A stretch of DNA of 42,364 bases from a virus. Below, one piece after another: positions 1 to 42,364 of this stretch; position 1 is the stretch's first letter; every line of letters starts with the position of its first letter. The stretch lies in the IMG/VR virus record IMGVR_UViG_3300033233_000075, positions 1 through 42,364 of that record. One strand, written 5' to 3'. The notes beneath the pieces were generated by a model. It did not search any database. It saw only the letters and a list, made by a program, of their open reading frames with translations, and was not told the DNA's origin. The position numbers and the translations under genes are program-made.

Positions 1-127
1 TCCAGGCGCAGCTCGCGGTCAACGCGGAGGAGGCGAAGTCCGAGAGCATCTTCGTCTCCGGGTGGCGGCCGTTCGTCGGCTGGGTCTGCGGCGCGTCGCT
101 CGCGTGGAACTTCGTCGCGCTCCCGCT
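1..127. repeat. 127-bp exact terminal direct repeat, left copy
   Basis: Positions 1-127 are identical to 41190-41316 (offset 41189). The first mismatch is G128 against C41317, and differences continue beyond it. The repeat lies inside the holin gene. An exact match of 127 bases followed at once by divergence is what an assembly graph built with k=127 leaves at a branch between strains. I therefore read it as the closing overlap of a circular molecule rather than a biological terminal repeat. That reading is inference; the identity itself was read directly. Confidence 0.85.
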
Positions 128-278
128 GCTGAACTTCGCCCTGGTCGCGGCCGGCGTCCACCTCCCGCCGCTCCCGGCGCTCGCGGTCGACACGCTGATG
201 CCGGTCCTCCTCGGGATGCTCGGGCTCGGCGGGCTCCGGACGTTCGAGAAGATCCAGGGTGCGAACAAGCGGAGGTGA
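3..278 (+). CDS. 3-TM-type holin, C-terminal part (variant A)
   Basis: The window opens inside this gene; 91 codons remain and end at TGA 276-278. The encoded protein is identical to the corresponding part of the complete copy at 41066-41467. The signature stretch GWRPFVGWVCGASLAWNF followed by two hydrophobic segments (around LLNFALVAAGV and LMPVLLGMLGLGGL) matches the phage/GTA 3-TM holin family (PF11351), which permeabilises the inner membrane so that endolysin can reach the wall. All ten sense-codon differences from the right-hand copy are silent third-position changes. The next gene starts one base after the stop. Confidence 0.8.
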   Translation, partial: QAQLAVNAEEAKSESIFVSGWRPFVGWVCGASLAWNFVALPLLNFALVAAGVHLPPLPALAVDTLMPVLLGMLGLGGLRTFEKIQGANKRR

Positions 279-279
279 G

Positions 280-492
280 ATGCAGAAGGTAAAGCGGCTC
301 GTCGCCGCCGGCTGGTTCTACGTCCACGGGGTCGCGGCGATCGCGGCCGGCGCCGGCGTCCTCGTTGTCCTCGCGTCGGTCGCCGTCTTCCTCCTCGCCG
401 GCGGCGCGGTCGTCGTCACCGCCGGCTTCCTGCGGGAGGAGCTGGCGTACCTCGGCAGCCTACTCCGGGGCGACACGGGGGCGCCGCGATAG
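280..492 (+). CDS. Small membrane protein of the lysis cassette (variant A)
   Basis: A 70-residue protein starting at ATG 280, one base after the holin stop, with GGAGG at 271-275 as ribosome binding site. Residues 20-55 form a long hydrophobic stretch (AAIAAGAGVLVVLASVAVFL then AGGAVVVTAGF), enough for one long or two short membrane segments, followed by a charged tail. It corresponds to the 69-residue protein at 41469-41678 (roughly 60% identical by eye). Its position right after the holin suggests a role in lysis such as accessory holin or antiholin. That is inference from context only; I recognise no named family. Its last 77 bases overlap a gene on the other strand. Confidence 0.7.
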   Translation: MQKVKRLVAAGWFYVHGVAAIAAGAGVLVVLASVAVFLLAGGAVVVTAGFLREELAYLGSLLRGDTGAPR

Positions 493-562
493 CGAACCAG
501 ATCGCGGCGGCGAGGGCGAGCGCGGTCAGGTAGTCGAGCCAGCTCGGCGGCTCGAGGTTCAC
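416..562 (-). CDS. Small membrane ORF, antisense-overlapping (variant A)
   Basis: A 48-residue ORF starting at GTG 562. The GTG overlaps the TGA of the upstream minus-strand gene (GTGA), the coupling pattern used throughout this operon. It begins with a PPSWLDYLTA stretch, then a hydrophobic helix LALAAAIWFAIAAP and a Pro/Arg-rich tail. The right-hand copy (41605-41751) has exactly the same length and keeps PPSWLDYLTA and AIWFA, with conservative changes between them, in a part that does not overlap the opposite gene. The 3' half overlaps the plus-strand gene 280-492 tail to tail. Function unknown; it is the last gene of the leftward operon. Confidence 0.5.
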   Translation of the reverse strand: MNLEPPSWLDYLTALALAAAIWFAIAAPPCRPGVGCRGTPAPPAGSRR

Positions 563-900
563 TGGCGGCCCAGGTCGCCGTCGTCGAACGTGGGTTCCTC
601 CGCCTCGTCTTCGAAGTCGAACCACTCACAGATCGAGCCGGTCACCGCCTCCTCGACCGCGTCCGCTACCCGGTCGGCGTCGACCTGCTGCCCCTCCGGC
701 GCGTACTTGTTGAACCGCCGGAGCCCCGCCGCGACCCCCTCCTCGACCGCCCTCCGCAAGACCTCGTACTCCTTCGCCCTCACGATCCCTCCCGTCTGGT
801 TCTGCCACGCCTCCTCGCACGCCTCGTCGCACAGGCCGACCGCGTCTCCCGATCGGGCGCGCGGCAGGCGCCAGCCGCAGACTCGACAGTACCTAGCCAT
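559..900 (-). CDS. Hypothetical Cys-motif protein (variant A)
   Basis: 113 residues from ATG 900 with a GAGGGAG ribosome binding site four bases upstream. The N-terminus carries CRVC and, around residues 23-27, CDEAC, a possible zinc site. The middle has the motif GGIVRAKEYEVLRRAVEEG and the C-terminal third is acidic (CEWFDFEDEAEE). The right-hand copy (41732-42073) keeps GGIV(R/K)AKEYEVLRRAVEEG and ICEWF(D/E)F but has lost most of the Cys region, so the helical middle is the conserved part. No family recognised. It is coupled to the next gene by GTGA. Confidence 0.65.
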   Translation of the reverse strand: MARYCRVCGWRLPRARSGDAVGLCDEACEEAWQNQTGGIVRAKEYEVLRRAVEEGVAAGLRRFNKYAPEGQQVDADRVADAVEEAVTGSICEWFDFEDEAEEPTFDDGDLGRQ

Positions 901-909
901 CTCCCTCTT

Positions 910-1110
910 TCATACGATCTCCTCCACGTAGCCGGTCCCCCGGCAGAGGGGGCACACCCGCTGCCCGTGCATCGCCGGGCACGGGACGAAGCCGTCTCCG
1001 GGGCCGCACCGGCCGCACCGCCCCGGCCGGTCCGGAAACGGCGGCGCCCCGGCCTGCGCCGAGCCGCACCCGCGGCAGTACCACCAGCCTCCCCAGCCGC
1101 CTCCGATCAC
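910..1110 (-). CDS. Small DnaJ-type zinc-finger protein (variant A)
   Basis: 66 residues from GTG 1110, which overlaps the TGA of the gene before it (GTGA). It contains a YCRGC pair, a CGRCGPGDGF stretch and a final CPLCRGTGYVEE, the CxxCxGxG signature of DnaJ-type cysteine-rich domains, so two zinc sites are likely. Free-standing proteins of this kind are common in phages, but their role is not established. The right-hand copy (42099 onward) preserves every Cys. The stop is followed by an ATGA-started six-codon ORF (913-893) that reaches into the next start. Confidence 0.7.
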   Translation of the reverse strand: MIGGGWGGWWYCRGCGSAQAGAPPFPDRPGRCGRCGPGDGFVPCPAMHGQRVCPLCRGTGYVEEIV

Positions 1111-1448
1111 CCGATCGCCCTCCGCGCCGCCGCCAGCCCGTTGCCGACGTCGATCTTGTACTGCTCGGAGGCGACCGGAGGGACCGGCCCGCACGTCTCG
1201 ACGTACGCGATCGCGAGCGCGCGCCACGCGAGGTGGACGAGCGGGTGGACGCCGCTGTCTGGGTCCCGCTCCTCGCCGTGCTTCCACCGCGAGAGGTGCG
1301 AGAAGACCGCGGCCTCGTGCGACGGGTCCTGGTACCACGGCGGCTTCTCGCCCCGCGCCCGCTTCGCCCCGCCGTCCCTGGTGGCGGCGGCGAGGAGGCC
1401 GCGGAAGGCGTCGAGGACGGCGTCTTGTTCCCTCGGATCGTAACTCAT
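1107..1448 (-). CDS. DUF5664-like (dATP/dGTP diphosphohydrolase N-terminal-like) protein
   Basis: 113 residues from ATG 1448, preceded by GGAGGAGAG. Recognisable stretches are PPWYQDPSHEAAVFSHLSRW, GEERDPDSGVHPLVHLAWRA and LAIAYVETCG. This W-x-G-x-D-x-x-S-G-x-H-P-L-x-H pattern is typical of phage proteins annotated as DUF5664, later renamed dATP/dGTP diphosphohydrolase N-terminal domain. The conserved His and Asp residues would suit a metal site acting on nucleotides, but I have not seen the family shown to be an enzyme on its own at this length. Eight bases separate it from the membrane protein upstream. Family moderately sure, activity not. Confidence 0.5.
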   Translation of the reverse strand: MSYDPREQDAVLDAFRGLLAAATRDGGAKRARGEKPPWYQDPSHEAAVFSHLSRWKHGEERDPDSGVHPLVHLAWRALAIAYVETCGPVPPVASEQYKIDVGNGLAAARRAIG

Positions 1449-1456
1449 CTCTCCTC

Positions 1457-1804
1457 CTATCTTCCCCAGGCGACCTGGGCGATCCTGGCCATGACGATCA
1501 GCGCGAGCGCGTACCACGTCCCGCCCCGGACCGCGTCGCCGAGGACAAAGACCGAGACGACGACACGCATCGCGATCGTCGAGAACGCCCACGCGACGAA
1601 CGCGTCGACGAGGGCGGTGTTCGGGACGTTGACGAGCCGGTAGATGCAGTACCCGATCGAGAGCTGGAGCGGGACCCAGAGGTAGATGTGCCGGAGCCAC
1701 GGGCCCGGGAGCGTCCGGTAGAGGTACTCCGCTGTCACTGCCGGGACGGCGGCGAGGAGGCCCCAGAGGATAGCCGGGCCGAGGAACTCCGCGGCGTACC
1801 TCAC
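1457..1804 (-). CDS. Polytopic membrane protein
   Basis: 115 residues from GTG 1804, chosen because it overlaps the TGA of the preceding gene as GTGA; an in-frame GTG at 1822 would add six residues. Four hydrophobic segments can be seen: LGPAILWGLLAAVPAV, IYLWVPLQLSIGYCIY, DAFVAWAFSTIAMRVVVSVFV and TWYALALIVMARIA. I do not recognise a family. It lies directly downstream of the polymerase and a small single-helix protein in the early operon, so a membrane role during take-over or superinfection exclusion is possible, but nothing in the sequence shows it. Confidence 0.65.
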   Translation of the reverse strand: MRYAAEFLGPAILWGLLAAVPAVTAEYLYRTLPGPWLRHIYLWVPLQLSIGYCIYRLVNVPNTALVDAFVAWAFSTIAMRVVVSVFVLGDAVRGGTWYALALIVMARIAQVAWGR

Positions 1805-1983
1805 GCCGGAGACGGTTCCCACGGGCGGAAGCCGGAGTCCAGGGCCGGCCCGTCCGCGGCGACGACGAGCGCGAACGCGATTACGAGCAGCGCGCCGTTG
1901 ATCGCGGCCGGCGAGCCCGGCTCCTCCTGGAAGCCGCGGAGGGCGGCGTCCGCCATCTTCGTCAGTCTCTCTCGCTGTGTCAC
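1801..1983 (-). CDS. Small single-helix membrane protein
   Basis: 60 residues from GTG 1983, which overlaps the stop of the DNA polymerase gene as GTGA. Residues about 28-43 (INGALLVIAFALVVAA) form one membrane segment, preceded by a charged amphipathic N-terminus and followed by a Pro-rich tail. Its stop is again overlapped by the next GTG. No family recognised. Exact placement between two coupled genes makes it likely to be translated. Confidence 0.6.
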   Translation of the reverse strand: MTQRERLTKMADAALRGFQEEPGSPAAINGALLVIAFALVVAADGPALDSGFRPWEPSPA

Positions 1984-3731
1984 GATGCCTCCATGTACGC
2001 CGCCATCTCGGCGTAGTTCGTCGCGGACACCTTCGGCTCGACTCGCGGCCGCAGGAGAAACTGGTCGAACGCCGTCATCTCGCGGACACAGAGGGCGACG
2101 ACCTCCCGCTCCGCCCCCGCCGGGTACTCGACGACGAGCTCGTCGTGAACCTGGAGGATCATCCGCGCCCCGAGCGCGGCAAGCGGCCCCTCGAGCCGCT
2201 GCATCGCGACCCGGATCATCTCGGCGACCGCGCCCTGGATTACCCGGTTCCACGCGGCGTAAGCCCGGTCGCCGGGGTAGTGGCAGGCGCGGCCGGTCCA
2301 CAGCCGGACGACGCCCGTCCCCTCCCACGCGTCGGCGTACCCGCGCATCGCCGCCCGGACCGCGGGGTAGAGGTCGAAGAACCTCGACCGGACGGCGAAC
2401 GCCCGGTCCTCCGTCCACCCGAACGTCTGCGCGATCTTCCACGCGCCGGCGCCGTACTGGATCATCAGGAAGAGGATCTTCGCCTGCTGCCGGCCGATCC
2501 CGAGATCGGCCGACATCTCGGCATACAGGTCGCGCCGGTCGCGGTACGCCTCGAGGAGGCGCGGCTCGCGGCAGAACGAGGCGCCCATCCAGACCTCGGC
2601 GCGCTCGTAGTCGAGCTTCGCGAGCTTCATGCCCGGCCGCGGGACGACGAGGTCGCGGACCTGGTAGATCGCGGCCGGGTCGTCGTCCGCGTGGGGTAGC
2701 GCCTGGAAGTTCGGGTGCGAGCACGAGAGCCGGCCGGTCCGGGTCCCGTACGCGTCGCTCGGGTCGCGGGTCAGGTTGAGCTGCGGGTGGAGGTCGCCGC
2801 CGGCGTCGACGAGCTCGCAGATCGCGTCATAGTACGCGGCCTTCGCCTTCCCGAGCTTCTTGTACTCGATGATCCCACGCGCGACCGGGTGGTCCCACCG
2901 CTCGAGGGTCGCCGCGCGGGCGTCGGGGGCGCCCGTGAGCTTCTTCACCTGTTGCCACGAGTTCGGGTTGAAGATCGCCTCGGCCTCGCCGCGCAGCCGC
3001 TCGAGGAGGCCGGCGCGCCGCGCCTCCGTCACCTTGCTGAGGAGGCGGCAGCGGGCGACGTCGATCGCGATGCCGGTCTTCTGCATCCGCGCGAGGAGGA
3101 GGTTGTACGCGTTCATCTCGGCGGCGAGCCCGGTGAGCCCCCACGCCTCGAGCGCGGGCGCGTACCTCTCGCGGAGGAGCCGCGGGAGGAGGACGTCGCC
3201 GCACGCGTACGGCTCGACGTCGGCGGCGGAGAGCTCGTGCAGCTTCCCCTTGAGCGCCTTCTTCGAGCGGACGCCGGGGAACCGCGCGGCGAGGAGCCGG
3301 TCCATCTCGGTCTTCGTCCCGCCGGCGCCGCGGCCGAGGTACCTCTCGGCGATCGAGAAGAGAGAGAACGACGGCTCGTTCTCGTCTATCAGCAGGGCGT
3401 CGATAATTCCGTCCTCGGTGATGACGTCGGGCGCGAGGCACCAGTCGCCGCCGTCCTCGAACGAGAGCATCGTCAGGTCGAAGCGGACGTTCCAGCCGCC
3501 GATCGTCTTCCCCCGGAGGGCGGAGAGCAGCTTCGGGAGCGACCCGTCCGGGAGGTTCCCGCCGCCACCGTGCCGCGCCGGGAAGTAGTCCGCCTCCCCG
3601 TCGACCTCGACCGCGACTCCTACCGCCCGGTCGCCGGCCCACGGCGAGAGGCCAGTCGACTCGATATCGACGGTCACCTGGTCGGCTCGGGAGGCGCGCT
3701 CGGCTCGGGCGGAGAAGGTGCGGTCGGTCAC
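1980..3731 (-). CDS. polA-like: Family A DNA polymerase with 3'-5' exonuclease domain
   Basis: 583 residues from GTG 3731 (GTGA overlap with the previous stop). The N-terminal exonuclease has ExoI VDIES (D22, E24), ExoII WNVRFD (D85) and ExoIII Y175-ACG-D179. Polymerase motif A is KLDYERAEV (D374, E379), motif B is R414-K418-Y426-G427 and motif C is LQVHDELV (H529, D530). All catalytic residues are present, so it should be active in replicating phage DNA. There is no 5'-nuclease domain. In motif B the position equivalent to E. coli Phe762 is Leu422, and in motif A the Ile709 equivalent is Ala378. Leu at 762 has been linked to temperate or slowly replicating phages. Confidence 0.95.
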   Translation of the reverse strand: MTDRTFSARAERASRADQVTVDIESTGLSPWAGDRAVGVAVEVDGEADYFPARHGGGGNLPDGSLPKLLSALRGKTIGGWNVRFDLTMLSFEDGGDWCLAPDVITEDGIIDALLIDENEPSFSLFSIAERYLGRGAGGTKTEMDRLLAARFPGVRSKKALKGKLHELSAADVEPYACGDVLLPRLLRERYAPALEAWGLTGLAAEMNAYNLLLARMQKTGIAIDVARCRLLSKVTEARRAGLLERLRGEAEAIFNPNSWQQVKKLTGAPDARAATLERWDHPVARGIIEYKKLGKAKAAYYDAICELVDAGGDLHPQLNLTRDPSDAYGTRTGRLSCSHPNFQALPHADDDPAAIYQVRDLVVPRPGMKLAKLDYERAEVWMGASFCREPRLLEAYRDRRDLYAEMSADLGIGRQQAKILFLMIQYGAGAWKIAQTFGWTEDRAFAVRSRFFDLYPAVRAAMRGYADAWEGTGVVRLWTGRACHYPGDRAYAAWNRVIQGAVAEMIRVAMQRLEGPLAALGARMILQVHDELVVEYPAGAEREVVALCVREMTAFDQFLLRPRVEPKVSATNYAEMAAYMEAS

Positions 3732-3940
3732 GAGCACACGAACCTCACGCTCTCGATGCGCCCGATCTCACCGGAGAAGTGGGCTGGCTTCCCGTGATAC
3801 CGCGCGTACGACCGGCCGAGCCAGTGCCAGCGGACGAAGCGGGCGGGGCCGCTCTCGTTCCGGTGGACGAACTCGTATTGGACGGCGAAGCGCAGCCACC
3901 GACGTCTCGCTCGCCGCTCTATCCTCTGCCGCCGCGTCAT
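3728..3940 (-). CDS. Small basic protein of the replication operon
   Basis: 70 residues, very basic N-terminus (MTRRQRIERRARRRWLRF) followed by an aromatic-rich body (RFVRWHWLGRSYARYHG). Its ATG 3940 overlaps the TGA of the endonuclease gene (TGATG), and an in-frame GTG directly before it would give the usual GTGA overlap. Its own stop is overlapped by the polymerase start. The charge suggests nucleic acid binding, perhaps as a polymerase accessory, but I recognise no family. Confidence 0.6.
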   Translation of the reverse strand: MTRRQRIERRARRRWLRFAVQYEFVHRNESGPARFVRWHWLGRSYARYHGKPAHFSGEIGRIESVRFVCS

Positions 3941-4476
3941 CACAGCTCCAGTATACGCCGCGCGGGCGGGTCTCGCAAGTAGTCGATCGCGCGCTGCAAG
4001 ACGTCCGGGTTGTCCCGAGCGGTGCCAAGAAGGCGGTGGTTGCAGGGCCCGCACAGCAACCCCCGGATAGACCGCGGGTCAGCCGCGCCGTACAACTTTG
4101 CTAGCGCGTGATTATGATCCACCCCCAAACGCTGTTTGCGAGGCTGGCAGCGGCACACCGCACACCGCCCATCCTGCGCGGCCGCCAGACGCTCGTACAA
4201 TTCTCGAGTCAACCCGTACTTCGACCGGATATTTCGCCAGTACGTTTCGCTCGAGGTGTGGGCCGCCCGGGTACGGCCCTGCCGTCGTGCCTCCCGCAGC
4301 GCGACCGCATTCGGCGTCCCCGACAACGGCGGAGCCCCCGGCGGCTGCGCTCGTCCTTGCCGCTGCCTTCGGTGCCTGGCTCGAACTGAGCCGCACTCGT
4401 AGCAGTACCGCGCCCGAGACGACCGTGGGGGGTGCGGACAGCCAAGCTCGGCGCAGCTACGCCTCGGTGTGCTCAC
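3940..4476 (-). CDS. Endonuclease VII-type HNH nuclease
   Basis: 178 residues from GTG 4476. The C-terminal half carries CAVC (C105, C108), then GVDHNHA (D120-H123) and LLCGPCNHRLLG (C142, C145, N146), the zinc-stapled His-Me finger arrangement of T4 recombination endonuclease VII-like proteins (PF02945). That family resolves branched DNA before packaging or acts as a homing-type nuclease. The N-terminus adds a second Cys cluster (CAELGC, YCYECGS), probably a separate zinc ribbon for DNA binding. It sits just upstream of the polymerase, which suits clearing recombination intermediates during replication. The region around the gene is slightly less GC-rich than its neighbours, compatible with independent acquisition. 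Confidence 0.8.
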   Translation of the reverse strand: MSTPRRSCAELGCPHPPRSSRARYCYECGSVRARHRRQRQGRAQPPGAPPLSGTPNAVALREARRQGRTRAAHTSSETYWRNIRSKYGLTRELYERLAAAQDGRCAVCRCQPRKQRLGVDHNHALAKLYGAADPRSIRGLLCGPCNHRLLGTARDNPDVLQRAIDYLRDPPARRILEL

Positions 4477-4636
4477 TCAGCTCCTCGAAGTCCTCGAGGT
4501 TTCCGACGCGGCGGAGGTACGCCTTGCCGCCGTCGACGGCGACCGCCCCGCACCTGCAGCGGGCGAACTCGTGCCGGTGCCTCGACTCGACCTCGGTGCC
4601 GCAGCGGCGGCAGCGGGCCGCGTTCCGGACGATCAT
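4457..4636 (-). CDS. Small zinc-ribbon protein (DUF7695-like)
   Basis: 59 residues from ATG 4636, overlapping the stop of the upstream gene as ATGA. It has CRRCG, RHRHEFARCRCG and then AVDGGKAYLRRVG followed by an acidic end (DFEELSEHTEA). This CxxC-CxC-VDGG-YLRR pattern is that of a very common but uncharacterised small phage/bacterial zinc ribbon, which I believe is now catalogued as DUF7695. One zinc site is likely. The last 20 bases overlap the endonuclease start. Confidence 0.65.
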   Translation of the reverse strand: MIVRNAARCRRCGTEVESRHRHEFARCRCGAVAVDGGKAYLRRVGNLEDFEELSEHTEA

Positions 4637-4767
4637 CGGCTGAAGGCGGCTACGACCGCAAGAATCACGAGGGCCGCCGCGACGCCCGCACAGCCGTTCG
4701 CGAGGTTGTCGTGGCCATTCTCTATCAGCCAGGCGTAGCAGAGCGCCGATACGAAGATCTCCTGCAT
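4633..4767 (-). CDS. Small membrane protein
   Basis: 44 residues from ATG 4767 with a clear GGAGG seven bases upstream on the minus strand. Residues about 27-42 (AGVAAALVILAVVAAF) form a single membrane segment, preceded by a soluble N-terminus with two Cys. Its TGA overlaps the next ATG. No family recognised. Confidence 0.55.
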   Translation of the reverse strand: MQEIFVSALCYAWLIENGHDNLANGCAGVAAALVILAVVAAFSR

Positions 4768-4821
4768 CGTTCCTCCAGGTTGGGCGGGGCGAACCTCCGT
4801 GTCCGCCCCGCCGGTTTCGTC

Positions 4822-5265
4822 CTAGCTCGCGGCCAGGACCTCCTTGACCTTCGGGTACGTCCTCGTCGGGTCGCTCGTGCTCGGCTCGTTCTTGATGAAG
4901 AGGTCGGCCTTCGCCCCGACGACGTCGGGCAGCTTCGGGTTGTCCGGCGTCGGGACCCGCGCGCCGATCGTCTTGAGGAACGGGACGAGCTTGCTCTTCG
5001 GGTGCGTCGAGACCTTGACGCCGGTGTAGAACGCGAGCTCCCCGTCCACCTCGCGGCCGGCGAGGTTGAAGAGGAAGCAGAACTGCTCCTTCGGCTGCCC
5101 GTCGAACGTCGACGTCACCCGCTTCCACCCCTTGATCGTCGCCCCCTTCGCGACGCCGTCGGCGACGGTCCCGCGGAACGTCTGGTGCACGCCGCCCCCG
5201 AAGGTGACGGTCCCCTCGTCGGCGGGCGGCTGCGGCAGCGGCGCCGCCTCGGTCGGTATGCTCAT
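4822..5265 (-). CDS. Hypothetical early protein, possible OB-fold ssDNA-binding type
   Basis: 147 residues from ATG 5265 with a GAGGAGAG site upstream. After a Pro-rich start comes a predicted beta-rich body (TVTFGGGVHQTFRGTV, ATIKGWKRVTSTF, EQFCFLFNLAG) followed by THPKSKLVPFLKTIGARVP and a charged C-terminus. The short-barrel look, size and position between a nuclease and the polymerase resemble phage ssDNA-binding or replication accessory proteins, but I cannot assign a family. The 159 bases upstream hold no gene, so a promoter for the distal part of the operon may lie there. Confidence 0.6.
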   Translation of the reverse strand: MSIPTEAAPLPQPPADEGTVTFGGGVHQTFRGTVADGVAKGATIKGWKRVTSTFDGQPKEQFCFLFNLAGREVDGELAFYTGVKVSTHPKSKLVPFLKTIGARVPTPDNPKLPDVVGAKADLFIKNEPSTSDPTRTYPKVKEVLAAS

Positions 5266-5424
5266 TCTTCTCTCCTCTGTTCTCGGCGGGGAAGTTCCCG
5301 CTCGTCTGTCGCCTGAGTTGTGGACGGCGGCCCCCACCTGCGCGCCGGCCGTGTGCCCCTAACTAGTGCTCTCAGTACACGTGCGACGCGTCGCCGCGCC
5401 GACGGAGGCGCACTCCCTAGTTGC
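5266..5424 (-). other. Intergenic gap in the leftward operon
   Basis: The longest gap inside the leftward unit. I see a ribosome binding site for the gene at 5265 and no ORF worth calling. There is no convincing -35/-10 pair; short sequences such as TAGTTA on the minus strand near 5358 are too weak to call. Confidence 0.4.
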
Positions 5425-5607
5425 CTACTTCACGTACCCCCCGATCGTGTGCCGCGCGCGGGCAAGCTGGTCGACGAGCGCCGGCAGCGCGTCCCGAGCG
5501 ACCACCGAGTAGCCGGCGTCGGAGGCGTCGCTGGACGCGTCGAACCACGCGTCGACGACGTCACGGAGCCACAGTCGGAACGCCGGCGTATCCTCTACCG
5601 GGGTCAC
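5425..5607 (-). CDS. Small early protein ending in TIGGYVK
   Basis: 60 residues from GTG 5607, which overlaps the stop of the PD-(D/E)XK nuclease gene as GTGA. Mostly helical and acidic at the start (FRLWLRDVVDAWFDASSDAS). It ends in HTIGGYVK, while the protein encoded just upstream ends in WTIEGYVK. The repeated C-terminal motif in two adjacent, otherwise unrelated proteins suggests binding to a shared partner. No family recognised. Confidence 0.6.
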   Translation of the reverse strand: MTPVEDTPAFRLWLRDVVDAWFDASSDASDAGYSVVARDALPALVDQLARARHTIGGYVK

Positions 5608-6314
5608 TTGACGTACCCCTCGATCGTCCACCGGACCTGGTGCAACGCCCGGAGCCACGAGAAGACCTTCCAGCCGTCCTCGAGCTGCGCCCGCGTCCAG
5701 AACTGATGCTTGAAATTCCCGTCACCTACACGCAAGACATGCGCGCCAGTCAAGTATCCGTCCGTCGGGAGCATCCCCCAACAACGTAGCTTCTTCTCGA
5801 CGAACTCGGTGTACGCGGCGACCTGGATGAAGTGATCCGCGTATGTCCCTTTTGTTCGTTTCCAATCCAAGAGAGTCAGGCCGGCCGGTCCGATCTCTGC
5901 CTCCTCGAGCCCGAGCCCGTCGAGGCAGAAGCCGGTCTGGTACTCCTCGTCGACCCCGTAGAGCTCGGTCCCGATCACCGTGATCCGGTTGTTCCGCGCC
6001 CACCGCTGGAAGCCGTCGAAGCCGGCGTGGACCTTCGCCCGGTCCCCGTCCGGCAGGCCGGCGAGCTCCGACCCGGCGGCGGCGACCGGGTCCCACCCCT
6101 GTATGTGCGCCTCGATCATCGCGTGGACGGCGGTCCCGATCGTCGCCGCGACGTTGGACGTCGACCGGTCACCGCGGATGTCCCGGCCGGCGAGTCCCTC
6201 GCGGTTCGCCCACTTCATGAGGGCGTCCTTATTCCAGCCTAGATTCTGACCTAGAACCCAAGTTACCCCCGGGAGGCGGACACCGGCGGCGGAGAAGTAC
6301 GGGACGGTCGGCAT
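5604..6314 (-). CDS. PD-(D/E)XK superfamily nuclease
   Basis: 236 residues from ATG 6314, overlapping the TAA of the previous gene (TAATG). The Cas4/RecB-type nuclease core is visible: GTAVHAMIEAHI with H64, a Glu near 117, LDGLG with D132, LLDWKRTKG with D150 and K152, then HFIQVAAYTEF with Q164 and Y168. Such proteins act as phage exonucleases in recombination or end processing. Most of the protein is the nuclease fold with a short N-terminal lid. The C-terminus WTIEGYVK matches that of the next protein. Placement beside the SSB-like and polymerase genes fits a recombination/replication role. Confidence 0.85.
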   Translation of the reverse strand: MPTVPYFSAAGVRLPGVTWVLGQNLGWNKDALMKWANREGLAGRDIRGDRSTSNVAATIGTAVHAMIEAHIQGWDPVAAAGSELAGLPDGDRAKVHAGFDGFQRWARNNRITVIGTELYGVDEEYQTGFCLDGLGLEEAEIGPAGLTLLDWKRTKGTYADHFIQVAAYTEFVEKKLRCWGMLPTDGYLTGAHVLRVGDGNFKHQFWTRAQLEDGWKVFSWLRALHQVRWTIEGYVK

Positions 6315-6427
6315 TAGCGTCGCCTCGGTGGACGATTCCACCAATCTAGACAGTCCTCACACAAGGACTGATTGAGTGAGCACGGTCGCTTACGTCGCCC
6401 AACGCAATACAGACAGAGGAATATCAC
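6314..6427 (-). CDS. Tiny zinc-binding protein
   Basis: 37 residues from GTG 6427 (GTGA overlap). It has CLYC at residues 5-8 and CSLNQSLCEDC at 16-26, giving a four-Cys set that could hold one zinc, followed by a basic tail (NRPPRRR). Its stop overlaps the nuclease start, so the two may be translated together. Function unknown. Confidence 0.55.
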   Translation of the reverse strand: MIFLCLYCVGRRKRPCSLNQSLCEDCLDWWNRPPRRR

Positions 6428-6657
6428 GTCGGCCTCCCGAAGCAGACGCGCCGCCGGACGCGGGCGGTGTCGCGCTCGTCGTAGTGGCCGGGCGCGCCGA
6501 CGTGGCCACAGACCGGGCAGAGGCCGAACGGCTTCGGGGCCTGGACGGCGAGCCGCCGCCTCCGCGAGCGCGCCATCACCTCGAACGGCCACGGCCGGTC
6601 GCCGCCCGGCATCGGGACGGAGAAGCGCGGCTCCTGGAAGCGGTCGCCGGCGCCCAT
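6424..6657 (-). CDS. Small basic protein with a Cys pair
   Basis: 77 residues from ATG 6657. An Arg-rich middle (MARSRRRRLAV) is followed by GLCPVCGHVG and later Cys71, so a zinc site is possible. The start overlaps the stop of a six-codon ORF (6677-6657) that itself overlaps the stop of the Ala-rich gene upstream, so translation may be relayed by termination and reinitiation. No family recognised. Confidence 0.5.
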   Translation of the reverse strand: MGAGDRFQEPRFSVPMPGGDRPWPFEVMARSRRRRLAVQAPKPFGLCPVCGHVGAPGHYDERDTARVRRRVCFGRPT

Positions 6658-6673
6658 CAGGACTGCCGCCCGA

Positions 6674-7369
6674 TCATCGCTTCTCCTCCGCTTGGATAGC
6701 GTCCCAGAGGGCGACGCCGGGCGAGCCGCACTCGCGGAGGACGCCGAGGCAGATGTCGGCCGACAGGGTGAGAATCTTGTCGGCGGCGGAGGGGGTGCCG
6801 GCGGCGGCGTAGTTGGCGGCGGCGGCGGCGTAGTCGGCGGCGGAGGCGGCGGCGGCGGAGGCGGCGGCGGCGGAGGCGGTGGCGTCGGCGGCGGCGGCGG
6901 CGGCGGCGGAGGCGGCGGCGGCGGAGGCGGTGGCGTCGGCGGCGGCGGCGGCGGCGGCGGAGGCGGCGGCGTAAGAGCCCTCCAAAGCACACCGTTCCGC
7001 CTCTTTATGTAACCCGACGGCAACCAAAGCGGGGGGCAATACCTCTCTGATCGTCAACTCGGCGACCCGTGCGGCGAAGCGTCGCCCGTCGACGATCTCC
7101 CGGGACCCAAGCTGTGCGACGGCGACCGCTCTGAGTCCTACAGCCCTCGCTTTCGGCGAGGACCAGCGCGAGTCGTTGAGCCTGATCTTGAACGCCCGCA
7201 CCGCCGGGGCGACGCACGACGGCTCGTCGCCGTGCGCCTCGCCGAGCGTGTAGCAGACGGCGGCCTCGACGCACATCTGCCCCGGGACCGGTTTCCCGAC
7301 TCCCGAGACGAGACCTGCGTCGACGACGGCGAGCAGGCGGCGGGCGTCCTCGACCGTGTGCGCGGTCAC
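6674..7369 (-). CDS. Protein with Ala-rich tandem repeat domain
   Basis: 231 residues from GTG 7369 (GTGA overlap). Residues 1-135 look like a normal globular domain with several Cys. Residues about 133-190 are almost only Ala with regularly placed Ser, Asp, Thr and Tyr, including two perfect 17-residue units (137-153 and 154-170), and would form a long helix. A short globular tail follows (ILTLSADICLGVLRECG). Ala-repeat early proteins of unknown function occur in many phages. The repeat DNA is nearly pure GGC/GGA triplets, prone to slippage in steps of three that keep the frame. Confidence 0.6.
   Translation of the reverse strand: MTAHTVEDARRLLAVVDAGLVSGVGKPVPGQMCVEAAVCYTLGEAHGDEPSCVAPAVRAFKIRLNDSRWSSPKARAVGLRAVAVAQLGSREIVDGRRFAARVAELTIREVLPPALVAVGLHKEAERCALEGSYAAASAAAAAAADATASAAAASAAAAAAADATASAAAASAAAASAADYAAAAANYAAAGTPSAADKILTLSADICLGVLRECGSPGVALWDAIQAEEKR
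6860..6961 (-). repeat. Two perfect 51-bp tandem repeats in a GC-triplet tract
   Basis: Codes for two identical 17-residue units (Ser, seven Ala, Asp-Ala-Thr-Ala-Ser, four Ala) in the gene at 6674-7369. The surrounding tract, about 6790-6975, is low-complexity (GGC)n/(GGA)n. Length may vary between strains, and assembly here is less certain than elsewhere. Confidence 0.8.
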
Positions 7370-7584
7370 TGCCCGATCTCCGTCGGCTTCCCGCCGTCGA
7401 CCGCCGCCGCGAGCAGCTCGACGCGGCCCTCGACCTCAAACGTCCCGAGCGCCTCGCCCTTCGGGGTAAGCAGGACCGCCCGGACGTGCGTCGTCAACCC
7501 GCCCGGCGCGCTCTCCATCGAGACTAGGCGCTCGCGCGGGAACCAGATCGTCGCCGGCTGACCGGCGATTTTGAACATCGGCAT
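7366..7584 (-). CDS. Small beta-rich hypothetical protein
   Basis: 72 residues from ATG 7584 (TGATG overlap with the metalloprotease stop) with AAGGAGGAAG just upstream. Alternating hydrophobic strands (MFKIAGQPATIWFPRERLV, VRAVLLTPKGEALGTFEV, RVELLAAAV) suggest a small barrel. No Cys or catalytic motif. No family recognised. Confidence 0.55.
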   Translation of the reverse strand: MPMFKIAGQPATIWFPRERLVSMESAPGGLTTHVRAVLLTPKGEALGTFEVEGRVELLAAAVDGGKPTEIGQ

Positions 7585-7982
7585 CACTTCCTCCTTCTCG
7601 ACCTCGGGTACGACCCGAAGGTCAGGTTCGTGCTGACCCGGTAGCCGCGCGCCCGGAGCCACGCGGCGATCTCGTACGTGAGCGCCCGCCACTTCGGGCC
7701 GTGGTGCAGACTCTCCCGGCCCCACGTCCCGAGGTGGGCGAGCTCGTGCGCGAACGTCGCCATGATCGTCGCCTCGGAGAGAGCCTGGCGCGGGCGGTGG
7801 TAGCGGTGGACGCGGAGGTCGAGGGACGGCGTCACCGCCCGGCCGCGGTACGCCCGGCCGTCCGCCTTGACCCGGCGGGACGGGGAGAACGGCTCGAGGA
7901 GGACGTCGGCCGGCGTCCCGAAGCGCCGGTGCGCGGCGGCGACGAGGTCGGGGAGCTCGGCCCAGAGCGTCAGCCGCGTCAC
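7584..7982 (-). CDS. SprT-like zinc metalloprotease
   Basis: 132 residues from GTG 7982. The active site FAHELAHLG gives H79-E80-x-x-H83, and a third ligand follows in SLHHGPKW (H93/H94), the HExxH...H arrangement of the SprT/Spartan family (PF10263). That family in eukaryotes cleaves proteins crosslinked to DNA during replication. The bacterial and phage members are small like this one and mostly uncharacterised. It lies in the replication operon directly downstream of the primase-helicase, so action on replication-blocking proteins is a plausible inference. The C-terminus is basic (YPRSRRRK). Confidence 0.75.
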   Translation of the reverse strand: MTRLTLWAELPDLVAAAHRRFGTPADVLLEPFSPSRRVKADGRAYRGRAVTPSLDLRVHRYHRPRQALSEATIMATFAHELAHLGTWGRESLHHGPKWRALTYEIAAWLRARGYRVSTNLTFGSYPRSRRRK

Positions 7983-8038
7983 GGCTTCTCCCGCGGCTTC
8001 CGGGGGATCAGGATGACCGGGTCTGGCTTGCGCGCCAC
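7979..8038 (-). CDS. Possible 19-residue peptide
   Basis: GTG 8038 to TGA 7979, reading ARKPDPVILIPRKPREKP after the start. Its stop overlaps the GTG of the SprT-like gene (GTGA), the spacing used by genuine neighbours, which is the only reason to list it. It may simply be the in-frame relic of a longer reading frame used for coupling. Low confidence. Confidence 0.25.
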   Translation of the reverse strand: MARKPDPVILIPRKPREKP

Positions 8039-8181
8039 GCGTCCCTCCACTTCCGGCGGCGGGCCGCCCGCGCCTCGCCGCGTGTGTGTGGGCGGAGGCG
8101 GATCGGGAGAACCTTTTTGGCGAGCCGCTCGATCACATCTTCAGGATAGCGGTCTCGCCCGCTACGGTCAATCGGGTTCAC
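8008..8181 (-). CDS. Small basic protein
   Basis: 57 residues from GTG 8181, which overlaps the TGA of the primase-helicase gene. The second half is very basic with Trp residues (EARAARRRKWRDAWRASQ), suggesting nucleic acid contact. It fills what would otherwise be a gap between the helicase and the metalloprotease. No family recognised. Confidence 0.5.
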   Translation of the reverse strand: MNPIDRSGRDRYPEDVIERLAKKVLPIRLRPHTRGEARAARRRKWRDAWRASQTRSS

Positions 8182-9983
8182 GTCTTGACACTCCCGTCGT
8201 CCCGTGCCGGCGGCGCCGGGAGCGCCTCGCCGTCCTCGACGATCTTCTTGTACTTCGCGATCGTGTGGTCACTCCTCATCCCGGTCGCCGCCCGGAGCTC
8301 GGCGTACGTCCTCGCCCCGCCGGCGAGCGCGCGCCGCATCGCGTCGACGCCCTCGTTGTGCCGGACGCGGCCGGCCGGGTCGGGCATCTCGACGACCTCG
8401 TACCGCCCGTCAACGTACCGGAGCGCGACGTCGTCCGGGTCGTCCGTCAGCCGGGACTCCCACGAGAGGACACGGAGGTCGCCGCCGTCGCCCCCGTGCG
8501 GCCGGTGCCGGATGACGACGTCCATGTCGCCCGTAATCGCCGAGCTGCCCCGTGCGGCGTCCGCGATGTCGTCGACCTCGCCGCTCGCGCCCTTTCGCGC
8601 GTGCCGGACGAAGACGCACGCGACGCCGGCCGAGCGCGCCCGGTCGAGCGGGTCGAGGACGGCGACCGAGCCCGAGCTGTTCTCCGCGTCCCCCCGGATC
8701 CGGGCGAGTCGGGCGAGCGTGTCGACGACGATCACCTTCGCCCCGAGCCAGGTCGCGAGGTCGACGACGGCCGCGGCGGCGACCGGCCACGGGCCGAGGG
8801 CGGCGAGCCCGGACTTGCGGACGACGACGAGCGGGAGGTCGGCGCCGTACAGCCCGGCCCGCGTGAGGGTCGCCTTCAGCGACGCGCCCTCCTGCTCGGT
8901 GAGGACGACGACCGGGCCGGGCGAGACCGCGCGCCCGAGGAACGGCTCGCCGGTGAGGACCGAGCGGACGAGCTGGTAGACGAGCGTCGACTTCCCCTTC
9001 TTGACCTTGCCGATTACCTCGGTGAACGCGCCCGGGGCGACGAAGTCCTCGACGACCCAGTCCTGGTCCGGGAACTCGAGGGAGCGGACGGGGACGAAGG
9101 CGGAGGCGGGGACCTCGGGCGGCGGGGCCGATGCCGATGCCGATGTCGACCCGACGGGGGCGGAGGCGGGCGCGCTCTCGACGGAGAAGACAACCTCGCG
9201 CTTCTCGTACGCCGAGTCGAGTCGGTTCCGGACGTCCGCTAGGGCCCACGGCTGGCGTGGGTTTCCGAGTGTCAAGCGGGCCGCCCATCCCAGGAGAACG
9301 ACCTCGGCGACGTCCCGGTCGAGGTGGCCGGCCGCCCACCACGCGAGGCGGGTGAGCGTCTCGTGCTGCGTACCGATCGAGACGTCCTCGGGACGGGCGA
9401 GGGCGGCGGCGACCCACAGGTCGGTCGTCCCGGCGGCGGGCGCGGCGGTCGCCTCGGGGCGCTCGAGCGCCCACGCTGGGAGCGGCGCGAGCTCGTTCGT
9501 CGCCCACGCGGCATCGTCTCCGAACCACAAGTACTTGCCGCCCCCCGGGTGACGGCTCGGGGGGGCGACGACGAACGAGCCGTCCCCCTGGCGGTCGATG
9601 CCGAGCCGACTCGTCTTTCCCTTCGAGACGGGTGAACTGGACGAGCAGTAGACGTGCAGTCCGCCGCCTCCAGTGACGACGCGTGGCGCGAACCACAAGC
9701 CCTCGGCTTCGATATCTAGCTGCCCTCCGTTCCGCGGGTCGACGTCGAGGACGACGAGGCCGCCGGACGGACGGCCGCAGACGATGCCGATGCCGTATCC
9801 GCGCCCACGCTCGTCGGTCGCGAGCGGCTCGCCCCACCACTGCTCGAGCTCCGCCGGCCACGCGCGCCGCTCCCCCGTGAGGAACGGCCGGAGCTCGACG
9901 GCCGGCCGCTTTGTCCCCGGAACGAGCGGGATCACGGACCAGCCGCGGGCGGCGTACGCGCGGGCGTACTCGAGGGGGCTCAA
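8178..9983 (-). CDS. Primase-polymerase / RepA-type helicase fusion
   Basis: 601 residues. Residues 1-170 are a bifunctional primase-polymerase (archaeo-eukaryotic primase, Prim-Pol) domain: WSVIPLVPGTKRP, GLVVLDVDPRNGG with metal ligands D80 and D82, and GGGLHVYC with H110. A linker rich in Ala, Ser and Pro (about 270-295) leads to a RecA-fold ATPase with Walker A GKVKKGKST (325-333) and Walker B KVIVVDTLARL (D421), then FVRHARKG and the RGSSAITGDMD segment typical of RepA-like (AAA_25) helicases. A winged-helix-like end follows. It should prime and unwind DNA for the family A polymerase. The only start is TTG 9983, two bases after the preceding stop. Confidence 0.9.
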   Translation of the reverse strand: MSPLEYARAYAARGWSVIPLVPGTKRPAVELRPFLTGERRAWPAELEQWWGEPLATDERGRGYGIGIVCGRPSGGLVVLDVDPRNGGQLDIEAEGLWFAPRVVTGGGGLHVYCSSSSPVSKGKTSRLGIDRQGDGSFVVAPPSRHPGGGKYLWFGDDAAWATNELAPLPAWALERPEATAAPAAGTTDLWVAAALARPEDVSIGTQHETLTRLAWWAAGHLDRDVAEVVLLGWAARLTLGNPRQPWALADVRNRLDSAYEKREVVFSVESAPASAPVGSTSASASAPPPEVPASAFVPVRSLEFPDQDWVVEDFVAPGAFTEVIGKVKKGKSTLVYQLVRSVLTGEPFLGRAVSPGPVVVLTEQEGASLKATLTRAGLYGADLPLVVVRKSGLAALGPWPVAAAAVVDLATWLGAKVIVVDTLARLARIRGDAENSSGSVAVLDPLDRARSAGVACVFVRHARKGASGEVDDIADAARGSSAITGDMDVVIRHRPHGGDGGDLRVLSWESRLTDDPDDVALRYVDGRYEVVEMPDPAGRVRHNEGVDAMRRALAGGARTYAELRAATGMRSDHTIAKYKKIVEDGEALPAPPARDDGSVKT

Positions 9984-9984
9984 A

Positions 9985-10140
9985 CTACTCGCTCACCTTC
10001 ATCACCGCGACGAGGAACCGCTCGCCGGCGACGTCGACGAAGAAGTCGGTGTCCTCGTAGCCGGCGGACGCATCCGCCCCGATGTCGTCGAGGTCCACGA
10101 CGGCCGCGCGTAGCTGCTCAGCAAGGTCTGTGGCTTCCAT
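9985..10140 (-). CDS. Small acidic protein
   Basis: 51 residues from ATG 10140, strongly acidic in the middle (VVDLDDIGADASAGYEDTDF). It ends one base before the TTG of the primase-helicase gene, so ribosomes finishing here probably help that weak start. No family recognised. Confidence 0.5.
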   Translation of the reverse strand: MEATDLAEQLRAAVVDLDDIGADASAGYEDTDFFVDVAGERFLVAVMKVSE

Positions 10141-10450
10141 GTGGAACCTCCTCGGGGTGGGCGGAGACGACCGCGACGACCGCCTCGTGTATCGTGTCGA
10201 GCCGGCCGTGTAGGTAGCGGAGGGAAACGGCTACCGCCTCGCCGTTGTCCTCCGCGGACGCTACGGCCGCCATCCGGAGCGCGTCGAACGCGTGGGAGAG
10301 GGCGACGGCGACGGCGACGACGATGTCGCCGGGGACGACGTACCGGGTCAGGGCGGGGCGCGGCGCGGAGGCGCCGAAGCCGCGGGCGCCGGAGTCGAAG
10401 GCGTTCTCCGTCTCGTACGCGATCGCGAGGTGGCGGACTTCATCGGGCAT
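10118..10450 (-). CDS. Hypothetical early protein
   Basis: 110 residues from ATG 10450 with an AAAGGAG site about nine bases upstream. Mainly helical; the middle, VVPGDIVVAVAVALSHAFDAL, is hydrophobic but contains charges and His, so it is probably a buried helix rather than a membrane span. The last 23 bases overlap the next gene. No family recognised. Confidence 0.5.
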   Translation of the reverse strand: MPDEVRHLAIAYETENAFDSGARGFGASAPRPALTRYVVPGDIVVAVAVALSHAFDALRMAAVASAEDNGEAVAVSLRYLHGRLDTIHEAVVAVVSAHPEEVPHGSHRPC

Positions 10451-10679
10451 GACGGTCGAGCTCCTTTCCGAGCGCCTTGAAGGCGGCGACCAAGGCGGGG
10501 GCGCCGGGCATCTCCTCGAGGGGGCGGCCGGCGCGGGCGGCGTCGAGCCGGAGAGCACTGAGTCGACGGCCAAGGGCTGTCCACCTGTCGCGCCTACTCC
10601 AGTAGCCGACGGAGTCTAGGTGCTCCTGCTCCTCCGCCGGGCGCGGCCGGTGATTGGTGCCGTCGAGTGTGCGCGTCAT
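10440..10679 (-). CDS. Small helical hypothetical protein
   Basis: 79 residues from ATG 10679, which overlaps the stop of the repeat protein upstream (ATGA). Helical and basic, ending in a KALGKELDRHAR helix. It overlaps the next gene by 11 bases. No family recognised. Confidence 0.5.
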   Translation of the reverse strand: MTRTLDGTNHRPRPAEEQEHLDSVGYWSRRDRWTALGRRLSALRLDAARAGRPLEEMPGAPALVAAFKALGKELDRHAR

Positions 10680-11323
10680 TTCCCGGTCCGGTGCAGGTGA
10701 CGAAGACGTGCCTCGAAGACGGCGTTTTGGGCGCTCCGCGCGGCGCTCCACGCGGCGCTCCACGCGGCGCTCCCCGCGGCGCTCCCCGCGGCGCTCTCCG
10801 CGGCGCTCTCCGCGGCGCTCTCCGCGGCCCTCCTCGCGGCGCTCCGCGCGGCGCTCTCCGCGGCGCTCTCCGCGGCGCTCCACGCGGCGCTCCACGCGGC
10901 GTTTAGTTCGTCGATTGTCGCTGATCCCGCGAGAAACAGCCGAGCGACGCGGACGGCATGCCAGCTTCGACAGCTGGGCGAGTTTCCCGCAGCTTCTTCT
11001 CCCCGGAGCGCGGCCTCGGCGCAGTCGCACGCGAATTCGCGGAGGGCGCGCTCCGCGTCGGCGAGCCAGAGGACCTTTCGGGAGTAGGCGACCATCTTGT
11101 CGTCCTCCTCCACCGACGCCCCGGGTAGCGCGACACGGCAGACGACGGAGCCAGGTGCGAATTGGAGCGCGTCGATCGCGCGGCGACTCGCGTGGAGCCC
11201 GTATTCATAGAGCTCTAGCGGCCGGTTGTGCAGGACGGTATAAGTCGTCCCCTCCCGGATCAGGCGATTGTCGCCGTAGCCGAGCCGCCGGTCCTTCCTC
11301 AAGAAGTGCCACCCGTAGATCAT
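10676..11323 (-). CDS. DUF7666-like protein with SAAx tetrapeptide repeats
   Basis: 215 residues from ATG 11323, chosen over the earlier in-frame start because TTGGAGGTAACG precedes it. The N-terminal half (GWHFLRKDRRLGYGDN, YEYGLHASRRAIDALQFAPG, SVVCRVALPG, DDKMVAYSRKVLWL) matches a domain common in phage proteins that I believe is DUF7666. From about residue 139 to 197 it is a run of SAAx tetrapeptides with x = Trp, Glu, Arg or Gly. The DNA is a 12-bp minisatellite. The repeat would form a helix with bulky or charged residues every fourth position. Function unknown. Confidence 0.65.
   Translation of the reverse strand: MIYGWHFLRKDRRLGYGDNRLIREGTTYTVLHNRPLELYEYGLHASRRAIDALQFAPGSVVCRVALPGASVEEDDKMVAYSRKVLWLADAERALREFACDCAEAALRGEEAAGNSPSCRSWHAVRVARLFLAGSATIDELNAAWSAAWSAAESAAESAARSAARRAAESAAESAAESAAGSAAGSAAWSAAWSAARSAQNAVFEARLRHLHRTGK
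10731..10907 (-). repeat. 12-bp minisatellite coding SAAx repeats
   Basis: About fourteen tandem units near GCGGCGCTCCAC on the plus strand, varying in the last positions so that the fourth residue of each coded tetrapeptide changes. Twelve bases is a whole number of codons, so gain or loss of units keeps the frame and would change protein length between strains. Confidence 0.85.
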
Positions 11324-11339
11324 CGTTACCTCCAAGGTA

Positions 11340-12203
11340 TCAAACCCGGCGCGGCGTGTCAAACGCGCCCGGGTCGTCGAGCTTCGCGGCCGCCTCGAGG
11401 ACGTCGGCGTCCGGCCGCCGGTCGTACCGCATCGTCGTCGTGATCGACGCGTGGCCCATCATCCGGCGGAGGTCGGCCGCCTGGATGCCGGTCGCAAGGG
11501 CGAGCGAGGCGAACGTTCTCCGCAGGTCGTGCGGAGAGAGGCGGCCGAGGCCGGCGCGCTCGGCGGCCGCGTCGACGACGCGCCAGACGGACTTGCCGTC
11601 GCGCCAGCGGAAGACGTACTCACCCCGGGGCGCGCCGACGTGCCACTCCAGCAAGGGGACGAGCGCCCACGCCGGAAGGCGCATCCGACGTTCCTTGTTG
11701 CCCTTCCCGAGGACACGGACGTGTCCCTCGGCTACCTGGCGCCAGAGCAAGCCGCACAGCTCGGCGCGGCGGAGGCCGGCGCCGCAGGCGACCGCGAGGA
11801 GAGCGCACCCTTCCGCGTCATCGGCCGCGACGAGAAGCCGCTGTACCTCGGGCCATGTGAGCGCCCGCCCCCGCCCGAGCCGCCCGCCCCGGACGGCCGG
11901 GAGGCTCGCGAGGAGGCGCACATGCGCGTCCCAGGAGACGAGCCCGAGCCGCCAGGACGCCCGGACCACCCCGCGTACGCCAGAGAGCATCCGGCGGGCT
12001 GTAGCGGGCGCGTAGCGCGAAGCAAGGACATCCCTGATCCGACCGCAGGTCTCGGCGTCCAGGCGAAACCACTGATCGTCGCCCGCGGCAAGGCCGGTGA
12101 ACTGCGGCCAGGCTATAGCGCCTGCGGTACGCAGGTCGCTCAACGCGACCCGGCGGGTGGACGGCGCGAGGGTCGCGAGGTAGGCTTCGACGGGGTGCGT
12201 CAT
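11340..12203 (-). CDS. int: Tyrosine recombinase (phage integrase)
   Basis: 287 residues from ATG 12203 (ATGA overlap). The N-terminal 100 residues are the SAM-like core-binding domain. The catalytic domain has R145 in GAGLRRAELCGL, K170 in GKGNKER, H225 and R228 in HDLRRTFAS, H251 in MGHAS and the nucleophile Y260 in MRYDRR, so all six catalytic positions are present. It would integrate the phage DNA between attP and attB, making this a temperate phage. The protein is XerC/D-like in size. No excisionase or repressor is recognisable next to it. It is expressed in the same direction and operon as the replication genes, which is unusual for lambda-like control. Confidence 0.93.
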   Translation of the reverse strand: MTHPVEAYLATLAPSTRRVALSDLRTAGAIAWPQFTGLAAGDDQWFRLDAETCGRIRDVLASRYAPATARRMLSGVRGVVRASWRLGLVSWDAHVRLLASLPAVRGGRLGRGRALTWPEVQRLLVAADDAEGCALLAVACGAGLRRAELCGLLWRQVAEGHVRVLGKGNKERRMRLPAWALVPLLEWHVGAPRGEYVFRWRDGKSVWRVVDAAAERAGLGRLSPHDLRRTFASLALATGIQAADLRRMMGHASITTTMRYDRRPDADVLEAAAKLDDPGAFDTPRRV

Positions 12204-12490
12204 CGCATCATCCCTAGCAGAATCCCGGCCTCGAATTCGTTACACTTCTGCACCGCCAGGTCACTGCTGCACTGCATCTCTCTCTCTGGAGAGAGTGCAT
12301 GCAGCGGGACCCGTGCAGTGAAGTGAATATGCCCGTCAGGGGCCTCGTGGAAGTCGGGAATCAAACCCCGTCTCAGGCCAAGCAGATACCGCGATGCGGA
12401 CTCTCCGCCCTCTCGCGCCCGTCCACGGTACGGCCAGCCGGCGACGCCGCGCCAGAAGATAGCGAAACGGTCGCGCATCGCTTTTCTCAC
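12200..12490 (-). CDS. Hypothetical protein upstream of integrase
   Basis: 96 residues from GTG 12490 (GTGA overlap); its stop overlaps the integrase start. The first half is basic (MRKAMRDRFAIFWRGVAGWP). The C-terminal part is coded by DNA visibly less GC-rich than its neighbours and containing inverted repeats (12261-12321). It could be an excisionase-like directionality factor by position and size, but no winged-helix signature is visible, so that is a guess. Confidence 0.5.
   Translation of the reverse strand: MRKAMRDRFAIFWRGVAGWPYRGRAREGGESASRYLLGLRRGLIPDFHEAPDGHIHFTARVPLHALSPEREMQCSSDLAVQKCNEFEAGILLGMMR
12261..12321. repeat. Nested inverted repeats next to integrase gene
   Basis: Outer perfect 7-bp arms TCACTGC (12261-12267) and GCAGTGA (12315-12321) flank an imperfect hairpin at 12266-12305 built from GCTGCACTGCAT plus a CT tract on the left and GGAGAGAGTGCATGCAGC on the right. 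It lies 58 bp upstream of the integrase start and inside another coding sequence. Position and base composition make it a candidate for integrase arm sites or the attP core. No core can be proved without an attB. Confidence 0.4.
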
Positions 12491-12756
12491 GTGCTCTTCC
12501 CCTCTCTTTCGACCGGCCGGTGAACGACCCGCCCGCCCCGGAGCACCTTCGCGCCCCACTCGACCCGCGGCGCGGGGGCCGGGCGGCCGGCCTCCCCCGC
12601 CGCGTAGTGCTCGAGCAGCGGCCCGAGCCCGGCGAGCGGCGGCCACGTCCGCCGGAGGAGGTTCGCGCACCGCCGCCGCTCGGCCCGGTGCCGCTCGTGC
12701 TCGGCGGCGTCGTGCCCGCGGCGGCGGCCGCAGACGATGCAGGGGACGCCGGTCAC
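12487..12756 (-). CDS. Small Cys/His protein
   Basis: 89 residues from GTG 12756 (GTGA overlap). N-terminus PCIVCGRRRGHDAAEHERHR then a further Cys31 gives a likely Cys2-His-Cys zinc site. The rest is Arg-rich with a C-terminal basic beta-like stretch (RVEWGAKVLRGGRVVHRPVER). Coupled to the gene on each side. No family recognised. Confidence 0.55.
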   Translation of the reverse strand: MTGVPCIVCGRRRGHDAAEHERHRAERRRCANLLRRTWPPLAGLGPLLEHYAAGEAGRPAPAPRVEWGAKVLRGGRVVHRPVEREGKST

Positions 12757-13115
12757 CCACCCACCCGGTCGTTCCGCCGCTGCAGCTCTGCGTGCAGCTC
12801 GCGCCGGATGCCGGCCGCCAGCCGCGCGTCTGACATCCGGACGCAGTTGACAATGTAGCGGGTCGGCATCGTCGAGAGCGCGTAGACCTTCTCGCTCGAG
12901 CCGGGCACGTACGTCGGCTCGGCCTCGCCCGCGCCGTCGCGGACCTGGTCTACGAGGCTGCAGGTGAAGGTGTCGGTCCGCTCGCACGCCGCAAGGAACG
13001 TCGTGAGCGCATCGACGGCGGTGTTGGCGGCCTCTCTCAGGGCACGCCCTTTGATGATGACGTGGACGGGCTCGACGGTGAAGCCGTCAGATCCGATGTA
13101 CGGTCCTGTTCGCAT
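12753..13115 (-). CDS. Hypothetical early protein
   Basis: 120 residues from ATG 13115 with AGAGAGGAC upstream. The order looks like mixed alpha/beta: VEPVHVIIKGRALREAANTA, TFLAACERTDTFTCSLVDQV, then YIVNCVRMSDARLAAGIRREL. Its stop is overlapped by the next GTG. No family recognised; it is the first gene after a 72-base gap and may be reached only by readthrough of the hairpin there. Confidence 0.55.
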   Translation of the reverse strand: MRTGPYIGSDGFTVEPVHVIIKGRALREAANTAVDALTTFLAACERTDTFTCSLVDQVRDGAGEAEPTYVPGSSEKVYALSTMPTRYIVNCVRMSDARLAAGIRRELHAELQRRNDRVGG

Positions 13116-13150
13116 AGTCCTCTCTTCTCGGGCGTGGGGCGCTCGCTCGG

Positions 13151-13172
13151 CCGCCCTCCGCGGGGAAGGCGG
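13151..13172 (-). terminator. Hairpin below the DUF932 gene
   Basis: Arms CCGCCCTCC (13151-13159) and GGAAGGCGG (13164-13172) pair with one mismatch around GCGG. It falls between the DUF932 stop and the next leftward gene. There is no T-tract, so it may be a partial terminator, an RNA processing site or chance. Confidence 0.3.
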
Positions 13173-13187
13173 TCGGCTAGCGTCCGG

Positions 13188-14126
13188 CTAGGCGGCGGCG
13201 AGGAGCATCGTCATCGCGCGGTCGCGGACTTCGTTCCCGGCGAGTGCCCGGCCCATCCGGTCGCCCGCCCGCGCGTTGTGGTCGAGGAGCGCGGTCACCG
13301 CGTTGAAGAAGCCCCAGCGGGTCCCGGCGACGGCGCCGTCGCCCTGGCTCACCTGGTGTGAGAAAAGCGCGATCACCTTTCGCTGATTCGCCGGCACGAT
13401 CACCTCATGCGCGGCGTTCCGGTAGGTCGGGAAGAGGCGCTCGGCGAATTCCTGCGCCGTCTCGATCGGCATGTGCCGATTGACGAGATGCAGCGCGACC
13501 GTGTGGAAGAGGCCGAAGTAGGCCCGGGCCGACTCGATCATCTTGGCCGCCCGCGCGACACGCTCCGCCACGTTTTGGGTGTGGCGAAACGTCATCTCGT
13601 TAGGCGTCGCGCAGCCGAGCGCGGCCGAGAGCGTGTTTTGACAGACGACACGGACGGGGGTGAAGCGGAACCCGACCGCTGTTGACCCATCGTGCCCGGT
13701 GTAGCAGACGACGAACGGCGAGACTCGCTCGCCCGCGACGTCGAACCCGGCCGACTTGAGGTTGAGGACGACGAAGACGCGTCGCCCGCCGTCGAGCGAG
13801 CCGGCGACCTCGGCGACCGCCTTGTCGCTGCCGACCGCGGCCGCCGCGAGCGCGAGCGCCTCGGCATTCTGGACGATGCCGTAGCTTTCCGAGACGACGG
13901 CGAGCGTAGTGCCCGGCCGGTCCGAGCGGGTCAACGCCTTATAGCCCGGGACGCTCGCGCCCGAGCCCGCCTCGTCCGCCTGGAAGAGCGGCCGGGGAAT
14001 GACCTCCCAGTCGAGCCCGCCGAAGCGGATCATCTCGTCTACCGTCGCGAGCCGCGGGAGCCGCAGCCCGAGCCCGTGCCACGGGACCTGCCCGTGCCAG
14101 GCGAGTGAGTCGATCATGTGCGCCAT
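13188..14126 (-). CDS. DUF932 / TIGR03299 phage-plasmid protein
   Basis: 312 residues from ATG 14126 with ACGGAGGTACG upstream. Starts with WHGQVPWHGLGLRLP and contains TTLAVVSESYGIVQN, PFVVCYTGHDGSTAVGFRFTPVRVVCQNTLSAAL and a long helical C-terminus, all typical of DUF932 (TIGR03299). These proteins are widespread on plasmids and phages and often highly expressed early, but their biochemical role is not established. Full length for the family. Flanked by gaps on both sides, so it may be its own transcription segment within the leftward unit. Confidence 0.85.
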   Translation of the reverse strand: MAHMIDSLAWHGQVPWHGLGLRLPRLATVDEMIRFGGLDWEVIPRPLFQADEAGSGASVPGYKALTRSDRPGTTLAVVSESYGIVQNAEALALAAAAVGSDKAVAEVAGSLDGGRRVFVVLNLKSAGFDVAGERVSPFVVCYTGHDGSTAVGFRFTPVRVVCQNTLSAALGCATPNEMTFRHTQNVAERVARAAKMIESARAYFGLFHTVALHLVNRHMPIETAQEFAERLFPTYRNAAHEVIVPANQRKVIALFSHQVSQGDGAVAGTRWGFFNAVTALLDHNARAGDRMGRALAGNEVRDRAMTMLLAAA

Positions 14127-14180
14127 CGTACCTCCGTTAGGTTGGCTCTCGTACCTGCAAGCGACGTGCCAGCCGAGGCG

Positions 14181-14477
14181 CTAGCTCTGGCGCGGCCCGC
14201 CGCCGCCCGGTCGCTCGAGAAGCGTTGCATTTCTGTCGATCGTGGTACAACTGCGACGGTGCAGCCGGCGTCGGCCGCAGTTGCCGCACGGCTTCGGCCG
14301 CGGCGCTGGGTGCGTTACGGCGGGCCGGGTGCAAAGAAAGCACACGTCCGGTCCTTCGCCGGTCGCGGGCAGCCCGTGTCCTACGTAGTCATGCCCGCCG
14401 TTGATGACAACGCGCGGGATGCACGCCCACCGCTCGGCCGCGGTGCAGAGCGCGGCTCCTTCTCGGACGACAATCAT
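14181..14477 (-). CDS. Small zinc-binding hypothetical protein
   Basis: 98 residues from ATG 14477; only four bases separate it from the gene upstream. Cys pairs VCFLCTRP and PCGNCGRRRLHRRSC suggest one four-Cys zinc ribbon in the second half. The first half holds a globular piece (ERWACIPRVVINGGHDYVGHG). An overlapping minus-strand ORF at 14137-14343 is less likely to be real because it lacks an upstream site. Confidence 0.55.
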   Translation of the reverse strand: MIVVREGAALCTAAERWACIPRVVINGGHDYVGHGLPATGEGPDVCFLCTRPAVTHPAPRPKPCGNCGRRRLHRRSCTTIDRNATLLERPGGGGPRQS

Positions 14478-14481
14478 GGTG

Positions 14482-14658
14482 TCACCTTACCTTCTGGTGC
14501 CCGCGGGCACCGCTGTATCGGCCGGTCGTACCCTCGTACTCGACCGCTCGCTCTACGCTCCCGGTCGGGTGTACCTGCACCGTGAGCACGAAGCCGGTCG
14601 CGCCTACCCTCCGCGCGTGCTCGGCCGCCCACGCGACGTGAAGCCACAAGTCGGTCAT
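14482..14658 (-). CDS. Small beta-type hypothetical protein
   Basis: 58 residues from ATG 14658, overlapping the stop of the Gp88-like gene (ATGA). A helix (LWLHVAWAAEHARRV) is followed by strands (TGFVLTVQVHPTGSVERAVEYEG). No family recognised. The tight overlap and codon pattern support translation. Confidence 0.5.
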   Translation of the reverse strand: MTDLWLHVAWAAEHARRVGATGFVLTVQVHPTGSVERAVEYEGTTGRYSGARGHQKVR

Positions 14659-15371
14659 GCCGCCACCACAAAGCCGCTCGTGTCGCGGCGTGCGCGGCCC
14701 TTGGCACGAAGGCCGACGACGACGCCGCGCGCGTCGAGAAAGCGCAGATCGGACATGTCGCCATCGACGACGAGGTGCCCGGCGAAGTACGACGGGAGCG
14801 GCCGGCCGCGCCGCGTCGAGAAGACGACGGCTACGCTTACCCCGTGCCGAACAGCTTGCTCCGCCGCCGAGAGCGCCCCGCGCCAGTTATCCTCAGAGCG
14901 CGAGAACGTCAGGTGATAGTTAGGCAGCGTCCGCGCCCACGGGCGGGGTATCTTCGTGTAGTCGTAAAACTGCACGTCGGGAAACCGCTTCGCCATCGCG
15001 TGCGCCAGCCGGGGGAGGTCCGACGTGCCATTGACGCGCACGGCCGGCGTCAGCCCGGCCCGCCGCGCCCGCGCGACGTGCCGCGCGACGTCGCCGGCTA
15101 GCCGCTCCGCGAACGCCGCGGGGTCCGCGTGGTACTCGCGCGTCCGCCGCTTCCGCGCCTCTTGAATGACGTTTGTCCGCTCGCCCGCCTTGAAGATGCC
15201 GCCGCGCCCGGCCGTGTTGAGGCATGCGGCCTTGCAGCCGGCCGTCGCCATCGGGCATACGGTCGGGCCCCCGGCCGCGTCCGCGGGCGCCAGGTGAAGG
15301 ACGGCCGTCAGGTAGCCGCGCGCCTCGCCCTTCGCTGTTTTCGGGTTGCCGACGGTCAAGAGGCTAGTCAT
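14655..15371 (-). CDS. Gp88-like phage protein
   Basis: 238 residues from ATG 15371; an upstream in-frame extension is discarded because this start sits at the end of the previous gene. Characteristic stretches are GNPKTAKGEARGYLTAVLHLAPA, VCPMATAGCKAACLNTAGRG, RVNGTSDLPRLAH, FYDYTKIPRPWARTLPNYHLTFS and SYFAGHLVVDGDMSDLRF, matching the family named after mycobacteriophage-type gene 88 products (Gp88, PF17338). The conserved Cys cluster (C105, C111, C115 region) suggests a metal or Fe-S site. Function unknown despite wide distribution. Full length. Confidence 0.75.
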   Translation of the reverse strand: MTSLLTVGNPKTAKGEARGYLTAVLHLAPADAAGGPTVCPMATAGCKAACLNTAGRGGIFKAGERTNVIQEARKRRTREYHADPAAFAERLAGDVARHVARARRAGLTPAVRVNGTSDLPRLAHAMAKRFPDVQFYDYTKIPRPWARTLPNYHLTFSRSEDNWRGALSAAEQAVRHGVSVAVVFSTRRGRPLPSYFAGHLVVDGDMSDLRFLDARGVVVGLRAKGRARRDTSGFVVAA

Positions 15372-15585
15372 GGCGAAGCCCGTCACGGTTGCCTTGTCGG
15401 TAGCCGTCCGCGTAGCCTGTCCGCCACTGTATCGCGGCGTCCGCTGCCTCCGCGGCGACGGCAAGGGACTGCCCGAGTAGCCCGTCCGCGAATCCGGTCC
15501 GGTGCCCCTCGCGGAACCCCGCCTCGTACTCGCGGATGCGCGCCGCGTTTTGATTGGCCACCGCTCGCGCACGCCTGCTCGTCAT
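15364..15585 (-). CDS. Small helical hypothetical protein
   Basis: 73 residues from ATG 15585 (ATGA overlap with the gene before it). A helical protein with spaced aromatic-Gly pattern: YEAGFREGHRTGFADGLLG and later YADGYRQGNRDGLRHD, which are two halves of a degenerate repeat. Overlaps the Gp88-like start by eight bases. No family recognised. Confidence 0.5.
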   Translation of the reverse strand: MTSRRARAVANQNAARIREYEAGFREGHRTGFADGLLGQSLAVAAEAADAAIQWRTGYADGYRQGNRDGLRHD

Positions 15586-15761
15586 ACAACCTCCGTCTTG
15601 CGCCGCGCGGCGCGGTAGGTGGCCGTGTTGCACGTTGGGCACATTTTGACGCGGCTACGGGTATGCCCGCACGCTGCCATCCCGAGGGTATGCCGGTGTT
15701 TGTGGTAGTAACCTTGCTTGAGTGTCTCGCCACACGTGCGGCAGGTTCGCTGGTTCGTCAT
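15582..15761 (-). CDS. Small zinc-ribbon protein, first leftward gene
   Basis: 59 residues from ATG 15761; an in-frame ATG at 15770 would add three residues, and neither has a strong ribosome binding site. CRTCGETLKQGYYHKHRHTLGM, a Cys-His, then MCPTCNTATYRA gives a four-Cys zinc ribbon with a basic end. As the first gene after the control region it could be an early regulator, but nothing proves DNA binding. Confidence 0.5.
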   Translation of the reverse strand: MTNQRTCRTCGETLKQGYYHKHRHTLGMAACGHTRSRVKMCPTCNTATYRAARRKTEVV

Positions 15762-16136
15762 GCCGGCCATCGCTGCAAGCGCCGCGCCACGCCGCCGCCG
15801 CGGGATCACTCGCTTTTCTAGCTGGCCAGGTGTCGCAAATGTGCCGGGCCGTTGCACGCTTGCCGGTACCAAGAAGGGCGCCGCTCGGTCCCGGCTCGGA
15901 CACGCGAGGCGTGGTCGCCCGCATACGATACCTATGCGGGCAGTCTGGCGGGTCGCCCCTCGCCGCCGGTCGACCCTTTGATTCCCGTGCGCGTTCGCAT
16001 ACTTAGCGTGCGGCCGCGGGCGCGGGGGCGCGGCGCGCGGGCCGTGCGGCCGACCCCGGGAGGGGGCCGTAGCGTGCGGCGCTCCGGCGCGCGCGGGTAC
16101 GCTGGTACAGCCGGGAGGAACAGAGGTACGTGAGGC
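15762..16136. promoter_or_regulatory. Divergent control region without genes
   Basis: About 400 bases separate the leftward and rightward units. I see no coding sequence with a credible start. It holds a perfect 9-bp inverted repeat at 15917-15941, a second CGCATAC at about 15997, an 11-bp direct repeat TAGCGTGCGGC at 16004-16014 and 16070-16080, and another GTGCGGC at 16044-16050. No clear -35/-10 pair for the leftward unit is visible. This arrangement is what an operator or origin region would look like. The function is inferred. Confidence 0.5.
15917..15941. promoter_or_regulatory. Perfect inverted repeat, candidate operator
   Basis: GCCCGCATA (15917-15925) and TATGCGGGC (15933-15941) are exact reverse complements with a 7-base centre CGATACC. 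No T-tract follows in either direction, so a protein-binding dyad is more likely than a terminator. CGCATAC occurs again near 15997 as a possible extra half-site. Confidence 0.5.
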
Positions 16137-16165
16137 TTGACACAGGGAAGGAATTGTGGTACCCT
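16137..16165 (+). promoter_or_regulatory. Near-consensus sigma-70 promoter
   Basis: TTGACA at 16137-16142, then exactly 17 bases, then TACCCT at 16160-16165. The -35 is a perfect match to the consensus and stands out in this GC-rich sequence. Transcription should begin near 16172, just ahead of the ribosome binding site GCAGGAG (16177-16183) of the first rightward gene. Confidence 0.7.
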
Positions 16166-16189
16166 AGAGGTGTGAGGCAGGAGTCCATC

Positions 16190-16576
16190 GTGGCGTACGA
16201 CCCGACCGACCTCGACCGGAGCATCCGCCGGTACGTCGGCGTCGCGGAGCGCAACATCGCCGCGATGGAGACGCTCGGGGGACAGATCACGCCGCTCCTC
16301 GAGGTCCTCAAGCCCGTCCTCGATGGGACGGCGGCTCCGGCCGCCCTCGAGACGATCGAGCGGGTAACTGTCATCTACGACCGCCTCGTAAAGGCGGGAC
16401 TCAACCTGACGAAGGCGACCGACGAGCTCTCCCGCCTCCGGAGCTTCCTCTCCGGCGGGCCGGACAGCCGGCCGGACCTGACCGCCGCCTCCGAGATCGA
16501 ACTCCGCGCGATCCTCGTCGCCGCGGTCAAGAAGCTCGGGATCACAGACCTCCGGCAGCTCGCTGCCGTCGAGTAG
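16190..16576 (+). CDS. Hypothetical helical protein, first rightward gene
   Basis: 128 residues from GTG 16190, seven bases after a GCAGGAG site; a second in-frame GTG at 16172 lies almost at the predicted transcript start. The protein is almost wholly helical (DLDRSIRRYVGVAERNIAAM, LKPVLDG, LETIERVTVIYDRLVKAGLN, TDELSRLRSFLSGG, ELRAILVAAVKKLG). It could be a small terminase subunit by size and fold type, but it is 4.8 kb away from the large subunit. It stands alone between a strong promoter and two hairpins, so it may be transcribed separately from the virion genes, for instance as a regulator. Confidence 0.65.
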   Translation: MAYDPTDLDRSIRRYVGVAERNIAAMETLGGQITPLLEVLKPVLDGTAAPAALETIERVTVIYDRLVKAGLNLTKATDELSRLRSFLSGGPDSRPDLTAASEIELRAILVAAVKKLGITDLRQLAAVE

Positions 16577-16607
16577 CGCGCCGAATCGCCTTTGGGCAGC
16601 GCGTACC

Positions 16608-16627
16608 CCCGGTTCGCCATAACCGGG
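16608..16627 (+). terminator. Hairpin after first rightward gene
   Basis: CCCGGTT (16608-16614) and AACCGGG (16621-16627) pair perfectly around a six-base loop. No T-tract. It directly precedes a stronger terminator-like structure. Confidence 0.4.
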
Positions 16628-16635
16628 CATAGCGG

Positions 16636-16693
16636 CGGGGCGGCCAGCGTCTTCCCTGGATCGTACCAGGAGCACCGCGGCCGCCCCGTCTTT
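16636..16693 (+). terminator. Terminator-like stem with T-rich tail
   Basis: CGGGGCGGCC (16636-16645) pairs perfectly with GGCCGCCCCG (16679-16688), followed by TCTTTC. A second small stem, CCTGG/CCAGG, sits inside the loop, making a cruciform-like structure. It separates the gene at 16190 from the virion genes. The stem sequence resembles the hairpins after the capsid and decoration genes. Confidence 0.55.
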
Positions 16694-16717
16694 CATCCGT
16701 ACCAGTAGGAGAACGCA

Positions 16718-17059
16718 GTGGCGGTAACAGGCACGCTCACCTTCGGCGGGTCCCTGTCCGGCGAGCCGGAGGGGTCGAGTACCGTCTCGCTCTCGTGGTC
16801 GATCACGGCCGGCGTCTCGACGTCAACCGTCGACCTCGCCAGCGGCGCGAACACGATCACCGTCCCGGCCGGGACGACCCTCGTCGTCGTCATCCCGCCG
16901 ACGGGGAACTCGCAGACGATCACCGCCAAGGGCGTCTCCGGCGACACAGGCTTCCAGCTCAGCAAGACGAAGCCGACGGTCATCGCCTGGGAGACGGGCG
17001 CGAACTTCGTCCTCACCGCCGGCGCGACCATCACCGGACTCAAGGTCCTGTTCATCTAG
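16718..17059 (+). CDS. Beta-rich virion-associated protein
   Basis: 113 residues from GTG 16718 with TAGGAGA upstream. Nearly all beta strands and turns: TGTLTFGGSLSG, STVSLSWSITAG, NTITVPAGTTLVVVIPP, FVLTAGATITGLKVLFI. This is the look of small phage structural proteins (fibre-associated or decoration). The same style is shared by the next three genes. No Cys. No family recognised. Confidence 0.6.
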   Translation: MAVTGTLTFGGSLSGEPEGSSTVSLSWSITAGVSTSTVDLASGANTITVPAGTTLVVVIPPTGNSQTITAKGVSGDTGFQLSKTKPTVIAWETGANFVLTAGATITGLKVLFI

Positions 17060-17067
17060 GAGGTAGC

Positions 17068-17418
17068 ATGAACGCGTCACAGATCGGAACGCTCCAGAAC
17101 TTCACGCGCTCGTGCGGTGCCGGGACGGCCGGCGGAAGCCTCGTCGTCTCCACGTCGACGACCGCGGCCGACCTCGCGGTCCCGGCCGGGCACGACCTCG
17201 TCCTCCTCGTCCCCCGCCCGCCGAACCCGGGCGAGACGGTCCCCGATCTCCGGATCGGGCTCGCGGGGACCGCGCACGCGGCGAACCTCCCGGTCAGCGG
17301 GAACTTCCCGACGCTCGTCACCGTCGCCGCCGAGGGGCAGGACATCTCCCTCTCGAGCACGGCCGCGTGGTCCGTCGAGGCGATCTTCGGGAAGTCCGAG
17401 ACGGGCCCGGTGACGTAG
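17068..17418 (+). CDS. Beta-rich virion-associated protein
   Basis: 116 residues from ATG 17068 with AGGAGGT upstream. Beta pattern (GGSLVVSTSTTAADLAVPAG, HDLVLLVPRP, TLVTVAAEGQDISLSSTAAWSVEAIFG) closely parallels the previous protein, including a central VPAG(T/H) stretch, so the two may be diverged duplicates. Probably a fibre or tail-associated component by position. No named family. Confidence 0.55.
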   Translation: MNASQIGTLQNFTRSCGAGTAGGSLVVSTSTTAADLAVPAGHDLVLLVPRPPNPGETVPDLRIGLAGTAHAANLPVSGNFPTLVTVAAEGQDISLSSTAAWSVEAIFGKSETGPVT

Positions 17419-17419
17419 C

Positions 17420-17785
17420 GTGGCCGTCCGCCAGCACACGACGGTCAACCTCGTCGGCGGGACGATCCGGGTCACCTGGACCGGGCTCCTGAACACGGAC
17501 ACCGGCTCGCTCGTCGCGGCGCCGGACCACCTCTTCAAGGACGTCCAGGTCTTCGGGACCTTCGGCGCCGCCGGGAACCTCCGGATCGAGGGAAGCCTAG
17601 ACGGCGGGACGACGTTCGCCGCGCTCAACGACGCGCAGGGGAACGCGCTCAACATGGCCGCCGCGGCGATCGAGCGCGTCCAGGAGACCTGCGCGACCGT
17701 CCGCCCGAACGTCACGGCGGGCGACGGGACGACGAGCCTGACCGTCGTTATGATCCTCAAGACGCCGAACGCGGCCGACGCGTAG
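17420..17785 (+). CDS. Beta-rich virion-associated protein
   Basis: 121 residues from GTG 17420, one base after the previous stop. Strands such as VNLVGGTIRVTWTGLLN, FKDVQVFGTFG and LRIEGSLDGGTTFAALND suggest a carbohydrate-binding or decoration-like beta sandwich. Ends TSLTVVMILKTPNAADA. It precedes a coiled-coil protein and the large fibre. No named family. Confidence 0.55.
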   Translation: MAVRQHTTVNLVGGTIRVTWTGLLNTDTGSLVAAPDHLFKDVQVFGTFGAAGNLRIEGSLDGGTTFAALNDAQGNALNMAAAAIERVQETCATVRPNVTAGDGTTSLTVVMILKTPNAADA

Positions 17786-17793
17786 GAGAAGAG

Positions 17794-18240
17794 ATGGCAC
17801 GCGGAACGTTCGACGACCTCTTCTCCCTCGTAGATACCCTCCGGGCCGCCCGCGACCTCGTCGCGCGGGAGGCGTCGCTCGGCCAGGCGTGCGCCGAGTC
17901 TGAGGCGCGGCTCGCCGGTCTGCGGGAGCAGGAGGCGGCCTCGAGTCGGAAGCTCGGGGAGGCCCGGTCCGAGGCGAAGAGGCTCCTCGACGAGGTCAAG
18001 GACGACTGCCAGGTTGCCCGGGACGCCTGTGAGAGGGCGTGCCAGACGCGGGAGGCCGCCGCCGACCAGGCGGTTCGCGACCTGCTGCAGCAGGGTCACA
18101 CCGAGTGCGACGTCCTCTCGGACGAGGCGAACGAGCTTCGCGCACGGGTAGCCCAACTCGAGACAGAGGAGGCCGATCTCGGCCAGAAGGTCGCCGCTCT
18201 CCGCGCCGCGATCGACGACCTCCGTTCAAAGCTCGCCTAG
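17794..18240 (+). CDS. Coiled-coil protein
   Basis: 148 residues from ATG 17794 with AGGAGAAGAG upstream. Almost entirely heptad-like helix, rich in Glu, Arg, Ala and Leu (ESEARLAGLREQEAASSRKL, ELRARVAQLETEEADLGQKV), with several Cys spaced within the first coil (C26, C71, C78, C82). It could act as a chaperone or trimerising stalk for the fibre encoded downstream. Too short for a tape measure protein. Confidence 0.6.
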   Translation: MARGTFDDLFSLVDTLRAARDLVAREASLGQACAESEARLAGLREQEAASSRKLGEARSEAKRLLDEVKDDCQVARDACERACQTREAAADQAVRDLLQQGHTECDVLSDEANELRARVAQLETEEADLGQKVAALRAAIDDLRSKLA

Positions 18241-18252
18241 CGGGGCTTCCCC

Positions 18253-18549
18253 GTGTCTCTGCCTTTCAAGGACTTCTCCGCGACGCACACGACGCTCTCC
18301 GCGTCGACCGATACGACGATCTCCTTCCCGCGCCTCGTCGAGGCGGTCCGCGTCCGGAACTGGGACACGGCGAACCGCGTCCTCGTCAAGACCGGCGCGA
18401 TCGCGACCGACGTCGACGCGACCGCGTCCCGCGTCGGAAAGGCGGGGACGGCTGACATCCCGACGGTCTCCGTCTTCCCCGTCCGCGTCTCCTCGATACA
18501 CGTCCGGTCGGCCGGCGCGAGCGAGGTGACGATCGAGGGGTACTGGTAG
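18253..18549 (+). CDS. Small virion-associated protein
   Basis: 98 residues from GTG 18253. The start codon lies right behind a small hairpin (CGGGGCTTCCCCG), and no good ribosome binding site is visible, so translation may depend on the upstream gene. Beta-rich (TTLSASTDTTISFPRLVEAV, VSVFPVRVSSIHVRSAG) and ending EVTIEGYW. The stop TAG shares its last base with the GTG of the fibre gene. Probably structural. Confidence 0.55.
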   Translation: MSLPFKDFSATHTTLSASTDTTISFPRLVEAVRVRNWDTANRVLVKTGAIATDVDATASRVGKAGTADIPTVSVFPVRVSSIHVRSAGASEVTIEGYW

Positions 18550-20702
18550 TGTCCGCCCCGTGGTTCGAGGACGCCTCCTCCGGGGGCAGCGGCGGCGGGA
18601 GCGGGACGGTCACGAGCGTAGCCGGCGGCGAAGGGATCACGGGAACCCCGGACCCGATCGTCGGCGCGGGAACCCTCGACCTCGACATCTTCTCCCTCGC
18701 GACCGAGGCAGGCTCTGGCTCGGGCGACTGGCTCGCCGTCGTCGACGTAAGCGTCGGCACCGCGCCCGCGGCGCAGCGGAAGATCGCCCGCGTCGACCTC
18801 TTCGGCGACAACCTCGAGGGGCTGCGCCCGTTCGCCAGCTTCGGCGTGCTGTCGCTCACCGACACCGGAATCTTCGACGCCTCGACGGGGAACGCGGGCA
18901 ACGTGACCTTCTGGGGGCCGGGCGTCCCCTCAGAGATACTAGACGGCACCGACGACTTCAGCTTCGACACCGTCACGGGCCTCGCGCTCGGCAGCGCGTT
19001 CCTCACGCGCCAACTGAGTCTCGGCAACGCCGGCGGCGGGCGGTCCTCGTTCACGGACTCGTCCCACGCCGCCGACCTCGACTACACTCTCCCGTCGTCG
19101 ATCACCGCGAGCGGCTTCTTGAAAACGGCCGCGGGCGGCGCGCTCTCGTGGGCGCTCGTCACCGCGGCAGAGATATCCAGCGGCGCCGCGCTGACGAAGG
19201 TAGACGACACCAACGTGACGTTGGCACTTGGTGGTTCGCCTGTGACGGCGCTCCTGGCAGCCGCCTCGCTCACCCTTGGTTGGTCAGGACAGTTGTCGAT
19301 CGCGCGCGGGGGAACTGGGCAAGCGACTGCCCTTGCAGCCTTCAATGCCCTCTCACCGCTGACGACTCGGGGCGACTTACTCACACGTGACGCCTCGAAC
19401 AACGTCCGCCTCCCGGTCGGCGCCTCGCCCAGGATACTCCAGTCGGACGGAACAGACCCCTCGTGGGTCGCGGTCTCCGCGGACGCCTCCCTCGCAGCCG
19501 GCGGCGCCCTGACGATCGCGAACGACGCCGTTACGTACGCGAAAATCCAGAACGTCTCGGCGGCGAGCCGTGTCCTCGGTCGGATCACCGCCGGTGCCGG
19601 CGACATTGAGGAGTTGACCGGAGCGAATCTCGCGACGATCGCGAACGCGAGTTTCGACCACGGGGTACTCCTCGGGCTCGCGGACGACGACCACGCGCAG
19701 TACCTCCTCCTCGCGGGCCGAGCCGGCGGCCAGTCGGCGCGCGGCGGGACCGCGGCGAGCGAGACGCTGACACTCAGCTCGACGGCGCACGCGACCAAGG
19801 GGAACATCCTCTTCGGCACGAGCAGTTACGACGAGGTCACGAATCGCCTCGGCGTCGGGATCACGGTCCCCGGCACGCAGGTACACGTCTCCGGGAACGG
19901 GATACAGCGGGTCCGGATAGACGCCGCCGGCAGCGACGTCGCGACCAGCGTCCCCCGGCACCACCTGCGCCGGGCGCGTGGCACGATCGGCGGCGAGTCG
20001 GCGGTCAGCAGCGGCGACTCGCTCGGGGCGTTCGACTTCCTCGGCCACGACGGGACGTCCTACGGCAACACGTCGGCGGCGATGATCGCGCTAGCCGCCG
20101 AGACCTTCACCGTCAGCGCACACGGGAGCGTCCTGACGTACTTCACGTGCCCGATCGGGGCCGCGACGGCCGTAGAGCGCATGCGGGTCGCCGACGACGG
20201 GAGCCTCCTCGTCGGCACGACGACGAAGGTCGCCAATGTCAGGGTCAACGTGACCGGGGGCGGAGTCCGCGTCGAGGGCCTGCTCGGAAGCGAGGTGCTC
20301 ACTCTCTCGTCCGTCGCGACGAACGACGACCCGGTGTACCAGGTTGTCCAGGCCCGGCTCACGACGACCAACGCGAGCGCGAACCAGACGCTCCAGACCG
20401 TCGCGCTGACCGCCTCGATGACGTACATGCTCGAGGCCCGCGTCGTCGCCCGCCGGACCGGCGGGTCGGCCGGGACGGCCGAGGACGGCGCGTCGTACAG
20501 CCTGATCGGCACGTTCAAGACCGTCGGCGGCGCGGCTACGCAGATCGGGGTGACGACGGTCGACCACTCCGCCGAGAGCCAGGCCGCCTGGGACGCGAAC
20601 CTCGCCGTCTCCGGCGCGAACGTCCTCGTCCGGGTAACCGGAGCGGCCAACAACAACATCGTGTGGCACGCGACGACGATCGTTCAGAACGTGGGAACCT
20701 GA
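18549..20702 (+). CDS. Tail fibre / spike-type protein
   Basis: 717 residues from GTG 18549 (TAGTG overlap). N-terminus is a Gly/Ser-rich leader (SSGGSGGGSGTVTSVAGGEG). The middle contains typical fibre repeats: RGGTGQATALAAFNALSPLTT near residues 255-275, then DDDHAQYLLLAGRAGGQSARGG, and GVGITVPGTQVHVSGNG. The C-terminal about 120 residues (TTNASANQTLQTVALTAS onward, TSVDHSAES-like turns, HATTIVQNVGT) look like a receptor-binding beta domain. No peptidase or enzymatic motif is visible. Expected to bind the host surface. Its location ahead of the terminase rather than after the tail genes is notable. Codon use in the 19200-19400 stretch is less GC-rich, consistent with module exchange. Confidence 0.75.
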   Translation: MSAPWFEDASSGGSGGGSGTVTSVAGGEGITGTPDPIVGAGTLDLDIFSLATEAGSGSGDWLAVVDVSVGTAPAAQRKIARVDLFGDNLEGLRPFASFGVLSLTDTGIFDASTGNAGNVTFWGPGVPSEILDGTDDFSFDTVTGLALGSAFLTRQLSLGNAGGGRSSFTDSSHAADLDYTLPSSITASGFLKTAAGGALSWALVTAAEISSGAALTKVDDTNVTLALGGSPVTALLAAASLTLGWSGQLSIARGGTGQATALAAFNALSPLTTRGDLLTRDASNNVRLPVGASPRILQSDGTDPSWVAVSADASLAAGGALTIANDAVTYAKIQNVSAASRVLGRITAGAGDIEELTGANLATIANASFDHGVLLGLADDDHAQYLLLAGRAGGQSARGGTAASETLTLSSTAHATKGNILFGTSSYDEVTNRLGVGITVPGTQVHVSGNGIQRVRIDAAGSDVATSVPRHHLRRARGTIGGESAVSSGDSLGAFDFLGHDGTSYGNTSAAMIALAAETFTVSAHGSVLTYFTCPIGAATAVERMRVADDGSLLVGTTTKVANVRVNVTGGGVRVEGLLGSEVLTLSSVATNDDPVYQVVQARLTTTNASANQTLQTVALTASMTYMLEARVVARRTGGSAGTAEDGASYSLIGTFKTVGGAATQIGVTTVDHSAESQAAWDANLAVSGANVLVRVTGAANNNIVWHATTIVQNVGT

Positions 20703-20747
20703 CCGTGGCGAGCGGCCTCATGGCGTTCGTCAGTTGAGGAGGCGAGC

Positions 20748-20999
20748 ATTCCCAGTAACATCATCATCGAGGCGCTCCTGCGCCGGTTCAACGCCGGGGG
20801 AGACCTCGACGTCGCCAGCTTCGTAGCCTTCGCTCTCGCGCCCGCGGCCGAGCGACGCGCGGCCGTGCTGGCGGCTCTCTCGGTAATCCGCTCCTTGACC
20901 GCGATCGAATTAGGAGAGAGTGACGCTACAGCGGCCCAGAGCAAGGTGCGCCTCGCTGCGCGCCTCGCAGCTATAGACGGAGAGATAGCGGGGGCCTGA
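20748..20999 (+). CDS. Small hypothetical protein with apparent ATT start
   Basis: 83 residues if begun at ATT 20748, which lies five bases after GAGGAGG (20736-20742). The frame is closed by TGA a few codons above and has no ATG, GTG or TTG in between, so either ATT is used or the start has mutated. Reads PSNIIIEALLRRFNAGGDLD, then Ala-rich helices (FALAPAAERRAAVLAALSVI). Its TGA overlaps the next ATG (TGATG). No family recognised; possibly a head-associated or terminase accessory protein. Confidence 0.5.
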   Translation: MPSNIIIEALLRRFNAGGDLDVASFVAFALAPAAERRAAVLAALSVIRSLTAIELGESDATAAQSKVRLAARLAAIDGEIAGA

Positions 21000-21193
21000 T
21001 GACGAGGGAGCAGCTCAAGATGAAACGGGCAGAGCACGAGGACCAACTCGTCAGGGCGAAGGTGAAGCTATCCGAGGCGCGGGCGGCCGCGACCGGTCTG
21101 TCACAGCTCGTCCTCCGGATCGAGGGCGCCGTCCTCGCGATCTCGGCCCTGATCGAGCAAGCGCCGGCCGACGCGCCCACGACGTGCGAGTGA
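20999..21193 (+). CDS. Small helical protein
   Basis: 64 residues from ATG 20999 (TGATG overlap). One long charged helix (EQLKMKRAEHEDQLVRAKVKL) and a second helix (LVLRIEGAVLAISALIEQ), a coiled-coil hairpin. Sits just ahead of the terminase, where a small terminase subunit might be expected, but it lacks any recognisable DNA-binding motif. Its stop is overlapped by the next GTG. Confidence 0.5.
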   Translation: MTREQLKMKRAEHEDQLVRAKVKLSEARAAATGLSQLVLRIEGAVLAISALIEQAPADAPTTCE

Positions 21194-21336
21194 CGCTGCT
21201 CGCCGCCCTCCTCTGGCTCGCCGTCGCCTGTGCTCCGGTCCGCCCCTCGGCGCCCGGCCTCACCCCGTCTCGAGCCGCCTTCTGCCTCGAACAGCGGTGG
21301 CACGGTATCTGCCTCCCCGAGCCGTACCCCTGCTGA
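21190..21336 (+). CDS. Small putative lipoprotein or secreted peptide
   Basis: 48 residues from GTG 21190 (GTGA overlap). Hydrophobic leader MTLLAALLWLAVAC with Cys14 at a lipobox-like site (LAVA-C, imperfect at -3), followed by a Pro-rich stretch and three more Cys. The size and design resemble outer-membrane spanin subunits (Rz1), although those normally lie in the lysis cassette. Its TGA overlaps the terminase ATG. Moderately supported as a gene, weakly as a lipoprotein. Confidence 0.45.
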   Translation: MTLLAALLWLAVACAPVRPSAPGLTPSRAAFCLEQRWHGICLPEPYPC

Positions 21337-22928
21337 TGGGCGCCGACGTCCGCTTCGCCGCCGAGGCCGCCGACATCCTCGCGCGGCGCTACGAGCAGGA
21401 CGGCCTCCGCGCCCTCCTCGCCGGCGACCCGGGCCCGTTCCCGCACCAGGCGAGCTTCTGGGCGTCGACGAAGGCGCAGGCGTGGATCTTCGGCGCGAAC
21501 CGCTCGGGGAAGACCGAGGCGCTGATGGCCCGCCGGGCCGCCCGCCTCCGCTTCGGGATGAACGACCCGCGCGGCGCGTACGGGAACGGCATCGCGATCT
21601 TCGACCGCGCGGTCAAGTCCGTCGTCGTCTCGCTGAAGCACGAGATGAGCCGGAACGTCGTCCAGCCGAAGCTCTTCAACAACGGCGCCGGCGTCGAGAC
21701 GCGGAAGCCGCTGATCCCGGACGCCGAGATCGCCAACTGGAACATCACGAACCAGACGCTCCGGCTGAAGAACGGCTCGGTCAACATCTTTAAGTCGGGC
21801 GACCAGGGCCCCCGCGCCTTCCAGGGGATAGACGCGGACGACTTCGACTTCGACGAGGTCCCCGACGAGGAGGTCTTCCGCGAGTCGTGCCTCCGGGTCG
21901 GCGGCGGGAAGCGGCTGATGATCCGGGGGGCGGCGACGATCCTCCCGCCCCCGGGCGAGCCCGGCGGCGTCACGTGGATGTACCCGAAGGTCGTCCGCCC
22001 GTGGCTCGACGGCGGGAAGAACGACCCGAACCTCGACATCTTCACCGCGTCGATATACGACAACCCGACGATCCTCCCCGAGGAGATCGAGCGCCTCGAG
22101 GCGCTCTTCCCGCCCGGCACGCCGGAGCACATGATCCGGCTCCGCGGCGCGCTCCTCCCGACGATCGGCGGCTCCCTCGTCTACTCCGCGTTCCTCCGCG
22201 CGTTCCACATGAACCCGGCGATCGCGCCGCTCGACGAGGACGGCGTCCCGCGCCCGAACGTCCACCCGTACCTCCCACTCGTCCTCGCCGTCGACTTCAA
22301 CGCGATGAACGGCGTCTGGCTCGTCGGCCAGAAGGTCAACCGGATGTTCCGCGTCCTCGACGAGATCGCCCTCGAGCGGTCCGACGTCGCGACGATGACG
22401 AACGAGTTCCGGTCCCGCTTCCCAGCGCACTCCGGCGAGCTCTGGGTCTACGGCGACGCGACCGGCCGCCGGCGCGACGGGCAGACCGGCGAGTCGAGCT
22501 TCTACCTGATCCAGGAGTACCTCCAGCGGTACCCGGCGCCGATCCGCTTCGTCCTCCCGCAGGTCAACCCGCCGGTCCGCGACCGGGTCGACGCGGTTAA
22601 CCGCGCGCTGCGGCCGGGCGACGGCGGGAAGATGATCGACATAGCCTCGCACTGCACCCGCCTCGCACACGACCTCGAAGTCGCGAAGTGGCGGGCAAAC
22701 GGGTCGGTCGACAAGTCGAACCCGGCCGAGCAGCTAAACGGGGCGGACGCACTAGGGTACTGGTTGTTCGGAGACTCTCCCGTTCCCCGATACGCCAAGT
22801 CCAGCGCGAACTTAAAATCCGTCCGGGGACCTCGATACACCACCGGAACGGCGCAGTCAGGCCGTCCCTTCCCCGCCGGTGTGACGCAGGTCGGAGGGCG
22901 GCGCTACGGCGCGGCCGCGCATGCCTGA
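21336..22928 (+). CDS. terL: Terminase large subunit
   Basis: 530 residues from ATG 21336. The ATPase has Walker A GANRSGKT (53-60) and Walker B DDFDFDEVP (D173, E174). The C-terminal RNase H-like nuclease has VLAVDFNAMNG (D320) and VYGDATGRRRD (D374), followed by GADALGYWLFG near 475, where the third acidic residue lies. It powers DNA translocation into the prohead and cuts the concatemer. Length is normal for the family. The last 45 residues are less conserved-looking and overlap the HNH gene by eight bases. Confidence 0.92.
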   Translation: MGADVRFAAEAADILARRYEQDGLRALLAGDPGPFPHQASFWASTKAQAWIFGANRSGKTEALMARRAARLRFGMNDPRGAYGNGIAIFDRAVKSVVVSLKHEMSRNVVQPKLFNNGAGVETRKPLIPDAEIANWNITNQTLRLKNGSVNIFKSGDQGPRAFQGIDADDFDFDEVPDEEVFRESCLRVGGGKRLMIRGAATILPPPGEPGGVTWMYPKVVRPWLDGGKNDPNLDIFTASIYDNPTILPEEIERLEALFPPGTPEHMIRLRGALLPTIGGSLVYSAFLRAFHMNPAIAPLDEDGVPRPNVHPYLPLVLAVDFNAMNGVWLVGQKVNRMFRVLDEIALERSDVATMTNEFRSRFPAHSGELWVYGDATGRRRDGQTGESSFYLIQEYLQRYPAPIRFVLPQVNPPVRDRVDAVNRALRPGDGGKMIDIASHCTRLAHDLEVAKWRANGSVDKSNPAEQLNGADALGYWLFGDSPVPRYAKSSANLKSVRGPRYTTGTAQSGRPFPAGVTQVGGRRYGAAAHA

Positions 22929-23235
22929 CAGTAAAGAGCGGGCGCGCCTATACGCTCGCGTGTACCGGCGTCGATTTCCTGAGAAACGTCGCGCGCGAAC
23001 AGATGCAGCTTACCAGATCATCGTGTGGGCTAAACAGCGGCCCTGCGCCGACTGCGCCGTTCGGTACGAACCGCACGTTATGGACTTCGATCATCGCCCA
23101 GGCGTAAACAAACGCTTCGAGCTTGCTCTCGGCCGACGACACGCGCTCGCGACACTGGTTTCGGAGATCGCGAAGTGCGACGTCGTGTGCTCGAACTGCC
23201 ACCGCGAGCGGACATATCGGCGCCTTCATGCTTGA
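22921..23235 (+). CDS. HNH endonuclease between terminase and portal
   Basis: 104 residues from ATG 22921, inside the last codons of the terminase. CADC at 43-46, VMDFDHRPG (D55, H57) and CDVVCSNCHRERTYRR form a zinc-stapled HNH site. HNH proteins next to the terminase are common and some stimulate terminase cutting, but a free-standing homing nuclease is also possible. The first half is basic and helical. It lies in a slightly less GC-rich stretch (22700-23230). Confidence 0.8.
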   Translation: MPDSKERARLYARVYRRRFPEKRRARTDAAYQIIVWAKQRPCADCAVRYEPHVMDFDHRPGVNKRFELALGRRHALATLVSEIAKCDVVCSNCHRERTYRRLHA

Positions 23236-25144
23236 CGTAGACAACGATATCCTCCTCCGCATCTCCCGCCGGTACCTCGACCGCGGCACGCTGAACCGCG
23301 ACCGGAGGAAGCGGAAGAACGCCGAGAACTGGGACGGCTACCTCGGCGAGCAGGACTTCTCGCACAAGGCGGAGTTCCAGTCGCGCGAGGTGACGCCCGG
23401 CTTCCCCCTCGCGGTCGAGCACATCGTCGGGACCTTCGAGCGGGCGCTCACCGACACGGACGACTGGCTCTCGGCGGACGCTCCCGGGATCGGCGAGCCT
23501 GTGATCCCGCCGTCCGCCGTCCGCGGCATCCTCCTGCACTACCTCCAGAGGCTCTGGGTCCCCGGCAACCGGCCGGAGACAACGTACGGCATACAGGTAT
23601 TCGTCGGCGACGCGGTCAAGCGTGGCATCCTCGAGGGCCTCGTCGTCGGCAAGGTCTACCCCGTCCTCGTCAAGCAGCGGCGCTACCGGTACCGCAAGCC
23701 GAAGCACTCCGAGCTCGACCCGGGAGCGTACCCGGCCCACGAGCTCGCGGCCGCCGCCGACCTCGGGAAGCCGACAGACGTCGAGGTGATGCGGCTGGCC
23801 GTCGACCTCGTCCCGTTCGAGGACTACTTCCGGGACCCGTCGCCGGCTCTCCGCTACGAGATACATCGGACCCGCCGGCAGCTCGACGAGCTCCGGGCGA
23901 ACGACGAGTACGACCGGGCCGCCGTCGACACGCTCTACGGGATGGCGGCCGGCGCCGTCGAGGAGTACGCGAGGCGGAACCGGACCGGCGAGAGCTACGT
24001 CGCGCCCGACCCGTACGAGGTCGAGGTCTACGAGGCGTGGGGCGACGTGATCGACGAGACGACCGGCGACGTCCTCTTCGAGAACGTCTTCTGGGCGTGG
24101 TCGGGCGACCAGATCCTCCGCCAGCCGACGCCGAACCCCGCGTGGGACGGGACGCGCCCGTTCATCGTCGCGCCGCTGATCCGCGTCCCGGGCTCGACCG
24201 TCCACAAGGCGCTCGCCGACCACGCGCTCCCGATGTGGCGCGCGGCGAACGAGCTCGTCAACCTCCTCCTCGACGCGGCGATGCGCGGCGCGTGGGGCGT
24301 CGGCCAGGTCCGGCCCGACCTGATGGAGTCGCCCGAGGAGATCGCGGACGGCATTCCGCAGGGGTACACCGCGGTCTTGAAGCCGAACACCCCGATCGGG
24401 CAGAAGTTCTACGAGCGGGTAGACAACGGCGAGGCGAGCCCGGTCTCGCTCGACGGGCTGAACCGCCTCGAGGCGTACGTCGGCGAGGCGCTCGCGACCC
24501 CCGATACGAAACTCGGCCAGCTCCCGTCCCGCCAGGTGAAGGCGACCGAGATCGTCCAGGCGATGCAGGCGTCCGGCTCGCTCTTCGAGTCGATGGCCGC
24601 CCGGTTCGAGGACACGTTCCTCGAGCCGCTCTTCGAGAAGGCGTGGAAGCTGATAATCCAGTACGCGGACGACTTCGTCGTCGAGGAGCTCGTCCAGATA
24701 CTCGGCCCGCGGCTCACTCTCCAGCTCGAGGGGATGACTCCGGCCGAGCGGTGGGCGCTGGTATCCAACGCGAAGTTCAAGGTCCGCGGCCTCCGCGGCG
24801 TGGCTTCTAAGGAGCGGACGTTCAACAAGCTCCTCTCCCTCGTCAACCTCCTCGCGACGTCCTCACAGATCGCCGACGCCTTCGGGCAGACGAAGGACTT
24901 CCAGAAGCTCTTCAATCAGATCGTCGTCGCCTCCGGGATCGATCCGGAGTCGATCGCGCTCGACGAGGCGCCGATGCAGCCCGCGCCGGGGACGGTCGCC
25001 GCCGGCCAGCTTCAGCCCGGGCTCGCCGGGGCGACCGGCGCGTCGCCGCCCGGAGACCAGGCCGCCGCGGCGCAGGCCGCGCAGTCCGCCGAGGCCGGAT
25101 TCGCGCCGAACGCGCCGCAGGCGCCCGGCGCCGCACCCGCGTAG
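23228..25144 (+). CDS. Portal protein
   Basis: 638 residues from ATG 23228, overlapping the HNH stop. Wing and stem elements are visible: IGEPVIPPSAVRGILLHYLQ early, YEVEVYEAWGDVIDETTGDV in the clip-like region, LIRVPGSTVHKALADHALPM and a long helix (LPMWRAANELVNLLLDAAMRG), then RQVKATEIVQAMQASGSLFE. The final about 60 residues are low-complexity Ala/Pro/Gln. Size and position after the terminase fit a podovirus head-tail connector of the T7/P22 kind. It forms the dodecameric DNA gate at one capsid vertex. Confidence 0.85.
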   Translation: MLDVDNDILLRISRRYLDRGTLNRDRRKRKNAENWDGYLGEQDFSHKAEFQSREVTPGFPLAVEHIVGTFERALTDTDDWLSADAPGIGEPVIPPSAVRGILLHYLQRLWVPGNRPETTYGIQVFVGDAVKRGILEGLVVGKVYPVLVKQRRYRYRKPKHSELDPGAYPAHELAAAADLGKPTDVEVMRLAVDLVPFEDYFRDPSPALRYEIHRTRRQLDELRANDEYDRAAVDTLYGMAAGAVEEYARRNRTGESYVAPDPYEVEVYEAWGDVIDETTGDVLFENVFWAWSGDQILRQPTPNPAWDGTRPFIVAPLIRVPGSTVHKALADHALPMWRAANELVNLLLDAAMRGAWGVGQVRPDLMESPEEIADGIPQGYTAVLKPNTPIGQKFYERVDNGEASPVSLDGLNRLEAYVGEALATPDTKLGQLPSRQVKATEIVQAMQASGSLFESMAARFEDTFLEPLFEKAWKLIIQYADDFVVEELVQILGPRLTLQLEGMTPAERWALVSNAKFKVRGLRGVASKERTFNKLLSLVNLLATSSQIADAFGQTKDFQKLFNQIVVASGIDPESIALDEAPMQPAPGTVAAGQLQPGLAGATGASPPGDQAAAAQAAQSAEAGFAPNAPQAPGAAPA

Positions 25145-25154
25145 AGGAGAACAC

Positions 25155-25352
25155 ATGCCGTACGACAGCAATCAGCCGAAGAACCTCGCCGGCGCGAGCC
25201 GGGCGCTACGCACCGGCGGCGAGGAGCTCGCCGAGATCACCGGTGAGCCCGAGGAGCCGGAGCAGCCGCAGGCGGACATCGTCGCCGACGGCTTCCGCCG
25301 GCTCTTCGGCGTGACGAAGTCGGCGAAGAAGTTCGGGAACCCGGAGGAGTAA
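25155..25352 (+). CDS. Small acidic protein
   Basis: 65 residues from ATG 25155 with GAGGAGA upstream. Acidic middle (EELAEITGEPEEPEQPQADI) and a basic C-terminal helix (FRRLFGVTKSAKKFG). Overlaps the next gene by one base (TAATG). Possibly a minor head protein; no family recognised. Confidence 0.55.
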   Translation: MPYDSNQPKNLAGASRALRTGGEELAEITGEPEEPEQPQADIVADGFRRLFGVTKSAKKFGNPEE

Positions 25353-25756
25353 TGCCGCAGCAGCCAGAAGACTACATGTCGACGAAGAACACCGGCGGGA
25401 ACCACCCGCCCCGCGGCGGGAACGACCCGTTCGGGTACGTCAAGGTGAAGCCGGAGCACGCCTACCTAGGCCACTTCCGCCAGTCGCGCTTCCTCCGCGC
25501 CGGGCACAACGCGGTCGCCGCGCCCCTCCCGGGTCAGCGGCCCGTCTCGCCGTACGCCGGGCCGGTCGACCTCACCCCGCCGCTCCCCCGTGCCGGCGTC
25601 CCCGCCTCCTCGGGCGCGGCCGGCGGCTCCGCGAACGTCATCCCCGGCGCCCCCGCCTTCCGCCCGGCCGCCCCCCGCGGCGCCGCCGGCGTCACCCGCC
25701 CGATGCCCCCGCCGGCCGTCTACCCCCGGTACGCGCCGCGGCGCGCCGCACGCTAG
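25352..25756 (+). CDS. Pro-rich protein with YLGHFRQ-type motif
   Basis: 134 residues from ATG 25352. Residues about 37-53 read AYLGHFRQSRFLRAGHN; the following gene carries the matching YLGHFRQGRFAKEGHN near its N-terminus. The remainder is Pro/Ala/Arg-rich and probably disordered. Located between the portal and the scaffold, so it is likely packaged in or used for building the head. No family recognised. Confidence 0.55.
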   Translation: MPQQPEDYMSTKNTGGNHPPRGGNDPFGYVKVKPEHAYLGHFRQSRFLRAGHNAVAAPLPGQRPVSPYAGPVDLTPPLPRAGVPASSGAAGGSANVIPGAPAFRPAAPRGAAGVTRPMPPPAVYPRYAPRRAAR

Positions 25757-25764
25757 GAGGACCG

Positions 25765-26154
25765 ATGCAGAACCAGAACGGAGACATGTTCTCGTACCTC
25801 GGCCATTTCCGGCAGGGCCGGTTCGCCAAGGAGGGCCACAACGACATCGTCACGCCGAAGGGAACCAAGCGGCAGGCGTACCTAGTCGAGCACCCGGTAA
25901 CCGCCGCCCGCCAGAATCTCCGCGGGAGTGTCCGCGCCGCCCGGCTCTCCGCGGCGAGCTCGGCCCGGCAGGCAGGCGCCTCCCGGGCCGGCGTCCGCGC
26001 CGCCGGGCAGGCCGCCCGCGTCGCGGCCAAGCAGAACCGACGCGACGTCGTCGGCGCCGCCCGACTCGACCCGAACGCCCGCGGGCAGGAGCTCTACGCC
26101 GCCGGGCAGGCCCGGCGCGCGAAGAAGTCCCGGGGCGGGACGTACATGCCGTGA
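25765..26154 (+). CDS. Basic Ala-rich protein with YLGHFRQ-type motif
   Basis: 129 residues from ATG 25765 with TAGGAGG upstream. After YLGHFRQGRFAKEGHN at 11-26 it is a long Ala/Arg/Gln helix (SSARQAGASRAGVRAAGQAA) ending in RAKKSRGGTYMP. High positive charge suggests contact with DNA inside the capsid. Shares its motif only with its neighbour. Its stop is overlapped by GTG of the next gene. Confidence 0.55.
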   Translation: MQNQNGDMFSYLGHFRQGRFAKEGHNDIVTPKGTKRQAYLVEHPVTAARQNLRGSVRAARLSAASSARQAGASRAGVRAAGQAARVAAKQNRRDVVGAARLDPNARGQELYAAGQARRAKKSRGGTYMP

Positions 26155-26429
26155 GGCAGACGCAGTTCATCTCTCGCGACAGCTCCGCCCGGCACCCGGA
26201 CATCGGGCGGCCGAACCCGGGGACGTTCGAGGACCTGCCGGCCGCCGCGAAGAGCCACACGCTCGGGGGCGGGCGGCGCAAGAGTCCCGGGGACGGCGCC
26301 GTCTCGAAGAAGATCAGCTACCTCGTCCGCGAGGGGAAGCCGCAGAAGCAGGCGGTCGCGATCGCTCTCTCGATGAAGCGCGCGCATCGGCTGACGCCGT
26401 CGGGCGGCTACAAGAGGGTCGGCCGATGA
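26151..26429 (+). CDS. Small basic protein with duplicated N-terminal tag (1)
   Basis: 92 residues from GTG 26151 (GTGA overlap). Residues 5-24 are QFISRDSSARHPDIGRPNPG, identical to residues 5-24 of the next protein. The rest has SPGDGAVSKKISYLVREGKP followed by a QAVAIALSMKRAHRL helix, a Lys/Arg-rich module seen in other phage proteins, often near portal genes. A DNA-binding or capsid-internal role is likely but not shown. Confidence 0.6.
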   Translation: MRQTQFISRDSSARHPDIGRPNPGTFEDLPAAAKSHTLGGGRRKSPGDGAVSKKISYLVREGKPQKQAVAIALSMKRAHRLTPSGGYKRVGR

Positions 26430-26653
26430 TGGAGAAGCAGTTCATCTCGAGGGACTCGAGCGCCCGCCACCCGGACATCGGCAGGCCGAACCCGGGGAAG
26501 CCGCGGCTCGGGTCGGGCAAGCGGTTCGCCGCGCTCAAGTCGAAGATCGCGAAGCGCGGGGGCGTCCGCGACCCGGGCGCCGTCGCCGCCGCGATCGGCC
26601 GGAAGAAGTACGGTAAGGCTTCGTTCCAGAAGATGGCCGCGGCCGGCCGATGA
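26426..26653 (+). CDS. Small basic protein with duplicated N-terminal tag (2)
   Basis: 75 residues from ATG 26426 (ATGA overlap). After the same 20-residue tag as the preceding protein (residues 5-24) comes a different basic module, RFAALKSKIAKRGGVRDPGA then VAAAIGRKKYGKASFQKMAA, typical of small phage proteins of unknown role. Identical tag on two different modules suggests a targeting signal. Its stop overlaps the next start (ATGA). Confidence 0.6.
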   Translation: MMEKQFISRDSSARHPDIGRPNPGKPRLGSGKRFAALKSKIAKRGGVRDPGAVAAAIGRKKYGKASFQKMAAAGR

Positions 26654-27144
26654 AGCACGAGCTCAGGGACGAGCGCGGCCTCAGCTCCCTCGCGGTCGCC
26701 GCCGACTGGCAGGAGTGGTGGCAGGTCTGGGGCCCGAAGATCGCCGCCGAGCACGGCCGGCAGGGGTGGATACTCCTCCTGCTCGACGCCAACGAGAAGG
26801 TCCAGGAGGTCTCGATGATGCTGTCTCGCGTCCTGCGGAACAAGCCGGAGTATGAAACGACGGGGTGGTCCGAGGCGGAGTGGCTGAACGTCGAGGACCA
26901 GTCCGCCGAGGCCGCCGCGTGGTTCGAGCGGAACGCCGCGTCCCCGATGAAGGACGCGCCGGAGTGGGCGCACTTCCTCTTCTCGTCGCTCCACGGGAAC
27001 CTCACCGTCCTCAAGCGCCTCGGGCGCGAGCTGCGCGCCGTCCAGGACCAGGGCTACCTCGTCGCGACCCTCGAGCGCCGCCCCGGCGTCGGCCTCGAGT
27101 TCGGCGGCGACGCGAAGGAAGTCGTCCTCCGCGAGGCGGACTAG
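26650..27144 (+). CDS. Hypothetical head-region protein
   Basis: 164 residues from ATG 26650. Aromatic-rich alpha/beta (DWQEWWQVWGPKIAAEHG, GWILLLLDANEKVQEVSMML, GWSEAEWLNVEDQSAEAAAW) with an acidic end. No catalytic motif recognised. Lies between the tag proteins and the scaffold. It could be a prohead protease substitute or head completion protein, but nothing in the sequence shows either. Confidence 0.55.
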   Translation: MKHELRDERGLSSLAVAADWQEWWQVWGPKIAAEHGRQGWILLLLDANEKVQEVSMMLSRVLRNKPEYETTGWSEAEWLNVEDQSAEAAAWFERNAASPMKDAPEWAHFLFSSLHGNLTVLKRLGRELRAVQDQGYLVATLERRPGVGLEFGGDAKEVVLREAD

Positions 27145-27474
27145 GTGGCCGGGCTGACCGAGAAGCAGCTCGCCAAGATCGAGCGGCAGGCCGTCGACGG
27201 CGCCGCGGCCCAGGAGTTCCTCGACCGGGCGGCTCGCACCTGCGAGTCGTGCGGCCAGGGAACCTCTATCTTCTCGGAGCGTACCCGCCAGATCATCCGC
27301 GAGGCGATCGACTGGTTCAAGTCGCCGTCCGCGGCAAGCGACTCACACGTCGCCGTACGATTCATCGCCGCCCTCGTCGAGGTCACCGCCCTGCAAGATG
27401 CGCTCGAGTACCGGGTGCGCAAGGCCGGGGACGCGAGGGCCGCGCTGCACGGCGGCGCCCAGACCGCCGGGTAG
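27145..27474 (+). CDS. Hypothetical protein with CESCG pair
   Basis: 109 residues from GTG 27145 directly after the previous stop TAG. Mostly helical (KQLAKIERQAVDGAAAQEFL, RTRQIIREAIDWFKS) with one CESCG pair at residues 33-37, too few ligands for a clear zinc site. No family recognised. Confidence 0.5.
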   Translation: MAGLTEKQLAKIERQAVDGAAAQEFLDRAARTCESCGQGTSIFSERTRQIIREAIDWFKSPSAASDSHVAVRFIAALVEVTALQDALEYRVRKAGDARAALHGGAQTAG

Positions 27475-27499
27475 AGCCCCGGCCGCCACGAGGAGCACC

Positions 27500-28348
27500 A
27501 TGACGCTACCGCTTGAGAGGTCCGATCCCGCCCCGGGTTCCGTCGACTGGAAGGGCGCCGAGGAGTACATGCTCGGCGCCGGCGACGGCGAAGAGGCCGG
27601 AGAGGGCACAGAGAAGCAGACCGAGACCGCCAGGGAGTTCAGGTACCGCGGGAAGACGGTGACCGTCGACCCCGACACGTACTCCCTCCTCGAGGGCCTC
27701 AAGAACGAGGCCCGCGGGACGAACGGCCGCCTCGGGTCCGAGCTCGCGAAGACGCGTGAGCGCCTCGCGAAGCTGGAGGGAGCCGCCTCCGTCCAGCCGC
27801 ACACCCCTGGGGACGTGGAGCTCACCCCTCCCGACCCGCTCCTCGCGACCCGCGACATCGCCGCGTGGCAGCGTCAGTACGACGACTACCACTCCGCGAA
27901 GACGGCGCGCCAGATGGCGGAGCTCGAGCGGAAGCACTTCTCGTTTGTCAAGGAGGTCGAGACGCGCACCCAACAGGCGCAGGCCCAGAAGGACTGGGCC
28001 GACGGCTTCTACCGCGGGTACGACTACCTCGACCACCCCGACATCAAGCCGATCGTCGCCCAGGCGTACACGGAGAACCGAACGGAGATCGACGGCCTCG
28101 ACCCCGAGGTCGCCTACGAGCGCCTCGCCGAGCTCGCGGACGAGCGGCTGGTCCGCCTCCGCGCCGCCGGGAGAGATGCAGACAAGACACCGACCAACAA
28201 CCGGCGACCGCCGCGCGTCGAGTCGAGCGCCGGCCCGGTGCCCCGCGGAAAGGCCGAGGACGCCCCCAACCGGGAGTTCTCGGCGGCCTCGTGGGTCGCC
28301 AGGCAGCGCCAGAAGATGAACGGGCGGGAGCCGCGCAAGGAGAAGTAA
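27500..28348 (+). CDS. Scaffolding-type protein
   Basis: 282 residues from ATG 27500 with GAGGAGCA upstream. Acidic N-terminus (MLGAGDGEEAGEGTEKQTET), a coiled-coil section (LGSELAKTRERLAKLEGA, ARQMAELERKHFSFVKEVET), and a basic C-terminal helix-rich end (VARQRQKMNGREPRKEK). A highly charged, helical protein immediately before the major capsid protein is the classical arrangement for the internal scaffold that guides prohead assembly, with a positively charged C-terminus binding coat. The stop is three bases from the capsid gene. Confidence 0.7.
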   Translation: MTLPLERSDPAPGSVDWKGAEEYMLGAGDGEEAGEGTEKQTETAREFRYRGKTVTVDPDTYSLLEGLKNEARGTNGRLGSELAKTRERLAKLEGAASVQPHTPGDVELTPPDPLLATRDIAAWQRQYDDYHSAKTARQMAELERKHFSFVKEVETRTQQAQAQKDWADGFYRGYDYLDHPDIKPIVAQAYTENRTEIDGLDPEVAYERLAELADERLVRLRAAGRDADKTPTNNRRPPRVESSAGPVPRGKAEDAPNREFSAASWVARQRQKMNGREPRKEK

Positions 28349-28351
28349 CCG

Positions 28352-29305
28352 ATGGCCTATTCCTGGGACTTCGACGTCCCGACGGGGACGTTCAAGAACA
28401 ACCTGCTCTCCGCGGACGTCTACGAGACGGCGCTGGAGAACTCCGTCGCGATGCGCTTCGTCGAGGTGCAGAGCGAGTTCGGGAAGAACAAGGGCGACAC
28501 GCTCACGTTCACCCGCTTCACCCACATCGCCGAGCCGGCCAGCGCCGAGCTGTCCGAACTCAGCCCGATCCCCGAGGTCTCCTTCAGCCTCGCGACCTCG
28601 ACCTTCGTCGTGAAGGAGTACGGCGTCGCCGTCCCCTACACCGGGAAGCTCGAGACCCTCGCGAAGTACAACATCGAGAACCTGATCCAGCGGACGCTCA
28701 TGGAGCAGAAGCGGCTCGTCCTCGACACGCTCGCACTGACCAACTACGACGACAGCAACGTCAAGTACGTCCCGACCGGCCCGGCGACCTCGAGCATCAC
28801 CTTCAACGGCACCGCGTCGGGAACCGCGCAGGCGGGCCTGAACTACTTCCACGTCGAGGACATCTCCTCCCTGATGTTCGACCGCCTCAACATCCCGTAC
28901 TTCGAGGGGGAGAACTACATCTACATCTCGCGCGGGAAGAGCCTCACCGCTCTCCGGCGGGACTCGCAGTTCGTCTCCTGGAACCAGTACACGAACCCCG
29001 GCATCAAGGTCAAGGGTGAGATCGGGACCGTCGAGCGCATCCGGTTCATCGAGACGAACCACGCGACCGGCCTCCCGTACGTCGGCTCCAACTCCTTCGG
29101 GAGCGGGGTCGTCTTCGGCCAGGACGGCGTCGGGATGATCGAGGCGGAGGCGCCGCACCTCCGCGCCGCGCTCCCCTCGGGGCACGGCCGCTTCAAGTCG
29201 ATCGCCTGGTACGGGCTCTTCGGCTTCAACACGATCTTCACGGGCGCGACCACGGAGCCGACCTCCAAGGGAACGACCCGCGTGATCCACGTCACCAGCG
29301 CGTAA
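28352..29305 (+). CDS. Major capsid protein
   Basis: 317 residues from ATG 28352. It begins VYETALENSVAMRFVEVQSE, then GDTLTFTRFTHIAEPASAEL, LATSTFVVKEYGVAVPYTGKL and IENLIQRTLMEQKRLVLDTL, a pattern of an HK97-fold coat (long N-arm, E-loop, spine helix) resembling N4/P22-type coat proteins. Position after the scaffold, length and the hairpin that follows all fit. It would form the icosahedral shell. Not assigned to a precise family by eye. Confidence 0.8.
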   Translation: MAYSWDFDVPTGTFKNNLLSADVYETALENSVAMRFVEVQSEFGKNKGDTLTFTRFTHIAEPASAELSELSPIPEVSFSLATSTFVVKEYGVAVPYTGKLETLAKYNIENLIQRTLMEQKRLVLDTLALTNYDDSNVKYVPTGPATSSITFNGTASGTAQAGLNYFHVEDISSLMFDRLNIPYFEGENYIYISRGKSLTALRRDSQFVSWNQYTNPGIKVKGEIGTVERIRFIETNHATGLPYVGSNSFGSGVVFGQDGVGMIEAEAPHLRAALPSGHGRFKSIAWYGLFGFNTIFTGATTEPTSKGTTRVIHVTSA

Positions 29306-29327
29306 TACGTAGCGCGTAACCCGGAGC

Positions 29328-29352
29328 GGGGGCGGCCCGGCCGCCCCCTTTC
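29328..29352 (+). terminator. Terminator-like hairpin after capsid gene
   Basis: GGGGGCGG (29328-29335) and CCGCCCCC (29341-29348) pair perfectly around CCCGG, followed by TTTCCC. It is 23 bases after the capsid stop and very like the stems at 16636-16688 and 29909-29931. It probably trims or stabilises the capsid transcript and lowers downstream expression. Confidence 0.6.
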
Positions 29353-29420
29353 CCGAACGGCCCACGAGAATCGGGCGGCCTCGGCCGCGGAAGGATGCGA
29401 ACCGTGGGCAGGAGAACACC

Positions 29421-29891
29421 ATGTCGCTAATCTACCAGGTCCTCTGTGGTACGCCCGCGCAGGACTTCAACACGACCGGCGTCAAGCTGCAGATCCCGGT
29501 GTGCGAGTCCCTCAAGATCGTCGAGTACGGGTTCCAGAGCATCGTCACCGACCCGGGCGCGGTCGGCGTCCTCAAGCTGCAGTACAACCCGGGTGACGGC
29601 TCGGCCGCCGTCGACATCAACACGTTCACCGTCCCGGCCGCCGCGACGGTCGGGCAGATCGTCTCACAGCGTATCGACGCTCTCGTCGACAAGCTGCTGA
29701 ACCTCCTCACGGTCAGCATCTCCGGTACGCCCGGCAGCCCCGTGTCCGTTCCGCTCGGCTTCGCCGGCGTCCAGCTCAACGTGACGACCGCCTTCGGCGC
29801 GGCGATCACCGCGACGCCGTACATCAAGTTCGCCCTCGCCGGCACCCAGAAGGGGCCCGCGACCGGGCAGACGCTCATCACCACGATCTAG
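29421..29891 (+). CDS. Decoration/head-stabilising-type protein
   Basis: 156 residues from ATG 29421 with CAGGAGA upstream. Almost all beta (VKLQIPVCESLKIVEYGFQS, GVLKLQYNPGDGSAAVDINT, VQLNVTTAFGAAITATPYIK). Flanked by hairpins on both sides, so it forms its own expression segment with high-level signals like the capsid gene. Such beta proteins directly after the coat gene are often capsid decoration proteins. Inferred from context and composition. Confidence 0.6.
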   Translation: MSLIYQVLCGTPAQDFNTTGVKLQIPVCESLKIVEYGFQSIVTDPGAVGVLKLQYNPGDGSAAVDINTFTVPAAATVGQIVSQRIDALVDKLLNLLTVSISGTPGSPVSVPLGFAGVQLNVTTAFGAAITATPYIKFALAGTQKGPATGQTLITTI

Positions 29892-29908
29892 TTCCGTTCA
29901 CCGAGACC

Positions 29909-29931
29909 GGGGCGGCGCCCGCGGCCGCCCC
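29909..29931 (+). terminator. Hairpin after decoration gene
   Basis: GGGGCGGC (29909-29916) and GCCGCCCC (29924-29931) pair perfectly around a 7-base loop. No T-tract follows, so it is more likely a partial terminator or mRNA stabiliser. Confidence 0.45.
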
Positions 29932-29972
29932 CGCCTCGTAACCGCGCCGCGAGTAGCCGCGCAGGAGGTCCT

Positions 29973-30338
29973 ATGCCCCGAGCGAAGAAGCCCGCAAAGC
30001 CGGCCGAGGTCGGTCAGGTCGTCCGCCGCTGGGAGTCGTCCCCCGTCCTCTACGGGTTCGACAGCCGCTTCGACCGGAAGGAGAACCCGGACCACTTCCC
30101 CGCCGTCTCGCTCACCCACCTCGGGCAGTTCGTCAACGACGCCGGTGCGGTCCTCGACCCGAAGGACGTCCCCGCCCGCGTCCTCGCGGAGGCGAAGGGG
30201 ACGAACCTCGACATCGAGTACCACCCGCCGAAGCACCGCGAGTTGTCGATGCGCGACGCGATGCTCGGGGCCGGAGTCCAGGACACGGACCCGGAGAGGA
30301 AGCCGGGTCGCCGCGCCGGCTGGGAAGTCTACGCCTAG
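29973..30338 (+). CDS. Hypothetical head/adaptor-region protein
   Basis: 121 residues from ATG 29973 with CAGGAGGT upstream. Lys-rich start (PRAKKPAKPAEVGQVV), then YGFDSRFDRKENPDHFPAVS and an acidic-basic end (DTDPERKPGRRAGWEVYA). No motif recognised. Lies between decoration and adaptor genes, so it may be a head completion protein. Confidence 0.5.
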   Translation: MPRAKKPAKPAEVGQVVRRWESSPVLYGFDSRFDRKENPDHFPAVSLTHLGQFVNDAGAVLDPKDVPARVLAEAKGTNLDIEYHPPKHRELSMRDAMLGAGVQDTDPERKPGRRAGWEVYA

Positions 30339-30341
30339 CCG

Positions 30342-31340
30342 ATGGCGAACCTGACGACGACCGAGGACCTCCGCCTCGACGCGCTCTTCCGGGCCGGCGA
30401 GCCCGCGTCGTCCTCGTCCGCCCTTTACGCGAAGGCGCTCGACTACCTGAACCGGATTCAGCAGGACCTCCTGATCGGCGGCGGCGTCGCGGTCGGCCGC
30501 GACCTCGCGACGTCCGCCGGCATCTACGCGCACGTCGTCGACCTCCCAATCACCGACTTCTGGTGGGCCCGGAAGCAGCCGCGCGGCGCCCTCAACACCG
30601 ACGCGCTGATCGAGACCGGGACGGTCACCGTCACGCAGGGGAGCACCGCCGTCTCCTTCTCGGACGCCCCGGCCGTCTCCATCGCCGGGTGGCGCCTCGA
30701 GGTATCGAAGCTCCCGACCGTCCCCGTCGTCGCCAGCCACACTATCGGGACGACATCGGCGGCCCTCGACCTCCCCTGGCCCGAGGCGACGCAGACGTCC
30801 GCGAGCTACGTCGCGTACAACCCGGAGTACAACCTCGCCCCGGACTTCCTCCGGTTCGCCGGCGCCCCGTACCTCCACAGCATCTACCAGGACCCGATCC
30901 CGGTCGGGACCCGGGAGGCGCACGACCAGGCGTACCCGTTCGGGACGTTCTTCAGGTCGCCACCGATCGCCGCCGCGATGATCCAGCCGCGGCGCATCCA
31001 GCTCAACTCGTACGACACGCGGCCGTACCGCCTCGAGTACGACTACATCTTCATGCCACCCGACCTCGCGGCGGCGCAGGGCGAGGAGCCGCTCCCTCCC
31101 CGGCACCACCGCGCCGTCCTCTCCGTCGGGGCGGCGATGCTCCTCGCGTTCGACAAGGGAGACGACAAGGCCCAGAACCTAGCGTCCGAGTTCCGCGAGC
31201 GCGTCCGCCGGCTCGTCCAGGAGCACCGACACCAGCTATCCGCCGCGTCGATGACGTACGGGGTCTACCGGACGAGGATGCGGCAGAGCGGCAGCCGGAA
31301 GGGGCGCATCCAGCCAAAAGGGGAGACTTTCTTGATATGA
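30342..31340 (+). CDS. Tail adaptor protein (tubular-A/gp11-like)
   Basis: 332 residues from ATG 30342. The start TTEDLRLDALFRAGEPASSS followed by ALDYLNRIQQDLL is the N-terminal helix pair that inserts between portal subunits in podovirus adaptors. A beta barrel domain (TVTVTQGSTAVSFSDAPAVS) interrupts the helices, and the C-terminus returns to helix (LASEFRERVRRLVQEHRHQL). It would connect portal to nozzle. Identification from fold pattern and gene order; the exact family was not checked. Confidence 0.7.
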   Translation: MANLTTTEDLRLDALFRAGEPASSSSALYAKALDYLNRIQQDLLIGGGVAVGRDLATSAGIYAHVVDLPITDFWWARKQPRGALNTDALIETGTVTVTQGSTAVSFSDAPAVSIAGWRLEVSKLPTVPVVASHTIGTTSAALDLPWPEATQTSASYVAYNPEYNLAPDFLRFAGAPYLHSIYQDPIPVGTREAHDQAYPFGTFFRSPPIAAAMIQPRRIQLNSYDTRPYRLEYDYIFMPPDLAAAQGEEPLPPRHHRAVLSVGAAMLLAFDKGDDKAQNLASEFRERVRRLVQEHRHQLSAASMTYGVYRTRMRQSGSRKGRIQPKGETFLI

Positions 31341-31372
31341 TTCCACCAGTGCTAGGAAAGACGAAGTTGTAG
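31337..31372 (+). CDS. Possible 11-residue peptide
   Basis: ATG 31337 overlaps the adaptor stop (ATGA) and reads MIPPVLGKTKL to TAG 31372, just before GTG 31374. The surrounding 60 bases are markedly AT-richer than the genes on either side. It may work only as a translation relay between two large structural genes. Low confidence as a protein. Confidence 0.2.
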   Translation: MIPPVLGKTKL

Positions 31373-31373
31373 A

Positions 31374-33134
31374 GTGGCGACGCCGGCAAGCTTCGTCGAG
31401 CTCCCCTTCGGCGGCGCGGGAATGGTCGCCCGCGTCAACCGGCTCCGCGCGACGCCCGCCGAGCTGCTAGACGGCCGCGGGCTGACGATGGAGGACTCCC
31501 TCGTCCGGAAGGAGGCCGGGTCGACGAAGCTCGACGCCGCCGGGATCGCCGGGTCGCCGGTCCCGAACATCACGGCGATCTACGACTGGAACCCGGGGAG
31601 CACCGCCGCCGGCGCCGGGACGATCACGACGTCGGTCGGGTCGCAGTCGGTCGCCGGCGCGGGAACCGCGTTCACCACCGCGGTCAACGTCGGGGACAGC
31701 ATCCGGGTCGGGAACGAGACGATCCGGGTGATCGCCGTCGCGAGCGACACCGCGCTGACGACCGCCGCCGCGTGGCTGACCGCGAACGCCGCCGTCGCGT
31801 ACACGGTCCTCCGCGAGCAACGCCTCGTGACCGCTGCGGACGACGGGAAGATCTACCTCGAGATCAACGGCAACCTCGACTCGTCGAACCCGATCTCCGG
31901 CCTGACGAAGAGCCTCACCCCCGGCCGCTTCGTAGCCGGCGGCAAGGAGGCGGCCGCCCTCCCCCGGAAGCTCTTCTACTTCTCGGGCCGCGACGCCGTC
32001 CGCGTCCTGAACGGCGACACGTTCGCCGGCGCGACGATCTCGACCCCGCCGGCCGATTGGACCGGCGCGAACCAGCCGGTCAACGGCCTCTGGTACTCGA
32101 ACCGCCTCGCCGGCTGGGGGAACCAGAACGATCCGCACCGGGTCTACGTCGGCGACGCGGACAACAACGAGAACTTCACGAGCGCGAGCTCGGCGAGCTT
32201 CCGGGTCTACTCGTCGATCGGCGACCGCGTCTGGTGTGGCCTCCCGTTCAACGGCGTCGTCTTCTTCTGGAAGTACCCGCGCGGGATTGCCTACCTCTGC
32301 GACAACACCGACCAGCCGATCGACTGGTGCATCCGGCTGAAGACGAGCGCGATCGGGTGCGCGCCGTCCCCGTACGCGGCGCTCTCGATCGACGACGACG
32401 TCCTGTTCATGGCGGCGGACGGCTCCTTCCACCTCCTCTCCGCGGTCGACACGCTCGGCGGGACCCGCGCGTCCGACCTCTCGTACGCTCTCGGGCTCGC
32501 GGACTGGCTCCGGACAAACGTCAACCTCTCGCGGCTCGACCTCGTCCAGTCGGTCTGGTATCAACACAAGAAGCTCGCGATCTTCGCCGTCCCCGCCGCG
32601 GGCTCGCTGACGAACAACCTCGTCCTCAAGTTCGACTTCGGCGGCGCGGCGGACGAGCCGGTCAAGTTCAGCTACTCGCGCCGGGACGCGGCCGGGGCGG
32701 TCGCCGCCCGACGCGACACGGCGACGGTCGAGCGTCCGGTCACCGGCGAGGCGAACTTCGTCTACCTCCAGGAGCAAGCGGCGCGGTCGAAGGACGCGGC
32801 CGGGTACGTCGGGCTCTTCCAGACGCCGCACCTCGACTTCTCCCACGTCGCGGGCGAGCTCCGCGGGAAGCGGAAGAACTTCCGCGAGCTCGAGATGGTC
32901 ATGGACCCGGTCGCGGCCGGGACGCTGACCGTCGACGTCTACGTCGATCAGGCTATCCGGCAGACGCTCACGTTCGACGCGACGAAGAGGCGGGAGCGAA
33001 AGAAGCTCAACTGCGGCGACGGGCACACGCTCTCCCTCGCGTGCTCGAACTCGGTCGCGGGCGAGGACTTCAAGGTGCTCGCGGCGATCGTCTGGATGAC
33101 GGCCGGGAACGAAGATCAGAGTAGGCCGGTCTGA
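31374..33134 (+). CDS. Tail nozzle-type beta-propeller protein
   Basis: 586 residues from GTG 31374. An N-terminal region (FGGAGMVARVNRLRATPAEL, GRGLTMEDSLVRKEAGSTKL) is followed by an Ig-like insert (GAGTITTSVGSQSVAGAGTA) and then repeated blades: RKLFYFSGRDAVRVLNGDTF, NGLWYSNRLAGWGNQNDPHR and SIDDDVLFMAADGSFHLLSA. This matches the T7 gp12/P22 gp10-type tail nozzle or tail hub propeller. A further C-terminal beta domain is present. It continues the DNA channel below the adaptor. The ATG of the next gene overlaps its stop (TGATG). Confidence 0.7.
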   Translation: MATPASFVELPFGGAGMVARVNRLRATPAELLDGRGLTMEDSLVRKEAGSTKLDAAGIAGSPVPNITAIYDWNPGSTAAGAGTITTSVGSQSVAGAGTAFTTAVNVGDSIRVGNETIRVIAVASDTALTTAAAWLTANAAVAYTVLREQRLVTAADDGKIYLEINGNLDSSNPISGLTKSLTPGRFVAGGKEAAALPRKLFYFSGRDAVRVLNGDTFAGATISTPPADWTGANQPVNGLWYSNRLAGWGNQNDPHRVYVGDADNNENFTSASSASFRVYSSIGDRVWCGLPFNGVVFFWKYPRGIAYLCDNTDQPIDWCIRLKTSAIGCAPSPYAALSIDDDVLFMAADGSFHLLSAVDTLGGTRASDLSYALGLADWLRTNVNLSRLDLVQSVWYQHKKLAIFAVPAAGSLTNNLVLKFDFGGAADEPVKFSYSRRDAAGAVAARRDTATVERPVTGEANFVYLQEQAARSKDAAGYVGLFQTPHLDFSHVAGELRGKRKNFRELEMVMDPVAAGTLTVDVYVDQAIRQTLTFDATKRRERKKLNCGDGHTLSLACSNSVAGEDFKVLAAIVWMTAGNEDQSRPV

Positions 33135-33847
33135 TGGCGGAGCGGTGTGGCGGGGTCATCGGGGGGAGCGTTCCCCCGCCGGGGTTCGGGGGCGGGGGAC
33201 TCGGCGACGAGCCGGAGCCGGCCGAGATCTTTCGCCCGTACGCGGGCGGCAGGTACTACTGCGAGACGATGTGCCTCCAGACCGGCACGAACGAGAAGAT
33301 CAGCTCGAACTCGGGTACGGTCGCCGCCCTGACGAACATCGGGCCGCTGTTCTGCGGCGGGAGCATCTCGTGGACGAGCATCGGGGCCGTCATGCGCTTC
33401 GCGAGCTCGCCGGGCACGCCGCCGAACACGTACTTCGTGATCTACGGCCTCGACACAGATACGCTCTTCCCGACGACGCTCCTGTACCAGGGGTCAGCCC
33501 ACGCGCAGGGTACAACGCTCGCCTTCGTCTCGGACTCAATCGCGATTACGACGTCGCACAAGTGGATCGGGATAGGTTGGCACTGCGACGGGGGCGGACT
33601 AGGCGTCCTCACGGAGAATGCGGCGTTCCGCGCGGGCGGCCCGCTCGCCGCCGCCGGGCTCGGCCAGGCGTACGCCCCGTACGGCTTCAGCCAGTCGGGA
33701 ACGACGCTGACCCCGATCATCACGCTCTCCGCTAACCAGGCGTCGGGGACGGCGTCGGCGGCGCTCCCCAGCGCGTTCAGCGTGACCCCCGACGCGACGG
33801 TCGTGAACCCGACCCTAAGCACCGGAACCTACATCCGACGAGCATGA
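33134..33847 (+). CDS. Tail-associated beta protein
   Basis: 237 residues from ATG 33134. Gly/Pro-rich start (GGVIGGSVPPPGFGGGGLGD) and a jelly-roll-like body (NTYFVIYGLDTDTLFPTTLL, HKWIGIGWHCDGGGLGVLTE) with several Cys early (C5, C43, C47). It looks like a receptor-binding or distal tail beta sandwich. Its stop overlaps the GNAT start (ATGA). No family recognised. Confidence 0.55.
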   Translation: MAERCGGVIGGSVPPPGFGGGGLGDEPEPAEIFRPYAGGRYYCETMCLQTGTNEKISSNSGTVAALTNIGPLFCGGSISWTSIGAVMRFASSPGTPPNTYFVIYGLDTDTLFPTTLLYQGSAHAQGTTLAFVSDSIAITTSHKWIGIGWHCDGGGLGVLTENAAFRAGGPLAAAGLGQAYAPYGFSQSGTTLTPIITLSANQASGTASAALPSAFSVTPDATVVNPTLSTGTYIRRA

Positions 33848-34293
33848 TCGAGTACCGCCTCCTCGACCCGCCCGACGTCCCCGGCGTCCTCCCCCTCGTC
33901 CTCGAGTTCGAGGCGGCGATCGCGAATCCCGTCATCCAGATCGACCCGGCGGCATTCGTCCAGAACTGGACCCGCTTCCTCGAGATCGACGTCGGCTTCG
34001 TCATCCTCGCGTCCGACGACGGGCGGCCGGTCGGCGGGCTCTCCGCCTACCTCGTCCCGAACGACTTGAACGGGTCGGCCGTCGCGCAGGAGACGTGGTG
34101 GTTCGTCAAGCCGGAGTACCGTGGGAGGGGTGTCGGCGACGCGCTCCTCGAGCTGTTCGAGCGGTACGCCAGGAGCCGCGGCGCGCTCCGGGTGAGCATG
34201 GGCGTCATCCTCCACCTCACACCTGTTGCCGACCTCCTGACCACGAGGGGCTACACGCCCTTCGAGACGATCTTCTATAAGTGGCTCGGATAA
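33844..34293 (+). CDS. GNAT family acetyltransferase
   Basis: 149 residues from ATG 33844 (ATGA overlap). Motif A WWFVKPEYRGRGVGDALLELF (R-G-R-G-V-G at 93-98) is the acetyl-CoA pyrophosphate loop. Preceding strands GFVILASDDGRPVGGLSAYL complete the GNAT core, and SRGALRVSMG and a Tyr in RGYTPFETIFYKWLG close it. It would transfer an acetyl group to an unknown acceptor. The gene overlaps the oxygenase-like gene and sits among tail genes, where GNATs occur in other podoviruses; the substrate is unknown. Confidence 0.85.
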   Translation: MIEYRLLDPPDVPGVLPLVLEFEAAIANPVIQIDPAAFVQNWTRFLEIDVGFVILASDDGRPVGGLSAYLVPNDLNGSAVAQETWWFVKPEYRGRGVGDALLELFERYARSRGALRVSMGVILHLTPVADLLTTRGYTPFETIFYKWLG

Positions 34294-34886
34294 TCACGAT
34301 CGACGACGCGTTCCCGGAGGTCGACCGGATCCGGGACTGCGCGCTCCGGATGCCCCTCGGGCCTATGGTCGGCCCGGACGGCGTGACGTACGAAAACATG
34401 GGTTTCGACGTCCCGGACTGGCTCGGCGGCGCGCTCTACACGAAGATATACCAGCTAGTCGGCCCGGTCACGCCGTACGTGACCTTCTTCCGCCTGAGCA
34501 CCGCGGCGACGAAGACTCCGCACTGGGCGCACACGGACTCGAAGCTCTGCGACGCGATGGCGCTCCTCTACCTCTCGGAGGCGCCGCCCGCGTACAGCGG
34601 GACGGCGATCGTCGAGCACCTCACGACCGGCCTCGATCGGCACCCGGAGACGGACGAGGAGTTCGCCGTCTGGCACCGGGACCACAGCCGGTACGACGCC
34701 TGGCGCGTCGTCGAGTTTGCACAGATGAAGTACAACCGGCTCGTTCTCATCCCGGCCTACCTTCTCCATGCGGCAATGCCGCCGAACGGGTTCGGGTCTA
34801 CCGTCGAAGACGGGCGCCTCGTCCTCATCACCTTCTTCAAGGAGCTACGCACATGCGACACGAGTACGAAGAGCACACCGGCCTAG
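34281..34886 (+). CDS. 2-oxoglutarate/Fe(II) oxygenase-like protein
   Basis: 201 residues from GTG 34281, overlapping the GNAT gene by 13 bases. A double-stranded beta helix pattern with H84-x-D86 (HWAHTDSKLC), distal H163 (YLLHAAMPP) and R179 (DGRLVLITFF) gives the full HxD...H...R site for iron and 2-oxoglutarate. Phage proteins of this kind (DUF6445-like) are known near tail genes, substrate unknown. It could hydroxylate a virion or host protein. The last 34 bases overlap the next gene. Confidence 0.7.
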   Translation: MARIITIDDAFPEVDRIRDCALRMPLGPMVGPDGVTYENMGFDVPDWLGGALYTKIYQLVGPVTPYVTFFRLSTAATKTPHWAHTDSKLCDAMALLYLSEAPPAYSGTAIVEHLTTGLDRHPETDEEFAVWHRDHSRYDAWRVVEFAQMKYNRLVLIPAYLLHAAMPPNGFGSTVEDGRLVLITFFKELRTCDTSTKSTPA

Positions 34887-36139
34887 CCGCGACCGCGGCA
34901 GTTGTGGTCGCTGGAGCGGCCGTCGCCGGGACGGTGATGCAGGCGACGGCGGGATCGGGCGGCGGAGGTGGTGGGGGCGGCGCGTCCGCCCTCGCCCCCG
35001 GCCTCCGTGAGCGACTCTTCAACCGGACGAGCCGGGACATGCTCGACGCGGAGCGGTCGATCCTCGACGACTCACTCGCGCAGGGGAAGCAGCTCGAGCC
35101 GGCGATGTACGCGGCGCTCGGCCTCGAGCCGATCTACGACCGGCCGGAGGACACGGGGTACGCCGACGCGTCGAACGCCCTCAACAAGGCCCAGTCCGAC
35201 TCGAACTCGCTCCGGGAGCAGCGGGCCGCGCTCCAGGCGAGCAAGCCGGGGAAGGGACTCCGCGGAAAAGCGAAGACGCAGGCGATGCATGGGAAGAAGC
35301 GCGAGATGCGCCGGCTTACCCGGGCGACAAATCTCGCGGACCGGCAGACGGCGATCCTCTCGAAGGACGTCGAGCAGCGCGGCGCCGTCGGCCGCCGGAT
35401 CGTCGGCTTCAAGTCGATCGCCGGCGTCGCCGACCCGACCGGGAGCTCCGGTGGCGCGTTCGGCTCGGCCCTCGACTCGTTCAACCTCCACCTCTCGGAC
35501 GCCCTCGCCGGGAAGGAGCCGCTCGACCCGACGCTCAAGAGCTCGTTCGACGAGCGCGAGCGGAACCTCCGCCAGCGGCTCCTCAACCAGATGGGCCCGG
35601 ACTACGAGACGTCGACCGCCGGCTCCCAGGCGCTCGCGAACTTCGACCGCGAGCGGTCGGAGGCGTACGCGGCGTACAACCGCCAGTCGATCGAGGGGTA
35701 CGCCGGGCTCTCCGAGCGCCGGGCGAGCGCCCTCGCCGACCTGACGACCGGCCGGCTGAAGAACCTCGCCTTCCCGGCGGACTTCCGCGCCCAACTCGGG
35801 AAGAACCTCGAGAGCGCGGCGAACGCGCGCAACACACAGGCGGAGACGATGCAGCGGGAGCGCGGCCTCGCGGTCGACACCGCGCTTGCCGACCAGGCGT
35901 ACGCCGACAGGCAGGCGCAACGCGACGCGGAGCGCCAGAGCCGGATAGGCGGGGCCCTCGCCGGGAGCGCGAACACCCTCGGCGGCGTCGTAACGACCTA
36001 CGGAGGCAAACTCGACCGATACCTCCGCGGAACGGCCGCGACGCCGAGTACGAGCCCGAACGACCTCGGCACCCCGGCGACGGCGGGTCTCATCGGGTAT
36101 GGCGGCAAGATCGGCAACGCCGCGGCGCTAGGAGCGTAG
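34853..36139 (+). CDS. Internal virion / ejection protein 1
   Basis: 428 residues from ATG 34853. N-terminal hydrophobic segment TAAVVVAGAAVAGTVMQATA, a poly-Gly linker, then helix-rich (LREQRAALQASKPGKGLRGK, NLRQRLLNQMGPDYETSTAG, RASALADLTTGRLKNLAF, QAQRDAERQSRIGGALAG). The order of three large helical proteins before the lysis genes fits T7 gp14-gp15-gp16-type ejection proteins that build a channel through the cell envelope. Identification is by order and composition. Confidence 0.6.
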   Translation: MRHEYEEHTGLAATAAVVVAGAAVAGTVMQATAGSGGGGGGGGASALAPGLRERLFNRTSRDMLDAERSILDDSLAQGKQLEPAMYAALGLEPIYDRPEDTGYADASNALNKAQSDSNSLREQRAALQASKPGKGLRGKAKTQAMHGKKREMRRLTRATNLADRQTAILSKDVEQRGAVGRRIVGFKSIAGVADPTGSSGGAFGSALDSFNLHLSDALAGKEPLDPTLKSSFDERERNLRQRLLNQMGPDYETSTAGSQALANFDRERSEAYAAYNRQSIEGYAGLSERRASALADLTTGRLKNLAFPADFRAQLGKNLESAANARNTQAETMQRERGLAVDTALADQAYADRQAQRDAERQSRIGGALAGSANTLGGVVTTYGGKLDRYLRGTAATPSTSPNDLGTPATAGLIGYGGKIGNAAALGA

Positions 36140-37099
36140 ATGGCAGACTCGATGACGGACCGGATCAACGCGCTCTCGGGCGGCGCCCCGCTCCCCCAGG
36201 CGGCGACGGCGACGATCGCCCGTCGGCTTCTCGGGCCCGCGCTCGCGGACCGGTACGGCGACGTCCTCGGCATTCGGCCGACGGGCGTCGCGGACGTCGC
36301 GCGAGACTTCTCGATCGGAATGGTCTCCGGGGACCCGACGAAGGCCGACCAGCTTAAGGCGCAGCTCGTCCAGGGGTACAACCGGGAGAAGCGGCAGGAG
36401 GAGACCGACCTCGCCCGCCGGCAGGGCGAGGCGCGGCAGCAGCTCACCGGCTTCTTTAACCTCATGTCGCAGGGGAAGACGGTCCCGAAGGAGCTCCGAA
36501 AGGACTTCTTCGAGGAGGGCTTCAAGAAGCTCGGGTACGAAGTGACCTCTCCGCTCCTGATGAAGGTCGTAACGAACTACGAGAAGTTCGGGAACATCTA
36601 CGACTCGCTGAGCGATCCGATGGTCCAGCAGCTCGCGGACGACGACCCGCTCCCCGCCCAGCAGCGCCTCATCGAGCTCGGGTACGACGGCGCGCAGGTG
36701 ATCGAGTTCACGAAACAGGTCCAGGAAGCGAAGCGGTACCGGGCGGGAACGCAGCAGATCATCGCGCAGACGAAGAAGATCGGGCTCGCGCAGGAGGACC
36801 CGAACGCGAAGAACCGCGCGGCGTTCATCGGGAGGATGGCGGGCCGCCAGGTGAAGGACCGTCTCGGGCGCAGCCGGCTCCTCTCCCCCGACGAGATCGG
36901 GTCTATGGCCGACCGCTTCTTCCCGACGGGGGCGCCGCCCGTCGAGGCGCAACCCGCCCCCGAGCCGGCCGGCCTCCCGCAAGGGACGACGTCAGCGTCG
37001 ACGACGGTTACGCCGACGACGACCGGAATCACCTCCGTCCCCGCCGCTTCGGCCGCCCCGCCGCGCAAGCTCGCCGGCTCTGTTACCCGGCTGGAGTAG
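36140..37099 (+). CDS. Internal virion / ejection protein 2
   Basis: 319 residues from ATG 36140, directly after the previous stop. Helical (DQLKAQLVQGYNREKRQEET, QQLTGFFNLMSQGKTVPKEL, VIEFTKQVQEAKRYRAGTQQ) with a Pro/Thr-rich C-terminus (APEPAGLPQGTTSASTTVTP). Probably the middle ejection protein of the set. No catalytic motif. The next gene begins three bases after its stop. Confidence 0.6.
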   Translation: MADSMTDRINALSGGAPLPQAATATIARRLLGPALADRYGDVLGIRPTGVADVARDFSIGMVSGDPTKADQLKAQLVQGYNREKRQEETDLARRQGEARQQLTGFFNLMSQGKTVPKELRKDFFEEGFKKLGYEVTSPLLMKVVTNYEKFGNIYDSLSDPMVQQLADDDPLPAQQRLIELGYDGAQVIEFTKQVQEAKRYRAGTQQIIAQTKKIGLAQEDPNAKNRAAFIGRMAGRQVKDRLGRSRLLSPDEIGSMADRFFPTGAPPVEAQPAPEPAGLPQGTTSASTTVTPTTTGITSVPAASAAPPRKLAGSVTRLE

Positions 37100-37102
37100 C
37101 CG

Positions 37103-40100
37103 GTGCCGCGCTTCCGCGTCCCGACCGACTCGGGCACGTTCGAGGTCGAGACCGACATCGCCGACCCGACGGACGAGGAGCTCCTCGCCCTCGTCGGCGG
37201 TCAGCCTGCGCCAGAGGGGCCGGGACTCGCCCGCCGCGGCGCGGCGTTCGCCGCCCGGGTCGTCGGACCGATCGTCGGCGGGATCGGCGGCGCGGCGGTC
37301 GGCGGCCCCGTCGGCGCCGTCGCCGGCGCGGCGGCCGGGGGCGCGAGCGGGGCGGCGCTCGCCGAGAAGATACTCGGTGAGCCGCTCGATCCGATGGACA
37401 TCGCGCTCTCCGGTGTCCTCGCGGCCGTCCCCGCCGGCCCGTTCGCTCGGGCGGCGGCCCGACCGGGGCTGACCGTCGCGAAGCAGGTCCTCCTCCACGC
37501 GGCCGAGGGCGCGACGCAGGGCGCGCTCGCGGCCCAGGCGGAGTCGATCGCCCGCGAGGGGGAGCCGGCCGGGATCGCCCAGACGCTCGGCGGGGCCGCC
37601 GGCGGAGCCGTCCTCGGCGGCGGAGCCGGCTTGATCGTCGGCCGGGCGGCGCACGTCCCCGGCGCCCCGGCGGAGGCTCGAGCGGTCGCGAAAGAGGTCG
37701 AGGCCGAGGCGCAGGGCCCGCTCTTCCAGCGCGTCCCCGGGCTGGCCGGCGAGGTCCCACCGAAGACGGCGCCCCCGCCCGAGCGGGTCACCGAGCTCCA
37801 GGACAGCGTCGACCGCCTCTTCCCGCACCTCGGCGACCTAGAGAGGACGTCGCTCAAGGCGACGATCGCGGACGCCGGCGACGACCTCCTCGCCCACAGC
37901 CGGAGCGTCCAGTCGATCGAGCGGACGGACGCACTCGCGCAGGAGCTCGTCCTCGACCTCTCGAGGCCGCTCCCGAAGGGGACGGCGCTCAACGCCGAGC
38001 AGATGCGCCACGTCGTCAACCTCGTCGCGCCGCTCCAGGAGCGCGTGACCGCACTCGCCGGAGAGGTCGCCGCCAACCCGGGGGACGACGCGGTCAAGCT
38101 CGACCTCCAGCGGGCGTCGACCCGGCTCGCGAACGTCCTCTTCTCGTACTCCGGCGCGCGGGCCGAGGCCGGCCGGACCCTCAACATCCTCCGCGAGCAG
38201 GCGAAGGCGCTCGACGTCGGCGACGCGAAGGCGATCCTCGCCGCCCGCCGCCTCGGCGTCGACGCGGACTCGATCGCGAAGGTGATCGCCGCCTCCCCGA
38301 ACGACCCCGTCAGCCAGTACCGCCAGCTCCGGGACATGTACCGGCCGGACTGGAAGGACAAGCTGAAGTGGTACTACTACACGAACATCTTGTCCGGGCC
38401 GCAGACGCACGTCCGGAACCTCGTCTCGAACACCGTCAACCTCGCGCTCCGGCCGGCGACGACGCCGTTCGCGGCGGCGGCGGACGCTGCCGGCGCGAAG
38501 CTGACCGGGCGGCAGCGCGAGGTCTTCCTCGGCGAGGCGCCGATCCAGCTCCAGCAGATGTACCACGCGCTCCCCGACGCGTGGAACAAGATGGCATTCA
38601 TGTTCCGGAACGGCTTCTCGCTCTCGGACGTCCAGGACTTCGAGGTCCGGCCGGCGGAGATGCCAGGCGGTGTCGCGGTCAACGTCGTCGGCCGGGCGCT
38701 CGGGGCGGCGGACGAGTTCTTCCGCGGACTCGGCTTCTCGATGGAGCTGCACTCGGGCGCGTTCGCCCGCGCCCGGAAGCAGGCACTCGCCGAGGGGCTC
38801 GACGGACAGGAGCTCCTCGACCGGACGTCGGCGTTGACCGCCGACCTCCTCGACAAGAAACCGGCCGACCTGATGACGCAGGCCGAGGAGTTCTCGAGGC
38901 GGGTGACGTTCCAGGAGCAGGACAACGCCGTCGCCCGCGGCCTCCTCGCCTTCCGCGACGCGGTCCCGGGCGGGTCGTTCCTCGTCCCGTTCGTCCGGAC
39001 GCCGGCGAACATCTTCCGCCAGGGGCTCCACTTCTCGCCGGCCGGGCTCCTGATGAAGGGGGCGGGGCCGGGGAGGGCGGGCGCGCAGCGGGTCGGCGAG
39101 GCCGTCCTCGGGTCGACGCTCCTCGTCCCCGTCGCGTGGCTCGCGGCGGCCGGGAAGATCACCGGCGCGGCGCCGACGGACGCGGGCGAGCGCGACGCGT
39201 TCTACGGCGCCGGGAAGCAGCCGAACAGCATCCTCATCGGGGACAGGTGGGTCAGCTACGCCGAGGCCGGCCCGCTCGTCCTCCCGTTCACGATCGTCGC
39301 GAACGCGGCGGACGCGTACCGGCGGTCGGGCGGCAAGATCAACCAGGAGACGGTCGGGACGATCGTCGGCCAGGTCGGGAAGTCGCTCCTCGACCAGAGC
39401 TACCTCACGTCGCTCTCCGCCGTCTTCGAGGCGCTGAACGACCCCGAGCGGTACGGCGAGGCGTTCGTCCAGAACCTCGCGTCCGGGCTGATCCCTCTCG
39501 TCGGCCTCCAGCGGAACGTCACCCGGGCGACCGACCCGTACGTCCGGCAGGCGACCGGCGTCGTCCAGGGGCTACAGCGGAACGTCCCGGGCGAGTCGAA
39601 GAAGCTCCTGCCGAAGCTCGACGCGCTCGGCCAGCCGATCGAGCACCCGACTGGCCCCGGCGCCCTCCTCGTTCCGAAGGTCTCGCCGGTCCGCGCCGAC
39701 CCGGTCCGCGAGGAGCTCGCGCGCGTCGGCGTCCAGATCGAGCCGCTCCGCCGGTCGAAGTCGGTTACCGTCGGCGACGAGAAGGTCCCGCTCGACGACG
39801 CCTCGGACTTCGCGATCAGGAAGTCTACCGGCGCGTTTCGCGTCGTTCTTCTTCGCGACCTTTTCGCGGACCCAGAGTACCAGTCGGCGACGAAGGAGGA
39901 GCAGGCCGCCGCGGTCACGCGCGAGGTCCGCCGGGCGGGGAGCGCCGCCTTGAGGGGGGCCCGGGAGCTGCTCGGCGCGGGCAGCCCGGTGACGTTCGAG
40001 GCGCTGACGGAGGGCGTCGACCTCGGCGCGCAGCCGGCCCCGGGGCCTACCGCACCCGCCCCACCGGCGAGCCCGACGACGACGCTACCGGCCGGGCCGC

Positions 40101-40495
40101 CGAGCCGGTTCGACGACGTCTTCGGGAGTGTCGGCGCCCGGACTGGCATCGACCCGACGCTCCTGAAGGCCGTCGCGAAGGTCGAGTCGAACTTCAACCC
40201 GGGGGCCCGGAGCGAGAAGCACGCCGTCGGCCTCCTCCAGCTCCTCCCGGCGACGTTCGCGGCGTACGCGGACGGGGTGCGCCGGGTAACCGGGAAGCAG
40301 CCTAGGATCACCGACCCGACAGACAACACGATCGCGGGCGCTCTTCTCTACCGGGACCTCCTCGGCCAGACCGGCGGCAACATCGAGGCGGCGGCGCGCC
40401 TCTACCACGGCGGGCCCTCGCCGAAGCAACACGGCCCGAAGACCCTCGCGTACGGGAAGAAGGTCGCGGCGGCGTACGCGGCCCTCCGCGAGTAG
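37103..40495 (+). CDS. Large internal virion protein with lytic transglycosylase domain
   Basis: 1130 residues from GTG 37103. N-terminal beta piece (FRVPTDSGTFEVETDIADPT) leads to a glycine-zipper hydrophobic stretch (IVGGIGGAAVGGPVGAVAGA) able to insert into membrane. A long helical body follows. Residues about 1000-1130 are a soluble lytic transglycosylase fold: GIDPTLLKAVAKVESNFNPG with catalytic E1028, HAVGLLQLLPATF and NIEAAARLYHGG. It would open peptidoglycan locally during DNA ejection, like T7 gp16. In T7 the enzyme domain is N-terminal, whereas here it is C-terminal. Confidence 0.85.
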   Translation: MPRFRVPTDSGTFEVETDIADPTDEELLALVGGQPAPEGPGLARRGAAFAARVVGPIVGGIGGAAVGGPVGAVAGAAAGGASGAALAEKILGEPLDPMDIALSGVLAAVPAGPFARAAARPGLTVAKQVLLHAAEGATQGALAAQAESIAREGEPAGIAQTLGGAAGGAVLGGGAGLIVGRAAHVPGAPAEARAVAKEVEAEAQGPLFQRVPGLAGEVPPKTAPPPERVTELQDSVDRLFPHLGDLERTSLKATIADAGDDLLAHSRSVQSIERTDALAQELVLDLSRPLPKGTALNAEQMRHVVNLVAPLQERVTALAGEVAANPGDDAVKLDLQRASTRLANVLFSYSGARAEAGRTLNILREQAKALDVGDAKAILAARRLGVDADSIAKVIAASPNDPVSQYRQLRDMYRPDWKDKLKWYYYTNILSGPQTHVRNLVSNTVNLALRPATTPFAAAADAAGAKLTGRQREVFLGEAPIQLQQMYHALPDAWNKMAFMFRNGFSLSDVQDFEVRPAEMPGGVAVNVVGRALGAADEFFRGLGFSMELHSGAFARARKQALAEGLDGQELLDRTSALTADLLDKKPADLMTQAEEFSRRVTFQEQDNAVARGLLAFRDAVPGGSFLVPFVRTPANIFRQGLHFSPAGLLMKGAGPGRAGAQRVGEAVLGSTLLVPVAWLAAAGKITGAAPTDAGERDAFYGAGKQPNSILIGDRWVSYAEAGPLVLPFTIVANAADAYRRSGGKINQETVGTIVGQVGKSLLDQSYLTSLSAVFEALNDPERYGEAFVQNLASGLIPLVGLQRNVTRATDPYVRQATGVVQGLQRNVPGESKKLLPKLDALGQPIEHPTGPGALLVPKVSPVRADPVREELARVGVQIEPLRRSKSVTVGDEKVPLDDASDFAIRKSTGAFRVVLLRDLFADPEYQSATKEEQAAAVTREVRRAGSAALRGARELLGAGSPVTFEALTEGVDLGAQPAPGPTAPAPPASPTTTLPAGPPSRFDDVFGSVGARTGIDPTLLKAVAKVESNFNPGARSEKHAVGLLQLLPATFAAYADGVRRVTGKQPRITDPTDNTIAGALLYRDLLGQTGGNIEAAARLYHGGPSPKQHGPKTLAYGKKVAAAYAALRE

Positions 40496-40503
40496 GAGAG
40501 AAC

Positions 40504-40653
40504 ATGGGCAGCGGCATCCTCCAGGCGTTGATCGTCGGCGGGCTCCTCTCGACCGCGGGAGTCCTCTTTCGGACCGTCGTCAAGCTCGCCGAGGTCGGCC
40601 GCGACGTCGTCAACCTCGACCGCCGCGTCGAGCGTCTCGAGGAGCAGCCGTGA
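40504..40653 (+). CDS. Small membrane protein of lysis cassette
   Basis: 49 residues from ATG 40504 with TAGGAGAG upstream. One membrane segment (ILQALIVGGLLSTAGVLF) followed by a charged coiled-coil tail (VGRDVVNLDRRVERLEEQ). Its TGA is overlapped by the lysozyme GTG (GTGA). Size and plan suit a holin-like or inner-membrane spanin-like protein; the exact role is not shown. Confidence 0.65.
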   Translation: MGSGILQALIVGGLLSTAGVLFRTVVKLAEVGRDVVNLDRRVERLEEQP

Positions 40654-41066
40654 ACCGCGACCGCCTCCGGAAGCAACTCGTCGCTCACGAGGGACTGCGC
40701 CTGAAGCCCTACCGGGACACCGTCGGGAAGCTGACGATCGGCGTCGGCCGAAACCTCGACGACGTCGGGGTCACCGAGGACGAGGCGCTGGGTCTCCTCG
40801 ACGGAGACGTCGACCGCGTCGAGGGCCACCTGCGGGCGGCCGTCCCGTGCTTCGGCTCGCTCGACGACGTCCGCCAACGGGTCCTCGCGGACATGGCGTT
40901 CAACCTCGGCGTCCCCGGCCTCCTCAAGTTCAAGGCGGCGCTCGCGGCGGTCGCGGCGCGGAAGTTCGACGAGGCGGCGGCGGAGATGCTCGCGAGCGCG
41001 TGGGCGGGGCAGGTCAAGGGGCGGGCGGAGACGCTCGCGAGGATGATGCGGACGGGGGCGGACTAG
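40650..41066 (+). CDS. T4-type lysozyme endolysin (GH24)
   Basis: 138 residues from GTG 40650. The catalytic triad has the T4 spacing: E14 in AHEGLRL, D23 in PYRDTVG and T29 in KLTIGVGRNL. AFNLG and the Ala-rich C-terminus complete the fold. It hydrolyses the glycan strands of peptidoglycan to release progeny. No signal sequence, so release depends on a holin. Its stop TAG shares a base with the holin GTG. Confidence 0.92.
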   Translation: MNRDRLRKQLVAHEGLRLKPYRDTVGKLTIGVGRNLDDVGVTEDEALGLLDGDVDRVEGHLRAAVPCFGSLDDVRQRVLADMAFNLGVPGLLKFKAALAAVAARKFDEAAAEMLASAWAGQVKGRAETLARMMRTGAD

Positions 41067-41467
41067 TGTTCCCGCTGCTGATAGGCCCGGTCGCCGACCT
41101 TCTCGGCAAGGTCCTCGACCGGGTGATCCCGGACCCGGCGCTGCGGGCGCAGGCCGAGCTCGAGCTCGCGAAGGCGGACTGGTCCGTCGTCCAGGCGCAG
41201 CTCGCGGTCAACGCGGAGGAGGCGAAGTCCGAGAGCATCTTCGTCTCCGGGTGGCGGCCGTTCGTCGGCTGGGTCTGCGGCGCGTCGCTCGCGTGGAACT
41301 TCGTCGCGCTCCCGCTCCTGAACTTCGCGCTCGTCGCGGCCGGCGTCCACCTCCCGCCGCTCCCGGCGCTCGCGGTAGACACGCTGATGCCAGTTCTCCT
41401 CGGGATGCTCGGGCTCGGCGGGCTGCGGACGTTCGAGAAGATACAAGGGGCGAACAAGCGGAGGTAA
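41066..41467 (+). CDS. 3-TM-type holin
   Basis: 133 residues from GTG 41066. N-terminal amphipathic part (LIGPVADLLGKVLDRVIPDP), then a charged helix (QAELELAKADWSVVQAQLAV), then SGWRPFVGWVCGASLAWNF and two further hydrophobic segments, matching PF11351 (phage/GTA 3-TM holin). It forms the inner-membrane lesion that frees the lysozyme. Positions 41190-41316 repeat the start of the window exactly. From 41317 the sequence follows the variant copy. Confidence 0.85.
   Translation: MFPLLIGPVADLLGKVLDRVIPDPALRAQAELELAKADWSVVQAQLAVNAEEAKSESIFVSGWRPFVGWVCGASLAWNFVALPLLNFALVAAGVHLPPLPALAVDTLMPVLLGMLGLGGLRTFEKIQGANKRR
41190..41316. repeat. 127-bp exact terminal direct repeat, right copy
   Basis: Identical to positions 1-127; base 41317 is the first difference. 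Sequence from here to the end is a divergent version of positions 128 to about 1110, so true genome length is probably 41,189 bp. Confidence 0.85.
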
Positions 41468-41468
41468 C

Positions 41469-41678
41469 GTGCAGAGATTTCGATACCTGGTCTCTGTCGG
41501 CTGGTTCTACGCCGGCGAACTCGCGGCGATCGCGACAGGCGCCGGTATCCTCGTCCTCCTCGCGTCGGTCGCCGTCTTCTTCCTCGCCGCCGGCGCCGTC
41601 GTCGTCACCGTCGGCTACATCCGAGAGGAGGCGGCGTACCTGGCAAGCCGCGTCCGGGGCACGGACGTCCGGCCGTAG
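41469..41678 (+). CDS. Small membrane protein of the lysis cassette (variant B)
   Basis: 69 residues from GTG 41469, one base after the holin stop, with GGAGG just upstream. Hydrophobic segment LAAIATGAGILVLLASVAVF and a second FFLAAGAVVVTVGY. Aligns with the 70-residue protein at 280-492 over its length, differing most at the N-terminus and the C-terminal tail. Same inferred lysis-related role. Confidence 0.65.
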   Translation: MQRFRYLVSVGWFYAGELAAIATGAGILVLLASVAVFFLAAGAVVVTVGYIREEAAYLASRVRGTDVRP

Positions 41679-41751
41679 CGGCGAACCAGATCGCGACGGC
41701 GACGGCGAACGCGGTCAGGTAGTCGAGCCAGCTAGGCGGGGCGATTCTCAC
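41605..41751 (-). CDS. Small membrane ORF, antisense-overlapping (variant B)
   Basis: 48 residues from GTG 41751, same length as the ORF at 416-562 and the same stop position relative to the opposite gene. Keeps PPSWLDYLTA and AIWFA; the helix reads FAVAVAIWFAAT. Here the GTG lies 17 bases inside the upstream gene instead of in a GTGA overlap. Conservation of length and motif in both variants is the main evidence that it is coding. Confidence 0.45.
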   Translation of the reverse strand: MRIAPPSWLDYLTAFAVAVAIWFAATAGRPCPGRGLPGTPPPLGCSRR

Positions 41752-42073
41752 TGTCCAGTTTCTCCGCGGGAGCGTCGTCGAACTCGAACCACTCGCAGAT
41801 CGCGTTCACGACGCTGTCCGCGATCTCGGCACCGATCTCTTCCTGCGCGAGCGGTGTCGGGCACGATCCCCTGTGCTTGTAGTACCGGCGGATGCCGTAC
41901 GCGCACCCTTCCTCGACCGCCCGCCTCAGAACCTCATACTCCTTCGCCTTCACGATTCCCCCTTTCCAGAGTCTCTGATCCTGCCTATTGTTGTACTCCC
42001 GCCACTGAGGGCCGAAGGCACCGAACACCGCCTCAGCCTCGCGGGCGCGTCTCGCCAGGCCGCACGAACACAA
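41732..42073 (-). CDS. Hypothetical protein (variant B), eroded N-terminus
   Basis: 113 residues from TTG 42073. Shares GGIVKAKEYEVLRRAVEEG and ICEWFEFDD with the protein at 559-900. Similarity continues upstream of the TTG (a YC...SGAIGLC stretch like YC...SGDAVGLC in variant A), but no usable start exists there: the ATG GCT AGG of variant A corresponds to a TCT AGC here. So this allele has either moved to a TTG start or is losing its N-terminal Cys region. Confidence 0.5.
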   Translation of the reverse strand: MCSCGLARRAREAEAVFGAFGPQWREYNNRQDQRLWKGGIVKAKEYEVLRRAVEEGCAYGIRRYYKHRGSCPTPLAQEEIGAEIADSVVNAICEWFEFDDAPAEKLDSENRPA

Positions 42074-42098
42074 CCCTATCGCGCCGCTAGCGCAGTAG

Positions 42099-42364
42099 CT
42101 AGAGTGCGAGCTCCTCTACGTAGCCGATCCCCCGGCACAGCGGGCACGCTCTCTGCCCGTGTGTCGCCGGGCATGGTACGAACCCGCCCCCTGGCCCGCA
42201 CGCCGCGCACCGCCCCGGCCGGTCCGGGAACGGTGGCGCCCCGGTCTGCGCCGAGTCGCACCCGCCGCAGTACCACCGGCCACCCCAGCCGCCGAGCACG
42301 GTGAGAATCTTCTCGAGTTCGGCAGCCCACTCCGCCTCCGCCGTCCGCTTCTCCTGCCACCGAG
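42099..42364 (-). CDS. DnaJ-type zinc-finger protein (variant B), start uncertain
   Basis: Ends at 42099. From GTG 42299 it would be 66 residues, exactly the length of the protein at 910-1110, with all Cys conserved (CGGC, CAACGPGGGF, CPLCRGIGYVEE). In this variant the reading frame stays open upstream to the window edge (WQEKRTAEAEWAAELEKILT), and the DUF5664-like gene of variant A is absent, so it may be a longer or fused protein that runs off the window. Similarity to the left end stops near 42299. Confidence 0.55.
   Translation of the reverse strand, partial: RWQEKRTAEAEWAAELEKILTVLGGWGGRWYCGGCDSAQTGAPPFPDRPGRCAACGPGGGFVPCPATHGQRACPLCRGIGYVEELAL

Follow-up and report, generated by a model that had tools for sequence, protein, structure and literature searches.

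To our knowledge, little is known beyond phages T4 and P1 of the sequence signals by which proteins enter phage heads. The internal proteins of T4 are diverse except for a common capsid-targeting sequence (PMC3012670), and in P1 a reporter is carried into capsids by 30 N-terminal residues of the protein DarB (PMC9024508). In the crassvirus phi-crAss001, phage-coded cargo proteins are stored in the head and tail and then ejected (PMC10172136).

The locus analyzed here resembles T4 IPI-IPIII in that a short N-terminal peptide is found on several otherwise different small proteins, namely tag A on p1 and p2 and tag B on p3 and p4. However, the phage is of an unrelated type, no protease was found among about 20 head and tail ORFs, and the head location of its proteins is putative; in addition, the modules downstream of the tags belong to widespread head-cluster families, and the two tags are exchanged between modules. 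As in DarB, where about 30 N-terminal residues form the head address, tag B is N-terminal, but DarB is a 250 kDa protein, whereas here adjacent small proteins each carry a copy of the putative address tag. The cargo of phi-crAss001 differs in being large (gp45, 90.8 kDa; gp46, 60.2 kDa) and RNA-polymerase-related, and the likeness to it is one of function only, not of compared sequences. By analogy, the best reading is that the tags would work like the capsid-targeting sequence of T4, which, if true, would supply podovirus heads with a new loading tag. The natural duplication of a tag with swapped cargo constitutes a direct test system for head targeting, and a head-assembly context is now given to the modules M1 (phrog_2423) and M2, two common phage families of no known function.

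Gene content of the head cluster

The window, which is the whole stretch of DNA analyzed, is a separate virus record of 42,364 bases (IMGVR_UViG_3300033233_000075) from an uncultivated short-tailed phage. Its head genes follow the order portal-p0-p1-p2-p3-p4-p5-p6-scaffold-capsid, with overlapping start and stop codons at several junctions. The relevant features, with the strand where assigned, are listed below.

21297-22928: terminase
23228..25144, + strand: portal, SU10-type (Pfam PF23899, E=1.9e-13), at the upstream end of the cluster
25352..25756, + strand: p1, 134 aa, basic, Pro/Ala-rich, with tag A
25451..25510, + strand: tag A copy 1, PEHAYLGHFRQSRFLRAGHN, in p1
25765..26154, + strand: p2, 129 aa, pI 11.7, Ala/Arg-rich tail, with tag A
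25783..25842, + strand: tag A copy 2, DMFSYLGHFRQGRFAKEGHN, in p2
26151..26429, + strand: p3, 92 aa, pI 11.4, GTG start overlapping the p2 stop; tag B, linker, and M1
26163..26222, + strand: tag B copy 1, QFISRDSSARHPDIGRPNPG, residues 5-24 of p3
26292..26396, + strand: M1, residues 48-82 of p3 (phrog_2423, E=3.2e-8)
26426..26653, + strand: p4, 75 aa, pI 11.7, ATG start overlapping the p3 stop; tag B and M2
26438..26497, + strand: tag B copy 2, QFISRDSSARHPDIGRPNPG, residues 5-24 of p4
26504..26650, + strand: M2, residues 27-75 of p4 (77 relatives in IMG/VR)
26650..27144, + strand: p5, acidic, 164 aa, also the next gene in close relatives
27500..28348, + strand: scaffold-like protein, immediately 5' of the capsid gene
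28352..29305, + strand: major capsid protein (phrog_1357, E=1.8e-12)
37103-40495: internal virion protein with a lytic domain

The start codon of the portal at 23228 was picked by comparison with relatives, and the scaffold-like protein at 27500-28348, which had no PHROG match, was labeled by its position only. Closely related contigs were few, numbering about eight. No close cultivated relatives were found, the nearest portals sharing 23-27% identity across half the length, and scans of GTDB genomes with the portal and capsid recovered no prophage relatives. Additionally, an acetyltransferase gene (phrog_1249, E=6e-21) was observed at 33844-34293, within the structural gene block.

Distribution of tags A and B

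An earlier note on this DNA had described two distinct small basic proteins, encoded between the portal and the scaffold, that carry the same 20-residue tag. Both ORFs were present, with QFISRDSSARHPDIGRPNPG at residues 5-24 in each, and the modules that follow are indeed basic (pI 11.4 for p3 and 11.7 for p4) and distinct, as the C-terminal parts of the two proteins had no detectable homology. The similarity between p3 and p4 dropped to background level directly beyond both edges of tag B, and a search of the whole record with tag B returned exactly two sites (E = 2.5e-11 each). No additional copy was above background in the window or in the fetched loci. The possibility that p3 and p4 are plain paralogues, with M1 homologous to M2, was not supported, as BLASTP aligned the tag alone and hhalign gave probabilities of 0.1 and 1.3 for the full and module-only profiles, despite both aligning at a short AVAxA helix.

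The neighbors p1 and p2 were found to have a second tag in common, YLGHFRQxRFxxxGHN (E = 9e-9), which had been missed in the earlier note. Across the clade, tag A occurred twice in the window, L079, and L161, and once in L078, L080, L170, and L182, so that the tandem pair of the window was seen again in L161 and L079. As a rule, a basic tail rich in Ala and Arg came after it, and M1 and M2 were absent from the tag A proteins of most relatives. The earlier note had proposed a search for tag B in other phages; this tag was met in one relative only (L078), for a total of two genomes.

The M1 module carried tag B in the window and in L078, tag A in L079 (the second copy, directly before M1), and no tag in L080. 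Since the same module bears tag B, tag A, or none among relatives, the tags and modules have been recombined at one locus. No gene similar to p3 or p4 was found in the examined region of L161, L170, or L182, and in the more distant relative L186 the same slot was occupied by two Lys/Ala-rich proteins without tag A. The second tag on p1 and p2, the mixing of tags and modules among relatives, the spread of the modules, and the predicted structural contrast between tag and modules are new in this analysis.

A few other observations were made in these loci. In the distant relative L195, a 68-aa protein encoded after the portal (L195:10938-11144) contains HDYLGEHQTGMQEGHTKS, which looks reminiscent of tag A. 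An ORF in L080 (L080:4023-4682), located between the scaffold-like and capsid genes, includes LAGIIDGEG, a LAGLIDADG-like homing endonuclease motif identified by eye. Among all fetched loci, no further clear case of adjacent small proteins with a common tag was found by a longest-ORF method, which is insensitive and missed p3 and p4 themselves.

Modules M1 and M2 in other phages

Residues 48-82 of p3 aligned to positions 9-43 of the 52-position phrog_2423 profile, matching its conserved core, and helices were predicted at residues 49-60 and 65-77. The Pfam family DUF6496 is possibly related to phrog_2423, while p3 itself had no DUF6496 match. M1 is widespread in phages, normally without a tag, and an N-terminal tag of this kind was present among phrog_2423 members only in p3, L078, and L079. 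When p3 was searched by tblastn against 50,697 phage records, it matched through M1 only, in five records.

The genomic context of M1 often involved head genes. For example, M1 (phrog_2423, E=5e-16) forms residues 1-40 of the head maturation protease (phrog_2229, E = 2e-142) of Acinetobacter phage vB_Aba_QH4 (PQ227708.1, L178:5001-6341). In Cronobacter phage GAP52, Enterobacter phage phiEap-2, and cyanophage KBS-S-2A, it lay within or close to the head genes, and in L119 and L095 it formed the C-terminus of modular proteins adjoining portal and MuF-like genes. The M1 of Caulobacter phage phiCbK was found inside a tRNA array, far from head genes. A fusion of M1 to the endonuclease VII gene of phage PA11 was rejected: because that gene has no phrog_2423 match, the M1 frame simply overlaps its end. 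Separately, M1 matches were present in 79 Acinetobacter phage records.

A group of proteins with a beads-on-a-string arrangement was also observed (L119:3884-5038, L137:1094-2149, L114:281-1396, L111:5011-6114, L107:2283-3074, and also L095:3886-6159). These have a constant start, MGGMSTRNEIKARLGILAEP, in the L107 to L143 group and a fixed C-terminal M1 (phrog_2423). Between the two lie varied cassettes with copies of the linker ASRPGAKAKM/F in between, and the cassettes are swapped among contigs. The linkers occurred two to six times per ORF in about 20 loci.

The M2 module of p4, with predicted helices at residues 31-44, 50-62, and 64-72, had no Pfam or PHROG match and has the core GKRFAALK...DPGAVAAAIGRKKYGK..FQKMAA. 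It shared up to 81% identity with untagged members of this widespread and normally untagged family. No M2 outside the window carried tag B, and a tblastn search of the same 50,697 phage records with p4 returned nothing. Among 125 large ORFs adjoining M2 in 48 loci, the commonest PHROG matches were portal, terminase, capsid, and scaffold. In L008, M2 was located inside an ORF similar to the XkdF-like protease, with weak matches.

Within 722 kb of M2 loci, M1-type matches were found less than 500 bp from M2 in six loci (L017, L025, L037, L054, L065, and L068), which makes p3-p4 a recurrent gene pair to which one tag was added in this phage. Two other M1-type matches occurred, one inside the L008 ORF that bears M2 and another in L064; the latter overlaps M2 in a different frame and looks spurious. 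The M1-type and M2 genes adjoin and sometimes overlap in unrelated phages (L025, L037, L065, and L068), and the M1 of L017 and L054 is DUF6496-like.

The AlphaFold models predicted tag B to be disordered (pLDDT of 49-70, indicating low order) and M1 and M2 to be small helical domains (pLDDT of 84-95). Relatives of the models in the PDB were absent for p4 and not significant for p3, and the p4 model matched only unnamed phage proteins in BFVD (best E 0.02). Neither p3 nor p4 matched an internal-protein family in Pfam or PHROGs.

Possible roles and age of the tags

Tags A and B may be clade-specific docking peptides that guide small basic head proteins to a common prohead partner, a reading to which we give about an even chance of being correct. 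We infer that the tagged proteins bind such a partner, enter the head, and bind DNA. Each tag would bind one phage-specific head component during prohead assembly, with the scaffold, the portal, and the conserved acidic p5 as the likeliest candidates. The cargo, small and strongly basic proteins of helical or histone-like character (M1, M2, and the Ala/Arg tails), would thereby reach the inside or the surface of the prohead and bind DNA or the core there. Targeting of the prohead by tag B, as the earlier note had suggested, is plausible, because the modules are head-cluster proteins elsewhere, the tag is predicted to be disordered, and relatives have exchanged tags and modules. A strict form of such targeting is weakened by the M1 of L080, which is untagged, and that of L079, which bears tag A, by the presence of tag B in two genomes only, and by the lack of a prohead protease match among about 20 head and tail ORFs. 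The cargo also varies, since the tail of p1 is Pro/Ala-rich rather than histone-like and the tag A-M1 protein of L079 is weakly basic (pI 8.9).

A broader version of this reading, which we hold only tentatively and consider rather doubtful, is an exchangeable address code. Two or more clade-specific N-terminal docking peptides would move among small DNA-binding modules, comprising M1, M2, and the Ala/Arg tails, with the cargo and the address evolving separately; M1 and M2, both common to many unrelated phages, would then belong to a general and unnamed class of prohead proteins.

The roles of tag and cargo are possibly reversed, because M1 and M2 are associated with the head genes of unrelated phages. 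In such a case the modules would be the address, through binding to DNA, the core, or the shell, and the tags would be the working part, such as effector or interaction peptides that travel with the head or are injected into host cells. This is consistent with the recurrence of M1 and M2 on head-cluster proteins of unrelated phages, with M1 as the common C-terminal end of variable cassette proteins, and with the clade-specificity of the tags. The modules do not need tag B, as shown by the untagged M1 of L080 and the lack of a tagged M2 outside the window, and if M1 and M2 localize to the head themselves, tag B need not be an address. However, we consider the reversal unlikely: in most relatives, the proteins with tag A have an Ala/Arg-rich tail at their end and neither M1 nor M2, and the small M1 and M2 proteins that occur untagged are encoded by whole genes with no extra working part.

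Docking to a partner outside the head, such as the RNA polymerase or nucleoid of the host, or a phage factor for replication or packaging, is judged improbable. The location between portal and capsid genes recurs, and M1 is fused to a head maturation protease, both of which argue against non-virion DNA-binding proteins that happen to be encoded in the head cluster. On the other side, all tagged proteins are small and basic, and M1 is far from head genes in some cultivated phages, e.g., in the tRNA array of phiCbK.

The putative docking of both tag B copies to one partner can be compared with their pattern of substitution. The two copies are 11/60 nucleotides apart and differ in seven codons with no residue change; the seven silent codon changes agree with the earlier note. 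Given these silent differences, conserved DNA, i.e., a regulatory or recombination site, was rejected as the reason for the repeat. Independent draws from the genome codon usage would be expected to yield 7.9 silent codon differences (P(<=7) = 0.42), and the match of the seven observed to this expectation indicates that the silent sites are saturated. In neutral simulations, one of 300,000 retained the tag B peptide at at least seven nucleotide changes. The view that the duplication is old and the peptide under selection is thus upheld, with saturated silent sites and 0/20 residues changed.

The tag B of L078, MRETQFVSHDSHARHPDVGMPNPG, is a single copy on an M1 protein and differs from that of p3 at 5/20 residues and five silent codons. 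Hence, the constraint on tag B is shared within a genome and is not absolute. At similar silent divergence, the change of 0/20 residues within and 5/20 between genomes was different by Fisher's test (P = 0.047, from two genomes), which is as expected if the two copies track one partner, in a comparison of two genomes only.

The same data bear on whether the tags are identical through descent and not through a shared function, as a side effect of mosaic gene growth. In that view, the 5' part of one gene was duplicated onto its neighbor, or a close relative donated an M2 gene that already bore the tag. Tags have been copied repeatedly, as in the tag A pairs of the window, L079, and L161, and tag B is in two genomes only. 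In contrast, the saturated silent sites with 0/20 residues changed, and the switch of codon box in 2/3 Ser codons with the residue kept, make this origin very unlikely. Finally, a propeptide cut off by a prohead protease, i.e., a strict T4-type capsid-targeting sequence, would agree with N-terminal tags common to several small basic proteins but is considered very improbable here. A PHROGs scan of about 20 head and tail ORFs gave no match to a head maturation protease, although one of an unknown type could escape such a scan.

Additionally, the two Ser codons of tag B that changed between the TCN and AGY boxes did so in opposite directions between the copies, possibly because direct repetition of the DNA was selected against.
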